Source: Sphingomonas donggukensis
GTDB lineage: Bacteria > Pseudomonadota > Alphaproteobacteria > Sphingomonadales > Sphingomonadaceae
Assembly (NCBI RefSeq): GCF_023674425.1
Contig: NZ_CP098401.1
Span: 1,984,001 to 2,048,000 of the forward strand
Length of the DNA: 64,000 nucleotides
Direction of reading: 5' to 3'
Under the pieces are notes generated by a model that was given only the letters and a program-made list of their open reading frames with translations, had not been told where the DNA came from and searched no databases. A program made the position numbers and the translations under genes. This document shows positions 1 to 64,000 of this stretch, piece by piece. Position 1 is the stretch's first letter. Every line of letters begins with the position of its first letter.

Positions 1-100
1 TCGGGAAAATGGCTGGTTCACGAAGAAACTCCCTGGCCGATGCGTCGGCTCGATCGGATGGGGATACGCGCGGGATGCCGGCTCCCCTCCAGAATGATGG

Positions 101-658
101 TCAGAAATGCAGCGCGTCGCGCAACCGGGCGCGGGCGCGACGCACGCGCAGTTCGACGGCCTTCGCCGACAGGCCGAGCGTCGTGGCGACGTCGGCCTGC
201 GCCATCCCCTCGATCGCGGTCAGCACGAGCGGTTCGCGCAAGCCCGCCGGCAGCGCTGCGATCGCCCGCATCGTCCGTGCGAGCGCATCGCGATCCGCCG
301 CCAGATGCGCCGGGCCGGGCGCGGCGTCCGCAACATCGACATCCGTGCCGACGAACGGCAACAGGAAACGCCGAACCGCGCGGCGTCGCAGCCGGTCGCG
401 ACACTGGTTGAGCACGATGCGCGCGAGCCAGGGACGGAGCGGTCGGCTTACGTCGAACCGGGCGAGCGCCAGATACGCGGCGATGAAACTCTCCTGCACC
501 GCATCCAGCGCGTCCTCCGTCTGGCCGAGGCTCGCCATGGCGATGCGATACAGCGCCTCGCGGTGCCGCCTGACGATCTCCGCGAAGGCGGCGTCGTGCG
601 ACGAGCGCGCCAGCGCGACGAGATCGGACTCGGTGCAGTCGGCAAGCGCGGATATCAC
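101..658 (-). CDS. ECF RNA polymerase sigma factor (CnrH-like)
   Basis: A 185-residue sigma-70 family protein of the extracytoplasmic-function group, expected to direct RNA polymerase to stress or metal-resistance promoters. Region 2 lies at about residues 20-85 (RHREALYRIAMASLGQ, then QESFIAAYLALARFD) and region 4 at about 130-182 (LPAGLREPLVLTAIEG followed by a helix-turn-helix ending in RARARLRDAL). Its start overlaps the stop of the CnrX-like gene in an ATGA junction, so the two are probably translationally coupled. With the two genes before it the order is anti-sigma, periplasmic sensor, sigma factor, as in cnrYXH. The assignment to metal sensing comes from this order, not from the sigma sequence itself. 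Confidence 0.9.
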   Translation of the reverse strand: MISALADCTESDLVALARSSHDAAFAEIVRRHREALYRIAMASLGQTEDALDAVQESFIAAYLALARFDVSRPLRPWLARIVLNQCRDRLRRRAVRRFLLPFVGTDVDVADAAPGPAHLAADRDALARTMRAIAALPAGLREPLVLTAIEGMAQADVATTLGLSAKAVELRVRRARARLRDALHF

Positions 659-1095
659 CGGCCGCCATCGGTCAACGCCTTGCCGACCGCAGCGTCGAAC
701 CGGCGCGCCTGATCGGGCCGCAGCACCGCACGCATCCCGAAGATATGGTCGAGCGTCGCCTTCTGGAGCGTCCCCATCGCACGATGATTGGCGTCGATCG
801 CCGCGGTGACCTGCGGGCCGAGGGCATGTTCCGCCTCGATCGCGGTCGCAAGCCGCGCATTGTCGGCCTTCATCTCTGCCTCCAGCGCAACCCGGCGTCG
901 GGCAAAATCCCGTTCCAGCGTCTCGATCTGCGCCTTCTGTCCGGCGTCGAGATCGAGGCCGTCGTGGAGGAGGGCGTGAAGCGCAGCTCCGGGCGCCGAA
1001 GGCGGCGCGAACCAGAGCCGCCCCGCCGCCACGCCGACCACGGCGGCAAGAAAGGCGGCAACGATCACCAGCGCGATGCCGACGCGCCTGCTCAC
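655..1095 (-). CDS. Periplasmic metal sensor / anti-sigma partner, CnrX-like (Metal_resist family)
   Basis: A 146-residue protein with one N-terminal membrane anchor (about residues 7-25, IALVIVAAFLAAVVGVAAG) and a helical periplasmic domain rich in charged residues. In CnrX/NccX proteins such a four-helix domain binds metal and relieves the anti-sigma protein. The C-terminal helix ends DQARRFDAAVGKAL, typical of the CnrX/CpxP-like LTPEQ-type tail. There are few histidines (HALLHDGLD, AEHAL, NHRAM, DHIF), which could supply metal ligands. It overlaps its neighbours by four bases on both sides, so the three genes form one translational unit. The metal specificity cannot be read from the sequence. 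Confidence 0.8.
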   Translation of the reverse strand: MSRRVGIALVIVAAFLAAVVGVAAGRLWFAPPSAPGAALHALLHDGLDLDAGQKAQIETLERDFARRRVALEAEMKADNARLATAIEAEHALGPQVTAAIDANHRAMGTLQKATLDHIFGMRAVLRPDQARRFDAAVGKALTDGGR

Positions 1096-1352
1096 AGCGA
1101 CGCCGTCAGCAGGCTAGAGGGCGCGAGCGATGCGTCGATCAGCCCGGTCGGTGCCGCGTCTTCGATCGACACGCCGCCGGCCACGCCCGCGAGCAACGCC
1201 ATCGCGACAGCGGCACAGGATGCGACACCAAGCTGTCGCCGGTCGCTGCGGGCCTGACTGATGCCGGCCCAGACGGCGCGCTCGATATCCGCCAGCTCTG
1301 CTGGAGGGGCAAGCGTGGCGAGGGCGGCGAGCCGGCTATCGAGATCGTTCAT
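1092..1352 (-). CDS. Short membrane anti-sigma protein, CnrY-like
   Basis: An 86-residue protein with a cytoplasmic N-terminal stretch (residues 1-40, with short amphipathic helices LDSRLAALATL and ELADIERAVWAGI) and one membrane segment at about 44-60 (ASCAAVAMALLAGVAGG). CnrY binds its sigma factor with a short cytoplasmic tail of this kind. An AGGGAA ribosome-binding site precedes the start. It begins 51 bases after the glutaredoxin-MauE gene on the same strand, so read-through from the MerR-controlled promoter is possible. The protein is too short for a secure family call; size, topology and position support the role. Confidence 0.7.
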   Translation of the reverse strand: MNDLDSRLAALATLAPPAELADIERAVWAGISQARSDRRQLGVASCAAVAMALLAGVAGGVSIEDAAPTGLIDASLAPSSLLTASL

Positions 1353-1403
1353 GTTCGTGTTCCCTACATGACGACCCTGATACGCACAGGCATCGCGTCT
1401 CCC

Positions 1404-2168
1404 TCACATGTGTCCGCCGGCGCCAATCAGCATCGCCACCGCCATTGCGACCATCATCACATTCTCTGTCAGCGACACAAAGCCGAGCGGCACGTTCGAC
1501 GCACCGCCGACACAGGCACATTTCAGCTCCCGCCGCTCGACATAGACCGCCTTGAACACAGAAAAGGCACCGATCCCGCCGATGAACAGCGCGACGGGTG
1601 CGGACAGCCAAGTCGCGACCCCTGCCAGCATCAACCCACCCGCTCCGAATTCCGCGAAGGGATAGATCCAGGCATAGGGAACCCAGCGACGCGCCAGCAG
1701 GTCGTAGCCCAGGAACATCGTCGCGAAACGATCGACATCCTGCAGCTTGAGCATCGCGAGCAGCATCATCGCCACGGCGATGAACCGCCCGGCACCGACA
1801 AGGCCGATCAGCGGCGCGCCTGTCAGCCAGTTGATCGCCAGCGCGATGGTGGCGGCGACCGCGAAGACGGCGACGACGGGCGTATAGGACGTGGCTTCGG
1901 GATCGGACACGCGAAGGCCGAAGAAGCGGCGCAGGTCGTCATAGCCGCCGATGCGCTGGCCACCGATGAAGGTCTGCGGAGTCGTTTTGACGCCATGCTC
2001 TGCCTTGAACGCCTCCTGCTGCTCGCGCGTCGTCAGCCAGCGATCGTCGACCCGGTAACCCTTGTGCCGCAGCAGCCATCGCGCCTTCAACCCGTAGGGA
2101 CAGATGTGCGTCGGCATCACCATCCGGTAGAGGGTCGCCACCTTGCTGCTATCTGGATCGTCGGTCAT
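1404..2168 (-). CDS. Glutaredoxin-MauE fusion membrane protein
   Basis: A 254-residue fusion. Residues about 10-80 are a glutaredoxin domain with a monothiol active site CPYG (Cys23) and a TTPQTF cis-proline loop. Residues about 95-254 are a MauE/DoxX-like domain with four membrane segments and the family signature CACVGG near residue 225. It probably handles thiol redox chemistry at the inner membrane, perhaps linked to thiol-reactive metals. The start at 2168 was chosen because the longer reading frame runs through the operator and promoter. The gene is transcribed from a mer-like promoter facing a divergent MerR regulator. The second active-site cysteine of classical dithiol glutaredoxins is absent. 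Confidence 0.85.
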   Translation of the reverse strand: MTDDPDSSKVATLYRMVMPTHICPYGLKARWLLRHKGYRVDDRWLTTREQQEAFKAEHGVKTTPQTFIGGQRIGGYDDLRRFFGLRVSDPEATSYTPVVAVFAVAATIALAINWLTGAPLIGLVGAGRFIAVAMMLLAMLKLQDVDRFATMFLGYDLLARRWVPYAWIYPFAEFGAGGLMLAGVATWLSAPVALFIGGIGAFSVFKAVYVERRELKCACVGGASNVPLGFVSLTENVMMVAMAVAMLIGAGGHM

Positions 2169-2193
2169 CGCCACTTTCTCCACAGTGGCGCAT

Positions 2194-2225
2194 GATATAG
2201 GTGCCGTACCATGGTACGGAGTCAA
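2194..2225 (-). promoter_or_regulatory. mer-type operator and promoter for the glutaredoxin-MauE gene
   Basis: On the minus strand a TTGACT -35 box (2225-2220) is followed by a perfect 16-base palindrome CCGTACCATGGTACGG (2219-2204) and a TATATC -10 box (2199-2194). The spacer is 20 bases, or 19 if CTATAT is used. An over-long spacer with a CCGTAC...GTACGG dyad is the hallmark of MerR-activated promoters, and the first 12 bases match the Tn501 mer promoter as I recall it. Confidence 0.88.
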
Positions 2226-2717
2226 GGGACGGGGTTGACGATCGGCGCGCTGGCCAAAGCGGGCGGTGTCGGCGTGGAGACGATCCGCTATTACCAGCGC
2301 ATCGGCCTGTTGCGCATTCCCGCGAACGACGGTGGCGTCCGGCGATACGGAGCGGAAGACCTGCGTCGCCTGCGCTTCGTCCGATCGGCACAGGGCGCCG
2401 GCTTCACGCTGGAACAGGCGCGCGCCTTGCTGACGCTCGATGCGGCCAACGATCGCGATCGTGCCCGCGATCTGCCCGCCACGCGCCTTCATGCACTCGA
2501 CGAGCAGATCGCCCGACTGACGGCGGCGCGAACCGCGCTCACAAGGCTGGTGACGGCTTGTGTGAGTGGCGGCGGCGACACCTGCCCGATCCTCGACGCG
2601 TTCGACGATGACGGCGGGACCGGCTTATCGCAGGATCAAGCTCCCTCTCGCCATAGCCGCCCCAGCCAATCGTCGAGGTCAAGTGGATCGAATGGATCGA
2701 GACCGGACCCGGGGTAG
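2211..2717 (+). CDS. MerR-family transcriptional regulator
   Basis: A regulator with the MerR N-terminal helix-turn-helix (LTIGALAKAGGVGVETIRYY, residues 9-28) and a dimerisation helix. A C-terminal loop carries Cys117 and Cys125, matching two of the three mercury-binding cysteines of MerR (117 and 126 in Tn501). The third (Cys82) is missing; the local sequence is NDRDRARD. The first ATG at 2211 lies inside the operator palindrome. A TTG at 2235 preceded by AAGGGA (2224-2229) would begin the protein right at the conserved TIGALAK and is a real alternative. The last 35 or so residues are a low-complexity Ser-rich tail overlapping the convergent ATP-grasp gene. It most likely controls the divergent glutaredoxin-MauE gene and perhaps the trio behind it. 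Confidence 0.88.
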   Translation: MVRSQGTGLTIGALAKAGGVGVETIRYYQRIGLLRIPANDGGVRRYGAEDLRRLRFVRSAQGAGFTLEQARALLTLDAANDRDRARDLPATRLHALDEQIARLTAARTALTRLVTACVSGGGDTCPILDAFDDDGGTGLSQDQAPSRHSRPSQSSRSSGSNGSRPDPG

Positions 2718-3532
2718 AAGGTCATCTCCCCGAACCTGGGGTGCGGGTCGATATCGTAGAAGTCGATCCGCACGAAATCGAACCCGATGCCCAGCTGTTC
2801 GGCGGCCGCGATCATCGCTCCGAGCCGTGCCGGTCGCGGCGGTGTGTCGGCGGAGCGGGACAGTCTGAGCCAATCGCGATCCATCAGCAGCCATCGGTGG
2901 TCGCGCGCCCGGTCGAGGTGGACCTGAATGGCGGCGACGTGCCCGTGGAAGACGTAGAGCTTGTAGTCGATCGGCAGCACCCCGGCGGTGCCGATGAACG
3001 GCTCCACCAGAATGCCGCGCGGCACGTCGGCATAGCCCCATTCGTCGAGCCATCGTCCATACGGCGACCACACCCATCGCGCGCCCGCCCGTCGAACCTC
3101 GGTCCAGTCGGTGGCATCGGACAGCACGAAGCGCCGCTGGTTGCAGCCGTGGCGCGACTTCACGACGAACGGGTGTGGCCAGGGCGGCGTGTCGGGCAGC
3201 AGCGAACCGTGCCACAAGGTCGGCGTGATCCACTCCGCCCCGATGCGGTCGCTGACGAACGCCTTGACGGCAACCTTGTCGATCAGGCCCGGCATCGACG
3301 GATTGCGGTCGTTCAGCTTGCGCCATTGGACCAGTTCGGTGAACCGCATCGGCGTATCCAGCGACAGCGCGCGGCCGTGTCGCCAGCGATAGGCGAGATG
3401 CAGGCGCCATCGCGCAGCCCGCAGGGACCAGGCGGTCGTGACGTCCGGAGTCGATGATGGGAACGCGTCGGGGGGCGGCCATACCGCATCGCACCGTATT
3501 GCGGCGGCGGCCGCCCGTGTTCCAGCTTTCAT
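2636..3532 (-). CDS. ATP-grasp protein, TupA-like
   Basis: A 298-residue protein resembling the TupA-like ATP-grasp family, whose members ligate amino acids or are found with polysaccharide synthesis genes. Visible landmarks are PFVVKSRHGCNQ (lysine of the ATP-binding beta strand), GILVEPFIG, DYKLYVFHG, and FVRIDFYDID near the C-terminus, where acidic metal ligands are expected. The start overlaps the stop of mbfA by four bases (ATGA), so the two are co-translated. Its substrate is unknown. The 3' end overlaps the MerR reading frame on the other strand by about 80 bases. Confidence 0.75.
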   Translation of the reverse strand: MKAGTRAAAAAIRCDAVWPPPDAFPSSTPDVTTAWSLRAARWRLHLAYRWRHGRALSLDTPMRFTELVQWRKLNDRNPSMPGLIDKVAVKAFVSDRIGAEWITPTLWHGSLLPDTPPWPHPFVVKSRHGCNQRRFVLSDATDWTEVRRAGARWVWSPYGRWLDEWGYADVPRGILVEPFIGTAGVLPIDYKLYVFHGHVAAIQVHLDRARDHRWLLMDRDWLRLSRSADTPPRPARLGAMIAAAEQLGIGFDFVRIDFYDIDPHPRFGEMTFYPGSGLDPFDPLDLDDWLGRLWREGA

Positions 3533-4485
3533 CCCGATCCGATCAGGATACCGGCGGCGAGCACCAGCGCGCCGCCCAGCATCACCTTCGCGGCCGCCGA
3601 CACTGGCGGGGTGTCCATGTAACGGTACTGGATCCACGCGATCGCCGACAGTTCCAGCAGCACGACGATCCCCGCCACCACGGTTGCGGTCCAGAAGTCG
3701 GCGATCAGGAACGGCAGCGTGTGGCCGATACCGCCCGCCGTCGTCATCGCGCCGCAGACCACCCCGCGAAGCAGCGGCGCGCCGCGTCCGGAGAGCTTGC
3801 CGTCGTCCGCCAGTGCTTCGGCAAAGCCCATCGAAATGCCCGCGCCGATACTCGCGGCAAGGCCGACGAGAAACGCGTTCCACGGCTGATGCGTCGCGAA
3901 CGCCGCGGCGAAGACGGGGGCGAGCGTCGAGACCGAGCCGTCCATCAGCCCGACCAAGCCAGGCTGGATTACCTGCAGCACGAACCGCCGGCGGCGGTCG
4001 GCGTCTTCTGTATCTCGGCGATCGTCGGGCAGCCGCTTCGCCACGATCGTATCCGCCGCCCGCAGGTGTCCCGCCTCCGCCATCGCCAGATCGCCCAGCA
4101 ACCGGCGGGTCGCGGCATCGGTGCTTCGCGCCGCCGCCGCACGATAGAAGCGGGCGGCGTCGGCCTCCATGCGCTTGGCCTGTTCGCGGATCGCGTCGAT
4201 CCCGCGTCCGGTCGCGCGGCGTCCTTCATGCGGGCGTGGCGCACCGCGGACCTCATGGCGGGTGAGATAGGGGATGTGATCGCCGAACCGCGCGACGTGG
4301 CGATCGATCAGCGCGCGGCGATGGCCGTCCTCCTCGGCGGCCATGTCGTCGAACATCGCTGCCGTATCGGGATAATCCGCCCTAAGATGCGCGGCATAAT
4401 CGGTATAGATGCGACCGTCCTCCTCCTCGCTGCTGATTGCCAGTGCGAGGACTTCCTGCTCGGTCAGATCATCGAAGCGACGCAT
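3529..4485 (-). CDS. mbfA: Membrane-bound ferritin MbfA (ferritin-like plus VIT1 domain iron exporter)
   Basis: A 318-residue fusion typical of alphaproteobacterial MbfA. The N-terminal half (about 1-165) is a rubrerythrin/ferritin-like domain with repeated carboxylate motifs (SSEEEDGRIYTDYA, AAEEDGHRR, AEAGHLRAAD) that would form a di-iron site. The C-terminal half (about 170-318) is a CCC1/VIT1 transporter domain opening with GLVGLMDGSVSTLAP and containing several membrane segments. MbfA exports iron and protects against hydrogen peroxide. It is divergent from the PepSY gene across a 157-base gap, and I see no clear iron-control box there. Confidence 0.9.
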   Translation of the reverse strand: MRRFDDLTEQEVLALAISSEEEDGRIYTDYAAHLRADYPDTAAMFDDMAAEEDGHRRALIDRHVARFGDHIPYLTRHEVRGAPRPHEGRRATGRGIDAIREQAKRMEADAARFYRAAAARSTDAATRRLLGDLAMAEAGHLRAADTIVAKRLPDDRRDTEDADRRRRFVLQVIQPGLVGLMDGSVSTLAPVFAAAFATHQPWNAFLVGLAASIGAGISMGFAEALADDGKLSGRGAPLLRGVVCGAMTTAGGIGHTLPFLIADFWTATVVAGIVVLLELSAIAWIQYRYMDTPPVSAAAKVMLGGALVLAAGILIGSG

Positions 4486-4642
4486 ATTCAGGCTCCTTCG
4501 TCGCGCGATGTTACCGGCCGTTGCGGCAAAAGCATCAAGGTTGGGAAATTGTATCCGCGCGGCCTGCGTCCGCCAAACTACAGCGGGCTAGACATCGATC
4601 TGCACGGCCTCCCCCTGACCGTGTGTTCGAAGGAGTATCGAG

Positions 4643-4921
4643 ATGAAACTGCCCCGTCGCATCGTCGCGCTCGCCGCCGTCATCGGCATGACCGTTCCCG
4701 CCCTGGCCGCCCCCGCACCGATCGGGATGGCCAGGGCGCGCGCGATCGCGCTGAAGGCCGCGCCCGGAAAGGTCGAGAAAAGCGAGTATGAGAAGGAAGG
4801 CGGCCACTGGCGCTATTCGTTCGAGATTCGCCAGGGCGCGCGTATCCACGAAATCGGCGTCGATGCGATGAGCAGCCGGATCGTGGAGAACGTGTTTGAG
4901 AAACCGGGCGCGAAGGACTGA
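4643..4921 (+). CDS. Secreted PepSY-domain protein
   Basis: A 92-residue exported protein: signal peptide at about residues 1-23 (hydrophobic core AALAAVIGMTVPALA, cleavage after ALAA) followed by a single PepSY domain (ARAIALKAAPGKVEKSEYEK through IHEIGVDAMSSRIVE). The start is preceded by a strong GAAGGAG site. It sits 21 bases upstream of a response regulator/kinase pair and is probably part of that operon. Small PepSY proteins of this kind are frequent beside envelope-stress two-component systems, where they may modulate the sensor or a protease. Confidence 0.85.
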   Translation: MKLPRRIVALAAVIGMTVPALAAPAPIGMARARAIALKAAPGKVEKSEYEKEGGHWRYSFEIRQGARIHEIGVDAMSSRIVENVFEKPGAKD

Positions 4922-4942
4922 CGAACCGAGGCGATAATAAAG

Positions 4943-5617
4943 ATGCGCATCCTCCTCGCCGAAGACGATGTCGAGACCGCGGGCTATCTTGCCCGCGGAC
5001 TTGGCGAACTGGGCCATGTCGTGCTCTTCGCCGGCAACGGGGAGGATGGGCTCCATCTGGGCGCGACCGAAACCGTCGACGTGCTGGTCCTCGACCGCAT
5101 GTTGCCCAGGATAGACGGCATTTCCGTGCTGCGACGCCTGCGCCTTGCCGGGGTCGCGACCCCCGCCCTCATCCTTACGGCGCTCGGCCGGATCGAGGAT
5201 CGCGTTGCCGGGCTGGATGCGGGGGCGGACGATTATCTGGTCAAGCCGTTCGCCTTTTCCGAGCTGGTCGCACGCCTGAACGCGCTGGCGCGCCGTGCCG
5301 TGCCCGCGCAGGCGGTGACGCGCATCGACGTCGGCGCGGTGTCGATGAACCTGCTGACGCGTGAGGTGACGCGGTCGGGGGTGCCCGTCCCGCTCCAGCC
5401 GCGCGAGTTCCGGCTGCTGGAGGAATTGATGCGCAACGCGGATCGGTTCGTGACGCGCACCATGCTGCTCGAACGGGTCTGGGACTTTCACTTCGACCCG
5501 CAGACCAAGATCGTCGAGACGCACATGAGCCGGCTCCGTTCGAAGCTCAATTACGGCGGCTTGCCGGACGTGATCGAGACCGTCCGCGGTTCCGGCTATC
5601 GGATGATCGAACGATGA
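4943..5617 (+). CDS. OmpR-family response regulator
   Basis: A 224-residue regulator with a receiver domain (residues 1-115; acidic pocket Asp8/Asp9, phospho-acceptor Asp51 in LVLDRMLP, switch residue in ILTALG, Lys in LVKPF) and a winged-helix DNA-binding domain (about 128-222, ending VIETVRGSGYRMIER). It is most like the CzcR/QseB type. The stop overlaps the start of the kinase gene (ATGA), the normal arrangement for a cognate pair. The position between PepSY and an RND efflux operon suggests it controls that operon. Confidence 0.93.
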   Translation: MRILLAEDDVETAGYLARGLGELGHVVLFAGNGEDGLHLGATETVDVLVLDRMLPRIDGISVLRRLRLAGVATPALILTALGRIEDRVAGLDAGADDYLVKPFAFSELVARLNALARRAVPAQAVTRIDVGAVSMNLLTREVTRSGVPVPLQPREFRLLEELMRNADRFVTRTMLLERVWDFHFDPQTKIVETHMSRLRSKLNYGGLPDVIETVRGSGYRMIER

Positions 5618-6975
5618 GGCTGCTGCCACGACGCGCGGCCTATCGGATCGCCGTCCTGTCCGCAGGTGCCTTCGCACTCGCGACGACCTTGCTCGGGGTG
5701 CTCGTCTTCTATGCGGCCCATGTCACCTTCGCCCGGCAACTGGACGCGAGCATCGCGGACGCTTCGGCAGCGCTCGTCACCGAATACCGGGCCGAGGGAC
5801 GCGACGGACTGAACGAGGCGCTCGGTCGCCGGGAACAGCGGGCGGGCGACGAACTCGGCTATGCGCTGTTCGGGACGGATGGTCGCCGGATCGCGGGCCG
5901 GATGGTCACGGACCGTCCGCCTGTCGGCTGGAGCGACATCGTTTTCCAAGACCCGATCGAAGGCCCCGATCCGGCGCGGGCGCTGGCCGTCGATCTGCCG
6001 GACGGCGACCGGCTGGTGGTCGCGGCGGATCGCGAGCCGTTGGAGAACATCGACGCCACCATCCTGTCGATCTTCGCGGGCGCGCTGGTCGTCGTGGTGA
6101 TCGTCGGCGCGAGCGGCGGCCTGCTGCTGGGCGGCTACCTCCGACGGCGGCTCGCCGGCATCACCGCGACGGCCGACGCCATCGTCGCGGGTGACCTGGG
6201 GTCGCGCGTGCCGATCGGGCGTGCCGGAGATGGCGTTGGGAGCGATGAATTCGACCGCGTCGGTGCCTCGCTCAACCTGATGCTGGGCCGGATCGATACG
6301 CTGGTCGCCAACCTGCGGCAGGTCTCCGCCGATGTGGCGCACGACCTCCGAACGCCGCTGTCGCGGTTGCGCGCGCAACTCGAACAGGCCGGTGCCGCCG
6401 GGTCCGATCCGGTGCGCCACGCCGCCGCGATCGAGGCGGCGATCGACCATTGCGACCAGATCCTGCTGATCTTCGAGGCGATCCTGCGCATCGCCGAGAT
6501 CGAGGAAGGCGGCGCGCGCGCCTGGTTCGCACCATTCGATCTGTCGCGGCTGACGGAGGAGATCGCCGACGCCGTAACGCCAGCGGCGGAGGAAGGCGGC
6601 AGGAGCATCGCCGCCGCCGGGGAGCCGGCCTGCGTGATCAATGGCGACCGCCAGCTCGTCGCGCAGGCCGTCGTCAACCTGACCGAGAATGCGATGCGGC
6701 ATACCCCGCCCGGTACGCGCGTGACGATCGACGTGCGGCGCGTCGGCACCGACATCGTCCTGACCGTCGCGGACGACGGCCCGGGCGTTGCCGCCGGCGA
6801 TCGCACGCGCATCCTCGGGCGCTTCGTCCGGCTGGAAGCGGCCCGCTCGACGCCCGGCAACGGCCTGGGCCTCAGCCTGGTCGCAGCCGTAGCGGCGCTG
6901 CACCGTGCCGTCGTCGGGATCGAGGACAACGCGCCGGGGCTGCGGGTCGTGATCGCATTTCCGGGCGGGCGGTAA
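5614..6975 (+). CDS. Membrane sensor histidine kinase
   Basis: A 453-residue kinase with two membrane segments (about 12-35 and 150-174) flanking a periplasmic sensor domain of about 115 residues, then a HAMP linker. The H-box is DVAHDLRTPLSRL with His243, the N-box NLTENAMRHT, and the G-boxes DDGPGV and GNGLGLSL. The periplasmic domain has no obvious His or Met cluster that would name a metal ligand. It is coupled to the response regulator before it and followed one base later by the methyltransferase lipoprotein gene, so all belong to one operon. Confidence 0.92.
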   Translation: MRLLPRRAAYRIAVLSAGAFALATTLLGVLVFYAAHVTFARQLDASIADASAALVTEYRAEGRDGLNEALGRREQRAGDELGYALFGTDGRRIAGRMVTDRPPVGWSDIVFQDPIEGPDPARALAVDLPDGDRLVVAADREPLENIDATILSIFAGALVVVVIVGASGGLLLGGYLRRRLAGITATADAIVAGDLGSRVPIGRAGDGVGSDEFDRVGASLNLMLGRIDTLVANLRQVSADVAHDLRTPLSRLRAQLEQAGAAGSDPVRHAAAIEAAIDHCDQILLIFEAILRIAEIEEGGARAWFAPFDLSRLTEEIADAVTPAAEEGGRSIAAAGEPACVINGDRQLVAQAVVNLTENAMRHTPPGTRVTIDVRRVGTDIVLTVADDGPGVAAGDRTRILGRFVRLEAARSTPGNGLGLSLVAAVAALHRAVVGIEDNAPGLRVVIAFPGGR

Positions 6976-6976
6976 C

Positions 6977-7756
6977 ATGAAGCGCTTACCCCTGGTCGCC
7001 ATCGCGATCGTCCTGACCAGTTGCGCATCCGGAATGCAGACGCAGCGTGCGGCGATGATCGCGACGATCCGGCGCGACGTCGCGACCGCTCCGCGCCTCG
7101 CCGCCGACCCTTGGTTCGTCCGTGCGCTGGCGGTGGTGGCATCGCTGCCGCGTGAGGCGTTCGTGCCACACGCGGCGCGGCGTCTGGCCTATGTTGGAAC
7201 GCCGCTCCAGATCGGGTGGGACCAGACGATCTCCGATCCGCACATCGTCGCGGTCATGACGGCGGCCGCGCGGATCGGATCCGGATCGAACGTGCTCGAG
7301 ATCGGCACCGGCTCGGGCTATCAGGCGGCGGTGCTGTCGCGGCTGGGCGCGCGCGTGGCGACGATCGAGATCGTTCCCCAGCTGGCTGACCGGGCGCGCG
7401 CGACGCTGGCGCGACTGCGGATCGGTGGCGTAACAGTGCGCGCCGGCGACGGCTTCGTGGGCTGGCCGGAGCGCGCACCGTTCGACGCCGTGATCGTCAC
7501 CGCCGGTGCGACGGAGGTGCCGGCACCGCTGCTTGCCCAGCTGCGCCCCGGCGGGCGTCTCGTCATGCCGATCGGCCCGCGCTGGCCGATCGAGCAGATC
7601 CTGACCCTGACGAAGCGGGCGGACGGGGGTGTCTATACGTGCTCACTCGGTCCGGCGATGTTCGTGCCGCTGACCGGCGAGGGCCGCAGGCCCGAGGATC
7701 CCCGTGGTCTGTCCGACCGGAGCATTCCACTCTGCTACGGCGCACCGGTCACATGA
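6977..7756 (+). CDS. Protein-L-isoaspartate O-methyltransferase-like lipoprotein
   Basis: A 259-residue protein with a lipoprotein signal (MKRLPLVAIAIVLTSCASG, lipobox LTSC) fused to a complete PCMT-type methyltransferase fold. The SAM-binding motif I is VLEIGTGSGYQAAVLS, with FDAVIVTAGATEVP further on and the substrate-side motif ISDPHIVAVM. Cytoplasmic PCMT repairs isoaspartyl residues using SAM. An exported, lipid-anchored version is odd because SAM is not expected in the periplasm. It overlaps the following outer-membrane factor gene by four bases. Either the protein has a periplasmic role, or the signal is not used and the true start is internal; no better internal ATG is obvious before the conserved region. 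Confidence 0.85.
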   Translation: MKRLPLVAIAIVLTSCASGMQTQRAAMIATIRRDVATAPRLAADPWFVRALAVVASLPREAFVPHAARRLAYVGTPLQIGWDQTISDPHIVAVMTAAARIGSGSNVLEIGTGSGYQAAVLSRLGARVATIEIVPQLADRARATLARLRIGGVTVRAGDGFVGWPERAPFDAVIVTAGATEVPAPLLAQLRPGGRLVMPIGPRWPIEQILTLTKRADGGVYTCSLGPAMFVPLTGEGRRPEDPRGLSDRSIPLCYGAPVT

Positions 7757-9087
7757 GGCGGCCGGTCGCCCTGCTGCTCGCCACCGTCCTGACGGGCTGC
7801 GCGACCTATGCGCCGGCGCCGTTAGCGGATCGGCCGGCACCTCCCGTGACCGCCGCTGCACTGGCGCGCGACGGTCTGGCGATCGACCGGCCGTGGCTGT
7901 CGCCGGTCGCGATCGACCTTTCCAAACCGCTCGACGCCAACGCGATCGCGGTGCTGGCGGTGATCGCGAACCCAGACCTGAAAGCGTTACGCGCCCGCGC
8001 GGGCGTCTCCGATGCGCAGGCCTTCGCCGCGCGGCTCCTGCCCGACCCGAGCTTTTCGATCGGTGCGAACACGGTGATCGCCGGGCCGGACCCGTTGCTC
8101 GACCTTGCAGGCGCGCTCGGGTTTGATCTGGCGGCACTGCGAACGCGCGGCGTCCGCCTGGCGCAGGCCGAGGCGCAGGGACGCCAGGTCCGCCTCGACC
8201 TTGCCTGGAGTGAGTGGCAGACGGCCGGGCAGGCCCGCATCCAGGCGATCCGTATCCTGTCGCTCGAACGCGCGCTGGGCCTTGCCCGCGCATCGGCGGA
8301 CACGGCGCGATCCTTGCTCGATCGCACTATGCGGGCCGCAGGGCGAGGCGATGTCGCCGGATCGACAGTGCAGGCATCGCAGGTCGGTGCGGCCGATGCG
8401 CTCGCCCGACTGCGCACGGCGGAGCGTGACTTCGCCGCCGCCCGGTTCGAGCTGACGCGCCTGCTCGGGCTGTCGCCGGCGACGACGCTGACACTCGCTA
8501 CGACATCGACGCCGCCCAATATCCTCGACGTCGACCGGCTGGTCGCGGTCGCCTTGGCGCAACGCGCCGATCTCCAGGCACTGCACGCGGGCTACGATGC
8601 GCAGGAAGCGGCAGTGCGCAAGGCGATCCTCGATCAGTTTCCGTCGCTGTCGCTGACGGTGAACGGCGCGCGCGATTCCGCCGGCAACACGCTGCTTGGG
8701 CCAGCGATCGCATTCAACCTGCCACTGTGGAACCGCAATCGCGGCGGCATCGCGGTCGAGCAATCGACCCGCGCCGCGCTGGCGGCGGAATATGAGGCTC
8801 GCCTGTTCCAGACCCGTGCGCAGATCGCCGCAGCGGTGGCCGGTATCGGCATCGCGCGCCGCCAGTTGGGCAGCGCGCAGGCGGACCTGCCCGCGCTCCG
8901 CCGCTTCGCCGACGCCTCGGCACGGGCCGCTGCGCGCGGCGACATCCCGCGCGCGACGGCGGAGACGGCGGCGCAGGCGCTGCGCGATCGTGAACTGGTG
9001 GCCGTGCAGGCCGAACAGGACTGGAAGGAACAGGCCGTGGCCCTGGAGTTGTTGACCGGCACCCCCGCGAGCGGATGGTCCCGGTGA
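7753..9087 (+). CDS. Outer-membrane efflux lipoprotein, TolC/OEP family
   Basis: A 444-residue outer-membrane factor of a tripartite pump. It begins with a lipoprotein signal (VALLLATVLTGCATY, lipobox LTGC) and has the two-fold OEP repeat of long amphipathic helices (for example ADTARSLLDRTMRAAGRGDV and FADASARAAARGDIPRATAE). The phrase LPLWNRNRGGIAVEQ is a family-typical loop. The start at 7753 is in an ATGA overlap with the methyltransferase gene, and its 3' end overlaps the adaptor gene by 13 bases. It would form the outer-membrane exit duct for the RND pump downstream. Confidence 0.93.
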   Translation: MRRPVALLLATVLTGCATYAPAPLADRPAPPVTAAALARDGLAIDRPWLSPVAIDLSKPLDANAIAVLAVIANPDLKALRARAGVSDAQAFAARLLPDPSFSIGANTVIAGPDPLLDLAGALGFDLAALRTRGVRLAQAEAQGRQVRLDLAWSEWQTAGQARIQAIRILSLERALGLARASADTARSLLDRTMRAAGRGDVAGSTVQASQVGAADALARLRTAERDFAAARFELTRLLGLSPATTLTLATTSTPPNILDVDRLVAVALAQRADLQALHAGYDAQEAAVRKAILDQFPSLSLTVNGARDSAGNTLLGPAIAFNLPLWNRNRGGIAVEQSTRAALAAEYEARLFQTRAQIAAAVAGIGIARRQLGSAQADLPALRRFADASARAAARGDIPRATAETAAQALRDRELVAVQAEQDWKEQAVALELLTGTPASGWSR

Positions 9088-10091
9088 GAGCGATGCTGGT
9101 CACGGCGACCGCCGCCCTGCTGGCGGGGTGTGGCACCGCGACAGAACCGGCCGCGCCTGCGCCCAGTGCACTGGTCGGTCTGGCGCGCGCGGAGGTGGGG
9201 AGCGTGCGCGGCGGTGAGGCGCTCTACGGCGCGGTGGAGGCCGGGACCGGGCAGCGCATCGACCTGCCCGCACCGCTCGAAGCCAGCGTGGCCGCGATCC
9301 TGACACCGGTCGGAACGCGGGTGTCGGCGGGGCAGCCGGTCGCGCGGCTGGTCGCCAGCCCGGTCGCGCAGGCGGACCTCGCCCGCGCGTCCGCCGATGC
9401 GGCGACGGCGACCGCCGCGCTGGCGCGTGCGCAACGGCTTCGCGCCGACGGCCTTGCGTCCGACGCCGATGTCGAGGCGGCACGTGCCGCGGCGCGCACC
9501 GCCGCCGCGACCAGGGCGAGCGTGACCACGCGATTGAACGGACTGGTGTTGCGCGCGCCGCGGCCCGGCTTCGTGCAGGCCGTCAACGCCAGTCCCGGTG
9601 CGCTGGTGGTAGCCGGCACCTCGATCCTGTCCCTGTCGCCGATCGGTCCGACGCGGGCACGATTCGGGATCACGCCCGACGCCGCCCGCGCCGTCCGTCC
9701 CGGCCAGCCGCTGAGCGTGAAGGGACCGGACGGCATGATCGCGGGCACTGTCGCCAGCGTCGATCCCACGGTCGATCCGCAGACCCGCATGGCGGCGCTG
9801 TTCGTCGATCTGCCAACGGGCATCGCGGCGGGCGTGCCGGTCACCGCGGACCTCGCCTCTGCTTCGGGCGGCACGACCGGAATCATCATCCCCTATGCGG
9901 CCGTGCTCGACGATGCCGGCCAACCCTTCGCCTATGTCGTCGCTGGCGGCATCGCCCATCGGCGCGATCTGGTGCTGGGCGATCAGAACGGGGATCGGGT
10001 CGCGGTCGGCCGCGGCATCCGCGCGGGCGAGCGTGTCGTCGTGCGCGGCGGCACCGGCGTCGAGGACGGGATGCGGGTGCGGACGCGATGA
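9075..10091 (+). CDS. RND efflux periplasmic adaptor (membrane-fusion protein), lipoprotein
   Basis: A 338-residue adaptor with a lipoprotein signal ending in LLAGC. It has a split biotinyl-lipoyl domain (ASVAAILTPVGTRVSAGQPV and later LVLRAPRPGFVQAVNASPGA), an alanine-rich alpha-helical hairpin between them, and a beta-barrel domain (GPTRARFGITPDAARAVRPG). It bridges the inner-membrane RND pump and the TolC-type duct. The stop overlaps the pump start in an ATGA junction. The hairpin is short, as in CusB/CzcB-like and other lipoprotein adaptors. No metal-binding Met or His cluster is visible at the N-terminus. Confidence 0.92.
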   Translation: MVPVRAMLVTATAALLAGCGTATEPAAPAPSALVGLARAEVGSVRGGEALYGAVEAGTGQRIDLPAPLEASVAAILTPVGTRVSAGQPVARLVASPVAQADLARASADAATATAALARAQRLRADGLASDADVEAARAAARTAAATRASVTTRLNGLVLRAPRPGFVQAVNASPGALVVAGTSILSLSPIGPTRARFGITPDAARAVRPGQPLSVKGPDGMIAGTVASVDPTVDPQTRMAALFVDLPTGIAAGVPVTADLASASGGTTGIIIPYAAVLDDAGQPFAYVVAGGIAHRRDLVLGDQNGDRVAVGRGIRAGERVVVRGGTGVEDGMRVRTR

Positions 10092-13000
10092 GTGGCCGAG
10101 GCCCGTCTCCAGCGTTCTCGCGCCACGCTGCCGCGATCTGGCTGGCGCTGGTCCTGATCGCGATCGGCGGCGTGATCGCGGCGACGCGGCTGCCGGTCGC
10201 GCTGTTTCCGCACATCGACTATCCTCGCATCACGATCGCGATCGACGCGGGCGAGCGCGATGCGGCCCAGATGGAGGCGGAGATCACCCGCCCGATCGAG
10301 ATCGCGCTGCGCGGCGTGCCCGGCGTGACGCGGATCCGTTCGACCACCAGTCGCGGAACGGCGGAAGTCGCGCTCTCTTTTGCCTGGGGCGACGATATGG
10401 CCTCGGCGACGCTCGCCACCCAAGGCGCACTGGCCACGATCCTGCCCGACCTGCCGCCCGCCACGCGCTTCACGGTGCGACGCTCGGATCCGACCATCTT
10501 TCCGGTCCTCGGCATCGCGCTGACCTCCGCGACTCTCGATCAACGCGCGTTGCGCCAGATCGCGGAGCTGAAGGTTCGTCCCGCGCTCAGCTCCGTGGCG
10601 GGCGTCGCGGGCGTGGACCTGCTCGGCGGCACCGCGCCGGAATTCTCGGTCGCGGTCGATCCGGCGCGCCTGTCGGCACTGGGCCTGTCGATCGCCGATG
10701 TCTCGGCAGCGCTGGCGAAAGCCAACGTGGTCCAGGGTGCCGGCCGGATCGAGGATCGCCACCGCCTCTATCTCGTGCTCGTCGAGGCGCGGGTAACCGG
10801 GGCGAAGGCGCTTGCCGACGTGCCGGTCAAGGCGGGAAGCACAACCAGCGCCGGAGTTGTCAGGCTCGGCGACATCGCCACCATCTCGCCCTCGGTGGAA
10901 CCCGACTATACCCGTATCACGGCGGGTGGGCACCCGGCGGTGCTGGTCAACGTCCGGCAGGCGCTGAACGGCGACACGGTGGCGATCGTCAGGGCAGTCG
11001 ACGCGCGGTTGCGCGCCGCCGGCCTGCCGCCCAGTGTCGTCGCAACGCCGTTCTACGACCAGAGCGAACTCGTCACCGGCGCGGCGGATGCCGTCCGCGA
11101 CGCGATCCTGCTCGGCGCGCTGCTCGCGGGCCTCGTCCTGTTCCTGTTCCTGCGTTCGGGGCGGCTGATGCTGATTACCGGACTGATGCTGCCCGTCGTG
11201 CTCGCAGCGACCTGCCTGGTCCTCAAGGTCGCGGGTCTCGGCTTTAACATGATGACGCTGGGCGGCATGGCCGCCGCCGTCGGGCTGGTGGTCGACGATG
11301 CCGTCGTGATGCTGGAGCATGTCATGCGACGGATGCAGGAGGGCGCGGCGCGCGGTGCCGAGGGCGTCCTGACGGCGGCGGGCGAGGTCGCGCGGCCGCT
11401 CTACGGCTCCACGCTGGCGACCATCGTCGTGTTCCTGCCGCTTGCTTTCGTCAGTGGGGTGACCGGCGGCTTCTTCAAGTCGCTCGCCGTGACGATGGTC
11501 GCCGCGCTCGCGCTGTCGCTGCTCTGCACGCGCATCGCCATTCCGCTAGCGGCGGCGCGCTGGCTGCGGCCTTCGGATGCCGAGGCGGCCGACCGGGCCG
11601 GACGGATGATGGACCGGCTGGCGTCGGGCTATACCCGAGCGGCGCGGCCGATGCTGTCGCGTCCTGAGCTATCGGCGGCGATCGTCGGCATCGTGCTGGC
11701 GGTCGCCGGCTATGTCGCCTGGACGCATGTCCCGTCGGGCTTCATGCCGAAGATGGACGAGGGCGGCTTCATCCTCGACTACAAGGTCCAGCCGGGTGCC
11801 GCGATCGACGACACCGACGGGCTGCTCAAGCAGGTCGAACGCGAGATCCTGACGACGCCCGAAGTGGCGAGCTATTCGCGCCGGCTGGGCGCGCAGCTCG
11901 GGGGCGGCATCTCCGAAGTGGACGAGGGCGACTATTTCATCCGGCTGAAGGGCGGGCGGCGACGCGGCATCGAAGCGGTGATGACCGACCTGCGCCAGCG
12001 GCTCGCCGCGCGGGTGCCCGGCGTGCAGGTCGAGACCGCGCAGCTGATGGAGGATCTGATCGGCGACCTGACCGCCGTGCCGCAACCGATCGAGGTCAAG
12101 CTGTTCGGCGACGATCCAGCCGAGCTGGAACACGTCGCCGGACAGGTCGCGAAGACGCTCGGCGCGATACCGGGCGTGGTCGAGGTGATCGACGGCCTGC
12201 GCGTCGCCGGTGACGGAATCGCCGTCACCGTCGACCCTCCAGCGGCCCGGCAGCAGGGGCTGGATCCGCAGGCGATCGCCGACCAGGTGCAGGGATGGAT
12301 CGGTGGTCAGCTCCCAACGAGCGTCCGCATCGGCCCGCAGCTCGTCGGCGTGCGCGTGCGCGGCCCAGCGACGCTCGACGCGCGCGTGGCCCAGCTGGCG
12401 GCTCTGCCGCTGGCCGCGCCGGACGGTCATCTCGTCCGGCTCTCGCAGGTGGCGCGGGTGACGATCGCGGCCGGGCAGAAGCAGTTGACGCGCGAAGACC
12501 TGTCGCCCTTCATCGCGGTGACGGCGCGGCTGGAAGGGCGCGACCTCGGCTCGGCGATGCGAGACGTGCAGGCCCGCGTGGCTGGTCTGTCGCTGCCGGC
12601 ATCGGTGCGGGTCGATTACGGCGGCCTTTATGCCGAGCAGCGCCAGAGCTTCGCCGATCTTGCGATGGTCTTCGCGGCGGCGCTGCTGCTGGCCGGATTG
12701 CTGCTGACGATCCTTTTCGGGCGGATGGCGTGGACGCTGGCGGCGCTCGCTACCGTTGTGCTGTCGGCGGCCTCGGTGCTGATCGGGCTGTGGCTGACCG
12801 GGATCGAACTCGACATTTCGGCGCTGATGGGCCTGACCATGATCGTCGGCATGGTGACCGAACTCATCATCTTCTACCTCGCAGAGATCGACACGACCCG
12901 ACCGTTCGACGTGGCGGCGGCGCTGGAGGCGGGCGAGAAGCGCCTGCGCCCGATCCTGATGTCGGCGATCATCGCCGTGCTGACGCTCAGTCCGCTCGCG

Positions 13001-13141
13001 CTCGGCCTCAGCCGCGGCGCGGGCCTGCAACAGCCGCTGGCGACGGCGGTGATCTTCGGGCTGGTCGCTGCCGTGCCGCTGGTCCTGTTGCTGCTGCCAG
13101 CCCTCTGCATGATCGGCGGACGAAGCCGCATGGTCGCCTGA
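10088..13141 (+). CDS. RND-family inner-membrane efflux pump
   Basis: A 1017-residue RND permease with the usual 12-helix, two-loop layout: an N-terminal helix, a large periplasmic loop (about 35-320), a block of helices, a second loop, and a C-terminal helix block. Transmembrane helix 4 carries adjacent acidic residues Asp403-Asp404 in GLVVDDAVVMLE, matching the proton-relay pair of AcrB-type (HAE1) pumps. Metal-exporting CzcA/CusA proteins usually have a different pattern there. Context suggests metal or envelope stress, but the motif favours organic substrates, so the substrate is undecided. It ends the operon begun by the PepSY or regulator gene. Confidence 0.93.
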   Translation: MSGRGPSPAFSRHAAAIWLALVLIAIGGVIAATRLPVALFPHIDYPRITIAIDAGERDAAQMEAEITRPIEIALRGVPGVTRIRSTTSRGTAEVALSFAWGDDMASATLATQGALATILPDLPPATRFTVRRSDPTIFPVLGIALTSATLDQRALRQIAELKVRPALSSVAGVAGVDLLGGTAPEFSVAVDPARLSALGLSIADVSAALAKANVVQGAGRIEDRHRLYLVLVEARVTGAKALADVPVKAGSTTSAGVVRLGDIATISPSVEPDYTRITAGGHPAVLVNVRQALNGDTVAIVRAVDARLRAAGLPPSVVATPFYDQSELVTGAADAVRDAILLGALLAGLVLFLFLRSGRLMLITGLMLPVVLAATCLVLKVAGLGFNMMTLGGMAAAVGLVVDDAVVMLEHVMRRMQEGAARGAEGVLTAAGEVARPLYGSTLATIVVFLPLAFVSGVTGGFFKSLAVTMVAALALSLLCTRIAIPLAAARWLRPSDAEAADRAGRMMDRLASGYTRAARPMLSRPELSAAIVGIVLAVAGYVAWTHVPSGFMPKMDEGGFILDYKVQPGAAIDDTDGLLKQVEREILTTPEVASYSRRLGAQLGGGISEVDEGDYFIRLKGGRRRGIEAVMTDLRQRLAARVPGVQVETAQLMEDLIGDLTAVPQPIEVKLFGDDPAELEHVAGQVAKTLGAIPGVVEVIDGLRVAGDGIAVTVDPPAARQQGLDPQAIADQVQGWIGGQLPTSVRIGPQLVGVRVRGPATLDARVAQLAALPLAAPDGHLVRLSQVARVTIAAGQKQLTREDLSPFIAVTARLEGRDLGSAMRDVQARVAGLSLPASVRVDYGGLYAEQRQSFADLAMVFAAALLLAGLLLTILFGRMAWTLAALATVVLSAASVLIGLWLTGIELDISALMGLTMIVGMVTELIIFYLAEIDTTRPFDVAAALEAGEKRLRPILMSAIIAVLTLSPLALGLSRGAGLQQPLATAVIFGLVAAVPLVLLLLPALCMIGGRSRMVA

Positions 13142-13182
13142 TCGTCCTATCCTGAGGTCGAGCACCATGAGATAACGGGAGG

Positions 13183-14577
13183 ATGCTGTCCGCTTCGAAC
13201 CTGGCGCTGGCCTATCTCCTGCTCGAATGGGTGATCCGCCTGGTGATGGTGGTGGTCATCCCCCTGCGACGCCCGCCCGAGGCCGCGAGGAGCTGGCTGT
13301 TGCTGGTCCTGTTTCTACCGGTGCCCGCGCTGATCCTGTACCGGATGATCGGGCGAGCGGGCTTCCCGGCATGGCGGCGCGAGCGGTTCGAACAGACGGC
13401 CGCGGAACGCCATCGGACTGCGGCCATACTGCACAGCGGTGGACAAGGCACCGACATCCAGCGCCTCGCGCATCATCTGGGCGGTTTCCCGGCGTGCGAT
13501 GACAATACCGTCAGCCTGCTGACCGATTATGACGGCACGATCGACGCAATGGTGGCCGCGATCGACATCGCGGAAACGCGCGTTCATCTGCTGACCTACA
13601 TCTTCGCCGACGATGCCACCGGCACGAGGGTCGCACAGGCGCTCGGCAGGGCGAAAGCGCGGGGTGTCGACGTGCGGGTGCTCATCGACGCGCTCGGGTC
13701 CCGACCGTGGAACAGGCGAAGCCTGCCTCTGCTGTCCCGTCTAGGCGTCGATGCGCGGCTGGCCCTGCCGGTCCGCTTCGCAGGGTTGCGCCGCACACGG
13801 AGCGATCTGCGGAACCACCGGAAGCTGTGCCTGATCGACGGGCGATTGGGCTTCGTGGGATCGCAGAATATCGTAGATCGCGATTTCAAGCCCGGCATCG
13901 TCAACGACGAGCTGGTTGCGCGGGTCGCGGGGCCGGTCGTCGCCGCGCTAGACGCGGTCTTTGCCAGCGACTGGTATATGGAAACCGAGCAGCCGATCGC
14001 GCCGGTGGCCATCCCCGCTGGCGCGGGCAACATCGTCCTTCAGGCGATGCCCAGCGGCCCCGATTTCGGGGCGCCCGGGTTCGAGCGGCTGCTGGTCGAG
14101 CTGGTGCATGACGCAGCGCGGCGGGTCGTGATCGTCTCGCCCTATCTGATCCCCGACCAGGCGCTGCTGACCGCCATCAAGAATGCAGCGGCGCGTGGCG
14201 TCACCATCGACCTCATCGTGTCGCAGGTCGTGGACCAGCGGCTCGTCAGCCTCGCGCAGCGGTCCTATTATCAGGAACTTCTGGAAGCCGGGGTGCAGCT
14301 GCACCGGTATCGCGACCGTCTGCTCCACGCCAAGAATGTCTCGATCGACGACGCGATCGGCGTGATCGGTTCGAGCAACGCCGACGTCCGTTCGTTCATG
14401 CTCAACGCCGAAATCAGCCTCATCCTCCACGATCCCGACACAGCTGCCAGACTGGCCGCGATCCAGCAGGCCTATATCGATCGCAGCGAGCGTCTTACCC
14501 TGGACGCATGGAACCGCCGTTCCAGAGCTATCCGTCTATTCGAAAACCTCGCGCGCCTCGTCAGCCCACTGCTCTAG
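13183..14577 (+). CDS. cls: Phospholipase-D superfamily phosphatidyltransferase (cardiolipin synthase)
   Basis: A 464-residue protein with two N-terminal membrane helices (about 5-25 and 38-55) and two HKD catalytic motifs: His212-Lys214-Asp219 in RNHRKLCLIDG and His382-Lys384-Asp389 in LLHAKNVSIDD, each followed by a G-S-x-N segment (GSQN, GSSN). This is the bacterial cardiolipin synthase layout, joining two phosphatidylglycerols at the inner membrane. A GGGAGG site lies just before the start. It follows the RND pump by 41 bases and could be co-transcribed with it, which would link efflux induction to membrane lipid changes (inference). Confidence 0.9.
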   Translation: MLSASNLALAYLLLEWVIRLVMVVVIPLRRPPEAARSWLLLVLFLPVPALILYRMIGRAGFPAWRRERFEQTAAERHRTAAILHSGGQGTDIQRLAHHLGGFPACDDNTVSLLTDYDGTIDAMVAAIDIAETRVHLLTYIFADDATGTRVAQALGRAKARGVDVRVLIDALGSRPWNRRSLPLLSRLGVDARLALPVRFAGLRRTRSDLRNHRKLCLIDGRLGFVGSQNIVDRDFKPGIVNDELVARVAGPVVAALDAVFASDWYMETEQPIAPVAIPAGAGNIVLQAMPSGPDFGAPGFERLLVELVHDAARRVVIVSPYLIPDQALLTAIKNAAARGVTIDLIVSQVVDQRLVSLAQRSYYQELLEAGVQLHRYRDRLLHAKNVSIDDAIGVIGSSNADVRSFMLNAEISLILHDPDTAARLAAIQQAYIDRSERLTLDAWNRRSRAIRLFENLARLVSPLL

Positions 14578-14686
14578 CTTCACGACGGCTCCGAATGAGA
14601 TGGATCGCCAATCCGCCAATGGCGGCCAGTGGCAGTAGGCAATGATGACCTCGTCATGTGCCACCGACGGACTTCGACCGCGACCA

Positions 14687-16111
14687 TCAATCCTTGACGA
14701 CCTGCTTCTGGACGACTGGCCCACGGGCGTCGGGTTCGCCTGCCCGGATGACGAGGTAGCGCCGCTGTCCCGGTGTCGTATCGGCAACGATCTGACGGAT
14801 CGGCCCGACGGCATTGACGATCGCCGCTCCGGCCGGATTGGTCATGAACTTGGCAAGCGGCTCGACTGCGCCCTTCCCGTCGGCATTGGCAGAAAGCGCG
14901 AGCGTGAACGGCATCTTCGGCGGCAGACCGGCGACAGCTGCCTGCAGGATCTGGACCTGTCCCTGATCGAACAGCGTGACCTGGCTGGTGCCTGTTCCCG
15001 ACAGGGCCAGCTGGACCTTCGCGCCAGCCTTGTCGAGCGGGACGAGATTGGCCCTGCCGTCGCCCGACGGCACCGCGCCCGGCACATAGGCGACGCCCTG
15101 CGGCCCCTGGCCGATCGGGATGGTGGCGCTGACCCGGTTGGTGGCGGTGTCGATCGCCGCCACGGCATCCGCGTTCTCCAGCCCCACGTACATGCGGCTG
15201 CCGTCGCCTGACGGCCACAGGCCGTGGGGCAGCGCGCCCACGGGCACGCTCGCCACCTGCGCGAAAGTATCGGTGCGGAACACCTTCACGACATTCTCGG
15301 TGCCGACCGTCACATAGGCGAATTGGCCGCGCGGCGTGCGGGCGATGTTGACGTGGTTGGTGATCGCGCCGGTGTCGATCGTCTTCAGCACGCCGAAAGG
15401 CGGCTTCGCGTCGAACACCATGACCTTGCCGACGTCCTTCAGCGTCAGCCAGACCTGCTTCCCGTCAGGCGTCGCGGCGATGTCGGGGCAGAACGGGCTT
15501 TCCTGCTTCACGCGGCCGACGATCTTCTTGGAGGCGGTGTCGATCACGACGGTCTCCGGCGAGAAGCTGGAGCAGACGTAGCCGTATTTCCCATCGGGCG
15601 AGAAGATCGTCATGCCGGGGCCGTTGGGCACGGCAATGCGCGTGGTCGGCTGGTAGGTGCGGCCATCGAGCACCTGGACGTAATCCTCACCGCGCACGCT
15701 GACCCACACTTCGCGGCCATCGGGGCGGAAAAATGCCTCGTGTGGGCTGCGCCCGACATACGCGGTATGCTTCACCGCGTTGGTCGCGGTATCGATGAAG
15801 GTCACAGAGTTGGAACCGATCGACACGACCGCCAACGTGCGTCGGTCTGGCGAGAAGCCCATGCCGTGGACCAGCAACTGCCCCTTGTAGAGCGGGCTGA
15901 GATTGGCGGGTGTCAGGTCGCCGAGCTTGATGACGCCGATAATCGTGTTGGTCGACGGGTCGATCACCGACACGGTGTTCGAGAACTGGTCCGAGGTATA
16001 GAAGCGGTCGCGCGACGATACCGGCATATCGGGCTGCGCGTTCGGCACCTGCTGCGCGGCAGCGGGGACGGCGATGCTGGCAAGCAGCGCCGCGATGAGA
16101 ACCTGCTTCAT
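14687..16111 (-). CDS. Periplasmic YVTN-type beta-propeller protein
   Basis: A 474-residue exported protein: signal peptide at about 1-19 (ending VPAAAQQ) and a seven-bladed propeller built of YVTN-like repeats such as NTVSVIDPSTNTIIGVIKLG, NSVTFIDTATNAVKHTAYVG and DAVAAIDTATNRVSATIPIG. Each blade pairs a VxxIDTxTNxV strand with a G-x-x-P-H/Q-G turn. After about residue 355 there is a C-terminal extension of some 120 residues without the repeat. Proteins of this type often accompany redox or metal chaperones. It overlaps the DUF305 gene (ATGA) and forms an operon with it and a small membrane protein. Confidence 0.85.
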   Translation of the reverse strand: MKQVLIAALLASIAVPAAAQQVPNAQPDMPVSSRDRFYTSDQFSNTVSVIDPSTNTIIGVIKLGDLTPANLSPLYKGQLLVHGMGFSPDRRTLAVVSIGSNSVTFIDTATNAVKHTAYVGRSPHEAFFRPDGREVWVSVRGEDYVQVLDGRTYQPTTRIAVPNGPGMTIFSPDGKYGYVCSSFSPETVVIDTASKKIVGRVKQESPFCPDIAATPDGKQVWLTLKDVGKVMVFDAKPPFGVLKTIDTGAITNHVNIARTPRGQFAYVTVGTENVVKVFRTDTFAQVASVPVGALPHGLWPSGDGSRMYVGLENADAVAAIDTATNRVSATIPIGQGPQGVAYVPGAVPSGDGRANLVPLDKAGAKVQLALSGTGTSQVTLFDQGQVQILQAAVAGLPPKMPFTLALSANADGKGAVEPLAKFMTNPAGAAIVNAVGPIRQIVADTTPGQRRYLVIRAGEPDARGPVVQKQVVKD

Positions 16112-16437
16112 TTTGCTTTCCCTTTTTCCGCGAGGATCGCCTGCATGACGGCGATCTCCTGCCGCTGTTCCACAATGATGCCCTGCGCCAGACGCCGTAG
16201 GCGTTCGTCCTTACCGAAGCGCAGTTCGGCTTCCGCCATCTCGATCGCGCCTTGATGATGCGGGATCATCATGGCCGCAAAGTCGCGATCGGGATCGCCG
16301 CTGACGGGAACCATCATCGCGTGATGCATCCGCTCCATCGCCCGAGCCATGACGGCGGCGAAATCCTCGGTCTGTGCCGCCGCCCCGGTTGCAACAAGCA
16401 GCAGGGCGGCGGCAGTCAGCGTGCGTCGGACCCTCAT
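16108..16437 (-). CDS. Secreted DUF305 protein
   Basis: A 109-residue protein with a signal peptide (about 1-21, ending TGAAAQ) and one DUF305 domain, recognised by the motif FAAMMIPHHQGAIEMAEAEL and the preceding MHHAMM. DUF305 proteins are ferritin-like helical bundles frequently found in copper and silver resistance loci, where His and Met may bind metal. The domain here is a single short copy. It is four-base coupled to the YVTN propeller gene. Confidence 0.88.
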   Translation of the reverse strand: MRVRRTLTAAALLLVATGAAAQTEDFAAVMARAMERMHHAMMVPVSGDPDRDFAAMMIPHHQGAIEMAEAELRFGKDERLRRLAQGIIVEQRQEIAVMQAILAEKGKAK

Positions 16438-16440
16438 CTC

Positions 16441-16929
16441 TCATCCCATCTGCGATATGCGGGCGATGATACCGATGATCGTTGCCAGCACAACCATGCA
16501 GGCCGGCAGGAACAGGATCTGGACGATCGCCTGTCGCCCGGTGATCACGTCGTTCAGCGTCTCGACCGGACCGGCGAGGAATGCCGCGAAACTACGCTGC
16601 GGTTCGCCGGGGACAGGTGTATCCGCGACCAGGATCCCACCAACGATCAGGCCGAAATAGACGATCATCAGCACGGTCACCATCGTGATGACGAGCGCGG
16701 CCTCGGTATCGCGGGCGAAGAAGGTCCAGAAGCTGGCGAGCATCGCCGCGTAGAGGCCGACCAGGCCGAGCAGCGCGCCGGGATGCATGCCGCGCGAGGC
16801 GACGCCGGGTGCGGTGCGCTCGATCGCATCATAATCGCCGGCGTCATGGACCAGCGTCAGCATCGGGCGCGGGGTCAGGTCGACCATCGGCATCTCGTGC
16901 TCGACTTGGGAAGCGGGCATCGCCATCAT
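16441..16929 (-). CDS. Small integral membrane protein of unknown function
   Basis: A 162-residue protein with a soluble N-terminus of about 50 residues containing several Met and His, then three predicted membrane helices (about 53-76, 82-105 and 133-158). A GGAG site lies just before the ATG at 16929; a second in-frame ATG follows immediately. It lies three bases upstream of the DUF305 gene and heads that operon. I do not recognise the family. Confidence 0.75.
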   Translation of the reverse strand: MMAMPASQVEHEMPMVDLTPRPMLTLVHDAGDYDAIERTAPGVASRGMHPGALLGLVGLYAAMLASFWTFFARDTEAALVITMVTVLMIVYFGLIVGGILVADTPVPGEPQRSFAAFLAGPVETLNDVITGRQAIVQILFLPACMVVLATIIGIIARISQMG

Positions 16930-17046
16930 CGTAACTCCATGTGCGGCGGAGCGCGGAAGTGCGCGGCGTCGTGGAGGAAAGATGGCGTCCAGCCTTGGAT
17001 CGGTCCAACCGATCGTTCCTGTGATTTCGATCCGGAAAGGAGATCG

Positions 17047-17637
17047 ATGGTTCCGGATGCCGAAGATCGGCGGGCATTGCTCACGCTTCCCCACGTCGCG
17101 CCGCTGGAAAACTGGCGGAGCAATCTCGCCTGTGAACGGCAGGTGCCCCATGTCGACCCACATGATGGCGGGACCAACGCGCGGCTTCTGATCCTGCTGG
17201 AGACGCCGGGGCCAGGCGAAGCGTCGATCCGGTTCGTGTCGCGCGACAACCCTGGCGGGACACAGCGCAACCTCGCCCGGTTTCTTGACGAAGCCGGTAT
17301 CGCACGGCGCGATATGCTGTTGTGGAACTGCGTGCCGTGGGTCGTCCATGCACCCGGCGCACGCAACCGTCCGCTCCGCCGCGGCGAAATCCGCGAAGGG
17401 CTGGGAACGCTGCCAAGCCTGCTCGCTTTGCTGCCGCACCTGACGACCATTGTGCTGGCGGGGCGCGTCGCACGCGAAGCCGCGCCGATCATCGCCGCCA
17501 CGCGACCGGATGTCGCGATCCTGACCATGCCGCATCCCAGCCCGGCCAACGTCTGCACCAGCCCGGCGGTCGCCGCCGCGATCCGGAAAGCGCTGTCCGC
17601 CGCGGCAACCCGGCTCGGCTCAATGCGCGAGAAATAG
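17047..17637 (+). CDS. Uracil-DNA-glycosylase-superfamily protein
   Basis: A 196-residue protein with landmarks of the uracil-DNA glycosylase fold: a first motif LLILLETPGPGEA (like GExPG of families 4/5), a middle segment LLWNCVPWVV, and the closing motif MPHPSPAN (like HPSP). Such enzymes excise uracil from DNA, but this branch is divergent and its activity is not proven. Residues usually acting as catalytic acid in motif 1 are not obvious. The start follows AAAGGAG. The last 18 bases overlap the convergent universal stress gene. Confidence 0.75.
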   Translation: MVPDAEDRRALLTLPHVAPLENWRSNLACERQVPHVDPHDGGTNARLLILLETPGPGEASIRFVSRDNPGGTQRNLARFLDEAGIARRDMLLWNCVPWVVHAPGARNRPLRRGEIREGLGTLPSLLALLPHLTTIVLAGRVAREAAPIIAATRPDVAILTMPHPSPANVCTSPAVAAAIRKALSAAATRLGSMREK

Positions 17638-18423
17638 CGGGAGATCGGCGGCGGAGAGCAGGTGGCGGGTTGTCCCGCCCAGCAGCCATTCGACCATCGC
17701 GTTGTGGCGATAGGCGCCGGCGACGAGCGCATCGGCCCCGACCGCGTGCGCCTCTCCGACGATCCGCGCACCCAGTTCGCCATCGCCGCGCGGGACCGCA
17801 TGGATCTCGGCATGAATGCCGCCCAGTCCAAGATCGCCGGCAAGGTCGCGCGCGGCGTCGCTGCCCTCGCCGATTGCAATCACGGTCACCCGCACTGCAC
17901 GAGCCAGCCACGGCATAGCGCCGGCAACCGCGCGACCGGACGCATCGCTGCCGCTCCAGGCAATCGCGATGTGCGACAGGCTGGACGCGGCAACGGCTGG
18001 CGGCATCAACAACGCCGGCACATCGGTGCCGAAGATCGCCGCATGCAGCGCGTCGCCACTGTCCATGTCATGTCCACGTGCCAGGACGATCAGGTCGGCG
18101 CTCTTGCTGCGGGCGGACACCATTTCCTCCTGCTGCCCGACCTCGCAACGCCATCCGACTGGTGTCTCCGGATGATCGCGCTGCCAGCGCTCCACCGCCG
18201 CGCGGACGGCTTCGGCGCGCTCGGTCGCGGTCCCTTCGCGCGCATCGCGCAGGCGCTGGAAGTCGATCTCCTCCGGTGCGGCGACGATGCGGTCGGGATC
18301 GACATCGACGTGAAGCGCCTCGATCGCGCAACCGGGCAGCGCCGGCGCAGCCAGCGCGGCGGCATCGAGGCAGGCGATGGTCGTGGCCGGATCGGTCAGC
18401 ACGGCAAGCAGGCGGTGTGGCAT
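17620..18423 (-). CDS. Universal stress protein, tandem UspA domains
   Basis: A 267-residue protein made of two UspA-like halves (about 1-140 and 145-267). The second half has the nucleotide-binding pattern GAYRHNAMVEWLLGGTTRHLL followed by the closing strand ADLPLFLAH. The first half has LIVLARGHD but a degraded glycine loop. The start is four bases after the crcB stop, so it is the second gene of a fluoride-controlled transcript (see the riboswitch). Confidence 0.88.
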   Translation of the reverse strand: MPHRLLAVLTDPATTIACLDAAALAAPALPGCAIEALHVDVDPDRIVAAPEEIDFQRLRDAREGTATERAEAVRAAVERWQRDHPETPVGWRCEVGQQEEMVSARSKSADLIVLARGHDMDSGDALHAAIFGTDVPALLMPPAVAASSLSHIAIAWSGSDASGRAVAGAMPWLARAVRVTVIAIGEGSDAARDLAGDLGLGGIHAEIHAVPRGDGELGARIVGEAHAVGADALVAGAYRHNAMVEWLLGGTTRHLLSAADLPLFLAH

Positions 18424-18427
18424 CGTC

Positions 18428-18814
18428 TCAACTCCTCATCAGATTGGGCGCGATCGATCCCAGCCAGACCGCGAGCAGGCACAAGGTGACGGACGCGACG
18501 ACGTTGGCGCTGGCGCGCAGTGGCTCGCCCGCCTCGAACAGGGCGAGGGTCTGGAGGCTGAAGGACGAGAAGGTGGTGAAGCCGCCGCACAGCCCGACCA
18601 GCACGAACAGCCGCGCGTCGGTCGACGCCGCGACGCGCCCACCCGGCCCGGTCAGGGCGGCGAAAAGGCCGATCGCGAACGAGCCGACGACGTTGATCGT
18701 CAGCGTTCCCCACGGGAACAGCTCACCCGTCCGCGTTGTGATGGCGAGGTTCAGGGCATAGCGGGCGATGGTGCCGATCGCGCCACCCAACGCGACGTAG
18801 AGGAGCGTCAGCAT
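18428..18814 (-). CDS. crcB: Fluoride channel CrcB/FluC
   Basis: A 128-residue membrane protein with four helices. Signatures are ALGGAIGTIARY at residues 6-17, WGTLTINVVGSFAIG with the pore Asn, and GLCGGFTTFSSFS with the conserved Thr/Phe of the fluoride pore. As a dimer it lets fluoride out of the cytoplasm. The start at 18814 was chosen because a longer frame would start inside the riboswitch and add a non-homologous leader. Control by the upstream fluoride riboswitch confirms the role. Confidence 0.95.
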   Translation of the reverse strand: MLTLLYVALGGAIGTIARYALNLAITTRTGELFPWGTLTINVVGSFAIGLFAALTGPGGRVAASTDARLFVLVGLCGGFTTFSSFSLQTLALFEAGEPLRASANVVASVTLCLLAVWLGSIAPNLMRS

Positions 18815-18904
18815 GGCGCGGGCGCTATTGGCAAACGGAGCATCGTTCGGTCCTTCCCTGATCTGGCGGGGAAGGCGCACGTCCTGCCCGCGCCAATGAA
18901 GCGC

Positions 18905-18962
18905 AAAAGCAGGAGTCATTAGCCACGACGGCGGTTATGCGGGGGAACTCCATCCCCGTTGA
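18905..18962 (-). ncRNA. Fluoride riboswitch (crcB motif)
   Basis: The minus strand reads GGGGATGGAGTTCCCC (18957-18942), then CGCATAACCGCC, a short loop and GGCTAATGACTCCTGC. This matches the crcB-motif consensus: GGxGATGG in the first stem, the ACCGCC/GGC pseudoknot partner region, and TxATGACTCCTxC. It lies about 90 bases ahead of the crcB start, so binding of fluoride should turn on crcB and the following universal stress gene. I do not see a perfect intrinsic terminator behind it; control could be translational. Confidence 0.92.
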
Positions 18963-19049
18963 TCGCGAAGATAGGCGGGCGTCGCACGTGACGCAAGCCG
19001 ATCGGAACGATCGTCGATCCCGCTTGGACGCGCGTCGTGATCGGCGTCT

Positions 19050-19679
19050 ATGCCGACCTCCATGCCTACACTGACCCAAGCCCTGGCCGCCTGCGCGATG
19101 ATACTCACGACGGCTTGCGGCGAAGCGGTCGTCTCGTCCGCAACATCTTCGTACGACGCGAACGTGCCGGTCGCCGGCCCACGTGACGCCGTGACCGTCG
19201 TCAGCGTCTTTTCGGATTACCGATGCGGGCATTGCCGCGCGTTCCATGCGGTGCTCGACGGCTTCCGCCGCGACAACCCGAATGTCCGCATAGTCTATCG
19301 CGACTGGCCGGTGCTGGGTGCGCAATCCGAACAGGCGGCGCGCTGGGCGATTGCCAGCGCGATGCAGGGCCGCCACGCGGCATTTCACGATGCGCTGATG
19401 GCTGCGCCGGAGGAGATGAACGCAAACGACCTGGCGCGGGCGGCGGCGCGGGCCGGGGTGGATATGGACCGCCTACACCGCGATCTCGACGTGCGGGAAG
19501 ATGCGATCGATGCGACCTTGCGCGAGACCGACGCTCTGGCACGTTCCTACGGCCTGCAGGGGACGCCGGGGATCGTCATCGGCAAACTGGTCATCCCGGG
19601 CGCGATCGACCGGGCTACGCTCGACAAAGCGGTTGTCGCGATCCGCAATCAATCATCAAATGCGATTGGAATGAACTAA
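19050..19679 (+). CDS. DsbA-like thiol oxidoreductase, probable lipoprotein
   Basis: A 209-residue exported thioredoxin-fold protein. The N-terminus is a lipoprotein-like signal ending in LTTACG. The active site is CGHC (Cys59-Cys62) in FSDYRCGHCRAFH, and the cis-proline loop is GTPGIVIG. The helical insertion between is of DsbA/DsbG size. It probably forms or shuffles disulfides in the periplasm. Starts at 19050 or 19062 are both possible. It precedes the LysR gene by 57 bases on the same strand, but no link to sulfite metabolism is proven. Confidence 0.85.
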   Translation: MPTSMPTLTQALAACAMILTTACGEAVVSSATSSYDANVPVAGPRDAVTVVSVFSDYRCGHCRAFHAVLDGFRRDNPNVRIVYRDWPVLGAQSEQAARWAIASAMQGRHAAFHDALMAAPEEMNANDLARAAARAGVDMDRLHRDLDVREDAIDATLRETDALARSYGLQGTPGIVIGKLVIPGAIDRATLDKAVVAIRNQSSNAIGMN

Positions 19680-19736
19680 TCAAACCGTTGGATAGATTGG
19701 TTGGTCAAGCGTAGCACCGGCGTCAGGAGATTGAAT

Positions 19737-20609
19737 ATGACGCTGGAGCAATTAAGAATATTCGTCGGCGTGGCCGAGCGCGAGCATGTGACGCGGGCGG
19801 CTGAGGCGCTGAACGTCACCCAGTCGGCCGCATCAGGTGCGATTGCCGCGCTGGAGGCGCGCCACGGCGTGCCGCTGTTCCACCGCGTCGGGCGCGGCAT
19901 CCAATTGACCGAGGCGGGCGCCGCGTTTCTCGACGAGGCGCGCGCGGTGCTGGGCCGTGCCGCGCACGCCGAGATGATGCTGGCCGAATACGGCGGGCTG
20001 GAGCGCGGGACGCTCAAGCTCGTCGCCAGCCAGACGATCGCCAGCTATTGGCTGCCGCCCAAACTCGCCGCGTTTCACGAGCGCCACCCGCAGATCGCGG
20101 TCGAACTGGCCATCGACAACACCGAAGGCGCTGCCGCGCAGGTTCTGAGCGGCGCGGCCGAACTCGGCTTCGTCGAGGGCATGGTGGACGAGCCGGCGCT
20201 GGCGCACTGGGTCGTCGGCCGCGACACGATGGTATTGGTCGGTAAAGGCGATACAGACAGGGTCGACGAGGACTGGCTACGTGAGACCCGCTGGATCGTC
20301 CGCGAGCAGGGATCGGGCACCCGCTCGACCTTCGAGGAGACGCTGCGGACGCGCGGCTTCGATCCGGCCCAGATGAGCATCGCGATGACTCTGCCGTCGA
20401 ACGAAGCCGTCCGCACCGCGGTCGAAGCGGGTGCCGGGGTCGCCGCTTTGTCGCGGCTGGTGGTCGCCCGCGCGCTGAAGGCCGGCGATCTGGTCGAGCT
20501 GCCGCTCGGGCTGCCCGACCGGCCCTTTCACGCGCTGCGCCACAAAGAGCGCTATCGCACGCGCGCTGCCGACGCGCTGACCGATCTCATCAAGGAGCAG
20601 GCGAAGTGA
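19737..20609 (+). CDS. LysR-family transcriptional regulator
   Basis: A 290-residue regulator with the LysR helix-turn-helix at residues 1-60 (MTLEQLRIFVGVAEREHVT, LNVTQSAASGAIAALE) and a periplasmic-binding-protein-like effector domain (about 90-290). The ATG at 19737 has an AGGAGA site seven bases upstream. An ATG 36 bases earlier lacks one. It overlaps the transporter start by four bases (GTGA), so it is cotranslated with the genes it presumably controls. It resembles CysB/YeiE-type regulators of sulfur metabolism only in a general way. Confidence 0.9.
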   Translation: MTLEQLRIFVGVAEREHVTRAAEALNVTQSAASGAIAALEARHGVPLFHRVGRGIQLTEAGAAFLDEARAVLGRAAHAEMMLAEYGGLERGTLKLVASQTIASYWLPPKLAAFHERHPQIAVELAIDNTEGAAAQVLSGAAELGFVEGMVDEPALAHWVVGRDTMVLVGKGDTDRVDEDWLRETRWIVREQGSGTRSTFEETLRTRGFDPAQMSIAMTLPSNEAVRTAVEAGAGVAALSRLVVARALKAGDLVELPLGLPDRPFHALRHKERYRTRAADALTDLIKEQAK

Positions 20610-21757
20610 GCAACGATACGCGGTCCGTCCTGACCGGTCTCAAGCCGCTCAGCCGGCTCGATCACCCGCGCGAGATGATCCGCCAGTTCACGCCCAACTG
20701 GTTCGCCGCAACGATGGGCACGGGCATCCTGGCCCTCGCGCTGCCGCAGGTGCCGGACATCGGCCCCTCGCTTAAGCCGGTCGGCGAGGCTTTGTGGTTC
20801 TTCAACATCGCGCTCTTCGCGCTGTTCGGCGGCCTCTACACCGCCCGCTGGGTGATGTTCGGACACGAGGCGCGGCGCATCTTCGGGCACAACACCGTGT
20901 CGATGTTCATCGGCACGATCCCGATGGGGCTGGCGACGATCATCAACGGCTGTCTTGCTTTCGGCATCGCGCGGTTCGGGGACGGCATCGTCGGCGTCGC
21001 ACATGTCCTGTGGTGGATCGACGTCGCCATGTCGCTCGCCTGCGGTGTGCTGATCCCGTACCTGATGTTCACCCGGCACGAGCACAGCCTCGACGGCATG
21101 ACCGCGGTGTGGCTGCTGCCGGTTGTCGCTGCCGAGGTCGCCGGCGCCAGCGGCGGGCTGCTCGCGCCGCATCTGGCCGATTCCCACGCGCAGTTGGTGA
21201 CGCTCGCGACATCCTATGTGCTGTGGGCCTATTCGGTGCCGGTCGCCTTCGGCATCCTCGCCATTTTGATCCTGCGCATGGCGCTGCACAAGCTGCCGCA
21301 TGAAAGCATGGCTGCTTCATCTTGGCTGGCGCTGGGGCCGATAGGAACCGGCGCGCTGGGTATGCTGGTGCTCGGGGCGGATGCGCCCGCGATCCTGGCG
21401 CAGCATGGCCTCGCCGATGTCGGCACCGTCGCGCAGGGGATCGGCGTCATCGCCGGGCTTTGCCTGTGGGGCTTCGGTCTGTGGTGGCTCGCGCTCGCGA
21501 CGCTCATCACCATTCGCTACTGGCGCGCAGGCGTGCCGTTCAACCTGGGCTGGTGGGGCTATACCTTCCCGCTCGGCGTCTACACCGTCGCTACCTTCCG
21601 GCTGGGCGCAACGCTGAATCTCGGTTTCTTCGGTGTCGTCGGCACGGTGCTGACGGTGGCGCTCGCCGCGATGTGGCTGCTAGTCGGTGCCAAGACGCTG
21701 GCCGGCGCGTGGCGGGGCAATCTCTTCGTCTCGCCATGTATCGCCACCCCGAACTGA
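20606..21757 (+). CDS. TDT-family (TehA/SLAC1/Ssu1-like) transporter, probable sulfite exporter
   Basis: A 383-residue protein with about ten membrane helices and the TDT family opening RQFTPNWFAATMGTGILALAL. Family members move tellurite, C4-dicarboxylates, anions or sulfite (yeast Ssu1). The neighbours, a SorA-like sulfite dehydrogenase and cytochrome c, favour sulfite export here. The start is a GTG overlapping the LysR stop. Confidence 0.85.
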   Translation: MSNDTRSVLTGLKPLSRLDHPREMIRQFTPNWFAATMGTGILALALPQVPDIGPSLKPVGEALWFFNIALFALFGGLYTARWVMFGHEARRIFGHNTVSMFIGTIPMGLATIINGCLAFGIARFGDGIVGVAHVLWWIDVAMSLACGVLIPYLMFTRHEHSLDGMTAVWLLPVVAAEVAGASGGLLAPHLADSHAQLVTLATSYVLWAYSVPVAFGILAILILRMALHKLPHESMAASSWLALGPIGTGALGMLVLGADAPAILAQHGLADVGTVAQGIGVIAGLCLWGFGLWWLALATLITIRYWRAGVPFNLGWWGYTFPLGVYTVATFRLGATLNLGFFGVVGTVLTVALAAMWLLVGAKTLAGAWRGNLFVSPCIATPN

Positions 21758-21840
21758 TCCGCAATCCCGATTGGACGTCCGTGTCCGATCACTTGGCGAA
21801 CCGCCCGCGATCCGCCAGCCTGAAGCTCAAGGGAGATATT

Positions 21841-23076
21841 ATGGACACGCTCGACAGCAGGCTGGCCGCCGATACCAGCCGCCGCCGCTTTCTCGGCCGT
21901 GCCGCGCTCGGCACCGCAGGTCTCGCCGCCGTCCCCGCACTGGCGCAGCAACTCGTCGATTTGCGGCTGCCCGGCGGCAATTCGGAACGGCCGATGACCA
22001 GCGCCTTTCCCGGCAAGGGGCAGATGATCCTCCAGCGCATCCATCCGCCATTGCTCGAGACGCCGATGGACGTGTTCGACAAGTCCGTGTTCACGCCCAA
22101 CGACCAGTTCTTCGTGCGCTGGCATTGGGCCGACATTCCGACCTCGATCGACGTCGAGAGCTTCCGCCTCAACGTCTTCGGCCATGTCAACCGGCCGCTG
22201 TCGATCAGCCTGGCGCAGCTGTTGCGGCTCCCGCGCGTCGAGCTGGCGGCGGTCAACCAGTGTTCGGGCAACAGCCGCGGTCTGTTCCAGCCGCGCGTCG
22301 CCGGGGCGCAATGGGGCAACGGCGCGATGGGCAATGCCAAGTGGCTGGGCGTGCGGCTGCGCGACGTGCTCGACATCGCCGGAGTGAAAGCGGGAGCAGT
22401 GCAGGTGCGGTTCGGCGCGCTCGATCAGCCGGTCGTCGCCGGAGCGCCCGACTTCGAGAAGGCGCTGGACATCGATCATGCCCGTGATGGCGAGGTGATG
22501 ATCGCGTTCGGCATGAACGGCGAGCAGCTGCCGCTCCTCAACGGCTTTCCCTGTCGGCTGATCGTGCCGGGTTGGTACTCGACTTACTGGGTCAAGATGC
22601 TCAATTCGATCGAGGTGCTGCCCGGTCCCGATGACGAATATTGGATGGCGAAGGCCTACAAGATTCCCGCGACGCCCGGTGCGAATGTCGCGCCCGGCGC
22701 CAAGAACTTCCCGACCGTGCCCATCAACCGCATGATCCCGCGCAGCTGGATGACCAGCCTGCCCGATGGGCAAGCGATCGCGTATGAAGCGTCGATCCCG
22801 GTTGGCGGCATCGCGATGGGCGGCGACTGCGGTGTCGCCAAGGTCGACGTGTCGTCTGACGGCGGCCACACCTGGTATAAAACCACGCTTGGGTCGGACG
22901 AGGGCAAATACAGTTTCCGCCGCTGGGATGGGCGCGTTCCGCTAAGACGCGGCACCAACCCGATCATGGTGCGCTGCTGGAATACCGATGGGGTCGCCCA
23001 GCCGATGCAACCGATCTGGAACCCGGGCGGGTTCATGCGCGGCAACATCGAAACCACCACCATCACCGCGGCCTGA
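21841..23076 (+). CDS. SorA-like sulfite dehydrogenase, molybdopterin subunit
   Basis: A 411-residue molybdoenzyme of the sulfite-oxidase family with a Tat signal (TSRRRFLGRAALGTAGLAAVPALA). The molybdenum-ligating cysteine is Cys141 in AVNQCSGNSRG. The C-terminal dimerisation domain has VDVSSDGGHTW and WNPGGFMRGN. It should oxidise sulfite to sulfate in the periplasm and pass electrons to the cytochrome encoded next. The start follows AAGGGAG. Confidence 0.92.
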   Translation: MDTLDSRLAADTSRRRFLGRAALGTAGLAAVPALAQQLVDLRLPGGNSERPMTSAFPGKGQMILQRIHPPLLETPMDVFDKSVFTPNDQFFVRWHWADIPTSIDVESFRLNVFGHVNRPLSISLAQLLRLPRVELAAVNQCSGNSRGLFQPRVAGAQWGNGAMGNAKWLGVRLRDVLDIAGVKAGAVQVRFGALDQPVVAGAPDFEKALDIDHARDGEVMIAFGMNGEQLPLLNGFPCRLIVPGWYSTYWVKMLNSIEVLPGPDDEYWMAKAYKIPATPGANVAPGAKNFPTVPINRMIPRSWMTSLPDGQAIAYEASIPVGGIAMGGDCGVAKVDVSSDGGHTWYKTTLGSDEGKYSFRRWDGRVPLRRGTNPIMVRCWNTDGVAQPMQPIWNPGGFMRGNIETTTITAA

Positions 23077-23089
23077 GGAGAACGCTACT

Positions 23090-23572
23090 ATGAAGGCACC
23101 ATCTCCCGGCCTGCTGGCCGTCGGCGCGATTGGCTTGACCATCGTGGCGCTGGTTTCGATCGGCGCGCCGAACAGCCGCAAGCAGCCCGTCGCGATATCG
23201 GAGACGTCGCCGCCGCCGCCCCCGTCGAGTGTCTCGGGCGGCGGCTTCACGCTCGCGTCCAGCAGCATCGAGATGCCGATCGACGACGCGATGTATCCGG
23301 ACGGGCCGCACGCCGACGTCATCAACGCCAACTGCACGTCCTGTCATTCGGCCAGCATGGCGCTGACCCAGCCGGCGCTGTCGGCGGACCAGTGGAAGGC
23401 GACCGTAACCAAGATGCGCGAGGTCTATAAAGCGCCTGTCGCCGATAAGGACATTACGGCGATCGTCGAATACCTGACCGCGATGCCCAGCCAGAAAGCA
23501 TCGCCCGCCACCGGAAAGGCGCAGGATCCCGACCCAAGAGCGGCGCCCGACGTATCAGGGCAGACTGGTTAG
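23090..23572 (+). CDS. Monohaem cytochrome c, SorB-like electron acceptor
   Basis: A 160-residue exported or membrane-anchored cytochrome c. An N-terminal hydrophobic segment (about 7-26) is followed by a Pro/Ser-rich linker and one haem site CTSCH (Cys82, Cys85, His86). A methionine that could be the distal ligand lies in MREVYKAP or LTAMPSQ. It begins 13 bases after the SorA-like gene behind GAGGAGA, and would form its electron-transfer partner. The C-terminal 25 residues are low complexity. Confidence 0.88.
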   Translation: MKAPSPGLLAVGAIGLTIVALVSIGAPNSRKQPVAISETSPPPPPSSVSGGGFTLASSSIEMPIDDAMYPDGPHADVINANCTSCHSASMALTQPALSADQWKATVTKMREVYKAPVADKDITAIVEYLTAMPSQKASPATGKAQDPDPRAAPDVSGQTG

Positions 23573-23836
23573 GCCTCAATGCCTATATCTAGGCCAAATC
23601 CAAAGCTCCAAAGCCGTTTTCGGCTAGACGGTTTTGCTGGCGGTCAGCCTCTCCTTATGGATATTCTCCAATGATCTGAGTGCCCAGCTTTGTCCCCTGT
23701 GGGGCACCATTTTTTCAGCATAGAAATCGGCAGCATCCGGGCGAACGCGCGTTCGCGTGCGCTCGCGCGGCGCGCCTGGAGGTACCGTGGCGTCCGGCCC
23801 CGCGTCGTTCGCATTCCCTACTTCCCCGCCTGCGCG
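23573..23836. other. Intergenic region between convergent genes
   Basis: This 264-base gap lies between the cytochrome gene and the 3' end of the giant repeat protein. A short hairpin AGCCG-TTTT-CGGCT followed by a T-rich run (near 23610-23635) could act as a weak terminator for the sulfite operon. I see no gene in the rest. Confidence 0.4.
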
Positions 23837-26800
23837 TCAGGGCGTTGGCGCCAGGCCGAAGTCGTTCGCACCCCACGCGAACCCGGCAGTCGTCGTCACC
23901 GCGATCGAGAAGTCGGCCACGCCGTCGCCGTTCAGGTCGCCTTCGATGATCCAGCTGCTGTCGGATCCTACCGCGCGCAACTGGCCAGCACCGGTGAAGG
24001 TGCCGCTGCCGATGAAGGTTGTGAAGCCGATGCGCGATGCATCGATCCTGTCGCCGTGCGCGAAATCGAGGATCACGTCGCGGTCGGCGCCGGTGCCGAA
24101 CGAATCGGTGGTAGCGAAATAGCTGAAAATGTCGTTGCCGGCACCGCCGCGCAGCATGTCGCCGCCCCCCCGCCCCCAGATCGTGTCGTCGCCGGCACCG
24201 CCGGTGATCGTATCCGCGCCCGCCCCACTGTAGATCGTGTAGGGCGTCGCAGTTTCCCGCGAGGCATCGAGGACCAGCACCTCGTCGGCGCGCAGCGTGT
24301 TCGCCTGGACGACCATCGGCGCCGCCCCGACCGCGTTGGCATCATCCATCGTCAGCGTATAGCCGAAGCGCATTCCGCCACCCCCGAACCGCGTGTCGGC
24401 GCCCGACAGCAGCACGATCATGTCGATGCCGCGGATCTGGTCCGCGCCAAAGGTCAGGGCGTTCGCACCCGAATAATCGCCCTGCAGCCCGATCTGGTCG
24501 AGCGCCCCGCCCTGCCCGTCGACACGGTCGGTCGCAGTGAAGCGGCTTTGTCCGAAATAGAAGCCGTCGCTGCCCTGCCCACCGGTCAGGATGTCGCTGC
24601 CGAAGCCTGCGTAGAACAGGAAGCTGCCGTCGGTTTCGGCGGACCCGTCGAAGATCAGCGTTTCGCCCGCGCGCAGGGTGTTCGCCTGCACCACCAGTTG
24701 CCGGCCCGCAGCGACGTTGCCGTCGTCGGTCTTGAAATCGAAATAGGACGGCGCGGTGCCCGCGGCGCTGAAGCGCGTGTCGTTGCCGGGCAGGAACGCC
24801 AGCAGCTCGATATTGCGGATGGTGTCGGGCGCGAACGTCACGCGCGTCGCGTAGGCGCCTTGCAGCCCGACCTGGTCGAGCGCCCCGCCGCCGCCGTCGA
24901 TGCGGTCGAGGGCGTCGAGCACGGCGCCCATGTAGAAGCCGTCGCTACCCTGCCCGCCGATCAGGACGTTGCGACCGGCGCCGCCATAGATCAGGAATGA
25001 TCCGTCGGTCTCCGCCGACCCGTCGAAGGTCAGGTCCTCGCCGGCGAGCAGGGTCCGTGCGTTCACGGAGAGCTGGTTGCCCGCCGCGACGTTCGAATCG
25101 AGCGTGGTCAGGTGATAGCTGAAGCGGTCGCTCGCGAGGCCGCCGAACCGCGTATCGCTACCCGATAGGATCGCCAGCGTCTCGATGTCGATCAGGTTGT
25201 TCGCGCCGAACACATAGTCCGGATAGGCGCCGCGCAGCCCGAGCTGATCCTCCGTCCCGCTGCCGCCGTCGATCCAGTCGCCGGTGTCGAGCGCGGCGCC
25301 GACGAAGATCACGTCGCTGCCGCCGCCGCTGCGCACCGTGTCGGACCCGCCCTGGCCGATGTCGAACACGTTGGTCGCGGCCGTGCCGGTCAGCACATTG
25401 TCGAGCGCGTTGCCGCGCAGGATATCATTGGGCCCGTCGATGCCGGTGATCGTCACCGACACGACCGCCTCCGTCCCGCCGGTCAGCGTGTAGCGGAAGC
25501 TGTCGGGCGCCACCGTGTTCACCGCGCCCGTCAACAGCCCCGTCGCCGGCGACACCAGCCCCGGGAACGACCCGTGCGGGTCATAGGACAACCGGCCATC
25601 GGGCAGCAGCGTGACCCAGGCACCCGACGCCAGCACGACGGTCTGGCCGGTGGTCAGGCTGACGCCGTCGACCTTGATGGGGCGGCTGGTGCCGACACTG
25701 GCGTCGTTGGCGAGGACGTCGATGGCGACCGCGGCATTGACCGCGACGGTGGCGACATCGGCGATGGCGACCGGCGGCAGCGGATCGACGACGATGTTCG
25801 TCGCCAGGACGTTCAGCGTGACCTTCGCTTCGTAGCCGCCGGCCAGCGTATAGTGGAACACGTCGGTCGTCGCCGCGACGATGCCGGCAAAGGCGCCGTG
25901 GGTGTCGTAGCGGATGCGCCCGTCCGCGGTCAGCGTGATCTGGGCCCCCGATGCCAGCGTCATCGGCACGCCGACGTCCACGAAGGTACGGTTCAACTGG
26001 GCGATCGTCGGCGGGCGACCGTCGATCAGCGGGTCGTTCGCCAGCACGTCGATGGTCACCGACCCGTCGCGCGCGACGGTCGCGATATCCTCCACCGCGA
26101 CATAGCTGCCCGCCGCCAGGATGGTGACGTAAACGGTCCCGACCACGCCGCCGGCCAGATAGTAATGGAAGGTGTCGCTGGGCGGCGGGCCGTCGGGATA
26201 ATTGACCATCGACAGGTCGTACTTGATCGATCCGTCGGCCTGCGGCACCAGCACCGCGCCGCTCGGGAAGATGATCTTGGCGCCCGGCTCGGTCCACCAG
26301 TCGTAGCCGTCGACATCGACCAGCGTGGGCGCCGGCCCGTCGAGATCATAATCATTGTCAAGGACGCGGATGATGATCGACTGGCCGTATTGCACGGCGA
26401 CATAATCCGGCACCGCGACCGCCGGCACCGGTGCGCCGGCACCGGTCACCGTCACGGTGACCAGCGTCTCCACCCCGCCGGCCAGCGTGTAGCGGAAGGT
26501 ATCGGTCGCCTGGGTCTGTTCGGTGCCGTTCAGGTTCAACTGCGGCGCGACCAAATAGTCGAAGCGGCCGTTCGGATCGTAGGTCAGGCGACCGTCGGCG
26601 CCCAGCGTGACGCGCGCGCCCGACGCGATGGTCACCGTCTGCCCCGCCACTGCGGCGACGCCGTTCACCCGGGCGATCGACGGCGCGGGGCCATCGGAAT
26701 CGCTATCGTTGGCCAGCACGTCGATCACGACGGTCGCATTCTCGAGGACCGCCGCGGTATCGGCGACGCCGACCGGCGCCTGGGGTCCGTCCACGCCGTA

Positions 26801-29800
26801 CAGGCGGACGGTGACGATCGCCTCATAGCCGCCGGCAACGGTGTATTTGAACGTGTCGGTCGCCTCGGTCGGCTGCGCGGATCCGGTCGCCGACTTGGCT
26901 TCCGGCGTGATCAGCGCGTTGAACTTGCCGTTGGGATCGTAGAGCAGGCGTCCGTCGGCGCCGAGCGTCACGCGCGCGCCCGATGCCAGCGCGATCGCCT
27001 GGCCGATCGTCGCGGCGGCGCCGTTGATCGTCGCGAGCACCGGCACCGGACCGCCGACGCTGAAATCATTGGCGAGCACGTCGATGGCGACGGTCGCATT
27101 CTCGGCAACCGTCGCACCGTCGGGCGCGGCCACGGCGCCGCCGGGCGTATCCACGCCCTGCACGGTGACGCTGACGCTCCCCTGCACGCCGCCGGCCAGC
27201 GTATATGTAAAGCTGTCGATCGCGTGATCTGGCAGCGTCGTCCCCGTCGCGAGCTTCGTCGCTGCCGATATCAGCGTGTCGAAGCGCCCGTTCGGGTCGT
27301 AGCGCAGCGTCCCGTCCGCCAGCAGCGTGACGGTCGCGCCCGATGCGATCGTCACCGCCTGCCCCACCACCGCCGCAGAGCCGCCGATCCGTGCGATTGC
27401 GGGGGCCGGGCCGTCATAATCGAAATCATTGGCCAGCGCGGCGACGACGACGGTCGCATCCTCGGCGACAACCGCAGCATCGGCCACCGCCACCGGCAGG
27501 TCGGCGCCGATGACGGTGACGGTCACCGTCGTCTCGTTGCCGCCGACGACGCCGTAACGGAACGTATCGGTCGCCTGCGTCGCCGCGGTCGATCCGGTCG
27601 CGAGCGCCATCTGTGGGGAGATCAGCGCGTCATAGGCGCCGTTCGGATCGTAGCGGAGCGTTCCGTCCGCCTGCCGCACCACTAGGGCGCCCGACGCGAG
27701 CGTCACGGTGCCGCCCACCGCCACGGCAATGCCGTCGACCGTGGCGATGGCGGGCGCCGGCCCGTCGCGATCGTAATCGTTGGCAAGGACCGCGAGCGCC
27801 GCCGTCGTATCGGCCGCGACCGTCGCGGCATCGGCCACCGCCACCGGCAGATAGGCGACCGCGACCGTGCCCGTCGCGACCGAGAACTGGCCGTTCTCGA
27901 ACCCGGCGACCGCCGTGAACGTCCGCACCGGCAGGGCCGGCGTGTCCGACGCGCTGGTGAAGCCGATCGCGTGCAGGATCGCGGTCGCCACGCCCAGGCT
28001 CGCGCCGCCGCCCGCGAAGGCGATCGTCATCGGCGCCGCGCCGATACCGCCGGACACGGTGCCGACGACGGTACCGCCGTAGGAGACCGTGCCGTTCGCG
28101 ATCGTCACCGCGGTCGCGCCGCTGCCGATCGCCATCACGACCAGCCGATCGTCGCCGGTCGCGTTCGCGCCGATCGTGACGGTCAGCTTCGTGGTGCGGA
28201 TACCCGGCGTGTCGGCATCGGTGATCGCACCCGCCGGCGCGATCGCGACCGGGCTGCCGAGCGCCACATAGGTCGAGGCGGAGCCGAGCGTGCCGGGGCC
28301 GTCCGCGGCATTCAGGTCCAGGATCGTCTGGGCATCGGGGTTGAACCCGATGGTGATCGTCGCCGCTGCGGTCATCGGGTGCCCGGTGCTTTCGGCGAAC
28401 ACCGTCGTGAAAGTGACGGTGCGCGTGCCGAACCCCGCGTGGCTCGACAGGTTCGAGAAGGAAATCGCCTTCAGCAGCGCATTCACCGCGCGGCTTTCGC
28501 CCCCGACCGGCCCGAAGTCGAAGCTGAGCGGCATCCCGTTCGCGCCGCCGGTGAAGGTCGCGAACGCCACACCATTGTACAGCACCGACGTGCCGCTGAC
28601 GCCGATGATGCCGAGCCCGCCGTCGCCCTCGACGATGCCGAGCCGGTCGTTGGGATCGGCATTCCCCGTGACCTGGACGGTCAGCAGGTTGCTGCGCGCA
28701 CCCCCTTCGAAATCGCCGATCAGGCCGAGCGGAGCGATGACCTTGGGCGCGGTGCGATCGACATAGGTCAGCGACACCCCGGTCTGCGGGGCGGCATCGA
28801 AAGGCTGCAGGTCGAGCACGGGCGGCATGCCAACATCGACATAGGCGCGCGCGCTGGTCGAGCCGGTGTCGGTCGTCAGCGTGTAGGTGAAGGCGCGCGT
28901 CCCGATCTCCGGAACGCCGGTGCTTCCAGAGAAGCGCACCGCCTGGAGCAGCGCCGTGATCCCCGCCATCGACAGCGGCGCGCCGTCGCTGGAATGCAGC
29001 ATCAGGACGAGCGGCGTGCCGTTGCCGCCGCCGGTGCCCGTGCCGACTACATTGGTCGCGGTCGCGCCGGCGACGCCGTTCGTCAGATACCCCGCACCCC
29101 GCGACCCGTCGATCGACAGCGTGTCGCCGGGCTTGGGATTGTCGGCTGCGATGGTCAGCGTGACGCTGTGCCAGCCGGCCTCGGTCGGGTTCGCCACGAC
29201 AGCGTTCGCCGCCACCAGCAGCCCGGTCTGGGGCCGCGGCAGCTGCTGGCCGATCCAGGTGACGGCGGCGCCGTCCGCCGGCTCGAGATCGAGCACGACG
29301 CCGGGTGCGGGCGTCGATGCGATCGCGACCGACGCGGTGGCGGACAGCGACGGGGCATTGGGCGCCGACGTCGAGAAGGTGATGGTGCGGGTCGCAACGC
29401 TGTCCGACGTCGTCGAGAAGCTGACGCTGCGGTTGAGCGCGCCGAGCAGCGCCAGGTCGGCGAGACCGGCCGTCGTGATGGTCAGCGCCACGCCGTCGGT
29501 ACCGCCGGTGATCGTGCCGAAGACGGTGGTGCCGTACATCAGGGTCGATCCGTCGACCCAGAACATCGTGTTGCCGTTGCCGGCGCTGGCCAGCGACAAC
29601 CGGTCGCCGACAGCGGCGTTGCCGGTGATGGCGACCGTGATGGTGGCGTGCGACACGTCGATGTCTGGCGCGGTGACGCCTGCCGCAGGCGCGATCGCCA
29701 TCGCGCCGCTGCCCGGGCGATAGGTCGCGCTGGTGCCGGTATCTATGCCCGTCGCCGCCACATCCTCGATCGCGAACAGATCGACGATGATCGTGTTGGC

Positions 29801-32800
29801 AAGGTCGATGACGGTGACCGTCGCGGTCGCGGTACTGGATTCGCCCTGCAAGAAATTGCCGGCGATCTCGATGATGCGGTCGCCGCCGACCGGATCGCGC
29901 GACACGTTGGAAAAGCCGACGCGCCCGATGATCGCGGCGACCGCGGCCTTGCTCGTCCCATCGACGAACGTGATCGCGATCGGATCGACGCCGCCCCCGG
30001 TGAAGGTGCCGACGACCACGCCGCCGTAGGACAGCGTATTGCCGCTGATCGACACCTGGCCCGCGCCGGTCCCGTTCGCGACCAGGCTCAGCCGGTCGTC
30101 GGCGGTCCCGCCCGACCGGATGGCGATCGTCAGCGACACGCCGGTCACGATCGGCAGGTCATCGTCGATGACGACCGGATTGGGCGCGACCAGCGTGGGG
30201 GCGGCCAGTTCTATGTAGCGGCTGGTCGCGCCGGTTTCCGCAGCGCCGTCGCTCGCGTTCAGGTCGATCACCGCGGGGCGATCGATGGTCGCGGTGACGG
30301 TGAGGCTCGTGGTGCCGGTCAGCGTTTCGATCGCCTGCCCGCCACCGGTGTTGAGGAACGGGCCGTAATATCCGACCGCCACGGTCAGCTCGCGCGTCGC
30401 GGTCGACGGATTTTCCGACAGGATGTCGAACTGGATCGCGCGCAGGATGTCGTCGGCGAATTCGCTGCTGAAGCCGTTCTGGAAGGTGAGCACCAGCGGC
30501 GTCGTGCCGACGCCACCGGTCACCGTCCCGACCTGCACCCCGCCCCACAGGATGCGGCCGTCCGCGGTCGCGTATCCGCCCGCCACGATCAGCCGATCCT
30601 CGGCACTGGCGTTGCGGGAGATCGTGACCGTCATCGACGTGATGGTGAACGGCGCCGTGTCGTTCAGCTCGGCACCGCCGGCGATCGAGACGGGGACGTT
30701 TTCGGTGTATCCGGCGCCGAAATTGTACAGCGACATGACCGGCGGCCTGTCGACCACGTGCACCGTCACATAGGACGTGCTGCCGACGCCGGTCGGCGGA
30801 CGCGTGGTGACCGCGATGGTGCGGTCGAGGATCAGCGGCGAACCGGATGCGACCTCGAACGTGACCGCGCGCAGGATCTGGAGCATGTCCGCCTGGGTCG
30901 CCGCGGCGTTGAACGTGAGGGTCAGCCCGTTGTTCGAGTGGCTGAATTCGCCGATGTTGACGCCGCCGCGCAGGAACACGACGTGGGGCACGGTGATGTC
31001 GCCGAGCGCCGTGCGGTCGATGTCGAAAAAGTCGCCCGCCCACGCGTTGCCGACGACCGCGATGGTGACGCTCGTGAAAGTTCTGGTGCCGCCATCCACG
31101 TCGACGAAGCCCGGCGACCGGAACAGCCGGATCGGCGCCGATCCGTCGGTGAACGTGGTTTCGTAGTTCAGCCCGGGCGTCGTGCCGTCGGCATCGATGA
31201 AGGGTACGTGGTCGATCGTCGCGGCGATCGCGATGGTGATCGCGCGACCGTTGACGCCCTCGATCGACGAGGCGCCGATGTCGGCGCCGTCGTGATCGAC
31301 GAAGTTGACGACGATATCGTGGCTCCCCGCCGGCGCGGGGTCGATATTGGCATAGGTGACGTTGCTCAGCACGGCCTGGACCGCGTCCTGCGACGCGGCG
31401 GCGTTGAAGACGATCGTCGCGCGCGTGCCGGCGCCGCCCGAGACGCTCGCGACCTCCACCCCGCCATAGCGGATCGTTGAGCCGCTCACGCCGACCTGTC
31501 CCGCGGCGTCGCCCTGGTGGCGGACGGCGACCCGGTCGGTCGCCGACAACCGGTCGACGTAGAATTGCGCCCCGTCCCAGCGATCCGTCCGGTCCACGAT
31601 CGTCGCGCTGCCCAGCAGAAGGACCGGAGCGGCCTGTTCGTCCACCTGGAAATAGCTGGGAAGGCCGGTCAGCGACGGGGGCGTGTTGATCGACGTGACG
31701 CTGAGCGCCGCCAGGCTGGTCGAGCTCGCACCGCCGGCGTCGGTGATCGTGAAAGCGATATCGCGCGCCGCCGTGACCGGCACGTCGGACGCATTGCGAT
31801 AGGTGAACGCCTGCAACAGCGCCCGGACATCGGCGACCGTCGATTGCGCCGTGAGGCCGATGGTGAGGGCAGGCGAACCGAGTCCGCTGGCCACCGTGCC
31901 GATGACGATACCGTCGAGCAGGATGCTGCCGCCCTGCAGCGACAGCCGCCCGCCGGTCTGGATGCCGACCTGATCGGCGGCATCGTTACCGCCGACGCGC
32001 ACCGTCAGCGTCTTCGCACCGGCGCCATACGCCCAGTCGTCGTCGATGAAGGTTGCATTCGGCGCGATCAGTTTCGCGGCGGCTCCCTCGGTATAGGCGA
32101 TGGCGGTATTGGTCTGCGCGCCGCCGCCCAGACGCATCGTCGGGATATCGTTGACGCCGATGACCGACAGCTCGGTCGTCGCCATCACCGGCAGCTTCAG
32201 CGATAGCGCCTCGATGGTGCCGTCCGTCTTTGCGATCAGCAGCTCGGCGACGCCGTCGCCCGTGACGTCGAAGAAGGTGATCCGCCCGCCGACCGGGACC
32301 GAATAGCCGTACAGCGGATTGTCGGGCCCGCTGCCCATTTCGCCGAAGAAGCCGCTTTCGTTGACGAACAGGCGCAGCCCATATGCACTGGTCACGATCG
32401 CGTCGTCATCGCCATCGAAATCGATGTCGAAGAAGGTGATCCCATCCCCGGTCGTCGACGTGAACCGATCGGCGAGTTCGGGCGCCGCCTCGTAATGGCC
32501 GGCGATCAGGCGGTAGAAGCCGAGGGTACCCGAACCGTTGCTCAGGATCAGGTCCGCGGTACCGTCGCCATCGATGTCGAAGAAGGTCGGCGTCTGACCC
32601 GGCGCGACCGCGATATGGTCGAACGGCTGGACGTTCGCGGTCGGCCCCAGCGTTTCGTAGGCGAAGCCGTTGGCGGTGTTGAGGATGCGCGAGAAGCTGC
32701 CCGCGAAATTGACCAGCGCGATGTCGAGCCGACCGTCACCGTCGAGATCGGCCACGCCCCCGGCCCGGCCGAACCCGCCGTACACCACGTCGCGCAGCGG

Positions 32801-33544
32801 CCCGGTGTCGCGCGGCAAGGTGGTGAACACGCCCCCACCCTCGTTGCGCAGGATCGTCAGGCCCTGGTCGGTCGACGACCCGATGAGCAGGTCGGGACGC
32901 CCGTCGCCGGTGATGTCGAAGACGATGATCGACGCGTCGGACCCGAAATCCATCCCCGCCAGAGGATTTTGGATCGCCGGGGCCGCCGGCGGATGCACCA
33001 GCAACTGCACCTCGGTGGAAAAGGACGCCGTCTCCCCCGTTGCGAACGTGATTTGGTGCAGCACGTCGGTCGCCTGCGCGGCGGTCACGTCCTCCGTGAA
33101 CAGGATCGACAGCGTATAGCCCGACTGCATCGCCCCGCTGAACATCCGGCCGACCAGGATGTCGTTCCAATAGACCTTGTTGTCGGCGTCGACGCGAACG
33201 GGGTTGCCCGCACCGCCACTGGCCAGGACGAAGGTCGCCCCATCGCGCGTGTCGAGCGGCCCTCGCACCTCGATCCGCACATCCTTCAGGCTGCCCGGAG
33301 CGGTCAGCGTCATGCCCGCGAACAGATGCGCCGGCGCGTCGCCCTCGACATAGCGGAGGGGTGCCGGCGCACCGGTCAACATCAGGCTTGCGGCGGGAAG
33401 TGCCGGCGCCGTCGTCTCGGTAAAGCCGACGAGACCGGACTCGCGGATCGGCAGCATGCCGGCGGACAGGCGGGTGCGCGCTTCCGCTTCGGAATAGCCG
33501 GTCGGGTCCGACGCGCCGGTCGGCGTCACGTCTGTCGCGATCAT
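23837..33544 (-). CDS. Giant secreted repeat protein with FG-GAP, VLAND and RTX domains
   Basis: A 3235-residue protein. Residues about 190-440 hold FG-GAP/VCBS-type repeats (FDITGDGRPDLLIG, ADLDGDGRLDIALV, FDIDGDGTADLILS). About 460-1890 holds roughly ten divergent beta modules of 130-150 residues with recurring xYGGVVVGTxxGG and ADQV/DRL motifs. About 1895-2700 holds seven modules marked by VLANDYDRDGPAP-like openings. About 2700-3100 holds three 120-residue modules with SGxDTRFGG and DGSAETDGSF. Then come RTX nonapeptides (GAGADTITGGAGDDTIWG, near 3108-3143) and a serralysin-like C-terminus ending WGANDFGLAPTP. There is no signal peptide; the layout fits type I secretion and calcium-dependent folding, probably as an adhesin. 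No type I exporter genes are nearby. Confidence 0.93.
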   Translation of the reverse strand: MIATDVTPTGASDPTGYSEAEARTRLSAGMLPIRESGLVGFTETTAPALPAASLMLTGAPAPLRYVEGDAPAHLFAGMTLTAPGSLKDVRIEVRGPLDTRDGATFVLASGGAGNPVRVDADNKVYWNDILVGRMFSGAMQSGYTLSILFTEDVTAAQATDVLHQITFATGETASFSTEVQLLVHPPAAPAIQNPLAGMDFGSDASIIVFDITGDGRPDLLIGSSTDQGLTILRNEGGGVFTTLPRDTGPLRDVVYGGFGRAGGVADLDGDGRLDIALVNFAGSFSRILNTANGFAYETLGPTANVQPFDHIAVAPGQTPTFFDIDGDGTADLILSNGSGTLGFYRLIAGHYEAAPELADRFTSTTGDGITFFDIDFDGDDDAIVTSAYGLRLFVNESGFFGEMGSGPDNPLYGYSVPVGGRITFFDVTGDGVAELLIAKTDGTIEALSLKLPVMATTELSVIGVNDIPTMRLGGGAQTNTAIAYTEGAAAKLIAPNATFIDDDWAYGAGAKTLTVRVGGNDAADQVGIQTGGRLSLQGGSILLDGIVIGTVASGLGSPALTIGLTAQSTVADVRALLQAFTYRNASDVPVTAARDIAFTITDAGGASSTSLAALSVTSINTPPSLTGLPSYFQVDEQAAPVLLLGSATIVDRTDRWDGAQFYVDRLSATDRVAVRHQGDAAGQVGVSGSTIRYGGVEVASVSGGAGTRATIVFNAAASQDAVQAVLSNVTYANIDPAPAGSHDIVVNFVDHDGADIGASSIEGVNGRAITIAIAATIDHVPFIDADGTTPGLNYETTFTDGSAPIRLFRSPGFVDVDGGTRTFTSVTIAVVGNAWAGDFFDIDRTALGDITVPHVVFLRGGVNIGEFSHSNNGLTLTFNAAATQADMLQILRAVTFEVASGSPLILDRTIAVTTRPPTGVGSTSYVTVHVVDRPPVMSLYNFGAGYTENVPVSIAGGAELNDTAPFTITSMTVTISRNASAEDRLIVAGGYATADGRILWGGVQVGTVTGGVGTTPLVLTFQNGFSSEFADDILRAIQFDILSENPSTATRELTVAVGYYGPFLNTGGGQAIETLTGTTSLTVTATIDRPAVIDLNASDGAAETGATSRYIELAAPTLVAPNPVVIDDDLPIVTGVSLTIAIRSGGTADDRLSLVANGTGAGQVSISGNTLSYGGVVVGTFTGGGVDPIAITFVDGTSKAAVAAIIGRVGFSNVSRDPVGGDRIIEIAGNFLQGESSTATATVTVIDLANTIIVDLFAIEDVAATGIDTGTSATYRPGSGAMAIAPAAGVTAPDIDVSHATITVAITGNAAVGDRLSLASAGNGNTMFWVDGSTLMYGTTVFGTITGGTDGVALTITTAGLADLALLGALNRSVSFSTTSDSVATRTITFSTSAPNAPSLSATASVAIASTPAPGVVLDLEPADGAAVTWIGQQLPRPQTGLLVAANAVVANPTEAGWHSVTLTIAADNPKPGDTLSIDGSRGAGYLTNGVAGATATNVVGTGTGGGNGTPLVLMLHSSDGAPLSMAGITALLQAVRFSGSTGVPEIGTRAFTYTLTTDTGSTSARAYVDVGMPPVLDLQPFDAAPQTGVSLTYVDRTAPKVIAPLGLIGDFEGGARSNLLTVQVTGNADPNDRLGIVEGDGGLGIIGVSGTSVLYNGVAFATFTGGANGMPLSFDFGPVGGESRAVNALLKAISFSNLSSHAGFGTRTVTFTTVFAESTGHPMTAAATITIGFNPDAQTILDLNAADGPGTLGSASTYVALGSPVAIAPAGAITDADTPGIRTTKLTVTIGANATGDDRLVVMAIGSGATAVTIANGTVSYGGTVVGTVSGGIGAAPMTIAFAGGGASLGVATAILHAIGFTSASDTPALPVRTFTAVAGFENGQFSVATGTVAVAYLPVAVADAATVAADTTAALAVLANDYDRDGPAPAIATVDGIAVAVGGTVTLASGALVVRQADGTLRYDPNGAYDALISPQMALATGSTAATQATDTFRYGVVGGNETTVTVTVIGADLPVAVADAAVVAEDATVVVAALANDFDYDGPAPAIARIGGSAAVVGQAVTIASGATVTLLADGTLRYDPNGRFDTLISAATKLATGTTLPDHAIDSFTYTLAGGVQGSVSVTVQGVDTPGGAVAAPDGATVAENATVAIDVLANDFSVGGPVPVLATINGAAATIGQAIALASGARVTLGADGRLLYDPNGKFNALITPEAKSATGSAQPTEATDTFKYTVAGGYEAIVTVRLYGVDGPQAPVGVADTAAVLENATVVIDVLANDSDSDGPAPSIARVNGVAAVAGQTVTIASGARVTLGADGRLTYDPNGRFDYLVAPQLNLNGTEQTQATDTFRYTLAGGVETLVTVTVTGAGAPVPAVAVPDYVAVQYGQSIIIRVLDNDYDLDGPAPTLVDVDGYDWWTEPGAKIIFPSGAVLVPQADGSIKYDLSMVNYPDGPPPSDTFHYYLAGGVVGTVYVTILAAGSYVAVEDIATVARDGSVTIDVLANDPLIDGRPPTIAQLNRTFVDVGVPMTLASGAQITLTADGRIRYDTHGAFAGIVAATTDVFHYTLAGGYEAKVTLNVLATNIVVDPLPPVAIADVATVAVNAAVAIDVLANDASVGTSRPIKVDGVSLTTGQTVVLASGAWVTLLPDGRLSYDPHGSFPGLVSPATGLLTGAVNTVAPDSFRYTLTGGTEAVVSVTITGIDGPNDILRGNALDNVLTGTAATNVFDIGQGGSDTVRSGGGSDVIFVGAALDTGDWIDGGSGTEDQLGLRGAYPDYVFGANNLIDIETLAILSGSDTRFGGLASDRFSYHLTTLDSNVAAGNQLSVNARTLLAGEDLTFDGSAETDGSFLIYGGAGRNVLIGGQGSDGFYMGAVLDALDRIDGGGGALDQVGLQGAYATRVTFAPDTIRNIELLAFLPGNDTRFSAAGTAPSYFDFKTDDGNVAAGRQLVVQANTLRAGETLIFDGSAETDGSFLFYAGFGSDILTGGQGSDGFYFGQSRFTATDRVDGQGGALDQIGLQGDYSGANALTFGADQIRGIDMIVLLSGADTRFGGGGMRFGYTLTMDDANAVGAAPMVVQANTLRADEVLVLDASRETATPYTIYSGAGADTITGGAGDDTIWGRGGGDMLRGGAGNDIFSYFATTDSFGTGADRDVILDFAHGDRIDASRIGFTTFIGSGTFTGAGQLRAVGSDSSWIIEGDLNGDGVADFSIAVTTTAGFAWGANDFGLAPTP

Positions 33545-33768
33545 CTTCGTCCCCCACGCGGCGGCGCTGCCCCGCGCCCGCGCCGATCATGACGGCGACA
33601 TGCCGCCACGCGCATTTCCGCGCCGATCGGACCGCCCCCCGGCTGCCGCGGATCTTCGCCCTGAAATTGCAGCGTGCACCCTAAGGCGCTATCCCCGGTT
33701 TTCAACGAAACTTTTTGGTACAATCAAGCCGATAGCGGCGTTCCCGGACGCGCGATCGCGTGCGCTGA

Positions 33769-33812
33769 GGTCCGGACACGATCAGGCCAATCATCGCGAT
33801 CGAGTCCGGACC
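33769..33812 (-). terminator. Strong hairpin after the winged-helix gene
   Basis: Arms GGTCCGGACACGATC (33769-33783) and GATCGAGTCCGGACC (33798-33812) pair over 15 positions with one mismatch and a 14-base loop, starting at the base next to the stop codon. There is no T-run, so it could be a factor-dependent stop or an operator for the giant gene downstream. Confidence 0.55.
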
Positions 33813-34694
33813 CTAGATGGCGTCGCTCAACACCGACACCAGGTCGGTCGCCGACAGGCAGTCGGCGACCCAGCGCGCGAAATCGTCAACCAGCCGCGCG
33901 GTCGGGCGAACTCGCCCGTCGCTTCCCTCGACGATCTCGACCAGGCCCGCATCCGCCGCCGCGCGCAGGACGCTGCGGACGTGCACCCGGGTCGTCGCGC
34001 TACGCTGCGCGGCGCCCGTGTAGAAGCCGGGCGGCGTCCAGCCATCGTCGCCGTCGCGTGCCGACTGCAACAGGATGGCGAGGATGCGCCCGCCGCTGGT
34101 GTGTTGCAGGAAACGGTCGACCGACGGGTTCGCCGTCATGACCTTGTGCGCCAGCGGCAGGGTGGCGAGCCCGATGACCCGGAAACGGCGATGATAGTCG
34201 GGATCGCCCGCCGCGCCGAGCTGATAGCGCGGCTCGTCCGGGTACAGCAGCAGGAGCGGGCGCTGGTACATCGCCATCCATTCGCGGTCGATCGCGAGCA
34301 TCGCCGCGGTCGGCCGCAACCAGTGGCGGCGCGCGTCGTGCGGCATCGGCAGCGCCTCGATCATCCCCTCGCGGCGCAGCTCCTCGACGATGCGCCGCAC
34401 GCGTCGCACCGGCCCGATCCCCATCAGCGCGGCTGCCTGCGCCAGCGTCGGGACGCTCAGCCAGCCCTCAGGCCGATCGTCGCGGTGGTTCATCGCCACG
34501 CACACCGCGATCATGAAGGTGACGGCGCGATCGAATTCGAACAGGCTGCGTACCAGGCGCCGGTCGCTGCCGTAGAGGTCGGCCAGCCCGTCGACGACCG
34601 CATCGACCGCGACGTCGAAGAGCGGATGCGCCATCAATTCCGCGGCACGGCGATAGTTCGGGCCGTCCGCCGGCGCCGGCCATTCCTCGATCAC
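33813..34694 (-). CDS. Putative regulator with two winged-helix domains
   Basis: A protein of 293 residues if it begins at the GTG at 34694, or 273 from the ATG at 34634. I do not recognise a named family. Two segments look like winged helix-turn-helix domains: about 95-150 (LAQAAALMGIGPVRRVRRIV, ELRREGMIEAL) and about 205-275 (GRILAILLQSARDGDDG, RVHVRSVLRAAADAGLVEIV). It lies directly upstream of the giant repeat-protein gene on the same strand, separated by a strong hairpin, so it may control that gene. Start choice is uncertain. Confidence 0.6.
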   Translation of the reverse strand: MIEEWPAPADGPNYRRAAELMAHPLFDVAVDAVVDGLADLYGSDRRLVRSLFEFDRAVTFMIAVCVAMNHRDDRPEGWLSVPTLAQAAALMGIGPVRRVRRIVEELRREGMIEALPMPHDARRHWLRPTAAMLAIDREWMAMYQRPLLLLYPDEPRYQLGAAGDPDYHRRFRVIGLATLPLAHKVMTANPSVDRFLQHTSGGRILAILLQSARDGDDGWTPPGFYTGAAQRSATTRVHVRSVLRAAADAGLVEIVEGSDGRVRPTARLVDDFARWVADCLSATDLVSVLSDAI

Positions 34695-34880
34695 ATGCAA
34701 AGCATCTGCCCCCCAGCCGCACTCCACCCGTCGTTTGCCGCGGACGCAAGCCGAATCGCGCGCTCCGGATGGTTGCGAGCCGGCGCGCTGGTAGCGCCGG
34801 TCGGCCATTTGGTCGCGGCAGCCGCGCGCCCGGGGGCGGGCTGCGCGATGCACGGGTCGGACGGCGACCGGGGGGATGCG

Positions 34881-35057
34881 ATGGTGTGGCTCAAGATCTT
34901 CACGCTGGTCTGCATGGCGATCGGGGCGTGGCGCAGCGTGCGGGCGATGGGGGAACCGGTGCGGGTCGGCGGGCGCCGCTATTACCGGCAGGCGGACGGC
35001 ACCTATCGGCGCTGGTACGGGGGCCGGGCGCGCACGCGCGAGGACATCGGGCTGTGA
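34881..35057 (+). CDS. Small membrane protein, 58 residues
   Basis: A 58-residue product with one N-terminal hydrophobic helix (VWLKIFTLVCMAIGAW) and a basic, Tyr/Arg-rich tail (RRYYRQADGTYRRWYGGR). A GGGGGA site precedes the ATG. Its stop overlaps the GTG of the next gene (GTGA), which supports both being real. Function unknown. Confidence 0.55.
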   Translation: MVWLKIFTLVCMAIGAWRSVRAMGEPVRVGGRRYYRQADGTYRRWYGGRARTREDIGL

Positions 35058-35332
35058 CCGCGCCGCCGCGCGCAATGAGCCGCGCCGCGACGATCGCCGG
35101 GATCGCGGCCTTCGTGCTGGTCGAGGGGACGGTCGCGTTCGGCAGCGCGATCGTGGCGTCGATCCGCTGCTGTGCGAGCGTGGCCGGGGCATGGCCGGGC
35201 GACGGCGCGGCCTGGGCGACGGTCGCGATCTTTGCGGTGGTGATGACGGTGCCGGCGGCTCTGATCGGCCTCGGCAGCGCAATGATCGTCGAGGGCGCGC
35301 GGCGGGCGTTCGCGGCGCTCAGACGGCCCTAG
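35054..35332 (+). CDS. Small two-helix membrane protein
   Basis: A 92-residue protein from the GTG at 35054, or 85 residues from the ATG at 35075. Two hydrophobic helices (IAGIAAFVLVEGTVAFGSAI and WATVAIFAVVMTVPAALIGLG) are separated by a short loop with two adjacent cysteines. It is coupled to the preceding small gene and convergent, with four bases of overlap, to the LytTR regulator gene. Function unknown. Confidence 0.55.
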   Translation: MTAPPRAMSRAATIAGIAAFVLVEGTVAFGSAIVASIRCCASVAGAWPGDGAAWATVAIFAVVMTVPAALIGLGSAMIVEGARRAFAALRRP

Positions 35333-36066
35333 CGCGGCGGCAGCGCGACCGCGGCGAGCGTCGCCGCGCGGTAGCTTGCCCCCACCGGCACGCTGGTCCC
35401 GTCGACCAGTTCGAGCGTCAGCGCCTTGCCGCGGCGGTGGACGGCGGCGACCCGGTCGGGGCGCAGGAAGGCGGAGCGGTGGACGCGGATCATGCCCGAT
35501 CCCTCCAGCAGCCGCTCCAGCTCCACCATCGTCACGCGGTGCAGATAAGCGCGCTGCGCGGTGTGGAGATAGACATGGTCGCGCGCCGCCTCCACCCGCA
35601 CGATATCGCAAATCGCGACCCGCACGTTGCCGCGCAGCACCGACACCCAGATCGCCGCGTCCGCCACCTGGTCGCGGGCGGGCGCCGGAGCGTCGCCGTC
35701 GGCCCGGCGCGCGGCATGGCGCAGCAGCGCGCGCTCGACCGTGCGGGCGAGGCGGGGGCGGCGAACGGGTTTCAGCACGTAGTCCAGCGCGCCGATCTCG
35801 AACGCGTCGATCGCGTGCTCCTCATGCGCTGTCACGAAGATGATCTCGATGCCGGTCGCGGCCAGCTCGATCGCGGCGTGGATGCCGTTGCGCTGCGGCA
35901 TGTCGATGTCGAGGAACAGCACGTCGGGCGCGAGCGCGCGCGCCATCTCGACTGCCTCGTCGCCGTCGCCCGCTTCGCCGACCAGCGCGACCCCGGGCAG
36001 TTCCGTCAGCAGCGCGCGCAGCAGCGCGCGCGCCAGCGGTTCGTCGTCGGCGATCAGCACCCTCAT
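35329..36066 (-). CDS. LytTR-family response regulator
   Basis: A 245-residue regulator: receiver domain (Asp7/Asp8, phospho-acceptor Asp53 in VLFLDIDMP, Lys in YVLKPV) followed by a LytTR DNA-binding domain from about 140 (VRVEAARDHVYLHTAQ, MIRVHRSAFLRPDRVAAVHR). Such regulators often control extracellular products. The start overlaps the kinase stop by four bases. Its targets are not evident in the window. Confidence 0.92.
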   Translation of the reverse strand: MRVLIADDEPLARALLRALLTELPGVALVGEAGDGDEAVEMARALAPDVLFLDIDMPQRNGIHAAIELAATGIEIIFVTAHEEHAIDAFEIGALDYVLKPVRRPRLARTVERALLRHAARRADGDAPAPARDQVADAAIWVSVLRGNVRVAICDIVRVEAARDHVYLHTAQRAYLHRVTMVELERLLEGSGMIRVHRSAFLRPDRVAAVHRRGKALTLELVDGTSVPVGASYRAATLAAVALPPR

Positions 36067-37178
36067 GCCGCGGCGTCCAGCCGGTGCGGGTCGATCGGCA
36101 CGCCGAGTTCGACGCGGTAGCCATCGGCGGTCGGCCCGCACTCCATCCACGCCGACGCGCCGTAGTGCATGGCCAGGCGCGAGCGGGTGTTGGCAAGGCC
36201 GATGCCGCTGCGTTCGCCGTCCACGCCGGCGCGCCCGCCCCCGCGCGGCGGGCGTGCCGACGCGGTGTTGGCGACGCTCAGCACGGCGACACGGTCCTCG
36301 ACGCGCGCGGCGATGCTGATGGTGACCGGCCCGCGCACCGGCGCGGCGCCATGCTTGATCGCATTCTCGACCAGCGGCTGGAGGATGAAATTGGGCACGT
36401 CGACCTGCCCCGCCGCGGGATCGATCGCGCAGTCGATGCGCAGCCGCGTGCCGAAGCGCGCCTCCTCGATCGTCAGATACGCGCGCGCGGTCGCGACTTC
36501 CTGGTCGAGCGGCACCAGCCCGGCGGGATCGGACACCAGCGACGCGCGCAGGAAATCGGCGAGCCGGCCGATCATCTCCTCCGCCTGCTCCTGGCGATCG
36601 CGTACCACGAGGCTGGCGATGGCGTTGAGCGTGTTGAACAGGAAATGCGGATTGAGCTGGAGGCGGAGCGCCGCCGCCTCCGCCCGGGCCGCCGCCGCCG
36701 CGAACGCCGCCGCCCGCGCCGCGTTCATCTTCGCCGAATCGGCGCTGCGCGACGCCCAGGTGAGCGCGAGCGCGAGGTAGTAGGTCCACAGATACAGCAC
36801 CAAGATCGTGAACTTGCGGCTGGCATCGATGCCGAGCGCCCAGCCCTGCCAGTCGGGCAGCACCGTCAGCGCGACCGCGGCGAGCACGAGGTGATCGGCC
36901 ACTGTCTGCACCATCGCCGCGATCAGGCCGGCGAGCGCGACCGCGCCCCAGCGCACCGGCGCACGCACGCCCTCCAGCCGGTCGAGCAGCAGGCCGAGCG
37001 CGATCGACTGGGCGATGCCGAGCGCCATCAGCGGCAGATTCGCGAGCAGCATCAGCCCCGGCGCCGACCGCCCCTGCGCGGCGGCGGTGATGTCCACCAG
37101 CACATATCCGAACAGCCAGACGATGGCGCACAACCGCACCGCCGTCCCGCGCAGGACCTGCCGCAGCAGCGCCTCCAT
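36063..37178 (-). CDS. LytS/YpdA-type sensor histidine kinase
   Basis: A 371-residue kinase with four to five N-terminal membrane helices (about residues 10-150) and a His_kinase domain whose phospho-acceptor is His178 in LQLNPHFLFNTLNAIASL. The ATPase part has LQPLVENAIKHGA and GIGLANTRSRL. This is the standard partner of a LytTR regulator, and the two genes overlap. The start at 37178 has an AGGGAAACGGGG stretch upstream. An earlier ATG at 37214 lacks a ribosome-binding site. Confidence 0.88.
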   Translation of the reverse strand: MEALLRQVLRGTAVRLCAIVWLFGYVLVDITAAAQGRSAPGLMLLANLPLMALGIAQSIALGLLLDRLEGVRAPVRWGAVALAGLIAAMVQTVADHLVLAAVALTVLPDWQGWALGIDASRKFTILVLYLWTYYLALALTWASRSADSAKMNAARAAAFAAAAARAEAAALRLQLNPHFLFNTLNAIASLVVRDRQEQAEEMIGRLADFLRASLVSDPAGLVPLDQEVATARAYLTIEEARFGTRLRIDCAIDPAAGQVDVPNFILQPLVENAIKHGAAPVRGPVTISIAARVEDRVAVLSVANTASARPPRGGGRAGVDGERSGIGLANTRSRLAMHYGASAWMECGPTADGYRVELGVPIDPHRLDAAA

Positions 37179-37388
37179 CGCCCCGTTTCCCTGTCCGCCC
37201 CTGACGATCGCCATTGTCGCTGCGCCGCGCACCCGTGCCAAGCCCCGTTTCGTCGCGCCGCACGGCGGATTGGTCGGCGCCGCGCCGATTGGCATGCGCG
37301 ATCCGCGCGGTTCGTCTCGCACCGCGCGACGCGGGCATGCGCGCGCCGTCACATGCGAGCTTCAGCGGGGAATTGGGGGGGCAAAGCG

Positions 37389-38324
37389 ATGCGGCGGTTC
37401 GGAACGGCAGGGGCACTGGCGATGGCAGCGAGCGCGGCAATGGCGCTCGGCGGGTGCGAGACGCGGGATTTCGGCCCGTTGCCGACCGCAGAGAAGGACC
37501 GCGCGCTGCTGTGCGCGCAGACCGGCGTCATCGCGATCGGCATGCGCGCGCAATTCGATACCGCCGCGGCCAAGGACCGGATGCTGGCGAAGGTCACCCG
37601 CCTGAACGCCGCGACCGGGTTCGAGACGCTGTTCCCGCAAGCCGCGACCGACGTGGCCGGCGCCATCGGCGGGGCCGACACCGCGGCGAATGCGGTGCAG
37701 AGCCACTGGCTGACCACGCTCAACGCCTGCCTGAAGGCGTATGATATCGAGGAGGAGCCGCTCCCCGCGCTGCCCGCCGACCCCTATCGCCGGGCGATCA
37801 CCTGCGCCGCCGCGACCGCGCTGGATGCCACCCGCGGCATGGCGCTTGATCCGCGGGCGACCGTCGCCAACGATCCGCAGGGGTATTATTTCATCCACAA
37901 GGCCGCGCAGATCGCGGGCAACGGCGCGCTCGACCAGGCGGGCACGGCGGCGACCGCGGCGGTGCGCCCGGTGCTCGACGCCGGCACCGGCCACCTCTTC
38001 GCCGAACGCTGCCGCGCCGACGATGCCAAGGCGGCGACCGCGGCGACGGTCGGGCTGCCCGCCGACATGCTGACCGCCGGGGTCATCTGCACAACGACCT
38101 TCGCCAGCCTGAAGGACCGCGGCATCGGCGTCGGCATGAACGCCAGCAACCTGGCGCATCGCTATGCGCTGGCCGAGAAGCGCGTCGACCAGGTGATGGC
38201 GGCGATGACGGTGGACGAGCCCGCGGTGTCGGCGGCGCGCCGGGCGGAGATCGCGCACGTCGCCAGCGTCGGCAACGGCGATGCGGTCGCGAACGCGTGC
38301 CTGAAGCGGTTCCCGCCCGCCTGA
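37389..38324 (+). CDS. Lipoprotein of unknown function
   Basis: A 311-residue protein with a lipoprotein signal (GALAMAASAAMALGGCET, lipobox LGGC). The mature part is mostly helical with six or so cysteines (LLCAQTG, LNACLK, ITCAAA, ERCRADD, VICTTT, NACLKR), which may form disulfides. It is spaced from the divergent kinase gene by about 210 bases. I do not recognise the family. Confidence 0.75.
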   Translation: MRRFGTAGALAMAASAAMALGGCETRDFGPLPTAEKDRALLCAQTGVIAIGMRAQFDTAAAKDRMLAKVTRLNAATGFETLFPQAATDVAGAIGGADTAANAVQSHWLTTLNACLKAYDIEEEPLPALPADPYRRAITCAAATALDATRGMALDPRATVANDPQGYYFIHKAAQIAGNGALDQAGTAATAAVRPVLDAGTGHLFAERCRADDAKAATAATVGLPADMLTAGVICTTTFASLKDRGIGVGMNASNLAHRYALAEKRVDQVMAAMTVDEPAVSAARRAEIAHVASVGNGDAVANACLKRFPPA

Positions 38325-38392
38325 GGCGCGACGCCCGGGCGATCGGCGCCCCGGCTTGAAAGTGGCGGCGGCCTGCGCTTCAACCGCGGGCG

Positions 38393-39346
38393 ATGCACGA
38401 CGTCGTTCGCCCGCCCCATCCGCTGCGCCGCCGCCTGCCGGACGACGCGCAGGTGTCGTTCTGGACCGCGCCGGACGGGTGGCGGATTCGGCGGTTCGAC
38501 TGGCCGGCGCGCGCAGGCGAATCCGCCGACGGCGGCACGATCCTGTTCGCGGGCGGGCGCGGCGACATCTTCGAGAAATATCTGGAGACGTTCGATCATT
38601 GGCACCGCCGCGGCTGGGCGGTCGTCGCGTTCGACTGGCGCGGCCACGGCGGTTCGGGCCGCAGCGCCGGGCGCGCGAGCGTCGGCCATGTCGACAGCTT
38701 CGGCGATCTGGTCGGCGACCTGGCCGCGCTGTGGCAGGGCCTGGCCGCGATGCCGGGCCCGCGCATCGCGATCGGCCATTCGATGGGCGGCCATGTCGTG
38801 CTGCGCGCGCTGGCCGAGCGGGCGATCGCGCCCGATGCCGCGGTGCTGCTGTCGCCGATGGTCCGGATCCGCTCGCCGCTCGGCGACCGGCTGAGCGGCG
38901 CGCTGGCGCACTGGCGGGCGCGGCGCGGCGACCCGGCGCGGCCCGCCTGGCGCCCCCGCCCCGCGACCGGCACGCAGGTCGATTCGGATGCGATGCTGAC
39001 CGGCGACTATGGCCGGCTGCTCGACGAGCATTGGTGGCACGAGCGGATGCCCGGGTTGCGCCTGGGGCCGCCGAGCTGGGGCTGGCTGGCGGAGGCGTTC
39101 GCATCCAGCCGGCGGCTGCGCGGCGATACCGCGGCGCTGCGGCGGATCGCGGTGCCGGTGCTGGTACTGGCGGCGGACGGCGACCGGCTGACCGATTCCC
39201 GGGCAAGCGCGCGCGTGGCCCGTCATCTGCCGGACGGGCAGATGACCCGCTTCGCCGCCGGCGCTGGCCATGAACTGCTGCGCGAGGTCGATGCCGTGCG
39301 CAATCCCGCGCTCGCCGCGATCGACGCGTTCCTGGCCGCGGTCTAG
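38393..39346 (+). CDS. Alpha/beta hydrolase, monoacylglycerol-lipase/lysophospholipase type
   Basis: A 317-residue serine hydrolase with an oxyanion-region segment FAGGRGDIFEKY, the FDWRGHGGSGRS strand-turn, and the nucleophile elbow IGHSMGGHVVLRAL. The acid is likely in VLAADGDRLTD and the histidine in AAGAGHELLRE. This is the pattern of lysophospholipase-like (PldB/MGL) enzymes acting on acyl esters. No signal peptide is seen. Confidence 0.88.
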   Translation: MHDVVRPPHPLRRRLPDDAQVSFWTAPDGWRIRRFDWPARAGESADGGTILFAGGRGDIFEKYLETFDHWHRRGWAVVAFDWRGHGGSGRSAGRASVGHVDSFGDLVGDLAALWQGLAAMPGPRIAIGHSMGGHVVLRALAERAIAPDAAVLLSPMVRIRSPLGDRLSGALAHWRARRGDPARPAWRPRPATGTQVDSDAMLTGDYGRLLDEHWWHERMPGLRLGPPSWGWLAEAFASSRRLRGDTAALRRIAVPVLVLAADGDRLTDSRASARVARHLPDGQMTRFAAGAGHELLREVDAVRNPALAAIDAFLAAV

Positions 39347-39347
39347 C

Positions 39348-40115
39348 TCAGCGGCGCGGCACGGTGCAGCTGGTGCGGCCGGGATCGACGATATGCACGC
39401 CACGCGCGTCGCGGTTCTCCTCGCGCTCGAAATAGACGGCGGGCTCGCCCGAACGGTCGCGCTGGAGGTGGCCGACCGCGCCGGAGAACGGGCCGGACAC
39501 CAGCCGGATGGTGTCGCCGCCCGCGCGCACGTAGCGGCCCGCGGCATGCGCGGTGCGGTAGCTGCCGTTCGCGCCGAGCGTCAGCGTGCCCATGTTCGAG
39601 AACCGCAGCTCGTCATGGAAGTCCTGGCCCGCGACGATGCCGCCGATGCGCTCCATCCAGGCACAGGTCAGCGTAGCCGCCGGAATCGTGCCCGAACCCG
39701 GTGCCGACGCCGGCGGCGGCGCGACGCGTGTCCCAGCCGGTGCCGCGACCGGCGTCGCGGCCGGGCGCCCGGGCGCTGCCGCCTGAGCGCGCAACTGTTC
39801 CCCGCGCGCGACCAGCGCCTCCATGTCCGACGACATCCGCTCGATCGACGCCAGCAACGCGGCGTCGTCCATCGCGCGGAAGCGCCCGCCGTCCGCCGCC
39901 GCCACCGCACCGCCGCAGTCGGGCACCGCCCCGGTCGCATCGGGGTGCCGCGCCTGAAGCTCGGTCATCGCCGTCACCATGTCCGCGCAGCCCGTCCTCA
40001 GCATCGCGACGAGCGCGGGCAGGCTGGCCGGTTCGGTGGATCGCTGCTGCGCCGCTGCGGGCAGGGACGCGGACGCCGCGGCGAGCGCGGCGAGGGTCAC
40101 GCCCGCCGCCCTCAT
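39348..40115 (-). CDS. Exported protein of unknown function
   Basis: A 255-residue protein with a signal peptide (about 1-22, ASASLPAAAQ). A helical N-terminal half contains two cysteines, followed by an Ala/Pro-rich linker near residues 110-145. The beta-rich C-terminal domain (about 150-255: FSNMGTLTLGANGSYRT, GPFSGAVGHLQRDRSG) looks like a small lipocalin-like or calycin fold; that is a guess. It overlaps the DUF3592 gene by four bases. Confidence 0.7.
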   Translation of the reverse strand: MRAAGVTLAALAAASASLPAAAQQRSTEPASLPALVAMLRTGCADMVTAMTELQARHPDATGAVPDCGGAVAAADGGRFRAMDDAALLASIERMSSDMEALVARGEQLRAQAAAPGRPAATPVAAPAGTRVAPPPASAPGSGTIPAATLTCAWMERIGGIVAGQDFHDELRFSNMGTLTLGANGSYRTAHAAGRYVRAGGDTIRLVSGPFSGAVGHLQRDRSGEPAVYFEREENRDARGVHIVDPGRTSCTVPRR

Positions 40116-40573
40116 GCGCCACCCGCCGCCAGCAGCGCGCCGATCATCAGCGCGCCGCCGATCCAGATCATCCCGGTGCCCGGCGCCGACACCGGCGGAT
40201 TGAGCTCCAGCGCCGACGACGCCGGTCGCGCGGGATCGTAATAGGCGCGCACTGCCGTGCCCGCGCCGTGCGCGTCGAGCCAGCGGTCGGCCTCGTCGCG
40301 GGCCTGGAAGGGCGCGTCGAACCACCGCGCCCTGCGGCCCTCGAACTCGGCGCCGTCGACGGCATAGCGATAGCGCACCTGCGGCTCCCAATATTCGACT
40401 TCGCGATTGTCGTCGTCGAGCGTCATGCGCGCGCGCAACGACGACGCCACGATCGCCGCGTCGACCGATGGCCACGCGCCGTAGCTGCGCGCCCGCCCGC
40501 GCCACGCCAGCCAGCGCCAGACCCCGGCGACCAGCACGCCCATCCCGACCAGCACCAGCCCCATTTGCAGCAT
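40112..40573 (-). CDS. DUF3592-like membrane protein
   Basis: A 153-residue protein with membrane helices at both ends (GLVLVGMGVLVAGVWRWLAW and GMIWIGGALMIGALLAA) enclosing an extracytoplasmic beta domain (YWEPQVRYRYAVDGAEFEG, VRAYYDPARPASSALE). This layout, with the PxVRYRYxVDGxxFxG strand and YDPxxPxxSxL near the second helix, is that of DUF3592. The role is unknown. It is cotranslated with the following exported protein. Confidence 0.75.
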   Translation of the reverse strand: MLQMGLVLVGMGVLVAGVWRWLAWRGRARSYGAWPSVDAAIVASSLRARMTLDDDNREVEYWEPQVRYRYAVDGAEFEGRRARWFDAPFQARDEADRWLDAHGAGTAVRAYYDPARPASSALELNPPVSAPGTGMIWIGGALMIGALLAAGGA

Positions 40574-40594
40574 CGCACACGCTCCCGCCCGCAG

Positions 40595-40635
40595 GCGGGC
40601 GACCGCGCTCCCGTCCGGAAGTGCCGGTCGCCCGC
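40595..40635 (-). terminator. Hairpin between the small exported protein and the DUF3592 gene
   Basis: Perfect 11-base arms GCGGGCGACCG (40595-40605) and CGGTCGCCCGC (40625-40635) with a 19-base loop. It lies just after the stop at 40644 in the direction of transcription. No T-run follows. Confidence 0.55.
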
Positions 40636-40643
40636 GCCGCCGA

Positions 40644-41009
40644 TCAATTCTGGACGATCACCTGGATGTTCGCGCCCCCCGGCGCGATGACGTTGGCGCC
40701 GCCCGATGCGACGACGTTGGCACCGCCCGGCGCGATCACGCGCGCATCGGCAAGGGGATATTTGGTGCCCGCGATGTCGATCATCGTCGCGCCCTTGTCG
40801 GTGATGATGCGCGATCCGGCTGGCGCGAACTTGCTGACCGTCTTCTTGCGGAAATACGGGAATTTTTCGCCGTTGTTGTTGTCCCACGGCGCGCAGCCCC
40901 ACACGAAGATGTTGACCACACCGTTGCAGCCATTGGCCTGCGCCGGCGCGGCCAGCATCGTCGTCGCCAGCAGGCCCGCCGCCCCGAGCGTCGCGAGATG
41001 TCGTGTCAT
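40644..41009 (-). CDS. Small exported protein with GGAN repeats
   Basis: A 121-residue protein with a clean signal peptide (about 1-27, ending APAQAN). The mature part opens with two cysteines (NGCNGVV, WGCAPWD) and closes with three eight-residue repeats VIAPGGAN, VVASGGAN, VIAPGGAN followed by a hydrophobic end IQVIVQN. An AAGGGCAAGGA stretch precedes the start. The repeats suggest a small beta-arch structure or an adhesive or surface tail. Function unknown. Confidence 0.7.
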   Translation of the reverse strand: MTRHLATLGAAGLLATTMLAAPAQANGCNGVVNIFVWGCAPWDNNNGEKFPYFRKKTVSKFAPAGSRIITDKGATMIDIAGTKYPLADARVIAPGGANVVASGGANVIAPGGANIQVIVQN

Positions 41010-41194
41010 TCCTTGCCCTTTCGCCAGTTGAACCCGAGCGGATCGCGCGGTCGGGCGGGCGCGGCAATGCGCGTGCAACCGGGGGGCGTAGGGCCGGGAC
41101 CAAAGCGCCGGCGGGGCCGTTCGTCGCGACGAACGTCGTGTCCGTCGCGGGGGCGTAGGCTGGGACCGAGCAGGCGCGGCGCGGCGCCACCTGC
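41010..41194. other. Non-coding stretch with palindrome and direct repeats
   Basis: No convincing gene. It contains a perfect 16-base palindrome GTTCGTCGCGACGAAC (41119-41134) flanked by two near-identical copies of GGGGGCGTAGGCTGGGACC (41082-41101 and 41149-41167). These may be operator-like sites for the small exported protein gene. Confidence 0.45.
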
Positions 41195-41206
41195 CCGAAA
41201 ATGAAA

Positions 41207-41243
41207 GAGGCCGCCGGGCGCCCTGTGGCGACCCGGCGACCTC
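41207..41243 (-). terminator. Intrinsic terminator of the putative leader RNA
   Basis: Read on the minus strand: GAGG-T-CGCCGGG, a 13-base loop, CCCGGCG-G-CCTC, then TTTCATTTTC. Eleven pairs plus one mismatch followed by a T-rich tract make this the best intrinsic terminator seen in the window. Confidence 0.7.
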
Positions 41244-41378
41244 CGACATGGTCAGCGGCCGGAGAGCTCCAGCCCGGGAGACCATGCGGACCGCTTCGCT
41301 GTCACTGGCGGCGTTGACTGGAGGAGGATTCCTCCCGCGCGCCCTGCCGATGGAGGTGATCCACCGGCGCGTGACAGA

Positions 41379-41435
41379 TCAGCGGCGCGTCTCCCGAACG
41401 AACTGAACCGACCCCATTGCTGAACCATGAGACAT
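41379..41435 (-). CDS. 18-residue leader-type peptide ORF
   Basis: An ORF encoding MSHGSAMGSVQFVRETRR starting at 41435, one base after a perfect AAAGGAGGTGATCC ribosome-binding site; from the GGAGG core the spacing to ATG is seven bases. The peptide has no run of one amino acid, so it is not a classical amino-acid attenuator leader. The unusually perfect SD argues that it is translated. It is too short for any homology argument. Confidence 0.4.
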   Translation of the reverse strand: MSHGSAMGSVQFVRETRR

Positions 41436-41570
41436 CGGATCACCTCCTTTCGCTTGTTGAACACGAGTGCGCCGTCACCCGACGCACCACCAATGTGAAT
41501 CGCGGGCGCGCCGCTTTCAAGTCTTGTAATGCGCGCAAAACCCGTCAGGATCATGCGCCTTGCCTGCGGC

Positions 41571-42101
41571 TCAGCCCCGGCAGTCCTCGACCACGCGCAG
41601 CACCTCCGCCCACGCCGGAATCACCAGCGTCTCGAGCGGGGCGGCCTCCACCACGAAACGCCCGCGGCTGAACCCCATCGCGTCGAGCAGCGGGTCGGCC
41701 ACGCCCAGCGTCGTCGCGCTATAGGCTGGCGTGCCGCCGGTCGGCTGCGCGCCGAGCGTGCGCGCGGTCGTGCTGGTGCGCACCGTCATCGTGCGCACCT
41801 CGCCCGGTCGCGAGAGGTAGATCGCGCCCGACCCCCGGTCGCATCGCACCACGAAGCGCGCGTCCACCCCGACCGCACCGAACATCGCCACCGATCCGCG
41901 CCCGTCTGTGCGGTAGCTCCAGGTGCCGGGCGTCACCGGCCAGTCGCGCCAGTCGCTCGATGCAGCGGCGGGCGGCGGCGGCGTGACCGGTCGTGGCAGG
42001 GGACGCGGCGGCGCGACCGGGGTCGGCGCCGGCTCGGGCGCGCCGGCACAGGCGGCGACGAGCGTCAGGACGGCAAGCGTGGCGGGGATACGGATGCGCA
42101 T
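41571..42101 (-). CDS. Lipoprotein of unknown function
   Basis: A 176-residue protein from the ATG at 42101 (182 from 42119). It has a lipoprotein signal IPATLAVLTLVAACAG with lipobox VAAC, a Pro-rich linker (about 25-50), and a compact beta domain (WPVTPGTWSYRTDGRGS, ARFVVRCDRGSGAIYLSRPG, LETLVIPAWAEVLRVVEDCR) with two conserved-looking cysteines. I do not recognise a named family. Confidence 0.72.
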   Translation of the reverse strand: MRIRIPATLAVLTLVAACAGAPEPAPTPVAPPRPLPRPVTPPPPAAASSDWRDWPVTPGTWSYRTDGRGSVAMFGAVGVDARFVVRCDRGSGAIYLSRPGEVRTMTVRTSTTARTLGAQPTGGTPAYSATTLGVADPLLDAMGFSRGRFVVEAAPLETLVIPAWAEVLRVVEDCRG

Positions 42102-42242
42102 CCGCCCGCTATGGGCCATGCGCCCGCCCCGCTCAACCGCGGCGACGGCGAACGGATGCGGGTACGCGGGGAATGGCACGGGAACCGCGCGCGCCCTCCG
42201 CCGGTTCAGCGGGGGATTTCCACGGACAAGAAGAGACCCGCC

Positions 42243-42620
42243 ATGACCACGCCCCCCGCCGAGGCCGCGAGCCTGCTGCTCGTCCAGGCCAATGTCACCG
42301 GCACGCTGAAGCTGAAGAGCCGCGACGGCGATTCGATCGGCACCGTCCACGCGCTGATGGTCCACAAGGGCACCGGCCGCACCACCCATGCAGTGCTGAG
42401 CCTGGGCGGCTTCATGGGGCTCGGCAAGAGCTTCTACGCGGTGCCGTTCGAGCTGCTCGGCTACGACATCGCCAACGATAGCTACACCATCACCGTCGAC
42501 CGCCGCCTGCTGGAGGGCGGCCCCAGCTGGTCGAACAACGCGCCCGTGTTCGACCAGGCCTACGCCGACCGCGTCGCGGGCTATTACGGCACGCGGGCGG
42601 AGGTGCTGGCAGAGGGGTGA
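42243..42620 (+). CDS. PRC-barrel domain protein
   Basis: A 125-residue cytoplasmic protein with one PRC-barrel (about 20-90: KLKSRDGDSIGTVHALMVHK, THAVLSLGGFMGLGKSFYAV, ELLGYDIANDSYTITVD) and a helical C-terminus (FDQAYADRVAGYYG). Such proteins are common in alphaproteobacteria and linked to stress, but biochemical roles are unclear. It is divergent from the lipoprotein gene. Confidence 0.85.
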   Translation: MTTPPAEAASLLLVQANVTGTLKLKSRDGDSIGTVHALMVHKGTGRTTHAVLSLGGFMGLGKSFYAVPFELLGYDIANDSYTITVDRRLLEGGPSWSNNAPVFDQAYADRVAGYYGTRAEVLAEG

Positions 42621-42653
42621 GGCGCCCTTTTCAGGCTTGCCTCCTCCCTAAAT

Positions 42654-42773
42654 CCGTTCGCCTCGAGTAGTCATCGAGCTTGTCGAGACGACGTATCGAG
42701 AGGTGGGTGCCTCATGGAGAAAGCCTCTCGATACGGGCTCTCGACAAGCTCGATCCCTACTCGAGGCGAACGG
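42654..42773. repeat. Long imperfect inverted repeat
   Basis: Two 50-base arms (42654-42703 and 42724-42773) pair at all but five positions around a 20-base loop. Core units are GCCTCGAGTAG, ATCGAGCTTGTCGAGA and CGTATCGAGAGG. It lies between the stop of the PRC-barrel gene and the convergent amidohydrolase stop. It may be a bidirectional terminator or one copy of a dispersed palindromic element. Confidence 0.8.
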
Positions 42774-42792
42774 CTGAAATCAAAAGCCGAGC

Positions 42793-44082
42793 CTACCGAT
42801 CATACGCCTTCGGCAGCGCGCCCTCGACCACATTGAGATAGCGGTTCCTGAGCTGCCGCTGTCGCGAGTCCATCGGTTGGGGCTGGCCGTCGATCCACAC
42901 CGCGGTCGGGGCAGACGCGAGCTCCAGGGGGTCGCCGTCCCACACCACCACGTCGGCGCGGCGACCGGGGCGGAGCGAGCCGATCTCGCTGCCCATGCCG
43001 ACGACTTCGGCGGGCTTCGACGTGATCGCGGCGAACGCCTCGCCCCAGCTGAGGCCGATCGATCCCGGTACCTTCTGAATCGCGACGAGGTTGCCGGCGA
43101 ACTGTTTCAGAACATGCTCGCCGCCCGATCCGTCGTAGAGGATACCGACGGTGACGCCCGCACGGATCATGCGGCCGACGTTCGATTCGGTCGCGGCCAG
43201 CTTCTCGAACGAGGCGGGCAGGTCGGCGAGCGCGCTGGCCATCACCGGCACGCGCGCGGCGGCGATCTCGCGCGCGACCATCCACCCTTCCGCGGCGCCG
43301 GTGATGATGAGCTTCATCCGCGGATAACGGGTCGGCAGCGTCAGCACCTGGCGGATGTCGCTGGCGCGTTCGACATGGACGACCAACGGCATCGACCCGT
43401 CGAGCACTTTCAGCAGCGCGGCGGCATCGGCGCGGGTCAGGATCGCATCCTTGCTGCGCCCGTCGAAACTGCCCGGCGCGCGGGCGTAGTCGGCGGCCTG
43501 CGCCAGCGCGTCGTGCAGCGCGGCATAGGCGGCGGGCCGGCTGCCCCCGGCGTTGCGGGCGCCGCCCTCCCCCAGCTCGACGTACTGAAAGACGCGCGGC
43601 TTGGTGAGCGGCGACGGATCGGCACCAAGGTCGATGACCGCGCCCTGCCCGGCCCAGATCGATCCGCCCGCATCGGGCGCGACGATCGCGCGAGTGACGC
43701 CGCCGACGCGTTCGTTGGCGATCATCACCGTGTCCGGATTGATCGCGACGGAGACGTCGATCGAGGCGTTGTAGGGCGACTGGCGCGATCCGCTGTCGTT
43801 GCTTTCCTGCACGCCGCCGGCGTCGACCAGCCCCAGGCTGCCGATCCCCGCGGTCATCCCGGCAGTGACCCATTTGCCGCGCGCATCGACGACCTGCGCG
43901 CCGGCAGGGACCGAAACGCCCGCACCGGCAGCGACGATGCGCCCGTCGCGCAGCACCACGGTCCCGTTTTCGATCGGGGCGGAGCCATCACCGATCGCGA
44001 CGGTGCCGCCGGTGATGGCGATGGTCTGCGCCGCAGCAGGCGTGGCGATCAGCGCGGCGGCGGCGAGCAACAGGGCCTTCAC
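42793..44082 (-). CDS. Amidohydrolase-like protein lacking the metal-binding HxH motif
   Basis: A 429-residue exported protein (signal peptide about 1-18, ATPAAAQ) with an amidohydrolase fold: the N-terminal beta sandwich (GGTVAIGDGSAPIENGTVVL, DGRIVAAGAG) and the C-terminal IGSLRPGRRADVVVWDGDPLE. Where active members read TPGxIDxHxH this one reads VTAGMTAGIGSLGL, so the paired metal histidines are missing. Other ligand positions are also changed (LYDGSGG where the partner has HSDDEN). It may be a catalytically dead partner of the enzyme encoded just upstream, with which it overlaps by four bases. Confidence 0.85.
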   Translation of the reverse strand: MKALLLAAAALIATPAAAQTIAITGGTVAIGDGSAPIENGTVVLRDGRIVAAGAGVSVPAGAQVVDARGKWVTAGMTAGIGSLGLVDAGGVQESNDSGSRQSPYNASIDVSVAINPDTVMIANERVGGVTRAIVAPDAGGSIWAGQGAVIDLGADPSPLTKPRVFQYVELGEGGARNAGGSRPAAYAALHDALAQAADYARAPGSFDGRSKDAILTRADAAALLKVLDGSMPLVVHVERASDIRQVLTLPTRYPRMKLIITGAAEGWMVAREIAAARVPVMASALADLPASFEKLAATESNVGRMIRAGVTVGILYDGSGGEHVLKQFAGNLVAIQKVPGSIGLSWGEAFAAITSKPAEVVGMGSEIGSLRPGRRADVVVWDGDPLELASAPTAVWIDGQPQPMDSRQRQLRNRYLNVVEGALPKAYDR

Positions 44083-45497
44083 TTCACGTCTCCCATGCCG
44101 GGCTGGCCAAGTTCGAAATCGCTGACCGGGCGTCGGCGCGGGTCGCTAGAGTCATAAAGCATCGCGCCGTCCACCCACACTTTCTCGGGTCGCGAATAGA
44201 CGCTGAAGGGATCGCCGTTCCACAGCACGACGTCGGCCATCTTGCCGGGTTTCAGCGACCCGGTGCGGTCGTCGATGCCGAGCGCCCTTGCCGGGTTGAT
44301 CGCCAGCCAGCGCCAGGCCGCGGCGTCGCTCACCTGGATGCCGGCGCGGCGACCGGCGGACAAAGCCTTGGCGACTTCCTGGTTCAGCCGCTGGATGCCG
44401 TTCTCGTCGTCGGAATGGATCATCACGCACGCCCCCGCCTTTTCCAGCAGGGCGAGGTTTTCGTGGATGCCGTCGTAGCTTTCCATCTTGAAGCCGTACC
44501 AGTCGGCCCAGACGGCGGCGCAGACGCCGTTCGCCTTCAGCAGGTCGCCGATCTTGTACGCCTCGACCGCGTGGTGGAAGGCGCTGACCTTGTATCCAAA
44601 CTCCTTGGCCATATCCATAACGATGGCCATTTCGTCGGCGCGGTAGCAGTGGTTCTGGACGCGGATCTCGCCATCGAGCACGCCGCGCAGCGTATCCATC
44701 GCGATGTCGCGCGCGGGCGGATCGCCGCCGTCCTTCTCATATTTGGTCCAGCGCCGGTCGTATTCCTGCGCGCGCGCCCACGTCGCGCGATCGACCGCGA
44801 TATTGCCCATCCGGGTCGATGGCTGCCGGCCCTTTGCGCCATAGACGCGCTTCGGATTCTCGCCGCACGCCATCTTCAGGCCGTAGGGCGCGCCAGGGAA
44901 TTTCATCCCCTGCATGGTGCGGGCATAGACGTTCTTGAGCACGACCGATCGCCCGCCGAACAGGTTGGCGGAGCCGGGCAGGATCTGGAGCGTGGTGACC
45001 CCGCCATTGGCCAGCGCGCGGCTGAAGCCCGGATCCTGCGGCCAGACGCTGTGTTCGGCCCAGACATCGGCGGTGACCGGGCCGGTCGCCTCGTTCCCGT
45101 CCGAATTGGCCTGGACGCCGGGGCTGGGATAGTCGCCCAGATGGCTGTGGATATCGATGATGCCGGGGGTGAGCACCTTGCCCGCGCCGTCGATCACGGT
45201 CGCGCCGGCGGGGGCGTCGACGCTCTGGCCGATCGCGACGATCTTGCCATCCGCGAACAGCGCCGACCCGCCGTCGATGCGCCCGCCCTCCCCGTCGAAG
45301 ATCGTGACATTGCGCACCAGGGTCGGCACACCCGGATAGGCACGGTAGGTCGAGGGGAACGGATCGCGCGCGTAGGTCTTGCCCGGCTGCTTGGCAGGCG
45401 CCGACGACGCGGTCTTCGGCGGCGTCTTCTCGGCACAGGCGGCCAGCGCACTCGCGGCCAGCAACATCGCGGCAAACCGCGCGGATCGAAGCGTCAT
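44079..45497 (-). CDS. Amidohydrolase lipoprotein with intact metal site
   Basis: A 472-residue exported amidohydrolase (imidazolonepropionase/dipeptidase-like) with a lipoprotein signal (LLAASALAACAEK, lipobox LAAC). The metal motif is GIIDIHSHLGD, with further candidate ligands in NHCYRADEM, AFHHAVEAYK and MIHSDDEN, and the closing GSLKPGKMADVVLWNGDPFS. It should hydrolyse amide or ester bonds in the periplasm; the substrate is unknown. AAGGGGGAC lies before the ATG. It forms a two-gene operon with the degenerate homologue. Confidence 0.88.
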   Translation of the reverse strand: MTLRSARFAAMLLAASALAACAEKTPPKTASSAPAKQPGKTYARDPFPSTYRAYPGVPTLVRNVTIFDGEGGRIDGGSALFADGKIVAIGQSVDAPAGATVIDGAGKVLTPGIIDIHSHLGDYPSPGVQANSDGNEATGPVTADVWAEHSVWPQDPGFSRALANGGVTTLQILPGSANLFGGRSVVLKNVYARTMQGMKFPGAPYGLKMACGENPKRVYGAKGRQPSTRMGNIAVDRATWARAQEYDRRWTKYEKDGGDPPARDIAMDTLRGVLDGEIRVQNHCYRADEMAIVMDMAKEFGYKVSAFHHAVEAYKIGDLLKANGVCAAVWADWYGFKMESYDGIHENLALLEKAGACVMIHSDDENGIQRLNQEVAKALSAGRRAGIQVSDAAAWRWLAINPARALGIDDRTGSLKPGKMADVVLWNGDPFSVYSRPEKVWVDGAMLYDSSDPRRRPVSDFELGQPGMGDVK

Positions 45498-45675
45498 GGA
45501 TGTCCCCCTTGTGTCTGGCGGCATCGTAGAGGCGGGCGCGGCGGCGTTACAAGCGCGTCGGCGCGCAGTTGGCGACATGGGGGCGTTGATTGGTCGCGGC
45601 CCGCACCTGCCCTTGTCCGCCGGGGGGCGTGTCGCGTAGGCGTACAGGCGAACAGTTTTAAAAGGAGACGCGATT

Positions 45676-46803
45676 ATGGCCGACACGGTAACCGGGCTCG
45701 AACTGCGCTCTAAGGTCACGAGCGCGGGCAAGCTGGAGCTTTCGCTGGAGCCGGTGACGCTCGAGGCGCCGGGCGACGACGAGGTGATCGTTCGCGTGCA
45801 GGCGGCGCCGATCAACCCGTCCGACCTGGGGCTCCTGATCGGCCCCGCCGACGTCGCGTCGATGGTCGCGGGCGGCACCGCGGATCGCCCGACCCTGACG
45901 CTGGACGTACCGGCGGAGCGGATGGGAATGCTGAAGGCGCGGATCGACCAGTCGCTGCCGGTCGGCAACGAGGGCGCGGGCGAGGTGATCGCGGCGGGCG
46001 CCAACGTTACCGACCTGCTCGGCAAGACCGTCGGCATGCTCGGCGGGGCGATGTACACGCAAGTCCGCAAGCTGCCGGCAAAGGACTGCGTGCCGCTGAA
46101 GGACGGCCAGACTGCCGCCGACGGCGCGTCGATGTTCGTCAACCCGCTGACCGCGCTGGGCTTTGTCGAGACGATGCGGATGGAGGGGCATACCGCCATC
46201 GTCCACACCGCGGCGGCCTCGAACCTCGGCCAGATGCTCAACCGCATCTGCATCGCCGACGGCGTGCCGCTGGTGAACGTGGTGCGCAGCGCGGAGCAGG
46301 CCGATATCCTGCGCGCGATCGGCGCCACCCACATCGTCGATTCGACCGCGCCCGATTTCCGCGACGCGCTGACCGACGCGATCGCCGAGACCGTCGCGAC
46401 CATCGCGTTCGACGCGATCGGCGGGGGCAAGCTCGGCGGGCAGATCCTGGGCGCGATGGAGGCCGCCGCCAGCCGCAGCGCCGCCGAATACAGCCGCTAC
46501 GGCTCGACCACCTTCAAGCAGCTCTACATCTACGGCGCGCTCGATACCGGGCCGACGGTGCTGAACCGCAACTTCGGCTTTTCGTGGGCGGTCAGCGGCT
46601 GGCTGCTGACCCCGTTCATGGGCAAGGCCGGGCGCGAGGTCGTTGGGCGGATGCGCGGGCGCGTGGTCGACGAGCTGACGACGACCTTTGCGAGCAATTA
46701 CACCCGCACGATCGGCCTGGCCGAGGCACTGAACCCCGACGTGCTGGCCGCGTACAACCGCAAGGCGACCGGCGAGAAATATCTGATCGACCCCTCGCGC
46801 TAG
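45676..46803 (+). CDS. Zinc-type alcohol dehydrogenase/quinone oxidoreductase-like protein
   Basis: A 375-residue MDR-superfamily oxidoreductase: N-terminal GroES-like domain ([36 protein letters not shown]) and a Rossmann domain ([35 protein letters not shown]). No structural zinc cysteines are present. It likely reduces an enone or quinone with NAD(P)H. AAAAGGAGA precedes the start. The next gene, uvrB, begins 53 bases on. Confidence 0.87.
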
Positions 46804-46856
46804 GAAAACGCGGGCGGGGTGGAACATATCGGGCCCCTCGCCCATATTCCGTGGCG

Positions 46857-49055
<2,199 letters not shown>

Positions 49056-49189
49056 CGCTTTTCGCGAGCGTCGCTCCGAGTAAAATTCGGCAGGATCAGG
49101 ACTTTAGCCGAAAGCACCCCCTCCGGACATGTGTATGAGTGTTGCTGGTTTTTGTAAGAATCAGTGAATCGTCCAGCTTGCGGCTATCA

Positions 49190-49241
49190 GTATCCGACAG
49201 CTATCTGGCTAGCACTTGTCACGATGATGCGCGTCGGATAC
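49190..49241. promoter_or_regulatory. Inverted repeat upstream of the lasso-like precursor
   Basis: Perfect 9-base arms GTATCCGAC (49190-49198) and GTCGGATAC (49233-49241) lie 45-95 bases ahead of the precursor start, in a region of lower GC than its surroundings. The spacing of 34 bases (43 centre to centre, about four helical turns) would suit a looping regulator; it could also be an RNA stem. The role is inferred only from position. Confidence 0.45.
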
Positions 49242-49285
49242 GTTCATTTCAGGACACGCATAGAAGTCTAATAAGGGGGTTTACC

Positions 49286-49429
49286 ATGATCGAACAGGCT
49301 AATTCGCCGTCGAAGAGCAACGTTTGGGTCGAACCGACCATCCAGGTACTCGACGTTGCCGAAACCGAAGCATCGCCACTTCGCGGCGGCGACGGCGCCA
49401 CGCGGTACGCGGACTGCACCCGCTCGTAA
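49286..49429 (+). CDS. Lasso-peptide-like precursor (47 residues)
   Basis: The leader carries the W-x-x-P-x-(I/L)-x-x-L-D-V-x-x-T pattern of paeninodin-type lasso precursors (VWVEPTIQVLDVAET, residues 13-27). Thr27 would be the conserved -2 residue, giving the cut after Glu28 and a 19-residue core ASPLRGGDGATRYADCTRS. Ala1 and Asp8 of that core are spaced for an eight-membered macrolactam ring, with an 11-residue tail holding one Cys (core 16). The start has AAGGGGG at 49273-49279; an upstream in-frame ATG has no such site. A cyclase-like asparagine synthetase lies 1.1 kb downstream. The call rests on motif and neighbourhood. Confidence 0.72.
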   Translation: MIEQANSPSKSNVWVEPTIQVLDVAETEASPLRGGDGATRYADCTRS

Positions 49430-49580
49430 GACGCGATTTTTCGTGCGATCGCTGAACGGCGTTCGCGCGGACACTGGTGTCGATAGTCGTGGCGATGGCC
49501 CCACCGGGCCGTCGCCTCTACTTTTGTGCGCAGGCGCATGCGTCGGGCGGCACCTGCGATTCGGCGCCGGCGCGCCGATC

Positions 49581-50492
49581 CTACAGCAGGATGAGGTCGG
49601 TCGGCGCGCCCGGCACGACCACCCGGGCTTCGACGCCCAGCCGCCGGTCGAGGAACACGACCTCGCCGTCCAGTTCGTCGCGCACCGACCGGTCGCCATA
49701 AGACGACGCGCCGACGATGATCGCATCCGGCGCGATCGCCAGGCCACGGGTCATTCGGTCCGACACCTTCACCTTCAGCCCGGTCGAATTGATGAGCGTC
49801 CCCTCCAGCGATCCGCAATGCCAGACGGTGCCGTCGGCATCGACGACGATATCATGGCAGCCGTGACCGTCGAGCGTTTCGCGCGCCACCTCTCGCCACT
49901 GCGGATCGAGCCGCACCAGCTCGCTGCGCCGGTTCGCACCCGTAAGGCCGTTGTGCAGCATCACCGCGACCTGTCCGTCGATCACGGCGATGCCGTTCAT
50001 ATGGCGGTAGCAGGCGTCGCCTACACCGGCGGTTCCGGGCGCGATCGGGTGGCGCACGTCGATCGGAGCGCCGTCCAGCGTAAAGCGCGGCACGCACTGG
50101 TTGCGCGTATCGACCACGCACAGCGCGTCGTCGACGACGCCGACCTGATGGCATTGATTGTCGAGGCCCTTCACCAGAACGACCGGCGATTCCAGCTGCC
50201 CGTCGGCCAGTGTCAGCCGGACGATGCGCCCGCGGTTGCTGGGCTCGCTCGGTCGGTCGCAGGCTTCGAACAGATAGATGGCGTCGCGGTGGCGCCGCAC
50301 GCCGAAGAAAAATCCGTGCGCGACACGGCGCACCCGTTCGTCACGCGCGACCGCGAACACGCCTTGGCGCGATGCGACCAGACAATCGAATCCGCGCACG
50401 TCGGTATCGGCCAGCCGTACCGTGTCGGTCGCATAGGCATGAGCCGACATGGCGGCGCGGATACGGCGTTCGGGAAAGCTGGGCGCGGCCAT
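49581..50492 (-). CDS. Beta-propeller-like protein inside the lasso-like locus
   Basis: A 303-residue protein (289 from the ATG at 50450) with no signal peptide. Repeating four-strand units such as VVDDALCVVDTRNQCVPRFT, GIAVIDGQVAVMLHNGL and IVVDADGTVWHCGSLEGTL suggest a six-bladed propeller. It is unusually rich in Cys/His at blade turns (NQCHQVG, ACYRHMNG, GHGCHD, WHCGS). It resembles DUF4915/TIGR03032-type proteins only loosely. It is transcribed away from the cyclase (65-base gap) and towards the precursor. It lacks the alpha/beta hydrolase half of known lasso isopeptidases, so it is not that enzyme. Confidence 0.7.
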   Translation of the reverse strand: MAAPSFPERRIRAAMSAHAYATDTVRLADTDVRGFDCLVASRQGVFAVARDERVRRVAHGFFFGVRRHRDAIYLFEACDRPSEPSNRGRIVRLTLADGQLESPVVLVKGLDNQCHQVGVVDDALCVVDTRNQCVPRFTLDGAPIDVRHPIAPGTAGVGDACYRHMNGIAVIDGQVAVMLHNGLTGANRRSELVRLDPQWREVARETLDGHGCHDIVVDADGTVWHCGSLEGTLINSTGLKVKVSDRMTRGLAIAPDAIIVGASSYGDRSVRDELDGEVVFLDRRLGVEARVVVPGAPTDLILL

Positions 50493-50557
50493 CGCGGCGG
50501 GGTGACCGACCGCGGCGGCGTGGTCAACCACCGACAGCACCGGACGCGCGCGGCGTG

Positions 50558-52315
50558 ATGCGCAGCGGCATCTATGCGCTGGTCGACCTGTCGGACGCGC
50601 CGATCGCGCCGGAGGACGCGCGCGCGATCGGGCTGACCGGCGACGGCGGTCCGGTCGCGGCGCGTGGCCATGATCCCGCCACGCCGGACGCCGTGAGCGC
50701 GGCGGATGACGGCGAGCGGCGCACCATCCTGGTCGGCTGGCTCGACGACGCCTGCGCGCTGGCGGATCGCCTGGGCGTCGCGCGCGACATGCCGCTCGCC
50801 CGACTGGCGCGGGTCGCGCTCGACCGTTTCGGCGCGGATACGCCGCGCGACATGCCGGGCGAATGGTCGCTGTTCGACTGGCACGCGAGCCGCGGCGTGA
50901 CCGTGATGTGCGCCGCCGGGCGTCGCGACATGCTGCTCTACGCGGTCGACGGGCCGCGGGTGGCGGTTGCTCCTGACATCGCCGCACTCGCGCGGATCGA
51001 CTGGATCGGACGCACGCTCGACCCGGTGGGCATGATGTTCACTTACGCGCGCTACGCCGTGCGCAGGCACCGGGGCGACCGGACGATCCTGGCCAGGGTG
51101 CGCGCGCTGCCCGCCGGCGGGTCGGCGGTCATCGACGCATCGGGAACGACGGTGCGCAGCAGCGCCGCACGCGATCCGCTGCCCCTGTGGCGCGGATCGT
51201 TCGAGGACGCGATGGTCGCGGTCGATGCCGTGCTGGGCGCGGCGGTCGAGCGCCGGATGGGTCCGGGGATCACCGCATCGATGCTCAGCGGCGGGCTCGA
51301 TTCGTCGCTCGTCACGCAATATGCCGCGGCGGCGGCGGGCGATCCCGCCCGCCTCGTCTGCGTGACGTCGGCGGCGCCACCGCACAGCGGCCTTGTCGAC
51401 GAACTGCCGTTTGCGCGCATGGTCACCGATCACCTCGGCGTGCGGCTGATCCCGGTCGTTCCGGGCGCGGACGACAATCCGTTTCGCCCGCTACCCCACA
51501 TGCGCATGGACGGGGTCGGGCCGCTGACGGCGATCCGCCATTATCTCGATTCGGCACTGACCGGACAGGCGATCGCGGCGGGCGCGACGACGATCCTTGA
51601 GGGGCAATTCGGCGAATTCACGGTCTCTGCAATGGAGCAGCTGTGGCACCCGCGGCGGCGCTCGATCCGCGCGACGCTCGGGCGGCTGGGGCGGAGCCTG
51701 CTCGCGGGGCGCGCGTCCGCCGATGTCGATCCGCTGTTCCATGTCCGCTTCGCGACCCATCGGCGTAATGCCTTGCCCGACGTCATTGCCGACGCCGCGG
51801 CCCACCCCGCCCCTGCCATATTGGAGGAGCAGCCCGATGGACGTTGGCCGGCGATCGTCGGCCGCGAAAAGGTCGCGGCGATCGGTACTGAGGCTCTGGT
51901 CGGCGGCGTGCGGCAGGAACTGCCGTTCCGCGACGTCGAACTGCTGCGCCTGTTCGCGAGTTTCCCCGCATCCTTCATCGCGCGCGAGGGCATGGACCGG
52001 GCGCCCGCGCGCCACCTGATGCGCGGGCGGCTTCCCGACAGCATCCGCCTGCGTCCGAAGGGGCCGGCCATCTCGCCCGACTACGCGCTGCGGTTGCGCC
52101 GTGCCGCGCCAGCCGCGCGCGGACGCATCGCGCATTTCCGACGGCTGGGTATCGACGACTGGATCGACCTCGACTGGCTGGATGCCGCGCTCGCGGATCT
52201 GGCGGCAGGCACCGGCGACGCTGCCCGCGACAGCCACGAAACGCAGACGACCGCAGTCGCCGCCGAATTCCTGGCCGCGTGGCGTGACGGCAGCGATCCC
52301 GCTTCAGGCGGCTGA
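50558..52315 (+). CDS. Asparagine-synthetase-like lasso cyclase (McjC/LasC type)
   Basis: A 585-residue protein with an N-terminal Ntn-glutaminase-like domain lacking the catalytic Cys2 (it starts MRSGIYALVDL) and a C-terminal synthetase domain with the ATP pyrophosphatase loop SGGLDSS (residues 244-250). Further landmarks are ILEGQFGEFTVSA, standing where AsnB has GxGGDE, and RLPDSIRLRPKGPAISPDY. In lasso systems such proteins adenylate the Asp/Glu side chain and close the ring onto residue 1. Loss of the glutaminase Cys argues against a true asparagine synthetase. The 3' end overlaps the GNAT gene by 12 bases on the other strand. Confidence 0.82.
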   Translation: MRSGIYALVDLSDAPIAPEDARAIGLTGDGGPVAARGHDPATPDAVSAADDGERRTILVGWLDDACALADRLGVARDMPLARLARVALDRFGADTPRDMPGEWSLFDWHASRGVTVMCAAGRRDMLLYAVDGPRVAVAPDIAALARIDWIGRTLDPVGMMFTYARYAVRRHRGDRTILARVRALPAGGSAVIDASGTTVRSSAARDPLPLWRGSFEDAMVAVDAVLGAAVERRMGPGITASMLSGGLDSSLVTQYAAAAAGDPARLVCVTSAAPPHSGLVDELPFARMVTDHLGVRLIPVVPGADDNPFRPLPHMRMDGVGPLTAIRHYLDSALTGQAIAAGATTILEGQFGEFTVSAMEQLWHPRRRSIRATLGRLGRSLLAGRASADVDPLFHVRFATHRRNALPDVIADAAAHPAPAILEEQPDGRWPAIVGREKVAAIGTEALVGGVRQELPFRDVELLRLFASFPASFIAREGMDRAPARHLMRGRLPDSIRLRPKGPAISPDYALRLRRAAPAARGRIAHFRRLGIDDWIDLDWLDAALADLAAGTGDAARDSHETQTTAVAAEFLAAWRDGSDPASGG

Positions 52316-53164
52316 CGTCGCCCGCACGGGACGGCGCAGCGCGATCACCGGCGACCCGTAGCGATCCGGCGGGTCGGCGACGAAGCCCAAGTGCGCATGG
52401 ATCCGCCCGACTGGATTGTCGGCCAGCGCTTCGGTCCACGCTCCCTGGCCCCGCCGGTCGCACACCGCCAGCCACGCGCGCAGCAGGTTCAGCCCGACGC
52501 CGGTCGCGCGAAACTCCGGCAGCACCGCCATATCGACGCCGTAGCTTTCCGGTCCGTCCCAATCGATCATGATCCGCCCGATCGGGCGATCGTCGAGCGT
52601 CGCGATGCGGCGCATCGCGCGGGGATGCGCATGCGCATGGGCGTCGAGCTGCCACTCGGCCTGCTGCACCAGTATCGCATCCGGCAGCCTGTCGGCAAGC
52701 GGCGAGCAGGCGATCCACTGGGCGATCAGGAACGCGCGATCGTCGGGGGTTTCGGCGCGGCAATCGAGCCGCGGCGCCCGCCGCCTGAACGCGACGTCGA
52801 ACGCGGCGTCCGGATCGACCACGGGATCGGGACCGCGGGCGGCAGGCGCCTCGGCACCGCCCATCGCAAGGGCATCGATGCGAGCGCCGCTGGCGGAAGG
52901 GGCGGTGTCGGCAAAGCCCGAGGCCGGTATGCCGGCGGTACCGGTGACGGGGCGAGGATCGCCCGAAAGCTGCTGCGCGACGCCCGGCGTAGCGCCGGGC
53001 TCTCCGGCATCGGCCACGCCTTCGGTGGCGCGCAGGTCGTCGGCGGGACCGCCGGCCGTATCAGTGGCGGCGCGGGCGCTATCAGCGACGACGGCGGTGA
53101 TCGCGGCGGCGTTGGCGGCGGGAACCGTCATGGCCTGCACGCCCCTGTCACCGGATTGCGCCAT
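52304..53164 (-). CDS. GNAT-family acetyltransferase with long N-terminal extension
   Basis: A 286-residue protein. Residues about 125-286 are a GNAT domain (PDDRAFLIAQWIACSPLADR, IGRIMIDWDG, acetyl-CoA segment MAVLPEFRATGVGLNLLRAWL, HAHLGFVADP). The first 115-120 residues are Ala/Gly/Pro-rich and low complexity, with no predicted fold; the true start could be later. GNAT genes accompany some lasso clusters and also the tail-collar/DUF6916 genes beside it, so its substrate is undecided. Confidence 0.8.
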   Translation of the reverse strand: MAQSGDRGVQAMTVPAANAAAITAVVADSARAATDTAGGPADDLRATEGVADAGEPGATPGVAQQLSGDPRPVTGTAGIPASGFADTAPSASGARIDALAMGGAEAPAARGPDPVVDPDAAFDVAFRRRAPRLDCRAETPDDRAFLIAQWIACSPLADRLPDAILVQQAEWQLDAHAHAHPRAMRRIATLDDRPIGRIMIDWDGPESYGVDMAVLPEFRATGVGLNLLRAWLAVCDRRGQGAWTEALADNPVGRIHAHLGFVADPPDRYGSPVIALRRPVRATSAA

Positions 53165-53196
53165 CGCTTGATCGTGATCGAGAGCGCGCTAGTGTC

Positions 53197-53520
53197 ATGC
53201 GCATGGCTACCGACGAGATCCTGCCGCGCCCGATGGTGCTCGAAGAATTCACGCCGCTGCTCGAGCGGGTCTTTCGCGCGCATTGCGTGCCGAAGGACAT
53301 CGATCTGACCTTGGTCGAGGCCTATCCGCTGAAGGATCGCGGCCTCGTCACGCGGCCGCCCTTCACGCTGATCTTCCACAGCGACGCAACGGCGTTGCTC
53401 AGCCCGGGCATCTACACGCTGCGCAGCGGCAGTTTCGGCCCGGCGGCCATCTATCTCGAGGCGACCACCAGGATGCCGCACGCGCCGACAGGACATTATT
53501 ACCAGGCCGTCTTCAACTGA
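53197..53520 (+). CDS. DUF6916 protein
   Basis: A 107-residue protein (105 from the ATG at 53203) resembling DUF6916: a short helix EEFTPLLERVFRAH, then beta strands IDLTLVEAYPL, PFTLIFHSDATALLSPGIYTL and AAIYLEATTRMPHAPTGHYYQAVFN. The family is small and usually encoded beside phage-tail-collar-like proteins, as here (convergent neighbour). Function unknown. It is divergent from the GNAT gene across 32 bases. Confidence 0.75.
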   Translation: MRMATDEILPRPMVLEEFTPLLERVFRAHCVPKDIDLTLVEAYPLKDRGLVTRPPFTLIFHSDATALLSPGIYTLRSGSFGPAAIYLEATTRMPHAPTGHYYQAVFN

Positions 53521-53523
53521 AAC

Positions 53524-53552
53524 GGGGGACGACCGCGCGCCGGTCGCCCCCC
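53524..53552. terminator. Bidirectional hairpin between DUF6916 and tail-collar genes
   Basis: GGGGGACGACCG (53524-53535) pairs with CGGTCGCCCCCC (53541-53552) at 11 of 12 positions around a five-base loop. It starts three bases after the DUF6916 stop and lies between convergent genes. Confidence 0.6.
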
Positions 53553-53575
53553 GATGATCGTTGACGCGAACAGGA

Positions 53576-54172
53576 TCAGTTCCGCGACGGGAAGATGCCC
53601 TCCACCGCGATCAGCGCGGTCAGCCCCAGATAGGGATTGAGCAAGGGCACCGGGGCATTGTTCCCGGTCACCCCGACCGTGACCGTCCCGGCGACATTGA
53701 CCCCGCCGAGGGCGACCGGGGTCGACGGCGTTGCCGGCGCATAGATGTACGGCAGCGCGTTGGGATCATTGTCGCCATCGATGCCGCGCGCGAGCTGATA
53801 GCCTGCGATCGGCGCGTTCGACGTCCCCTTGATATTGTTGGCGGTCAGCGTCGACGCGCCGTTGGTGAAGGTCGCCGGGTGATTGTGCGCCGGCAGCTGG
53901 GTCGAATTGAGCACTGTCGTCTCGACGCCCGAGATCTGTCCTTCGACAACAGGGGTAAGCCCCGGTCCGGTACCCGTCCCCTTGGCCAGCCGCCCGCGAA
54001 GATCGGGCAGTCCGAACGTCTGCTGGCCGTTACCGCCATAGGTTGTACCAAGTATCGAAAAGAGTGCGGTATTCTGCGCGATGGACAGCAACTGGCCCTG
54101 GCACTTCTGGTAACCGCGGATGTTGAATGTGCCACCGAAATAGACAATCATTCCAATATACGGCTCAGACAT
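53576..54172 (-). CDS. Phage-tail-collar-like protein (MdpB-type)
   Basis: A 198-residue protein whose first half is a tail-collar domain: GYQKCQGQLLSIAQNTALFS, LGTTYGGNGQQTFGLPDLRGR, then the LPAHNHPATF histidine motif. The second half is Gly/Thr/Asn-rich beta structure typical of microcystin-dependent-protein-type (MdpB) members. No other phage genes are nearby, so it is a stand-alone domesticated tail-fibre-like protein, probably exported or on the surface. It shares its neighbourhood with DUF6916, GNAT and sulfotransferase-like genes. Confidence 0.85.
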   Translation of the reverse strand: MSEPYIGMIVYFGGTFNIRGYQKCQGQLLSIAQNTALFSILGTTYGGNGQQTFGLPDLRGRLAKGTGTGPGLTPVVEGQISGVETTVLNSTQLPAHNHPATFTNGASTLTANNIKGTSNAPIAGYQLARGIDGDNDPNALPYIYAPATPSTPVALGGVNVAGTVTVGVTGNNAPVPLLNPYLGLTALIAVEGIFPSRN

Positions 54173-54269
54173 CTTTCTTCCCCCGATCCAGCAAAGCTTG
54201 CCGCCGATGCAGCTCGCGCGGAAATCTACCGTCCGAGCGTATCAGCGCGTTGAGGCGAGTCAACAATCA

Positions 54270-55475
54270 TTACTTCCGATTTACTGCGCACGCCTGCGAC
54301 GTGTCGGCGCGCAACCGTTCGAGTTCGGCGTAGGGCGCGGCGGCGTGGGCTTCCACCGCGGCGGCGATCTGCACGGTCACTTCCGCACGCTTCAGCGCTG
54401 TGTCGGCGGTGAAGGATCGTGCGGGATCCTTGGCATCGCGCCCTGCGGCGGCGCGCATCGCGGCGCGCTCGCCCGGATCGGGGCGAAAGCCGAAATGCTC
54501 CGGCACGCCGTCCAGCATCGCCGCGCCGATGTCGCCGTAATGGACCAGCATGCCGCCGCCGAGCGACAGCCCGTCCACGGCGGCGCCCATGATGCGACCG
54601 AGCACCTGCGCGGCATAGTCGGTCAGCGACGGGGCACCGTCGCCGGCGATGCCGGTCACCGCCGGGGGCAGGATACCGGGCACGACGTGGAGGCCGGGCT
54701 CGCGCGCATGCGACACCATCACTTCCTCGGGCTCGCGGTACACGAAGATCCACGGCACCTTTGGAAAGGCGGCGCGGAACAACGGCAGCGACAGGATGTG
54801 CCAGGCATCCAGCTTCAGGAAGAACCGGCGTGCGGTCCCGCTGCGATTGCGACCGAGCGTCGCGACGATGGCGCGCAGGGCCGCAACCTGGTCCTGCAGC
54901 GGCGCGCCCGACGTTGCCGCCCAGCGCACCACCGCGTCGAGCGGCTCGGGCTCGGACAGCACGATATGGTCGGATGACGCTGCCAGCATCTGCGCCGCCA
55001 GCGTCGACCCGCAGCGCGACAGGTGAAAGATCAGTCCGTCAGGCGCCAGCGACGCGTGCGCAGCGGCGCCCCGGACAAGCGTATCGAGGCTGGTGCGCAC
55101 CCGCGTCGCGCGCGCGAACGGGCGAAAGCCGAGGCGCCTCACCGCGTCGAAATAGAAGGGGTCGCTGACCGGCGCCGATCCGAACCACAGCCAGTCGAAG
55201 GCGGGCGCCCCGCCGGTCGCCACCGACCTGGCGGGCAGCCAGCCGAGCGGGGGCACCGCTTCGTCGGAGGTCACCGCCCGCGAAGCGCCCGACCGCGCGA
55301 GCGCCGCAGGGTCCAGGTCGAGCCCCAGTTCCGAGGCGACGGCCAGCAGTTCGGCTGCAAATGCATCGGGGAAGGCGATGCCGCCCAGCCGCTCCTGCAA
55401 CGCCGGCACTTCGGCAGCCGCGTCCAGCACGCGCGCCACCGGATCGTCGCCACCCGCCCCGCCGAAAGCGATCAT
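54270..55475 (-). CDS. Sulfotransferase-like protein
   Basis: A 401-residue protein with a P-loop-like PAPS site LIFHLSRCGSTLAAQMLAA (5'-phosphosulfate loop) and a second element WIFVYREPEEVMVSHAREP (3'-phosphate site), both typical of sulfotransferases. The N-terminal 160 residues are a separate, unrecognised domain. It may transfer sulfate to a protein or peptide, or be a kinase-like relative of the family. The ATG at 55475 was taken because earlier starts have only low-complexity sequence. Confidence 0.75.
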   Translation of the reverse strand: MIAFGGAGGDDPVARVLDAAAEVPALQERLGGIAFPDAFAAELLAVASELGLDLDPAALARSGASRAVTSDEAVPPLGWLPARSVATGGAPAFDWLWFGSAPVSDPFYFDAVRRLGFRPFARATRVRTSLDTLVRGAAAHASLAPDGLIFHLSRCGSTLAAQMLAASSDHIVLSEPEPLDAVVRWAATSGAPLQDQVAALRAIVATLGRNRSGTARRFFLKLDAWHILSLPLFRAAFPKVPWIFVYREPEEVMVSHAREPGLHVVPGILPPAVTGIAGDGAPSLTDYAAQVLGRIMGAAVDGLSLGGGMLVHYGDIGAAMLDGVPEHFGFRPDPGERAAMRAAAGRDAKDPARSFTADTALKRAEVTVQIAAAVEAHAAAPYAELERLRADTSQACAVNRK

Positions 55476-55588
55476 CGTGTCCCCGCCCGTTGCCGGCGGG
55501 GTCCGTAACGCACCATGCTGAACGTCCTGTTGTCTAAGATCGCGGCGCACGCTACGCTGCGCATGCAACAACGGGCAAGGTGGGGGCG

Positions 55589-56065
55589 ATGGGGGACATG
55601 GCACACGCAACGATCGATGCGGTCGACACGCTGGTCGGACCGGTCAGCCGCCGCGGCTTCATCGGGCGCTGTGCAGTCGCACCGGTGGCCGGCATCGCCG
55701 CCGGCAGCGTCGCGAGCGGCGCGGCAGCGGCGGTCGCGGGCGGCAACGTACGCGGCTTCACCGGAAAATATGCCATCGACAGCCACCGCATCATCGACGG
55801 TTTCTTCGCGGCGCCGCGCGGTCGGACCGGGATGGACGTCGTCGTCGTCCTGCCGACGCGCGGGGCGCCCGCCGGCGCCGCGGAAGCGACGGCGCGCAGC
55901 TATGCCGCACAGGGCTGGCTAGCCATCGCGCCGAACCTTGCCGCGACCTACAAGGGTGCGGCCCTGCTCGGCCAGCCGGCGATGGTCGCGGCGATGATGC
56001 GCGACCTGCCGCGTCTGAAGCGCCATGCCCGCGGCAGCGGCCGGGTGGCGGTCGTCGCCGCCTGA
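55589..56065 (+). pseudogene. Truncated dienelactone-hydrolase-like protein with Tat signal
   Basis: A 158-residue product starting with a twin-arginine signal (VSRRGFIGRCAVAPVAGIAAG) followed by the first third of a dienelactone-hydrolase-like fold (DGFFAAPRGRTGMDVVVVLP, AATARSYAAQGWLAIAPNL style strands). It stops before the region where the catalytic Cys/Ser, Asp and His would be. Full family members are around 250-300 residues. It therefore looks like a broken or C-terminally deleted gene, unless it is a short non-catalytic relative. GGTGGGGGCG lies ahead of the ATG. Confidence 0.5.
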
Positions 56066-56198
56066 ACGCGACGGCGTTCCACGCCGGGACAGAACGCGAC
56101 GACGCCGGTTGGCAAGCCATGCGAACCGGCGCATGATGTCGGCACGATCGAGTGCCGGGCTACGGAATTTCCCGGCGTAACAGCGACATGGGCGATAC

Positions 56199-56522
56199 AT
56201 GACGACCAGCCTCCTCAACCGTGCAACCGCCGCTCTGGGCACCGTCATCGCGGCGGCCTGGACTACTGCTGCCGCCGCGCAGGAGCTGGCCGATCCGCAA
56301 GGATCGGGACCGATCGTCGGCGCGGTACGCTGGCTGCAGGGGACGCTGCTCGGCACGGTCGCCACTGTCGTCGCGGTGATCGCGATCGCATCGGTCGGGT
56401 TGCTGATGCTCACCGGGCGGATCAACTGGCGCTACGGCGCGACCGTGATCCTCGGCTGCTTTATCCTGTTCGGCGCGGCCAGCATCGTCGCGGGAATCCA
56501 GTCGACCGCCGGCGCGGGCTGA
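56199..56522 (+). CDS. virB2: VirB2/TrbC-type pilin subunit of a type IV secretion system
   Basis: A 107-residue protein with a long signal-like N-terminus (about 1-28, AAAWTTAAAAQE) and two hydrophobic helices (LLGTVATVVAVIAIASVGLLML and YGATVILGCFILFGAASIVAG) around a short polar loop GRINWR. This is the VirB2/TrbC pilin layout. It opens the vir operon, seven bases ahead of virB3. Upstream (56066-56198) should lie the operon promoter. Confidence 0.9.
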   Translation: MTTSLLNRATAALGTVIAAAWTTAAAAQELADPQGSGPIVGAVRWLQGTLLGTVATVVAVIAIASVGLLMLTGRINWRYGATVILGCFILFGAASIVAGIQSTAGAG

Positions 56523-56528
56523 GCGGCG

Positions 56529-56813
56529 ATGAACGGGCTCGACCGCGACACGGTGTTCGTGGCGCTCACCCGGCCGCAGATGTTCGCGGGCGTGACCTAC
56601 ACCTATTTCGTCGCCAACGCCGTGATCGCGACCGAGCTGTTCCTGATTTTCCGCTCCCTTTGGGTGCTGCTCGCGGCGCTCGTGATCCACGGCGTCGGCG
56701 TTCTGCTGTGCCTGGGCGAGCCGCGCTTCTTCGACCTGTGGATCACCCGCGTCAGCCGTTGCCCGCGCGTGCGCAACCACCGGTTGTGGCGCTGCAACTC
56801 CTACCGTCCGTGA
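56529..56813 (+). CDS. virB3: VirB3 inner-membrane component
   Basis: A 94-residue protein with two membrane helices (TYFVANAVIATELFLIF, LWVLLAALVIHGVGVLLCL) preceded by the VirB3 motif VALTRPQMFAGVTY and followed by EPRFFDLW. It docks VirB4 to the membrane. The stop overlaps the virB4 start by one base. Confidence 0.92.
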   Translation: MNGLDRDTVFVALTRPQMFAGVTYTYFVANAVIATELFLIFRSLWVLLAALVIHGVGVLLCLGEPRFFDLWITRVSRCPRVRNHRLWRCNSYRP

Positions 56814-59179
56814 TGCGCCCGGCGCTGAGCAGCGATCCCGTGGTGATCGCGCGCGAGGCACCGGCGGGTCGCCACCTGCCCTACGCCCGTCACGTCGACG
56901 ACCACAGCGTCGCGACCCGTGACGGCATGCTGATGCAGGTCATCCACCTGGGCGGCCTGTTGTTCGAAACCGCCGACAGTGACGAGCTGAACTATCGCAA
57001 GCGCCTGCGCGATGCGACGTTGCAGGCGATCGGATCGTCGCGCTTCGCGGTCTATCACCATGTCGTGCGCCGTCGCATCGATGCCGCGCTGTCGCCCGAT
57101 TTCCCCGACGACTTCTCGGCCAGGCTCGACGCCGCGTGGCAGGCGCGGCTCGCGACCAAGCAGCTGTACGTCAACGACCTGTTCGTGACGATCGTGCGCC
57201 GCCCGCTCCAAGGGCGGATCGGCGTGCTCGACCGGTTGCGAGATACGCTCGGCCGGTCGTCGGTGTCGCCCGCCGCAGCGCAGGCGCAGGACCTGCGCCA
57301 GCTGAACGAGGCGCGCGACGCGCTGCTGGCCGCGCTTGGCGCCTATAAGCCCCGCCTGCTCGGCATCTACGACACGCCGCAGGGTCCGGCGTCCGAACTG
57401 CTCGAATTCTTCTCGACGCTGTACAATGGCGAACTGCGCCCGGTGCTGCTCCCGCTGCAGGACATCGGCGCCTATCTGCCCTATCGGAGGGTCAGTTTCG
57501 GGCAGGATACGATCGAGCTGGCGCCGGCGGCGGGCAGCGGGCGCAGCTTCACCGGCATGCTGTCGATCAAGGACTATCCGGGCCAGACCGCGCCCGGCAT
57601 GCTCGACGAGCTGCTGCGCCTGCCCTTCGAAGTCACCGTCGCCCAGTCGTTCGCGTTCGTCGAGCGCCAGGCGGCGCTGTCGCGGATGAACCTGGCGCTG
57701 CGGCGGATGCGTTCCGCCGAGGACGAGGCGGTCAGCCTCCGGTCCGAACTGTCGAGCGCCAAGGACGAGGTCGCCGCCGGGCGCGCCGGTTTCGGCGAGC
57801 ATCACATGACGATCGCGGTGCGCGGCGATTCCCCCGCGATCGTCGACGAGGGGCTGGCCGAGGTGCAGGCCGCGCTGTCCGACCTGGGCATCATCGCGGT
57901 GCGCGAGGAGATCGCGCTGGAACCGGCGTTCTGGGCGCAATTCCCCGGCAACTTCCGTTACATCGCGCGCCGCGGCCTCATTTCGACGGGCAATTTCGCG
58001 GGGTTCGCGAGCAGCCACAATTTCCCGGTCGGCCAGGCCGATGGCAATCATTGGGGCGAGGCGGTCACGCTGCTCGAGACGACGGCTGCCGGGCCCTATT
58101 ATTTCAACTTCCACCACGGCGATCTCGGCAATTTCACGGTCATCGGTCCATCGGGATCGGGCAAGACCGTCGTCCTCAACTTCCTGCTGGCGCAGGCGCG
58201 CAAATTCCGTCCGCGGATCGTGTTCTTCGACAAGGATCGCGGCGCGGAGCTGTTCATCCGCGCGATCGGCGGGCGCTACGACGTGCTGCGTCCGGGCGCC
58301 GCCTCCGGCTTGAACCCGCTCCAGCTCGAAGACGCGCCCGAACATCGCCAGTTCCTGATCGACTGGCTGGCGGTACTGGCCGGCGGCGCCGACGTCGACG
58401 AGGTCGGACGGCTGAAGGATGCGGTCGATGCGAACTTCGCGCAGCCCCGCGCGCATCGCCGCCTGCGCCATCTGGTCGAGCTGCTGCGCGGCGGCGCACG
58501 GCCGCACGGCGCCGACCTCTGGGCACGCCTGCGCCCGTGGTGGGGCGATGGCGAGCGGGCGTGGCTGTTCGACAATCCCGAGGATCTGACCGACCTCACC
58601 AGCCTGTCGGTCGGGTTCGACATGACCCAGATTCTCGACGATCCCGCGGTGCGCACCCCGGCGATGATGTACCTGTTCCACCGCGTCGAGGAACGGCTGG
58701 ACGGATCGGCGGCGATCGTGGTCGTGGACGAGGGGTGGAAGGCGCTCGACGACGACGTGTTCGTGCGCCGCATCAAGGATTGGGAAAAGACGATCCGCAA
58801 GCGGAACGGCATCGTCGGCTTCGCGACGCAAAGCGCGCAGGACGCGCTGGAAAGCCGGATCGCCAGTGCCATCATCGAACAGGCCGCGACCCAGATCTTC
58901 ATGGCGAACCCGAAGGCGCGCGCGGTCGATTATATCGAGGGCTTCGGGCTGACCCCGCATGAATTCGAACTGATCCGCAGCCTGCCCGACAGCGCGCATT
59001 GCTTCCTCATCAAGCACGGCGCCGACAGCGTCGTCGCGCGGCTGAACCTGTCGGGCGAGCGCGACCTGCTGACGATCCTGTCGGGACGCGAGCGCACGGT
59101 ACGACTGCTCGATGCGATTCGCGCCGAGCGCGGGGACGATCCCGCCGACTGGATCCCGCACCTGCTGGACGTCGCATGA
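56813..59179 (+). CDS. virB4: VirB4 ATPase of the type IV secretion system
   Basis: A 788-residue VirB4. The N-terminal CagE/VirB4 domain is followed by the ATPase core with Walker A GPSGSGKT (about residues 445-452) and Walker B AAIVVVDEGWKAL, then FATQSAQDAL. It powers pilus assembly and secretion. The ATG overlaps the virB3 stop. Its 3' end overlaps virB6 (ATGA). Confidence 0.97.
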   Translation: MRPALSSDPVVIAREAPAGRHLPYARHVDDHSVATRDGMLMQVIHLGGLLFETADSDELNYRKRLRDATLQAIGSSRFAVYHHVVRRRIDAALSPDFPDDFSARLDAAWQARLATKQLYVNDLFVTIVRRPLQGRIGVLDRLRDTLGRSSVSPAAAQAQDLRQLNEARDALLAALGAYKPRLLGIYDTPQGPASELLEFFSTLYNGELRPVLLPLQDIGAYLPYRRVSFGQDTIELAPAAGSGRSFTGMLSIKDYPGQTAPGMLDELLRLPFEVTVAQSFAFVERQAALSRMNLALRRMRSAEDEAVSLRSELSSAKDEVAAGRAGFGEHHMTIAVRGDSPAIVDEGLAEVQAALSDLGIIAVREEIALEPAFWAQFPGNFRYIARRGLISTGNFAGFASSHNFPVGQADGNHWGEAVTLLETTAAGPYYFNFHHGDLGNFTVIGPSGSGKTVVLNFLLAQARKFRPRIVFFDKDRGAELFIRAIGGRYDVLRPGAASGLNPLQLEDAPEHRQFLIDWLAVLAGGADVDEVGRLKDAVDANFAQPRAHRRLRHLVELLRGGARPHGADLWARLRPWWGDGERAWLFDNPEDLTDLTSLSVGFDMTQILDDPAVRTPAMMYLFHRVEERLDGSAAIVVVDEGWKALDDDVFVRRIKDWEKTIRKRNGIVGFATQSAQDALESRIASAIIEQAATQIFMANPKARAVDYIEGFGLTPHEFELIRSLPDSAHCFLIKHGADSVVARLNLSGERDLLTILSGRERTVRLLDAIRAERGDDPADWIPHLLDVA

Positions 59180-60474
59180 GCGCGCCGTGCCCCGGCCTTG
59201 CCTATGGCGATGCGTTCGTCGGCGGGGCGCTGACGGGCATCGACTGCCAGGCGCGGGCGATCGCGGCCTTCGGCTATCAGGCGCTGGCGGCACCGGGATC
59301 GAGCGTGATGCTGGTCGTCACCGGCCTGCTGACGCTGTTCGTCGCGCTGTTCGGATACCGGCTGATGCTGGGCGAAACGCCGGGCGTGCGCGACGGGGTG
59401 GTGGCGATCGCCAAGATCGGCATCGTGCTGGCGCTCGCGACCAGCTGGGCGACGTATCGCACGCTGGCCTATGACGTGGTGCTGGGCGCGCCCGCCGAGC
59501 TGGTCGCGAGTGTGGGCGGCGCAGCGGGGCTGCCGGGCACCACCGGCGGCATGGCCGAGCGGCTCGGGCTGGTCGACCAGGGACTGGCGCAGCTGAACGA
59601 TCTGGGCGTCGGCAGGAAGGACAGCGGCGAACAGGTCATGCGCGTGCGCAACATCGGCGGGCGCAACGAAACCGTGGTCGAAAGCGCGCAACAGCCGGTC
59701 GGCGTCGTCGAGCCGATCGCGCTGGCTCTGGCGCGCGCGGTGTTTCTGCTGGGGGCTGTCGGCAGCCTCGTCGTCGTGCGTCTGGTCGCGGCGATCCTGC
59801 TGGCGCTGGGGCCGGTTTTCGTCGCGTTCCTGCTGTTCGATGCCACGCGCGGGTGGTTCGCCGGCTGGCTGCGCGGCCTGTCGGCGGCCATGATCGGTGC
59901 GTTCGGCGTCGCGCTGGTGCTGGGCGTCGAGCTCGCGCTGGTCGAGCCGTGGCTCGCGGGGCTCGTCGCGCGGCGGGTCGCCGACGAAAGCATTTCCGGC
60001 GCGCCGGTCGAGCTGCTCGCCGCGATGCTGGTCTTCGCGGTCACCATCCTCGGCGTGCTCGCCGCCGCGGCGCGCGTGGCGGGCGGGTTCCGCCTGCCCG
60101 ACGCCTGGAGCCAGGCGCCCGCGCGCTGGGCGGGCGATGTCGAACGCCAGCTTGCCGAACGCCGCCCGGCAACCGCGCCCGCGACCGATCCCGCCGCCGA
60201 TCGCCCCCGCGCCGCCGCGGTCGCCGATGCCGTCATCGCCACCCAGCGCCGCGAGGCCGCCGTCGCCGCCGCGCTCGCCGGTCGTGGCGCGCGCGGGAGC
60301 AGCGGCGGCGCCCCCGCGGCAAGCGACGCGCCCGATCCGGCGCGCCTGCCCGCTGCCGCCGCACTCGCCCGGGACACGCCGGGCGCGACCGCCCCACCCC
60401 TTGGACACGGCCTTGGCCGCCGGACGCGCAACCGCGTATCGGCGAGCGCCGGGCGACGGGACAGCAGACGATGA
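59176..60474 (+). CDS. virB6: VirB6/TrbL-type polytopic membrane component
   Basis: A 432-residue protein with about six membrane helices (for example SSVMLVVTGLLTLFVALFGY, GIVLALATSWATYRT, LVVVRLVAAILLALGPVFVAFLLF) and the VirB6-typical LxALGPxFxAFLLF and FxGWLRGL. The last 100 or so residues form an Ala/Arg/Pro-rich cytoplasmic tail that is longer than usual and low in complexity. It overlaps virB8. No virB5 gene lies between it and virB4. Confidence 0.9.
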   Translation: MSAPCPGLAYGDAFVGGALTGIDCQARAIAAFGYQALAAPGSSVMLVVTGLLTLFVALFGYRLMLGETPGVRDGVVAIAKIGIVLALATSWATYRTLAYDVVLGAPAELVASVGGAAGLPGTTGGMAERLGLVDQGLAQLNDLGVGRKDSGEQVMRVRNIGGRNETVVESAQQPVGVVEPIALALARAVFLLGAVGSLVVVRLVAAILLALGPVFVAFLLFDATRGWFAGWLRGLSAAMIGAFGVALVLGVELALVEPWLAGLVARRVADESISGAPVELLAAMLVFAVTILGVLAAAARVAGGFRLPDAWSQAPARWAGDVERQLAERRPATAPATDPAADRPRAAAVADAVIATQRREAAVAAALAGRGARGSSGGAPAASDAPDPARLPAAAALARDTPGATAPPLGHGLGRRTRNRVSASAGRRDSRR

Positions 60475-61280
60475 CACCAAAGGCGCGCGAGGCGCTCGAT
60501 GCCTATTATGCAGAAGCCGGCAGCTGGGGGCGGGACGTCGCCGCCGAGGTCGCGCGCTCGCGCCGGATCGCCTGGATCGTGGCGGGGGTCGCCAGCGCCA
60601 TCGCCTTGGCCGAGGCGCTGGCGCTCGTCGCGCTGACCCCCTTGAAGACGGTCGAGCCCTATACGCTGCTGGTCGACCGCAACACCGGCTTCGTCCAGGC
60701 GCTCGCCCCGCTCGACCCGGCGAAGGTCGCGCCCGACACCGCGCTGACCCAGTCGTTCCTGGTCCAATACGTCATCGCGCGCGAAAGCTTCGACATCGCC
60801 GCGCTCCAGTCCAATTACCGGCGCGTGGTGCAATGGTCCGAGGGCACGGCGCGGGCGCGCTATATCGCGGGCGTCCAGGCATCGAACCCCGACAGTCCGC
60901 TCGCCAGCCTGCCGCGCAGCAGCGTGGTCGAGACGCGGGTCAAGAGCGTGTCGCCGCTCGGCCCCGACGCGGCGCTCGTCCGTTTCGACACCCAGCGCCG
61001 CGATGCGGGTGGGCAGGCGGGCCCGCTGCGCGCCTTCGTCGCGGTGATCCGCTATCGCTATTCGGGCGAGCCGCTGAAGCTGGAGGATCGCTTCGTCAAT
61101 CCGCTGGGGTTCGAGGTGTCGCGGTACCAGCGCAATGCCGAGGCGCTGCCCCCGCCCGAGGTGCAGGGCACTGCCGCCACGACCGCCGCCGCACCGTCGC
61201 CGTTGCAGGCGGTCGTGACGCCCGTCGCCACGCCGACCCCGGGCGTCACCGTCCGCGTGACCGGGGGCACCGTCCGGTGA
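60471..61280 (+). CDS. virB8: VirB8 assembly factor
   Basis: A 269-residue bitopic protein: cytoplasmic N-terminus (residues 1-31, AYYAEAGSWGRDVAAE), membrane helix at about 32-55 (AWIVAGVASAIALAEALALVAL) and the periplasmic VirB8 domain with TPLKTVEPYTLLVDRNTGFV, SFLVQYVIARESFD and the strand RAFVAVIRYRY. The final 45 residues are a Pro/Thr-rich tail beyond the family core. It nucleates the core complex with VirB9 and VirB10. Confidence 0.95.
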   Translation: MTPKAREALDAYYAEAGSWGRDVAAEVARSRRIAWIVAGVASAIALAEALALVALTPLKTVEPYTLLVDRNTGFVQALAPLDPAKVAPDTALTQSFLVQYVIARESFDIAALQSNYRRVVQWSEGTARARYIAGVQASNPDSPLASLPRSSVVETRVKSVSPLGPDAALVRFDTQRRDAGGQAGPLRAFVAVIRYRYSGEPLKLEDRFVNPLGFEVSRYQRNAEALPPPEVQGTAATTAAAPSPLQAVVTPVATPTPGVTVRVTGGTVR

Positions 61281-61987
61281 AGGCGATCGCGGCCCTCGCG
61301 CTGCTGCTCGCCGCCATGCCGATCGCGGCGCAGGTGCGCCCCGTCCCCGGCCCCGGCGATCCGCGGGTTCAGAAGATCGAGTACAGCGCCGACCAGGTCG
61401 TCCAGGTGCAGGCCGCGCCGGGCTATCAGGTCACCATCGCACTCGGCGGCGACGAACGCATCGAAAGCGTCGCGGTCGGCGACAGCGGCGCGTGGTCGGT
61501 CACCGCCAACAAGCGCGGCGACCATCTGTTCGTGAAGCCCGTGACCGCGGGCGTCACCACCAACATGGTCGTTGTCACCGACCTGCGCATGTACAATTTC
61601 GAGCTCGTCCCCGCTTACGGCCCGACTGAGGCTCTCGCCTTCTCGATCCGGTTCGTCTTTCCCGACGCGGCCAGCGCCACCACCGTCGCCACCGGCCCCG
61701 CACCGGTCGCGCTGCCCGGCGGACGCTACAGGCTGGGCGGGGATCGGCTGTTGCGCCCCGCGGCGATGAGCGACGACGGCGTGCGGACCACGATCGAATG
61801 GCCGGCCAGCGCCGCCCTGCCGGCGATCTATGCGATCGGCGCGGACGGCAAGGAGGCGCTGGTCACCGGCAACGTCCGCGACGGCAGCATCGTCGTCGAC
61901 AGCATCGCGCGAAACTATGTGTTCCGGCAGGACCGGCGCACCGCCTCCGCCGAACGCTACATCCCGAAGCGGAAACGACAGCGATGA
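61277..61987 (+). CDS. virB9: VirB9 outer-membrane core-complex protein
   Basis: A 236-residue exported protein (GTG start at 61277, signal peptide to about AAQ at residue 19) with the N-terminal motif DPRVQKIEYSADQVVQVQ, GGDERIESVAVGDSGAWSV, and the C-terminal VirB7/VirB10-binding lobe (YAIGADGKEALVTGNVRDGS, NYVFRQDRR). It forms the outer-membrane ring with VirB10. The usual small lipoprotein VirB7 is not seen upstream. Confidence 0.95.
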   Translation: MKAIAALALLLAAMPIAAQVRPVPGPGDPRVQKIEYSADQVVQVQAAPGYQVTIALGGDERIESVAVGDSGAWSVTANKRGDHLFVKPVTAGVTTNMVVVTDLRMYNFELVPAYGPTEALAFSIRFVFPDAASATTVATGPAPVALPGGRYRLGGDRLLRPAAMSDDGVRTTIEWPASAALPAIYAIGADGKEALVTGNVRDGSIVVDSIARNYVFRQDRRTASAERYIPKRKRQR

Positions 61988-63156
61988 CGCCTGCCTCCTC
62001 CGGCGATCCGCGGCTGGACCTGCCCGCGAGCGACGCGCACGACGTCCGGCCGGTCGTCGCGACGGCGCCAGGCGGGCCGTCGATGGCGGTCATTGCCATC
62101 GGCATCGCGGTGGCCGCGATCCTGTTGTTCGTCCTGCTCGATTCGCGCCGTCGCGCGGCCGAAACGCCGGCGGTCCGCACGACCGCCGCCGATCGCATGG
62201 CGAGTGCCGGGCGCGACGCGCCGCCGCTCTATGTGCCGCCTGCCCCGGTACCCGTGGAAACGCGGATCGTCGCGGCGCCGCCCGCGAAGATCCCGTTCGT
62301 GCTGCCCCAACCCCCGATCGCGCCGCCGCGATCGGTGCAGCAGCCGCGGCAGCCGCAGATCTTCTACCCGCAGCCGCCGATGCAGCCGCCGGTCCAGCTG
62401 CCGCCCCCGCCGATGGTGCCCGCGCAGATCGATCGCCCGCGCGGTTCCGCCGACCCCGTGCTGGTGATCGACCAGTCGGGCCCGCAAGGCGGCGATGCGG
62501 CCCCCGGCGGTCCGGCTGGAGGCCCCGACACCCAGCGTTTCCTGGCCGGCGCCGACGGCACGCGCGCGACCGCCGCCACCGCGCGCGCCACCGCGACCCG
62601 GCTAATCAACCGGGCGACCACCGTCCCGCAGGGCACGCTGATCCCGGCGGTGCTGGAAACCGCGCTCGATTCGAACCGCGCCGGCTTCTCGCGCGCGATC
62701 GTGTCGCGCGACGTCCGCGGCTTCGACGGTACCCGCGTGCTGATCCCACGCGGCAGCCGGCTGGTCGGCGAATATGCGGCCAATATCGCGCCGGGCCAGA
62801 ACCGGGCGATCATCACCTGGACGCGGCTGGTCCGCCCCGACGGCGTCGCCATCGCCATCGCCTCGCCCGCTGCCGACACGCTCGGACGTGGCGGCGTGCG
62901 GGGCCGGGTCAACACCCATTTCCTCCAGCGGCTGGGCACCGCCATCCTCCAGTCGGCGCTCGATGTCGGCGTCAATCTGGCGCGACCGTCGGGCAGTTCG
63001 GTCGTGCTGGGCCTGCCCGGATCGGTGCAGGGCGGCGGGCTGCTCGGCAACGCCAACCAGCAGCCGCAGCCGACGCTGACCGTGCGCCCCGGCACCAGCA
63101 TCGCCATCTTCGTCGCGCGCGACCTGGATTTCACGGGCGTGGGCAACCCGGAGTGA
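61984..63156 (+). CDS. virB10: VirB10 energy-sensing scaffold
   Basis: A 390-residue bitopic protein: short cytoplasmic region, membrane helix at about 35-52 (AVIAIGIAVAAILLFVLLDS), a Pro-rich periplasmic linker (about 75-150) and the TrbI/VirB10 beta-barrel domain (GTLIPAVLETALDSNRAGFS, LIPRGSRLVGEYAAN, TSIAIFVARDLDF). It spans the envelope and gates the channel. It overlaps both neighbours by four bases. Confidence 0.96.
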   Translation: MTPASSGDPRLDLPASDAHDVRPVVATAPGGPSMAVIAIGIAVAAILLFVLLDSRRRAAETPAVRTTAADRMASAGRDAPPLYVPPAPVPVETRIVAAPPAKIPFVLPQPPIAPPRSVQQPRQPQIFYPQPPMQPPVQLPPPPMVPAQIDRPRGSADPVLVIDQSGPQGGDAAPGGPAGGPDTQRFLAGADGTRATAATARATATRLINRATTVPQGTLIPAVLETALDSNRAGFSRAIVSRDVRGFDGTRVLIPRGSRLVGEYAANIAPGQNRAIITWTRLVRPDGVAIAIASPAADTLGRGGVRGRVNTHFLQRLGTAILQSALDVGVNLARPSGSSVVLGLPGSVQGGGLLGNANQQPQPTLTVRPGTSIAIFVARDLDFTGVGNPE

Positions 63157-64000
63157 GCGTCGCCGCGCAGGACGCCGGGCCGGCGGCGGGCGTATATCTG
63201 CGCAGCTATCTGGCGCCGCTTGCCCCGTTCCTCGACCGCGGCGACGTCACCGACATCTACGTCAACCGCCCGGGCGAGGTGTGGATCGAGACGATCGGCG
63301 GCGCCACCGAGCGCCACGACGTCCCCGCGCTCGACGGTGCGACCCTTACCCGGCTCGCGCGCCAGATCGCGGCGCTGTCGCACCAGGGCATCAGCCGCGA
63401 GCATCCCGTGCTGTCGGCGACCCTGCCGGACGGCGCGCGCGTGCAGGTGATCGCGCCCCCGGCGACGCGCGGCGACATGGCGATCGCGATCCGAAAGCAG
63501 GTGTCCGCCGACCTCGCGCTCGACGATTATGCGACCGGCGGCGCGTTCGCGGGCACGCGGGGCGCGATCGGCGGATCGGCGCCGGACCGCGACGCAGCGA
63601 TGGCGGGGATGCTCGCCTCAGGCGACTTCGCGGGCGTCTTGCGCGCGGCGGTGCGCGGGCGGCGCAACATCCTGGTGTCGGGCGGCACCTCGACCGGCAA
63701 GACCACCTTCCTCAACGCCCTGCTGCGTGAGATCGCGCCCGAGGAACGGCTGATCCTGATCGAGGACACGCCCGAACTGGTGCTGCGCCATGCCAATGCC
63801 GTCGGCCTGCTCGCCGCGCGCAGCGACCTGGGGGAGGCGCGGGTGAGCGCCGACGACCTGCTCGGCGCGGCGCTGCGCATGCGGCCCGACCGCATCATCC
63901 TGGGCGAGCTGCGTGGCGAGGAGGCTTATGCCTTCCTGCGCGCGATCAATACCGGCCATCCGGGGTCGATGAGCTCGGTCCACGCCGACAGCGCCGAGAG
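63153..64000 (+). CDS. virB11: VirB11 ATPase (partial, runs off the window)
   Basis: The first 282 residues of a VirB11-type hexameric ATPase, starting at the GTG at 63153 (GTGA overlap with virB10). The N-terminal domain has DVTDIYVNRPGEVWIETIGG. Walker A is GGTSTGKTT (residues 177-185), the Asp box is LILIEDTPEL, and the Walker B region is MRPDRIILGELRGEEAYAFLRA followed by NTGHPGSMSSVHAD. Roughly 45-60 C-terminal residues lie beyond the window. It switches the system between pilus assembly and transfer. Confidence 0.97.
   Translation, partial: MSVAAQDAGPAAGVYLRSYLAPLAPFLDRGDVTDIYVNRPGEVWIETIGGATERHDVPALDGATLTRLARQIAALSHQGISREHPVLSATLPDGARVQVIAPPATRGDMAIAIRKQVSADLALDDYATGGAFAGTRGAIGGSAPDRDAAMAGMLASGDFAGVLRAAVRGRRNILVSGGTSTGKTTFLNALLREIAPEERLILIEDTPELVLRHANAVGLLAARSDLGEARVSADDLLGAALRMRPDRIILGELRGEEAYAFLRAINTGHPGSMSSVHADSAE

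Follow-up and report, generated by a model that had tools for sequence, protein, structure and literature searches.

The minus strand of the window, the 64,000-nt stretch of Sphingomonas donggukensis DNA analyzed here, carries what is, to judge from sequence comparison, a real stand-alone small-RNA gene that is conserved together with its reading frame and its helices. The predicted product is a structured RNA of about 290 nt which would also serve as a small mRNA. A 14-nt Shine-Dalgarno (SD) sequence would bring 30S subunits to an 18-codon ORF, and the ORF from codon 3 to its stop is predicted to pair in a long helix with the sequence that lies between the stop and the terminator. Because the closing arm of this helix (P1') would be made last, just ahead of the terminator, ribosome loading and folding would be mutually exclusive: the nascent RNA could take up a ribosome, and the finished, ribosome-free RNA would close its initiation region. 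We judge it probable (about 0.6) that the element is such a small mRNA/sRNA, in which folding of the last-made 3' arm competes with ribosome loading. We infer the promoter, the transcript ends, translation and the competition itself, and the output would lie in the act of translating or in the exposed 3' strand, not in the peptide sequence.

Layout and distribution of the element

The features of the locus are listed below in window coordinates, in the order of the predicted transcript.

41515..41520, minus strand: putative -35-like element TTGAAA, a pattern seen by eye in upstream regions
41492..41497, minus strand: putative -10-like element CACATT, from the same upstream comparison
near 41486, minus strand: predicted transcription start
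41468..41486, minus strand: 5'-terminal hairpin, from the fold of the predicted transcript
41437..41450, minus strand: extended SD of 14 nt, AAAGGAGGTGATCC
41379..41435, minus strand: 18-codon ORF, MSHGSAMGSVQFVRETRR, with its stop codon
41381..41429, minus strand: 5' side of the ORF-long helix, running from codon 3 to the stop; P1 consists of the first 11 nt, CAUGGUUCAGC
41346..41368, minus strand: local hairpin with GGATCACCTCC inside, found in near relatives only and with an altered loop there
41362-41352, minus strand: 11-nt complement of the SD, GGATCACCTCC, with 74 nt between the arms
41320..41337, minus strand: second local hairpin, GGGAGGAATCCTCCTCC; GGGGGGTATCCTCCCCC in relatives
41247..41295, minus strand: 3' strand of the ORF-long helix, a near-invariant block
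41247..41256, minus strand: 3' arm of P1, GCUGACCAUG, 2 nt ahead of the terminator stem
41197..41244, minus strand: intrinsic terminator, a GC stem/hairpin with a T-rich tail

The perfect SD, the 18-codon ORF, the 11-nt complement 74 nt away and the T-tailed terminator were all reported in a preliminary description of this DNA, and each was confirmed at its position. In many of 37 upstream regions one can recognize by eye TTGNNN, a 17-nt spacer and CACATT or CAGATT, and the inverted repeat of the 5'-terminal hairpin, again by eye, stays in relatives while its sequence differs.

A DNA search of 61 genomes found the element in 34 of the 36 other genomes of the genus, which bears out the preliminary view of a self-contained unit outside any protein gene, though not of the SD/GGATCACCTCC switch that was placed within it (see below). 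The two genus genomes that lack the element are 84% and 81% complete, and one distant genome (G051) gave a 24-nt match only. Each of the first 30 loci has the SD and a short ORF that starts MSHGSA. The conserved parts of the genus alignment are the ORF DNA, the block GCATGGTCTCCCGGGCTGGAGCTCTCCGGCCGCTGACCATG and the terminator, and the SD is identical in 46/46 homologues, rows which were picked with this core. The genome of the window has a single copy according to both the RF01867 and the DNA searches. Eight genus genomes have a second locus (L031-L038) of the CC2171-like class II type (MSHC..., with the SD often AAAGGAGGTGGTC).

The core AAAGGAGGTGATCNNRTGTCTCA occurs in 127/246 genomes of the order and 21/385 of the class; within the order it is found in 127/163 genomes of the window's family and 0/83 of other families. 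A broader core matched 89/387 class genomes, and its reversed-pattern control matched none. The core-pattern scan returned at least 120 stretches, including ones from Sphingomonas, Novosphingobium, Sphingobium, Erythrobacter and Bosea as well as Methylobacterium, Microvirga, Roseomonas, Azospirillum and Brevundimonas. The 192 distinct elements were divided into 111 of class I (CATGGT or CATGGA after the start) and 81 of class II (all others), and conservation of the core among them is by construction since they were found by a pattern that includes the SD and UGUCUCA. The ORF has 18 codons in 96 of the 111 class I elements. Azospirillum-like relatives (L047, L136, L164, L178, L247) have a longer ORF, 56-59 codons, whose start (MSHGAKPV...LLTAGVASA) resembles a signal peptide. 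Peptides that are MSS(D/E)...EQPS-like or related lie behind the same SD-start core in further members of the class, with no clear closing stem (L223, L224, L232, L233, L237, L273-L277, L281, L288, L289). Among plasmids, the window query gave one 29-nt match (Azospirillum), two further queries gave none, and a class II query gave partial matches in 9 records with no annotated feature beneath them.

The opposite strand of the SD matches the usual tail of bacterial 16S rRNA. A 16S-derived fragment or pseudo-gene was rejected, because the sequence is conserved with its ORF and helices across the genus. No tRNA or tmRNA was found in the window. The SSU rRNA model gave no match in the whole genome of the window, and the control genomes with matches did not include Caulobacter.

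Pairing of the ORF start

The actual partner of the ORF start is the 3' arm adjoining the terminator, which complements codons 3-5 or 3-6 across the 192 elements (four class I elements have no arm by pattern). The fourth base of CAUN may be any of the four letters, and the partner matches it in each case, as in CATTGTC/GACAATG, CATCGCA/CGCGATG, CATAGTT/GACTATG and CATGGTTCAGC/GCTGACCATG. For class II, 59 of the 81 elements were aligned, and 22 that were near-duplicates, unusually long or without a clear arm were left out. In this alignment 97.3% of P1 cells are paired, compared with 20-57% when the arms are slid, and there are 14 double changes versus 3.2 in shuffled controls. Since leaving out the 22 elements favors P1, all 81 were also tested, and 69/81 have a run of at least five Watson-Crick pairs that begins at the C of CAU. 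Among the 26 class II elements with an arm other than CATTGTC, 21 match their own arm downstream (at least five Watson-Crick pairs), versus a mean of 9.9 and a maximum of 16 matches with arms shuffled 1000 times.

The genus alignment has 46 rows collected with patterns for both 3' motifs, including the arm, with one locus (L153) removed by hand. Its ORF-long helix comprises 40 pairs from codon 3 to the stop, with 96.0% of cells paired versus 33-50% when slid. Double-change cells number 35 versus 14.5 in shuffled alignments and fall mostly in helix 5; counted by pairs the signal is weak, with 6 pairs that have a double change versus 4.2, a value that 44/500 shuffles reached. All ten P1 pairs are invariant in the genus, and P1 gives no covariation there because it does not vary. 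Energies for the window RNA place the P1-closed fold at -159.6 kcal/mol and the best fold, which has local hairpins, at -159.9, a difference of 0.3. In single-sequence folding the mean probability of P1 exceeds 0.5 in only 9/46 genus and 33/59 class II sequences.

A related arrangement is found in another large alphaproteobacterial family (f29), where the SD-start core is present in 94 of the 149 genomes sampled at one per genus. The pre-terminator arm in this family is an anti-SD sequence, CCYAUCUCC or CCCACCUCC. In an alignment of 33 rows (30 loci from the 94 matching genomes plus four earlier loci, less one duplicate), the arm forms six or more of the seven pairs with GGAGGUG in 30/33 rows, and 95.7% of SD:anti-SD cells are paired versus 54-71% when slid. 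With the SD fixed, variation is confined to the arm side and double changes are absent. Given that the arms have different targets, the same lock would be reached by different pairings in the two branches, on codons 3-6 in one and on the SD in the other. This raises the speculative and rather doubtful prospect of a superfamily of mRNA/sRNA hybrids throughout the Alphaproteobacteria, with RF01867 as one corner of it, that would gauge initiation-competent 30S subunits by setting an SD that matches most of the anti-SD tail against a late 3' arm that locks the start region, all within a single round of transcription.

The preliminary description had proposed instead a switch in which GGATCACCTCC (41362-41352) hides the ORF's SD by pairing. 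The 11-nt complement is present, and a bare accident is unlikely: an exact SD complement of at least 11 nt arose in a fraction of 0.00035 when the element was dinucleotide-shuffled 20,000 times, and within the 64-kb window exact GGATCACCTCC occurs at the two arms only. The analogous SD:anti-SD closure by an arm ahead of the terminator in f29 (30/33) also speaks for such a device. The complement is not conserved, however. One of 46 genus homologues, that of the window's own genome, has a complement of at least 8 nt to the SD, and the longest complement is 7 nt or shorter in the other 45. In near relatives the corresponding hairpin contains GGAAGCCCTCC or GGAAGACCTCC, or is missing altogether. 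Examination of the two arms for covariation or loss of pairing found a gap at the site in 32-34 of 46 rows, letters at those columns in the remaining 12-14, and not one double-sided change. Forcing the SD/GGATCACCTCC helix yields -139.1 kcal/mol compared with -159.9 for the best fold, a cost of about 21, and its pair probability is 0.0; the pairing is disfavored because the complement is held in a stable local hairpin. Conservation and energy together rule out SD/GGATCACCTCC pairing as a conserved switch, and as first proposed the switch is highly improbable.

Relation to RF01867

The best match of the element in a permissive Rfam scan is RF01867, with 28.8 bits and an E value of 2.2e-4 (3.7e-4 in a second scan). 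Since this score is below the curated cut-off of 75 bits, the element is best described not as a member of the CC2171 sRNA family but as its divergent homologue in sphingomonads. The two have in common the 5' core with an extended SD and UGUCUCAU, the start-region helix and the terminator. The RF01867 5' core, AACAAN(N)GAAAGGAGGUGAUCC NN UGUCUCAU, is present in the window element, as is a helix of the RF01867 type that joins the ORF start with the pre-terminator arm, which in the window has about the same energy as the alternative fold. The window element differs in its longer 3' block, its ORF-long helix and MSHGSA in place of VSHC.

Of 20 class-wide loci scanned, 19 matched RF01867 at E values of 0.05 or less, and five were over the cut-off. 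The model matched 61/289 class genomes (9 over the cut-off), Caulobacter vibrioides alone among 14 control genomes, and 33/200 genomes of the phylum, where all of the matches listed are from Alphaproteobacteria. No Rfam family reaches its cut-off for the window element, and the four Rfam matches that 41150-41560 gives at E values as high as 5 include no riboswitch family. The one match in the window at cut-off is elsewhere, a fluoride riboswitch (RF01734; 18903-18966, minus strand; 56.3 bits) just upstream of an ORF whose product, with the translation MLTLLYVALGGAIGTIARY..., is presumably CrcB/FluC-like.

Rfam describes CC2171 as an sRNA of Caulobacter. The available text of PMC5596092 gives the homologue MH_s33 of Mesorhizobium huakuii as a sequenced transcript of 215 nt, and that of PMC11701678 states that one covarying pair was added to RF01867 in Rfam 15. 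A literature search covering main texts found no functional account of CC2171/RF01867. This family, whose function was not found in print, would gain a sphingomonad branch and a coding frame from the present analysis.

Selection, alternative explanations and known systems

The open frame is maintained. In class II the stop is ahead of the 3' arm in 80/81 elements and the ORF has 19-26 codons in 79/81. Of the 45 elements in which the motif was found, 43 have TGG in frame, always at 36, 39, 42 or 45 nt. In class I, variability by codon position is 0.38/0.39/0.26 bits for 24 genus ORFs and 1.15/1.15/0.85 for 42 other ORFs, the third position being lowest in both sets. Third codon positions are thus not the most variable. 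What is selected therefore seems to be the shape of the RNA or its being translated, with selection acting on the open frame and the RNA rather than on the peptide.

These observations bear on the view that the peptide itself is the product, with the locus a micropeptide gene that has a strong SD. Maintenance of the class II frame in 3-nt steps, recurrence of residues such as TW, and the 56-59-codon, signal-peptide-like ORFs of the Azospirillum-like relatives are what one would expect of such a gene. Low variability at class I third positions is not, nor is the divergence of the peptide sequences between the classes, and the four peptides tried match no Pfam or NCBIfam family at cut-off, all of which makes a micropeptide gene unlikely. 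The frame and stop kept in class II also weigh against a pure sponge, which would have no need of them. A trans-acting sRNA or sponge could titrate anti-SD sRNAs through its SD-like 5' segment or pair with mRNAs through its freed 3' strand, with the ORF secondary. The 5' segment is the most conserved part of the element, and Caulobacter SisA-D carry a 10-mer with the anti-SD signature and interact with CrfA, according to the portion of PMC12559287 available, a paper whose title presents an RNA sponge. Such a role is possible, though we would not favor it.

A cis-acting attenuator, in which the leader ORF and terminator set expression of the next gene by ribosome-dependent read-through, has the classical layout on its side, and in the window the next ORF downstream, with its ATG at 41009, shares the strand of the element. 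The segment 40645-41009 on the minus strand, downstream of the RNA, encodes a small secreted-looking protein of 121 aa with GGANV repeats. The proteins encoded on either side of the window element matched nothing in Pfam or NCBIfam. Heuristic gene calls place the nearest downstream gene on the same strand at 117/184 loci, and some gene types are repeated within clades, which we take to be BCAT-like, amidase, DUF188-like and RNase R-like. The same calls give an opposite-strand gene at the other 67/184 loci and no conserved same-strand target across the 184. A general cis role is unlikely because the downstream strand is mixed and the gene differs even within the genus. Moreover, the arm pairs beside the terminator rather than with it, and for this reason no antiterminator is visible. 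The DUF1127 gene that would accompany an attenuator of the duf1127 type is absent downstream, where the next ORF lacks any match in these two databases and the genes of other loci are diverse. An attenuator therefore has a decidedly low probability.

The preferred reading, a small mRNA/sRNA whose start is closed by its own 3' arm, has parallels in several known systems. Small mRNAs of the hok type prevent initiation by pairing the 5' and 3' ends of the full-length RNA. Their product Hok, a hydrophobic toxin, is accompanied by an antisense RNA, whereas the window ORF would encode a short polar peptide. The nearest printed mechanism found is the duf1127 leader of Sinorhizobium (S.) meliloti, whose uORF is proposed by the authors to monitor ribosome availability (PMC12218461, in its available part). 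The two are alike in that early ORF codons are hidden either by pairing or by the ribosome. In that account, the duf1127 leader is presumed to be Rho-dependent, controls a downstream DUF1127 gene and has the ribosome-binding site itself as the pairing partner (PMC12218461), whereas the window RNA ends in an intrinsic terminator and is followed by no conserved gene. Like rnTrpL/peTrpL, as presented in the accessible text of PMC10117765, the window element would be a small RNA whose short ORF is translated, translation being predicted here; rnTrpL is leaderless and linked to tryptophan genes, and the window RNA has an extended SD with no trp genes around it. The same text reports that the 23-aa SEP1 of S. 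meliloti has the top translation efficiency among non-annotated sORFs (PMC10117765). Ribosome profiling in Caulobacter, as given in the available part of PMC4117421, indicated that two earlier ncRNAs are translated and that most start codons lack an SD. Extended SDs are conspicuous where most starts have none, and if the reading proposed here is true, an SD joined to a start that can be locked would give direct access to the way in which these bacteria sense the availability of ribosomes.

Follow-up and report, generated by a model that had tools for sequence, protein, structure and literature searches.

Precursor and cyclase genes of a probable paeninodin-type lasso peptide pathway lie about 300 kb from matching processing genes in Sphingomonas donggukensis

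Introduction

Can a lasso peptide mature from a locus that encodes a precursor and a cyclase, yet no processing protein? The question is raised by the window analyzed here, a 64,000-nucleotide stretch of the Sphingomonas donggukensis chromosome (NZ_CP098401.1, positions 1,984,001 to 2,048,000). In lasso peptide maturation, B1 binds the leader of the precursor (A), B2 cuts the leader and C closes the ring (PMC9266682). The original prediction, made from the letters of the window, recognized a lasso-like A and C without a B gene and offered two explanations; either B acts from elsewhere in the genome, or neighboring genes replace it. The genome (G000) is a single contig of 2,906,096 bases.

Results

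The precursor

The 47-residue precursor gene is preceded by a Shine-Dalgarno-like sequence, AAGGGGG (Table 1). The predicted leader comprises residues 1–28, containing W14-x-x-P17 and Thr27 at position −2, and the predicted core extends from A29 to S47, with a putative ring between A1 and D8 and a C-terminal Ser. The NCBIfam paeninodin lasso model NF033524 yields a score of 24.2 bits, which does not reach the 27-bit cut-off, and the precursors of relatives score lower or do not match. Alignment of 13 precursors shows that M1, W14, P17, L22, T27, G34, D36, G37, D43 and S47 are invariant, whereas core position 1 is occupied by A, G, L or R. The invariance indicates constraint on the Thr at −2, on the acidic ring residue at core position 8, on the W-x-x-P motif and on the Ser at the C-terminus. 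Thus, the Thr at −2 and the Asp within core positions 7–9 that mark lasso precursors are present throughout the 13 sequences, and the predicted Thr(−2)/Ala1/Asp8 arrangement stands with respect to Thr27 and Asp36 but not to Ala29, which is not conserved.

Searched with a profile built from the 13 precursors, each of the 18 genomes with this cyclase gave a single strong match, always on the contig that carries the cyclase; G000 has none beyond that of the window. Homologues occurring without any cyclase, which would have spoken against a lasso precursor, are therefore not the pattern encountered. Conservation and synteny bear out the assignment.

The cyclase and its neighbors

The cyclase gene is separated from the precursor gene by 1.13 kb. 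Its product has the conserved SGGLDSS motif and, with the N-terminus MRSGIYAL, lacks the glutaminase Cys2, in keeping with a lasso C protein, an amide synthetase that resembles asparagine synthetase but has no glutaminase Cys. The AF2 model (pLDDT 87.7) has beta-lactam synthetase as its best fold matches, an ATP-using enzyme that closes an amide ring. The identity proposed in the original prediction is supported by this fold together with conservation and synteny. A search of PDB sequences with the cyclase profile returned asparagine synthetases and beta-lactam synthetase, and no lasso cyclase. The score against NF033535 is 48.5 bits, far under the cut-off of 525, and that of a relative (L047) is also under it at 57.6 bits; NF033535 is an 'exception'-type model, so that the miss limits naming by this model rather than the mechanism.

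The AF2 model of the beta-propeller protein has a pLDDT of 88.6 and Foldseek matches it to NHL/YWTD propellers. A homologue accompanies the cyclase in all of the relatives examined. A propeller is also part of lasso isopeptidases, where it is fused to a hydrolase domain (PMC9266682), whereas the window propeller has no hydrolase attached; our guess is that it is a scaffold. The GNAT and C genes are arranged tail to tail and their 3′ ends overlap by 12 bases. The collar gene is doubled in four related loci (L072–L074 and L079).

Table 1 Features of the window locus (window positions) and of the distant block (contig positions).
Feature	Position	Strand	Remarks
Lasso precursor (A), 47 aa	49286..49429	+	Sequence MIEQANSPSKSNVWVEPTIQVLDVAETEASPLRGGDGATRYADCTRS; NF033524 E 2e-5
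Stand-alone beta-propeller protein	49581..50492	-	Start 50492 or 50450; homologue in 17/17 genus relatives' cyclase loci
Putative lasso macrolactam synthetase (C), 585 aa	50558..52315	+	PF00733 (Asn_synthase) E 6.8e-20
GNAT acetyltransferase-like protein	52304..53164	-	PF00583 E 1.3e-5
DUF6916 protein	53197..53520	+	PF21880 E 2.3e-17; conserved in relatives' clusters
Phage-tail-collar-domain protein	53576..54172	-	PF07484 E 6e-24; conserved in relatives
Sulfotransferase-like protein	54270..55475	-	PF13469 E 7.5e-4; relatives' cluster copies 47-54% identical
Complementary block	G000:C1:2,336,263-2,342,390		TPR-2OG oxygenase, 2 HprK-like kinases, PqqD/RRE (B1), methyltransferase, ABC transporter, B2
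B2	2,341,947-2,342,390		Gene overlaps ABC transporter gene

A complementary gene block at 2.34 Mb

A whole-genome search with PF13471 identified three B2 genes, all outside the window, which confirms that no B gene is present within it. The search for stand-alone B genes that the original prediction had suggested led to a block that lies ~300 kb from the window genes on the same chromosome and contains a PqqD protein together with one of the three B2 proteins. With B1 at 2.339 Mb and B2 at 2.342 Mb, the genome as a whole encodes the B1/B2 pair of a lasso pathway. The block complements the window locus and contains no asparagine synthetase or cyclase. A second precursor of the window family was sought at the block and none was found.

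The B2 protein of the block has the Cys, His and Asp residues and matches NF033537 above the cut-off. The profile of the PqqD protein matches TbiB1 and TfuB1, two lasso RREs of solved structure. Both kinases keep the H-K-D-D pattern, as defined in PMC9266682, and the association of a C-terminal Ser with an HprK-like kinase that typifies paeninodin clusters is thus found here as the invariant Ser47 of the window precursor and the two kinases at 2.34 Mb. In a B2 tree the block B2 groups with the B2 proteins of clusters and is separated from the other two B proteins that the genome encodes; the support, 89/89, falls under a strict threshold.

Three further lasso-type loci were seen in the genome. 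Two of them (L012 and L013, at 260 kb and 1.756 Mb of G000:C1) contain a cyclase and a B protein. The other (L015 7603–9854, about 2.5196–2.5219 Mb) encodes a second cyclase with an upstream 89-residue precursor-like ORF ending in KVWTAPQVVKIRAGDAELGANPVIPEGQFGKGS, and has no B gene nearby.

Related clusters

Cyclases of the window type occur in 18 of the 295 genomes of the genus, G000 included, and those of the relatives are 33–45% identical to it. In 16 of the 17 relatives, the best match to the block PqqD is encoded on the same contig as the window-type cyclase. Among the 295 genomes, 17 contain both PqqD (E <= 1e-13) and the cyclase, and each of the two occurs without the other in a single genome (Fisher p of about 2e-25, with kinship ignored). 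In G107, which has the PqqD without a window-type cyclase, a cyclase of a different kind and a pair of collar genes are found nearby. Across relatives, the distances of the block PqqD do not follow those of the window cyclase (r 0.19, p 0.24), although the G000 row has little spread.

In the relatives, the genes of the block are clustered with those for the precursor, propeller, cyclase, DUF6916, collar and sulfotransferase proteins, in some cases together with the GNAT gene. In three loci (L072–L074) the kinases, PqqD, oxygenase and B2 form a block exactly between the cyclase and the GNAT genes, the point where C and GNAT meet in the window. The clusters L284, L175 and L176 (Novosphingobium MAG), labeled as outside the genus, likewise keep all core parts together. 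Clustering is therefore probably the ancestral arrangement, with the split a later change.

Detached B2 genes in other genomes

The distance from the cyclase to the nearest B2 is 3.7–10.8 kb in nine genomes. In G000, the cyclase is separated by 278 kb from the nearest B2, whatever its type, and by 307 kb from the matched B2 of the block. In five other relatives with adequate assemblies the cyclase has no B2 in its vicinity, and the genomes of three of the five contain a single B2. In G028 the single B2 of the genome is on the same contig as the cyclase, 323.6 kb away; G108 and G263 each have a single B2, which is not on the cyclase contig although both genes lie far from contig ends; G075 and G077 have no B2 within 90 kb of the cyclase. 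Contig ends or contamination placed three genomes (G176, G265 and G266) outside this tally. Leaving G077 aside, G000 is the only genome in the set in which B1 is also far from the cyclase. The lone B2 genes of G028, G263 and G265 (L139, L141 and L146) are situated in a conserved neighborhood with no other lasso gene in the stretch examined; by inspection, the neighboring ORFs resemble housekeeping genes, for example of riboflavin biosynthesis and acetyl-CoA synthetase.

Discussion

The lasso pathway of S. donggukensis looks complete but split in two, because the missing processing genes sit together ~300 kb away. We estimate a probability of roughly 0.83 that the window locus and the 2.34 Mb block are two halves of one paeninodin-type lasso cluster. 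Sequence comparison shows directly that the two gene sets are separated and complement each other, which precursor residues are conserved and to which families the proteins belong. The proposal that B acts from elsewhere is supported by a block of B1, B2 and tailoring genes that matches the clusters of relatives gene for gene. Against the split reading, the genome encodes two B2 proteins besides that of the block, and a further cyclase that lacks a local B (L015), so that some cross-use may occur. The PqqD distances that do not follow those of the cyclase, the modest support in the B2 tree and the low NF033535 score of the cyclase also count against it.

The window locus could instead be a decaying remnant whose block was deleted or moved, leaving A and C genes without a product. 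The exact overlap of the C and GNAT ends at the site of the relatives' block does resemble a loss. However, the reading frames of the precursor, propeller, cyclase, GNAT, DUF6916, collar and sulfotransferase genes are intact, the invariant residues are kept, and the genes gone from the window persist intact elsewhere in the genome, so we regard decay as unlikely. It is also unlikely that B is supplied by another lasso locus, namely the fused B at 260 kb or the B2 at 1.757 Mb, with the 2.34 Mb block serving the L015 cyclase (2.52 Mb) or an unseen precursor. Three B2 loci in one genome, and a cyclase with a precursor-like ORF and no local B at L015, are in line with such an exchange. Nonetheless, the block genes are syntenic and co-occur with window-type cyclases, and L015 is a less likely customer of the block because its nearest cyclase relative in the genus (G072) has its own PqqD and a B2 of another, L003-like type alongside.

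That the propeller, GNAT and sulfotransferase proteins stand in for B, the other explanation offered originally, was suggested by the position of their genes adjoining A and C in the window. We consider it very improbable, since relatives carry the same three genes together with B1 and B2; the propeller is present in every relative that has B1, and the GNAT and sulfotransferase genes belong to clusters that contain B2. Moreover, none of the three proteins matches a peptidase family.

Under the split-cluster reading, the two halves would be co-expressed and co-operate. B1 from the distant locus would bind the W-x-x-P leader, and tailoring would take place on the linear precursor, with a kinase acting on the C-terminal Ser and possibly also the oxygenase, the methyltransferase or the sulfotransferase. 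B2 would then cleave after Glu28, C would activate Asp8 and close the ring to the amine of Ala1, and the ABC transporter would export the product. Both the order and the kind of tailoring are inferred. Kinases of the paeninodin type act on the linear precursor, phosphorylating its C-terminal Ser, and 2OG enzymes such as CanE hydroxylate linear precursors with the aid of B1 (PMC9266682). Phosphorylation is consistent with the invariant Ser at the C-terminus and with the pair of H-K-D-D kinases. Further groups may be added by the sulfotransferase, GNAT and methyltransferase proteins. The calculated mass of the predicted lasso core without modifications is 1934.902 Da (M+2H 968.458), to which each phosphate would add 79.966 and each sulfate 79.957.

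The closest described systems are the paeninodin and pseudomycoidin clusters of Firmicutes, which, like the genes described here, combine a split B1 (PqqD) and B2, a C protein, an H-K-D-D HprK-like kinase and a conserved C-terminal Ser (PMC9266682). In these systems the kinase phosphorylates the conserved Ser, and some clusters include a sulfotransferase gene (PMC9266682; PMC8498205). In contrast, two kinases, the TPR-2OG oxygenase, the propeller, the DUF6916 and collar proteins and the distribution over two loci are features of the present system, and its core resembles paeninodin distantly, as the NF033524 score indicates. A lasso cluster with an HprK-like kinase has also been described in another sphingomonad, Sphingobium yanoikuyae, to which the present genes are likened by published description. 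Its kinase, SyanK, polyphosphorylates the C-terminal Ser (PMC9266682), but it belongs to an ordinary single cluster (PMC8498205) rather than to two loci. RiPP enzymes encoded outside their clusters are known from the citrulassin PAD and from unclustered lanthipeptide proteases (PMC12971885; PMC8960859). In those cases one tailoring enzyme or maturation protease is detached, whereas here B1, B2 and most tailoring genes are. A description of lasso B1/B2 encoded apart from A/C was not found in the open literature, which is weak evidence of novelty as subscription papers were mostly outside the search.

Lasso mining tools seek A, B and C genes side by side. The ~300 kb between B1/B2 and A/C, along with the relatives whose sole B2 is off-locus, suggests that seemingly incomplete loci may function. 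A broader and more tentative proposal, to which we give somewhat less than even odds, is that the B2 of this sphingomonad lasso family is now a trans-acting protein with its own locus, that in G000 not only B2 but also B1, both kinases, the oxygenase, the methyltransferase and the exporter have been detached as one group, and that the obligate propeller is an unrecognized core component of the maturation complex. If B2 does act in trans, standard cluster mining would see such lasso pathways as incomplete. The conserved propeller and the TPR-2OG oxygenase are not named as cluster members in the lasso reviews consulted. Because the genome has several lasso loci, the pairing of B proteins with precursors can be tested in it directly by genetics.

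The part of the window directly after the lasso genes (56199–63156) encodes type IV secretion proteins, namely VirB2/TrbC pilin, VirB3, VirB4 and VirB10/TrbI. A hydrolase-like ORF of this flank and/or VirB4 also follow the cluster in four related loci (L072–L075).
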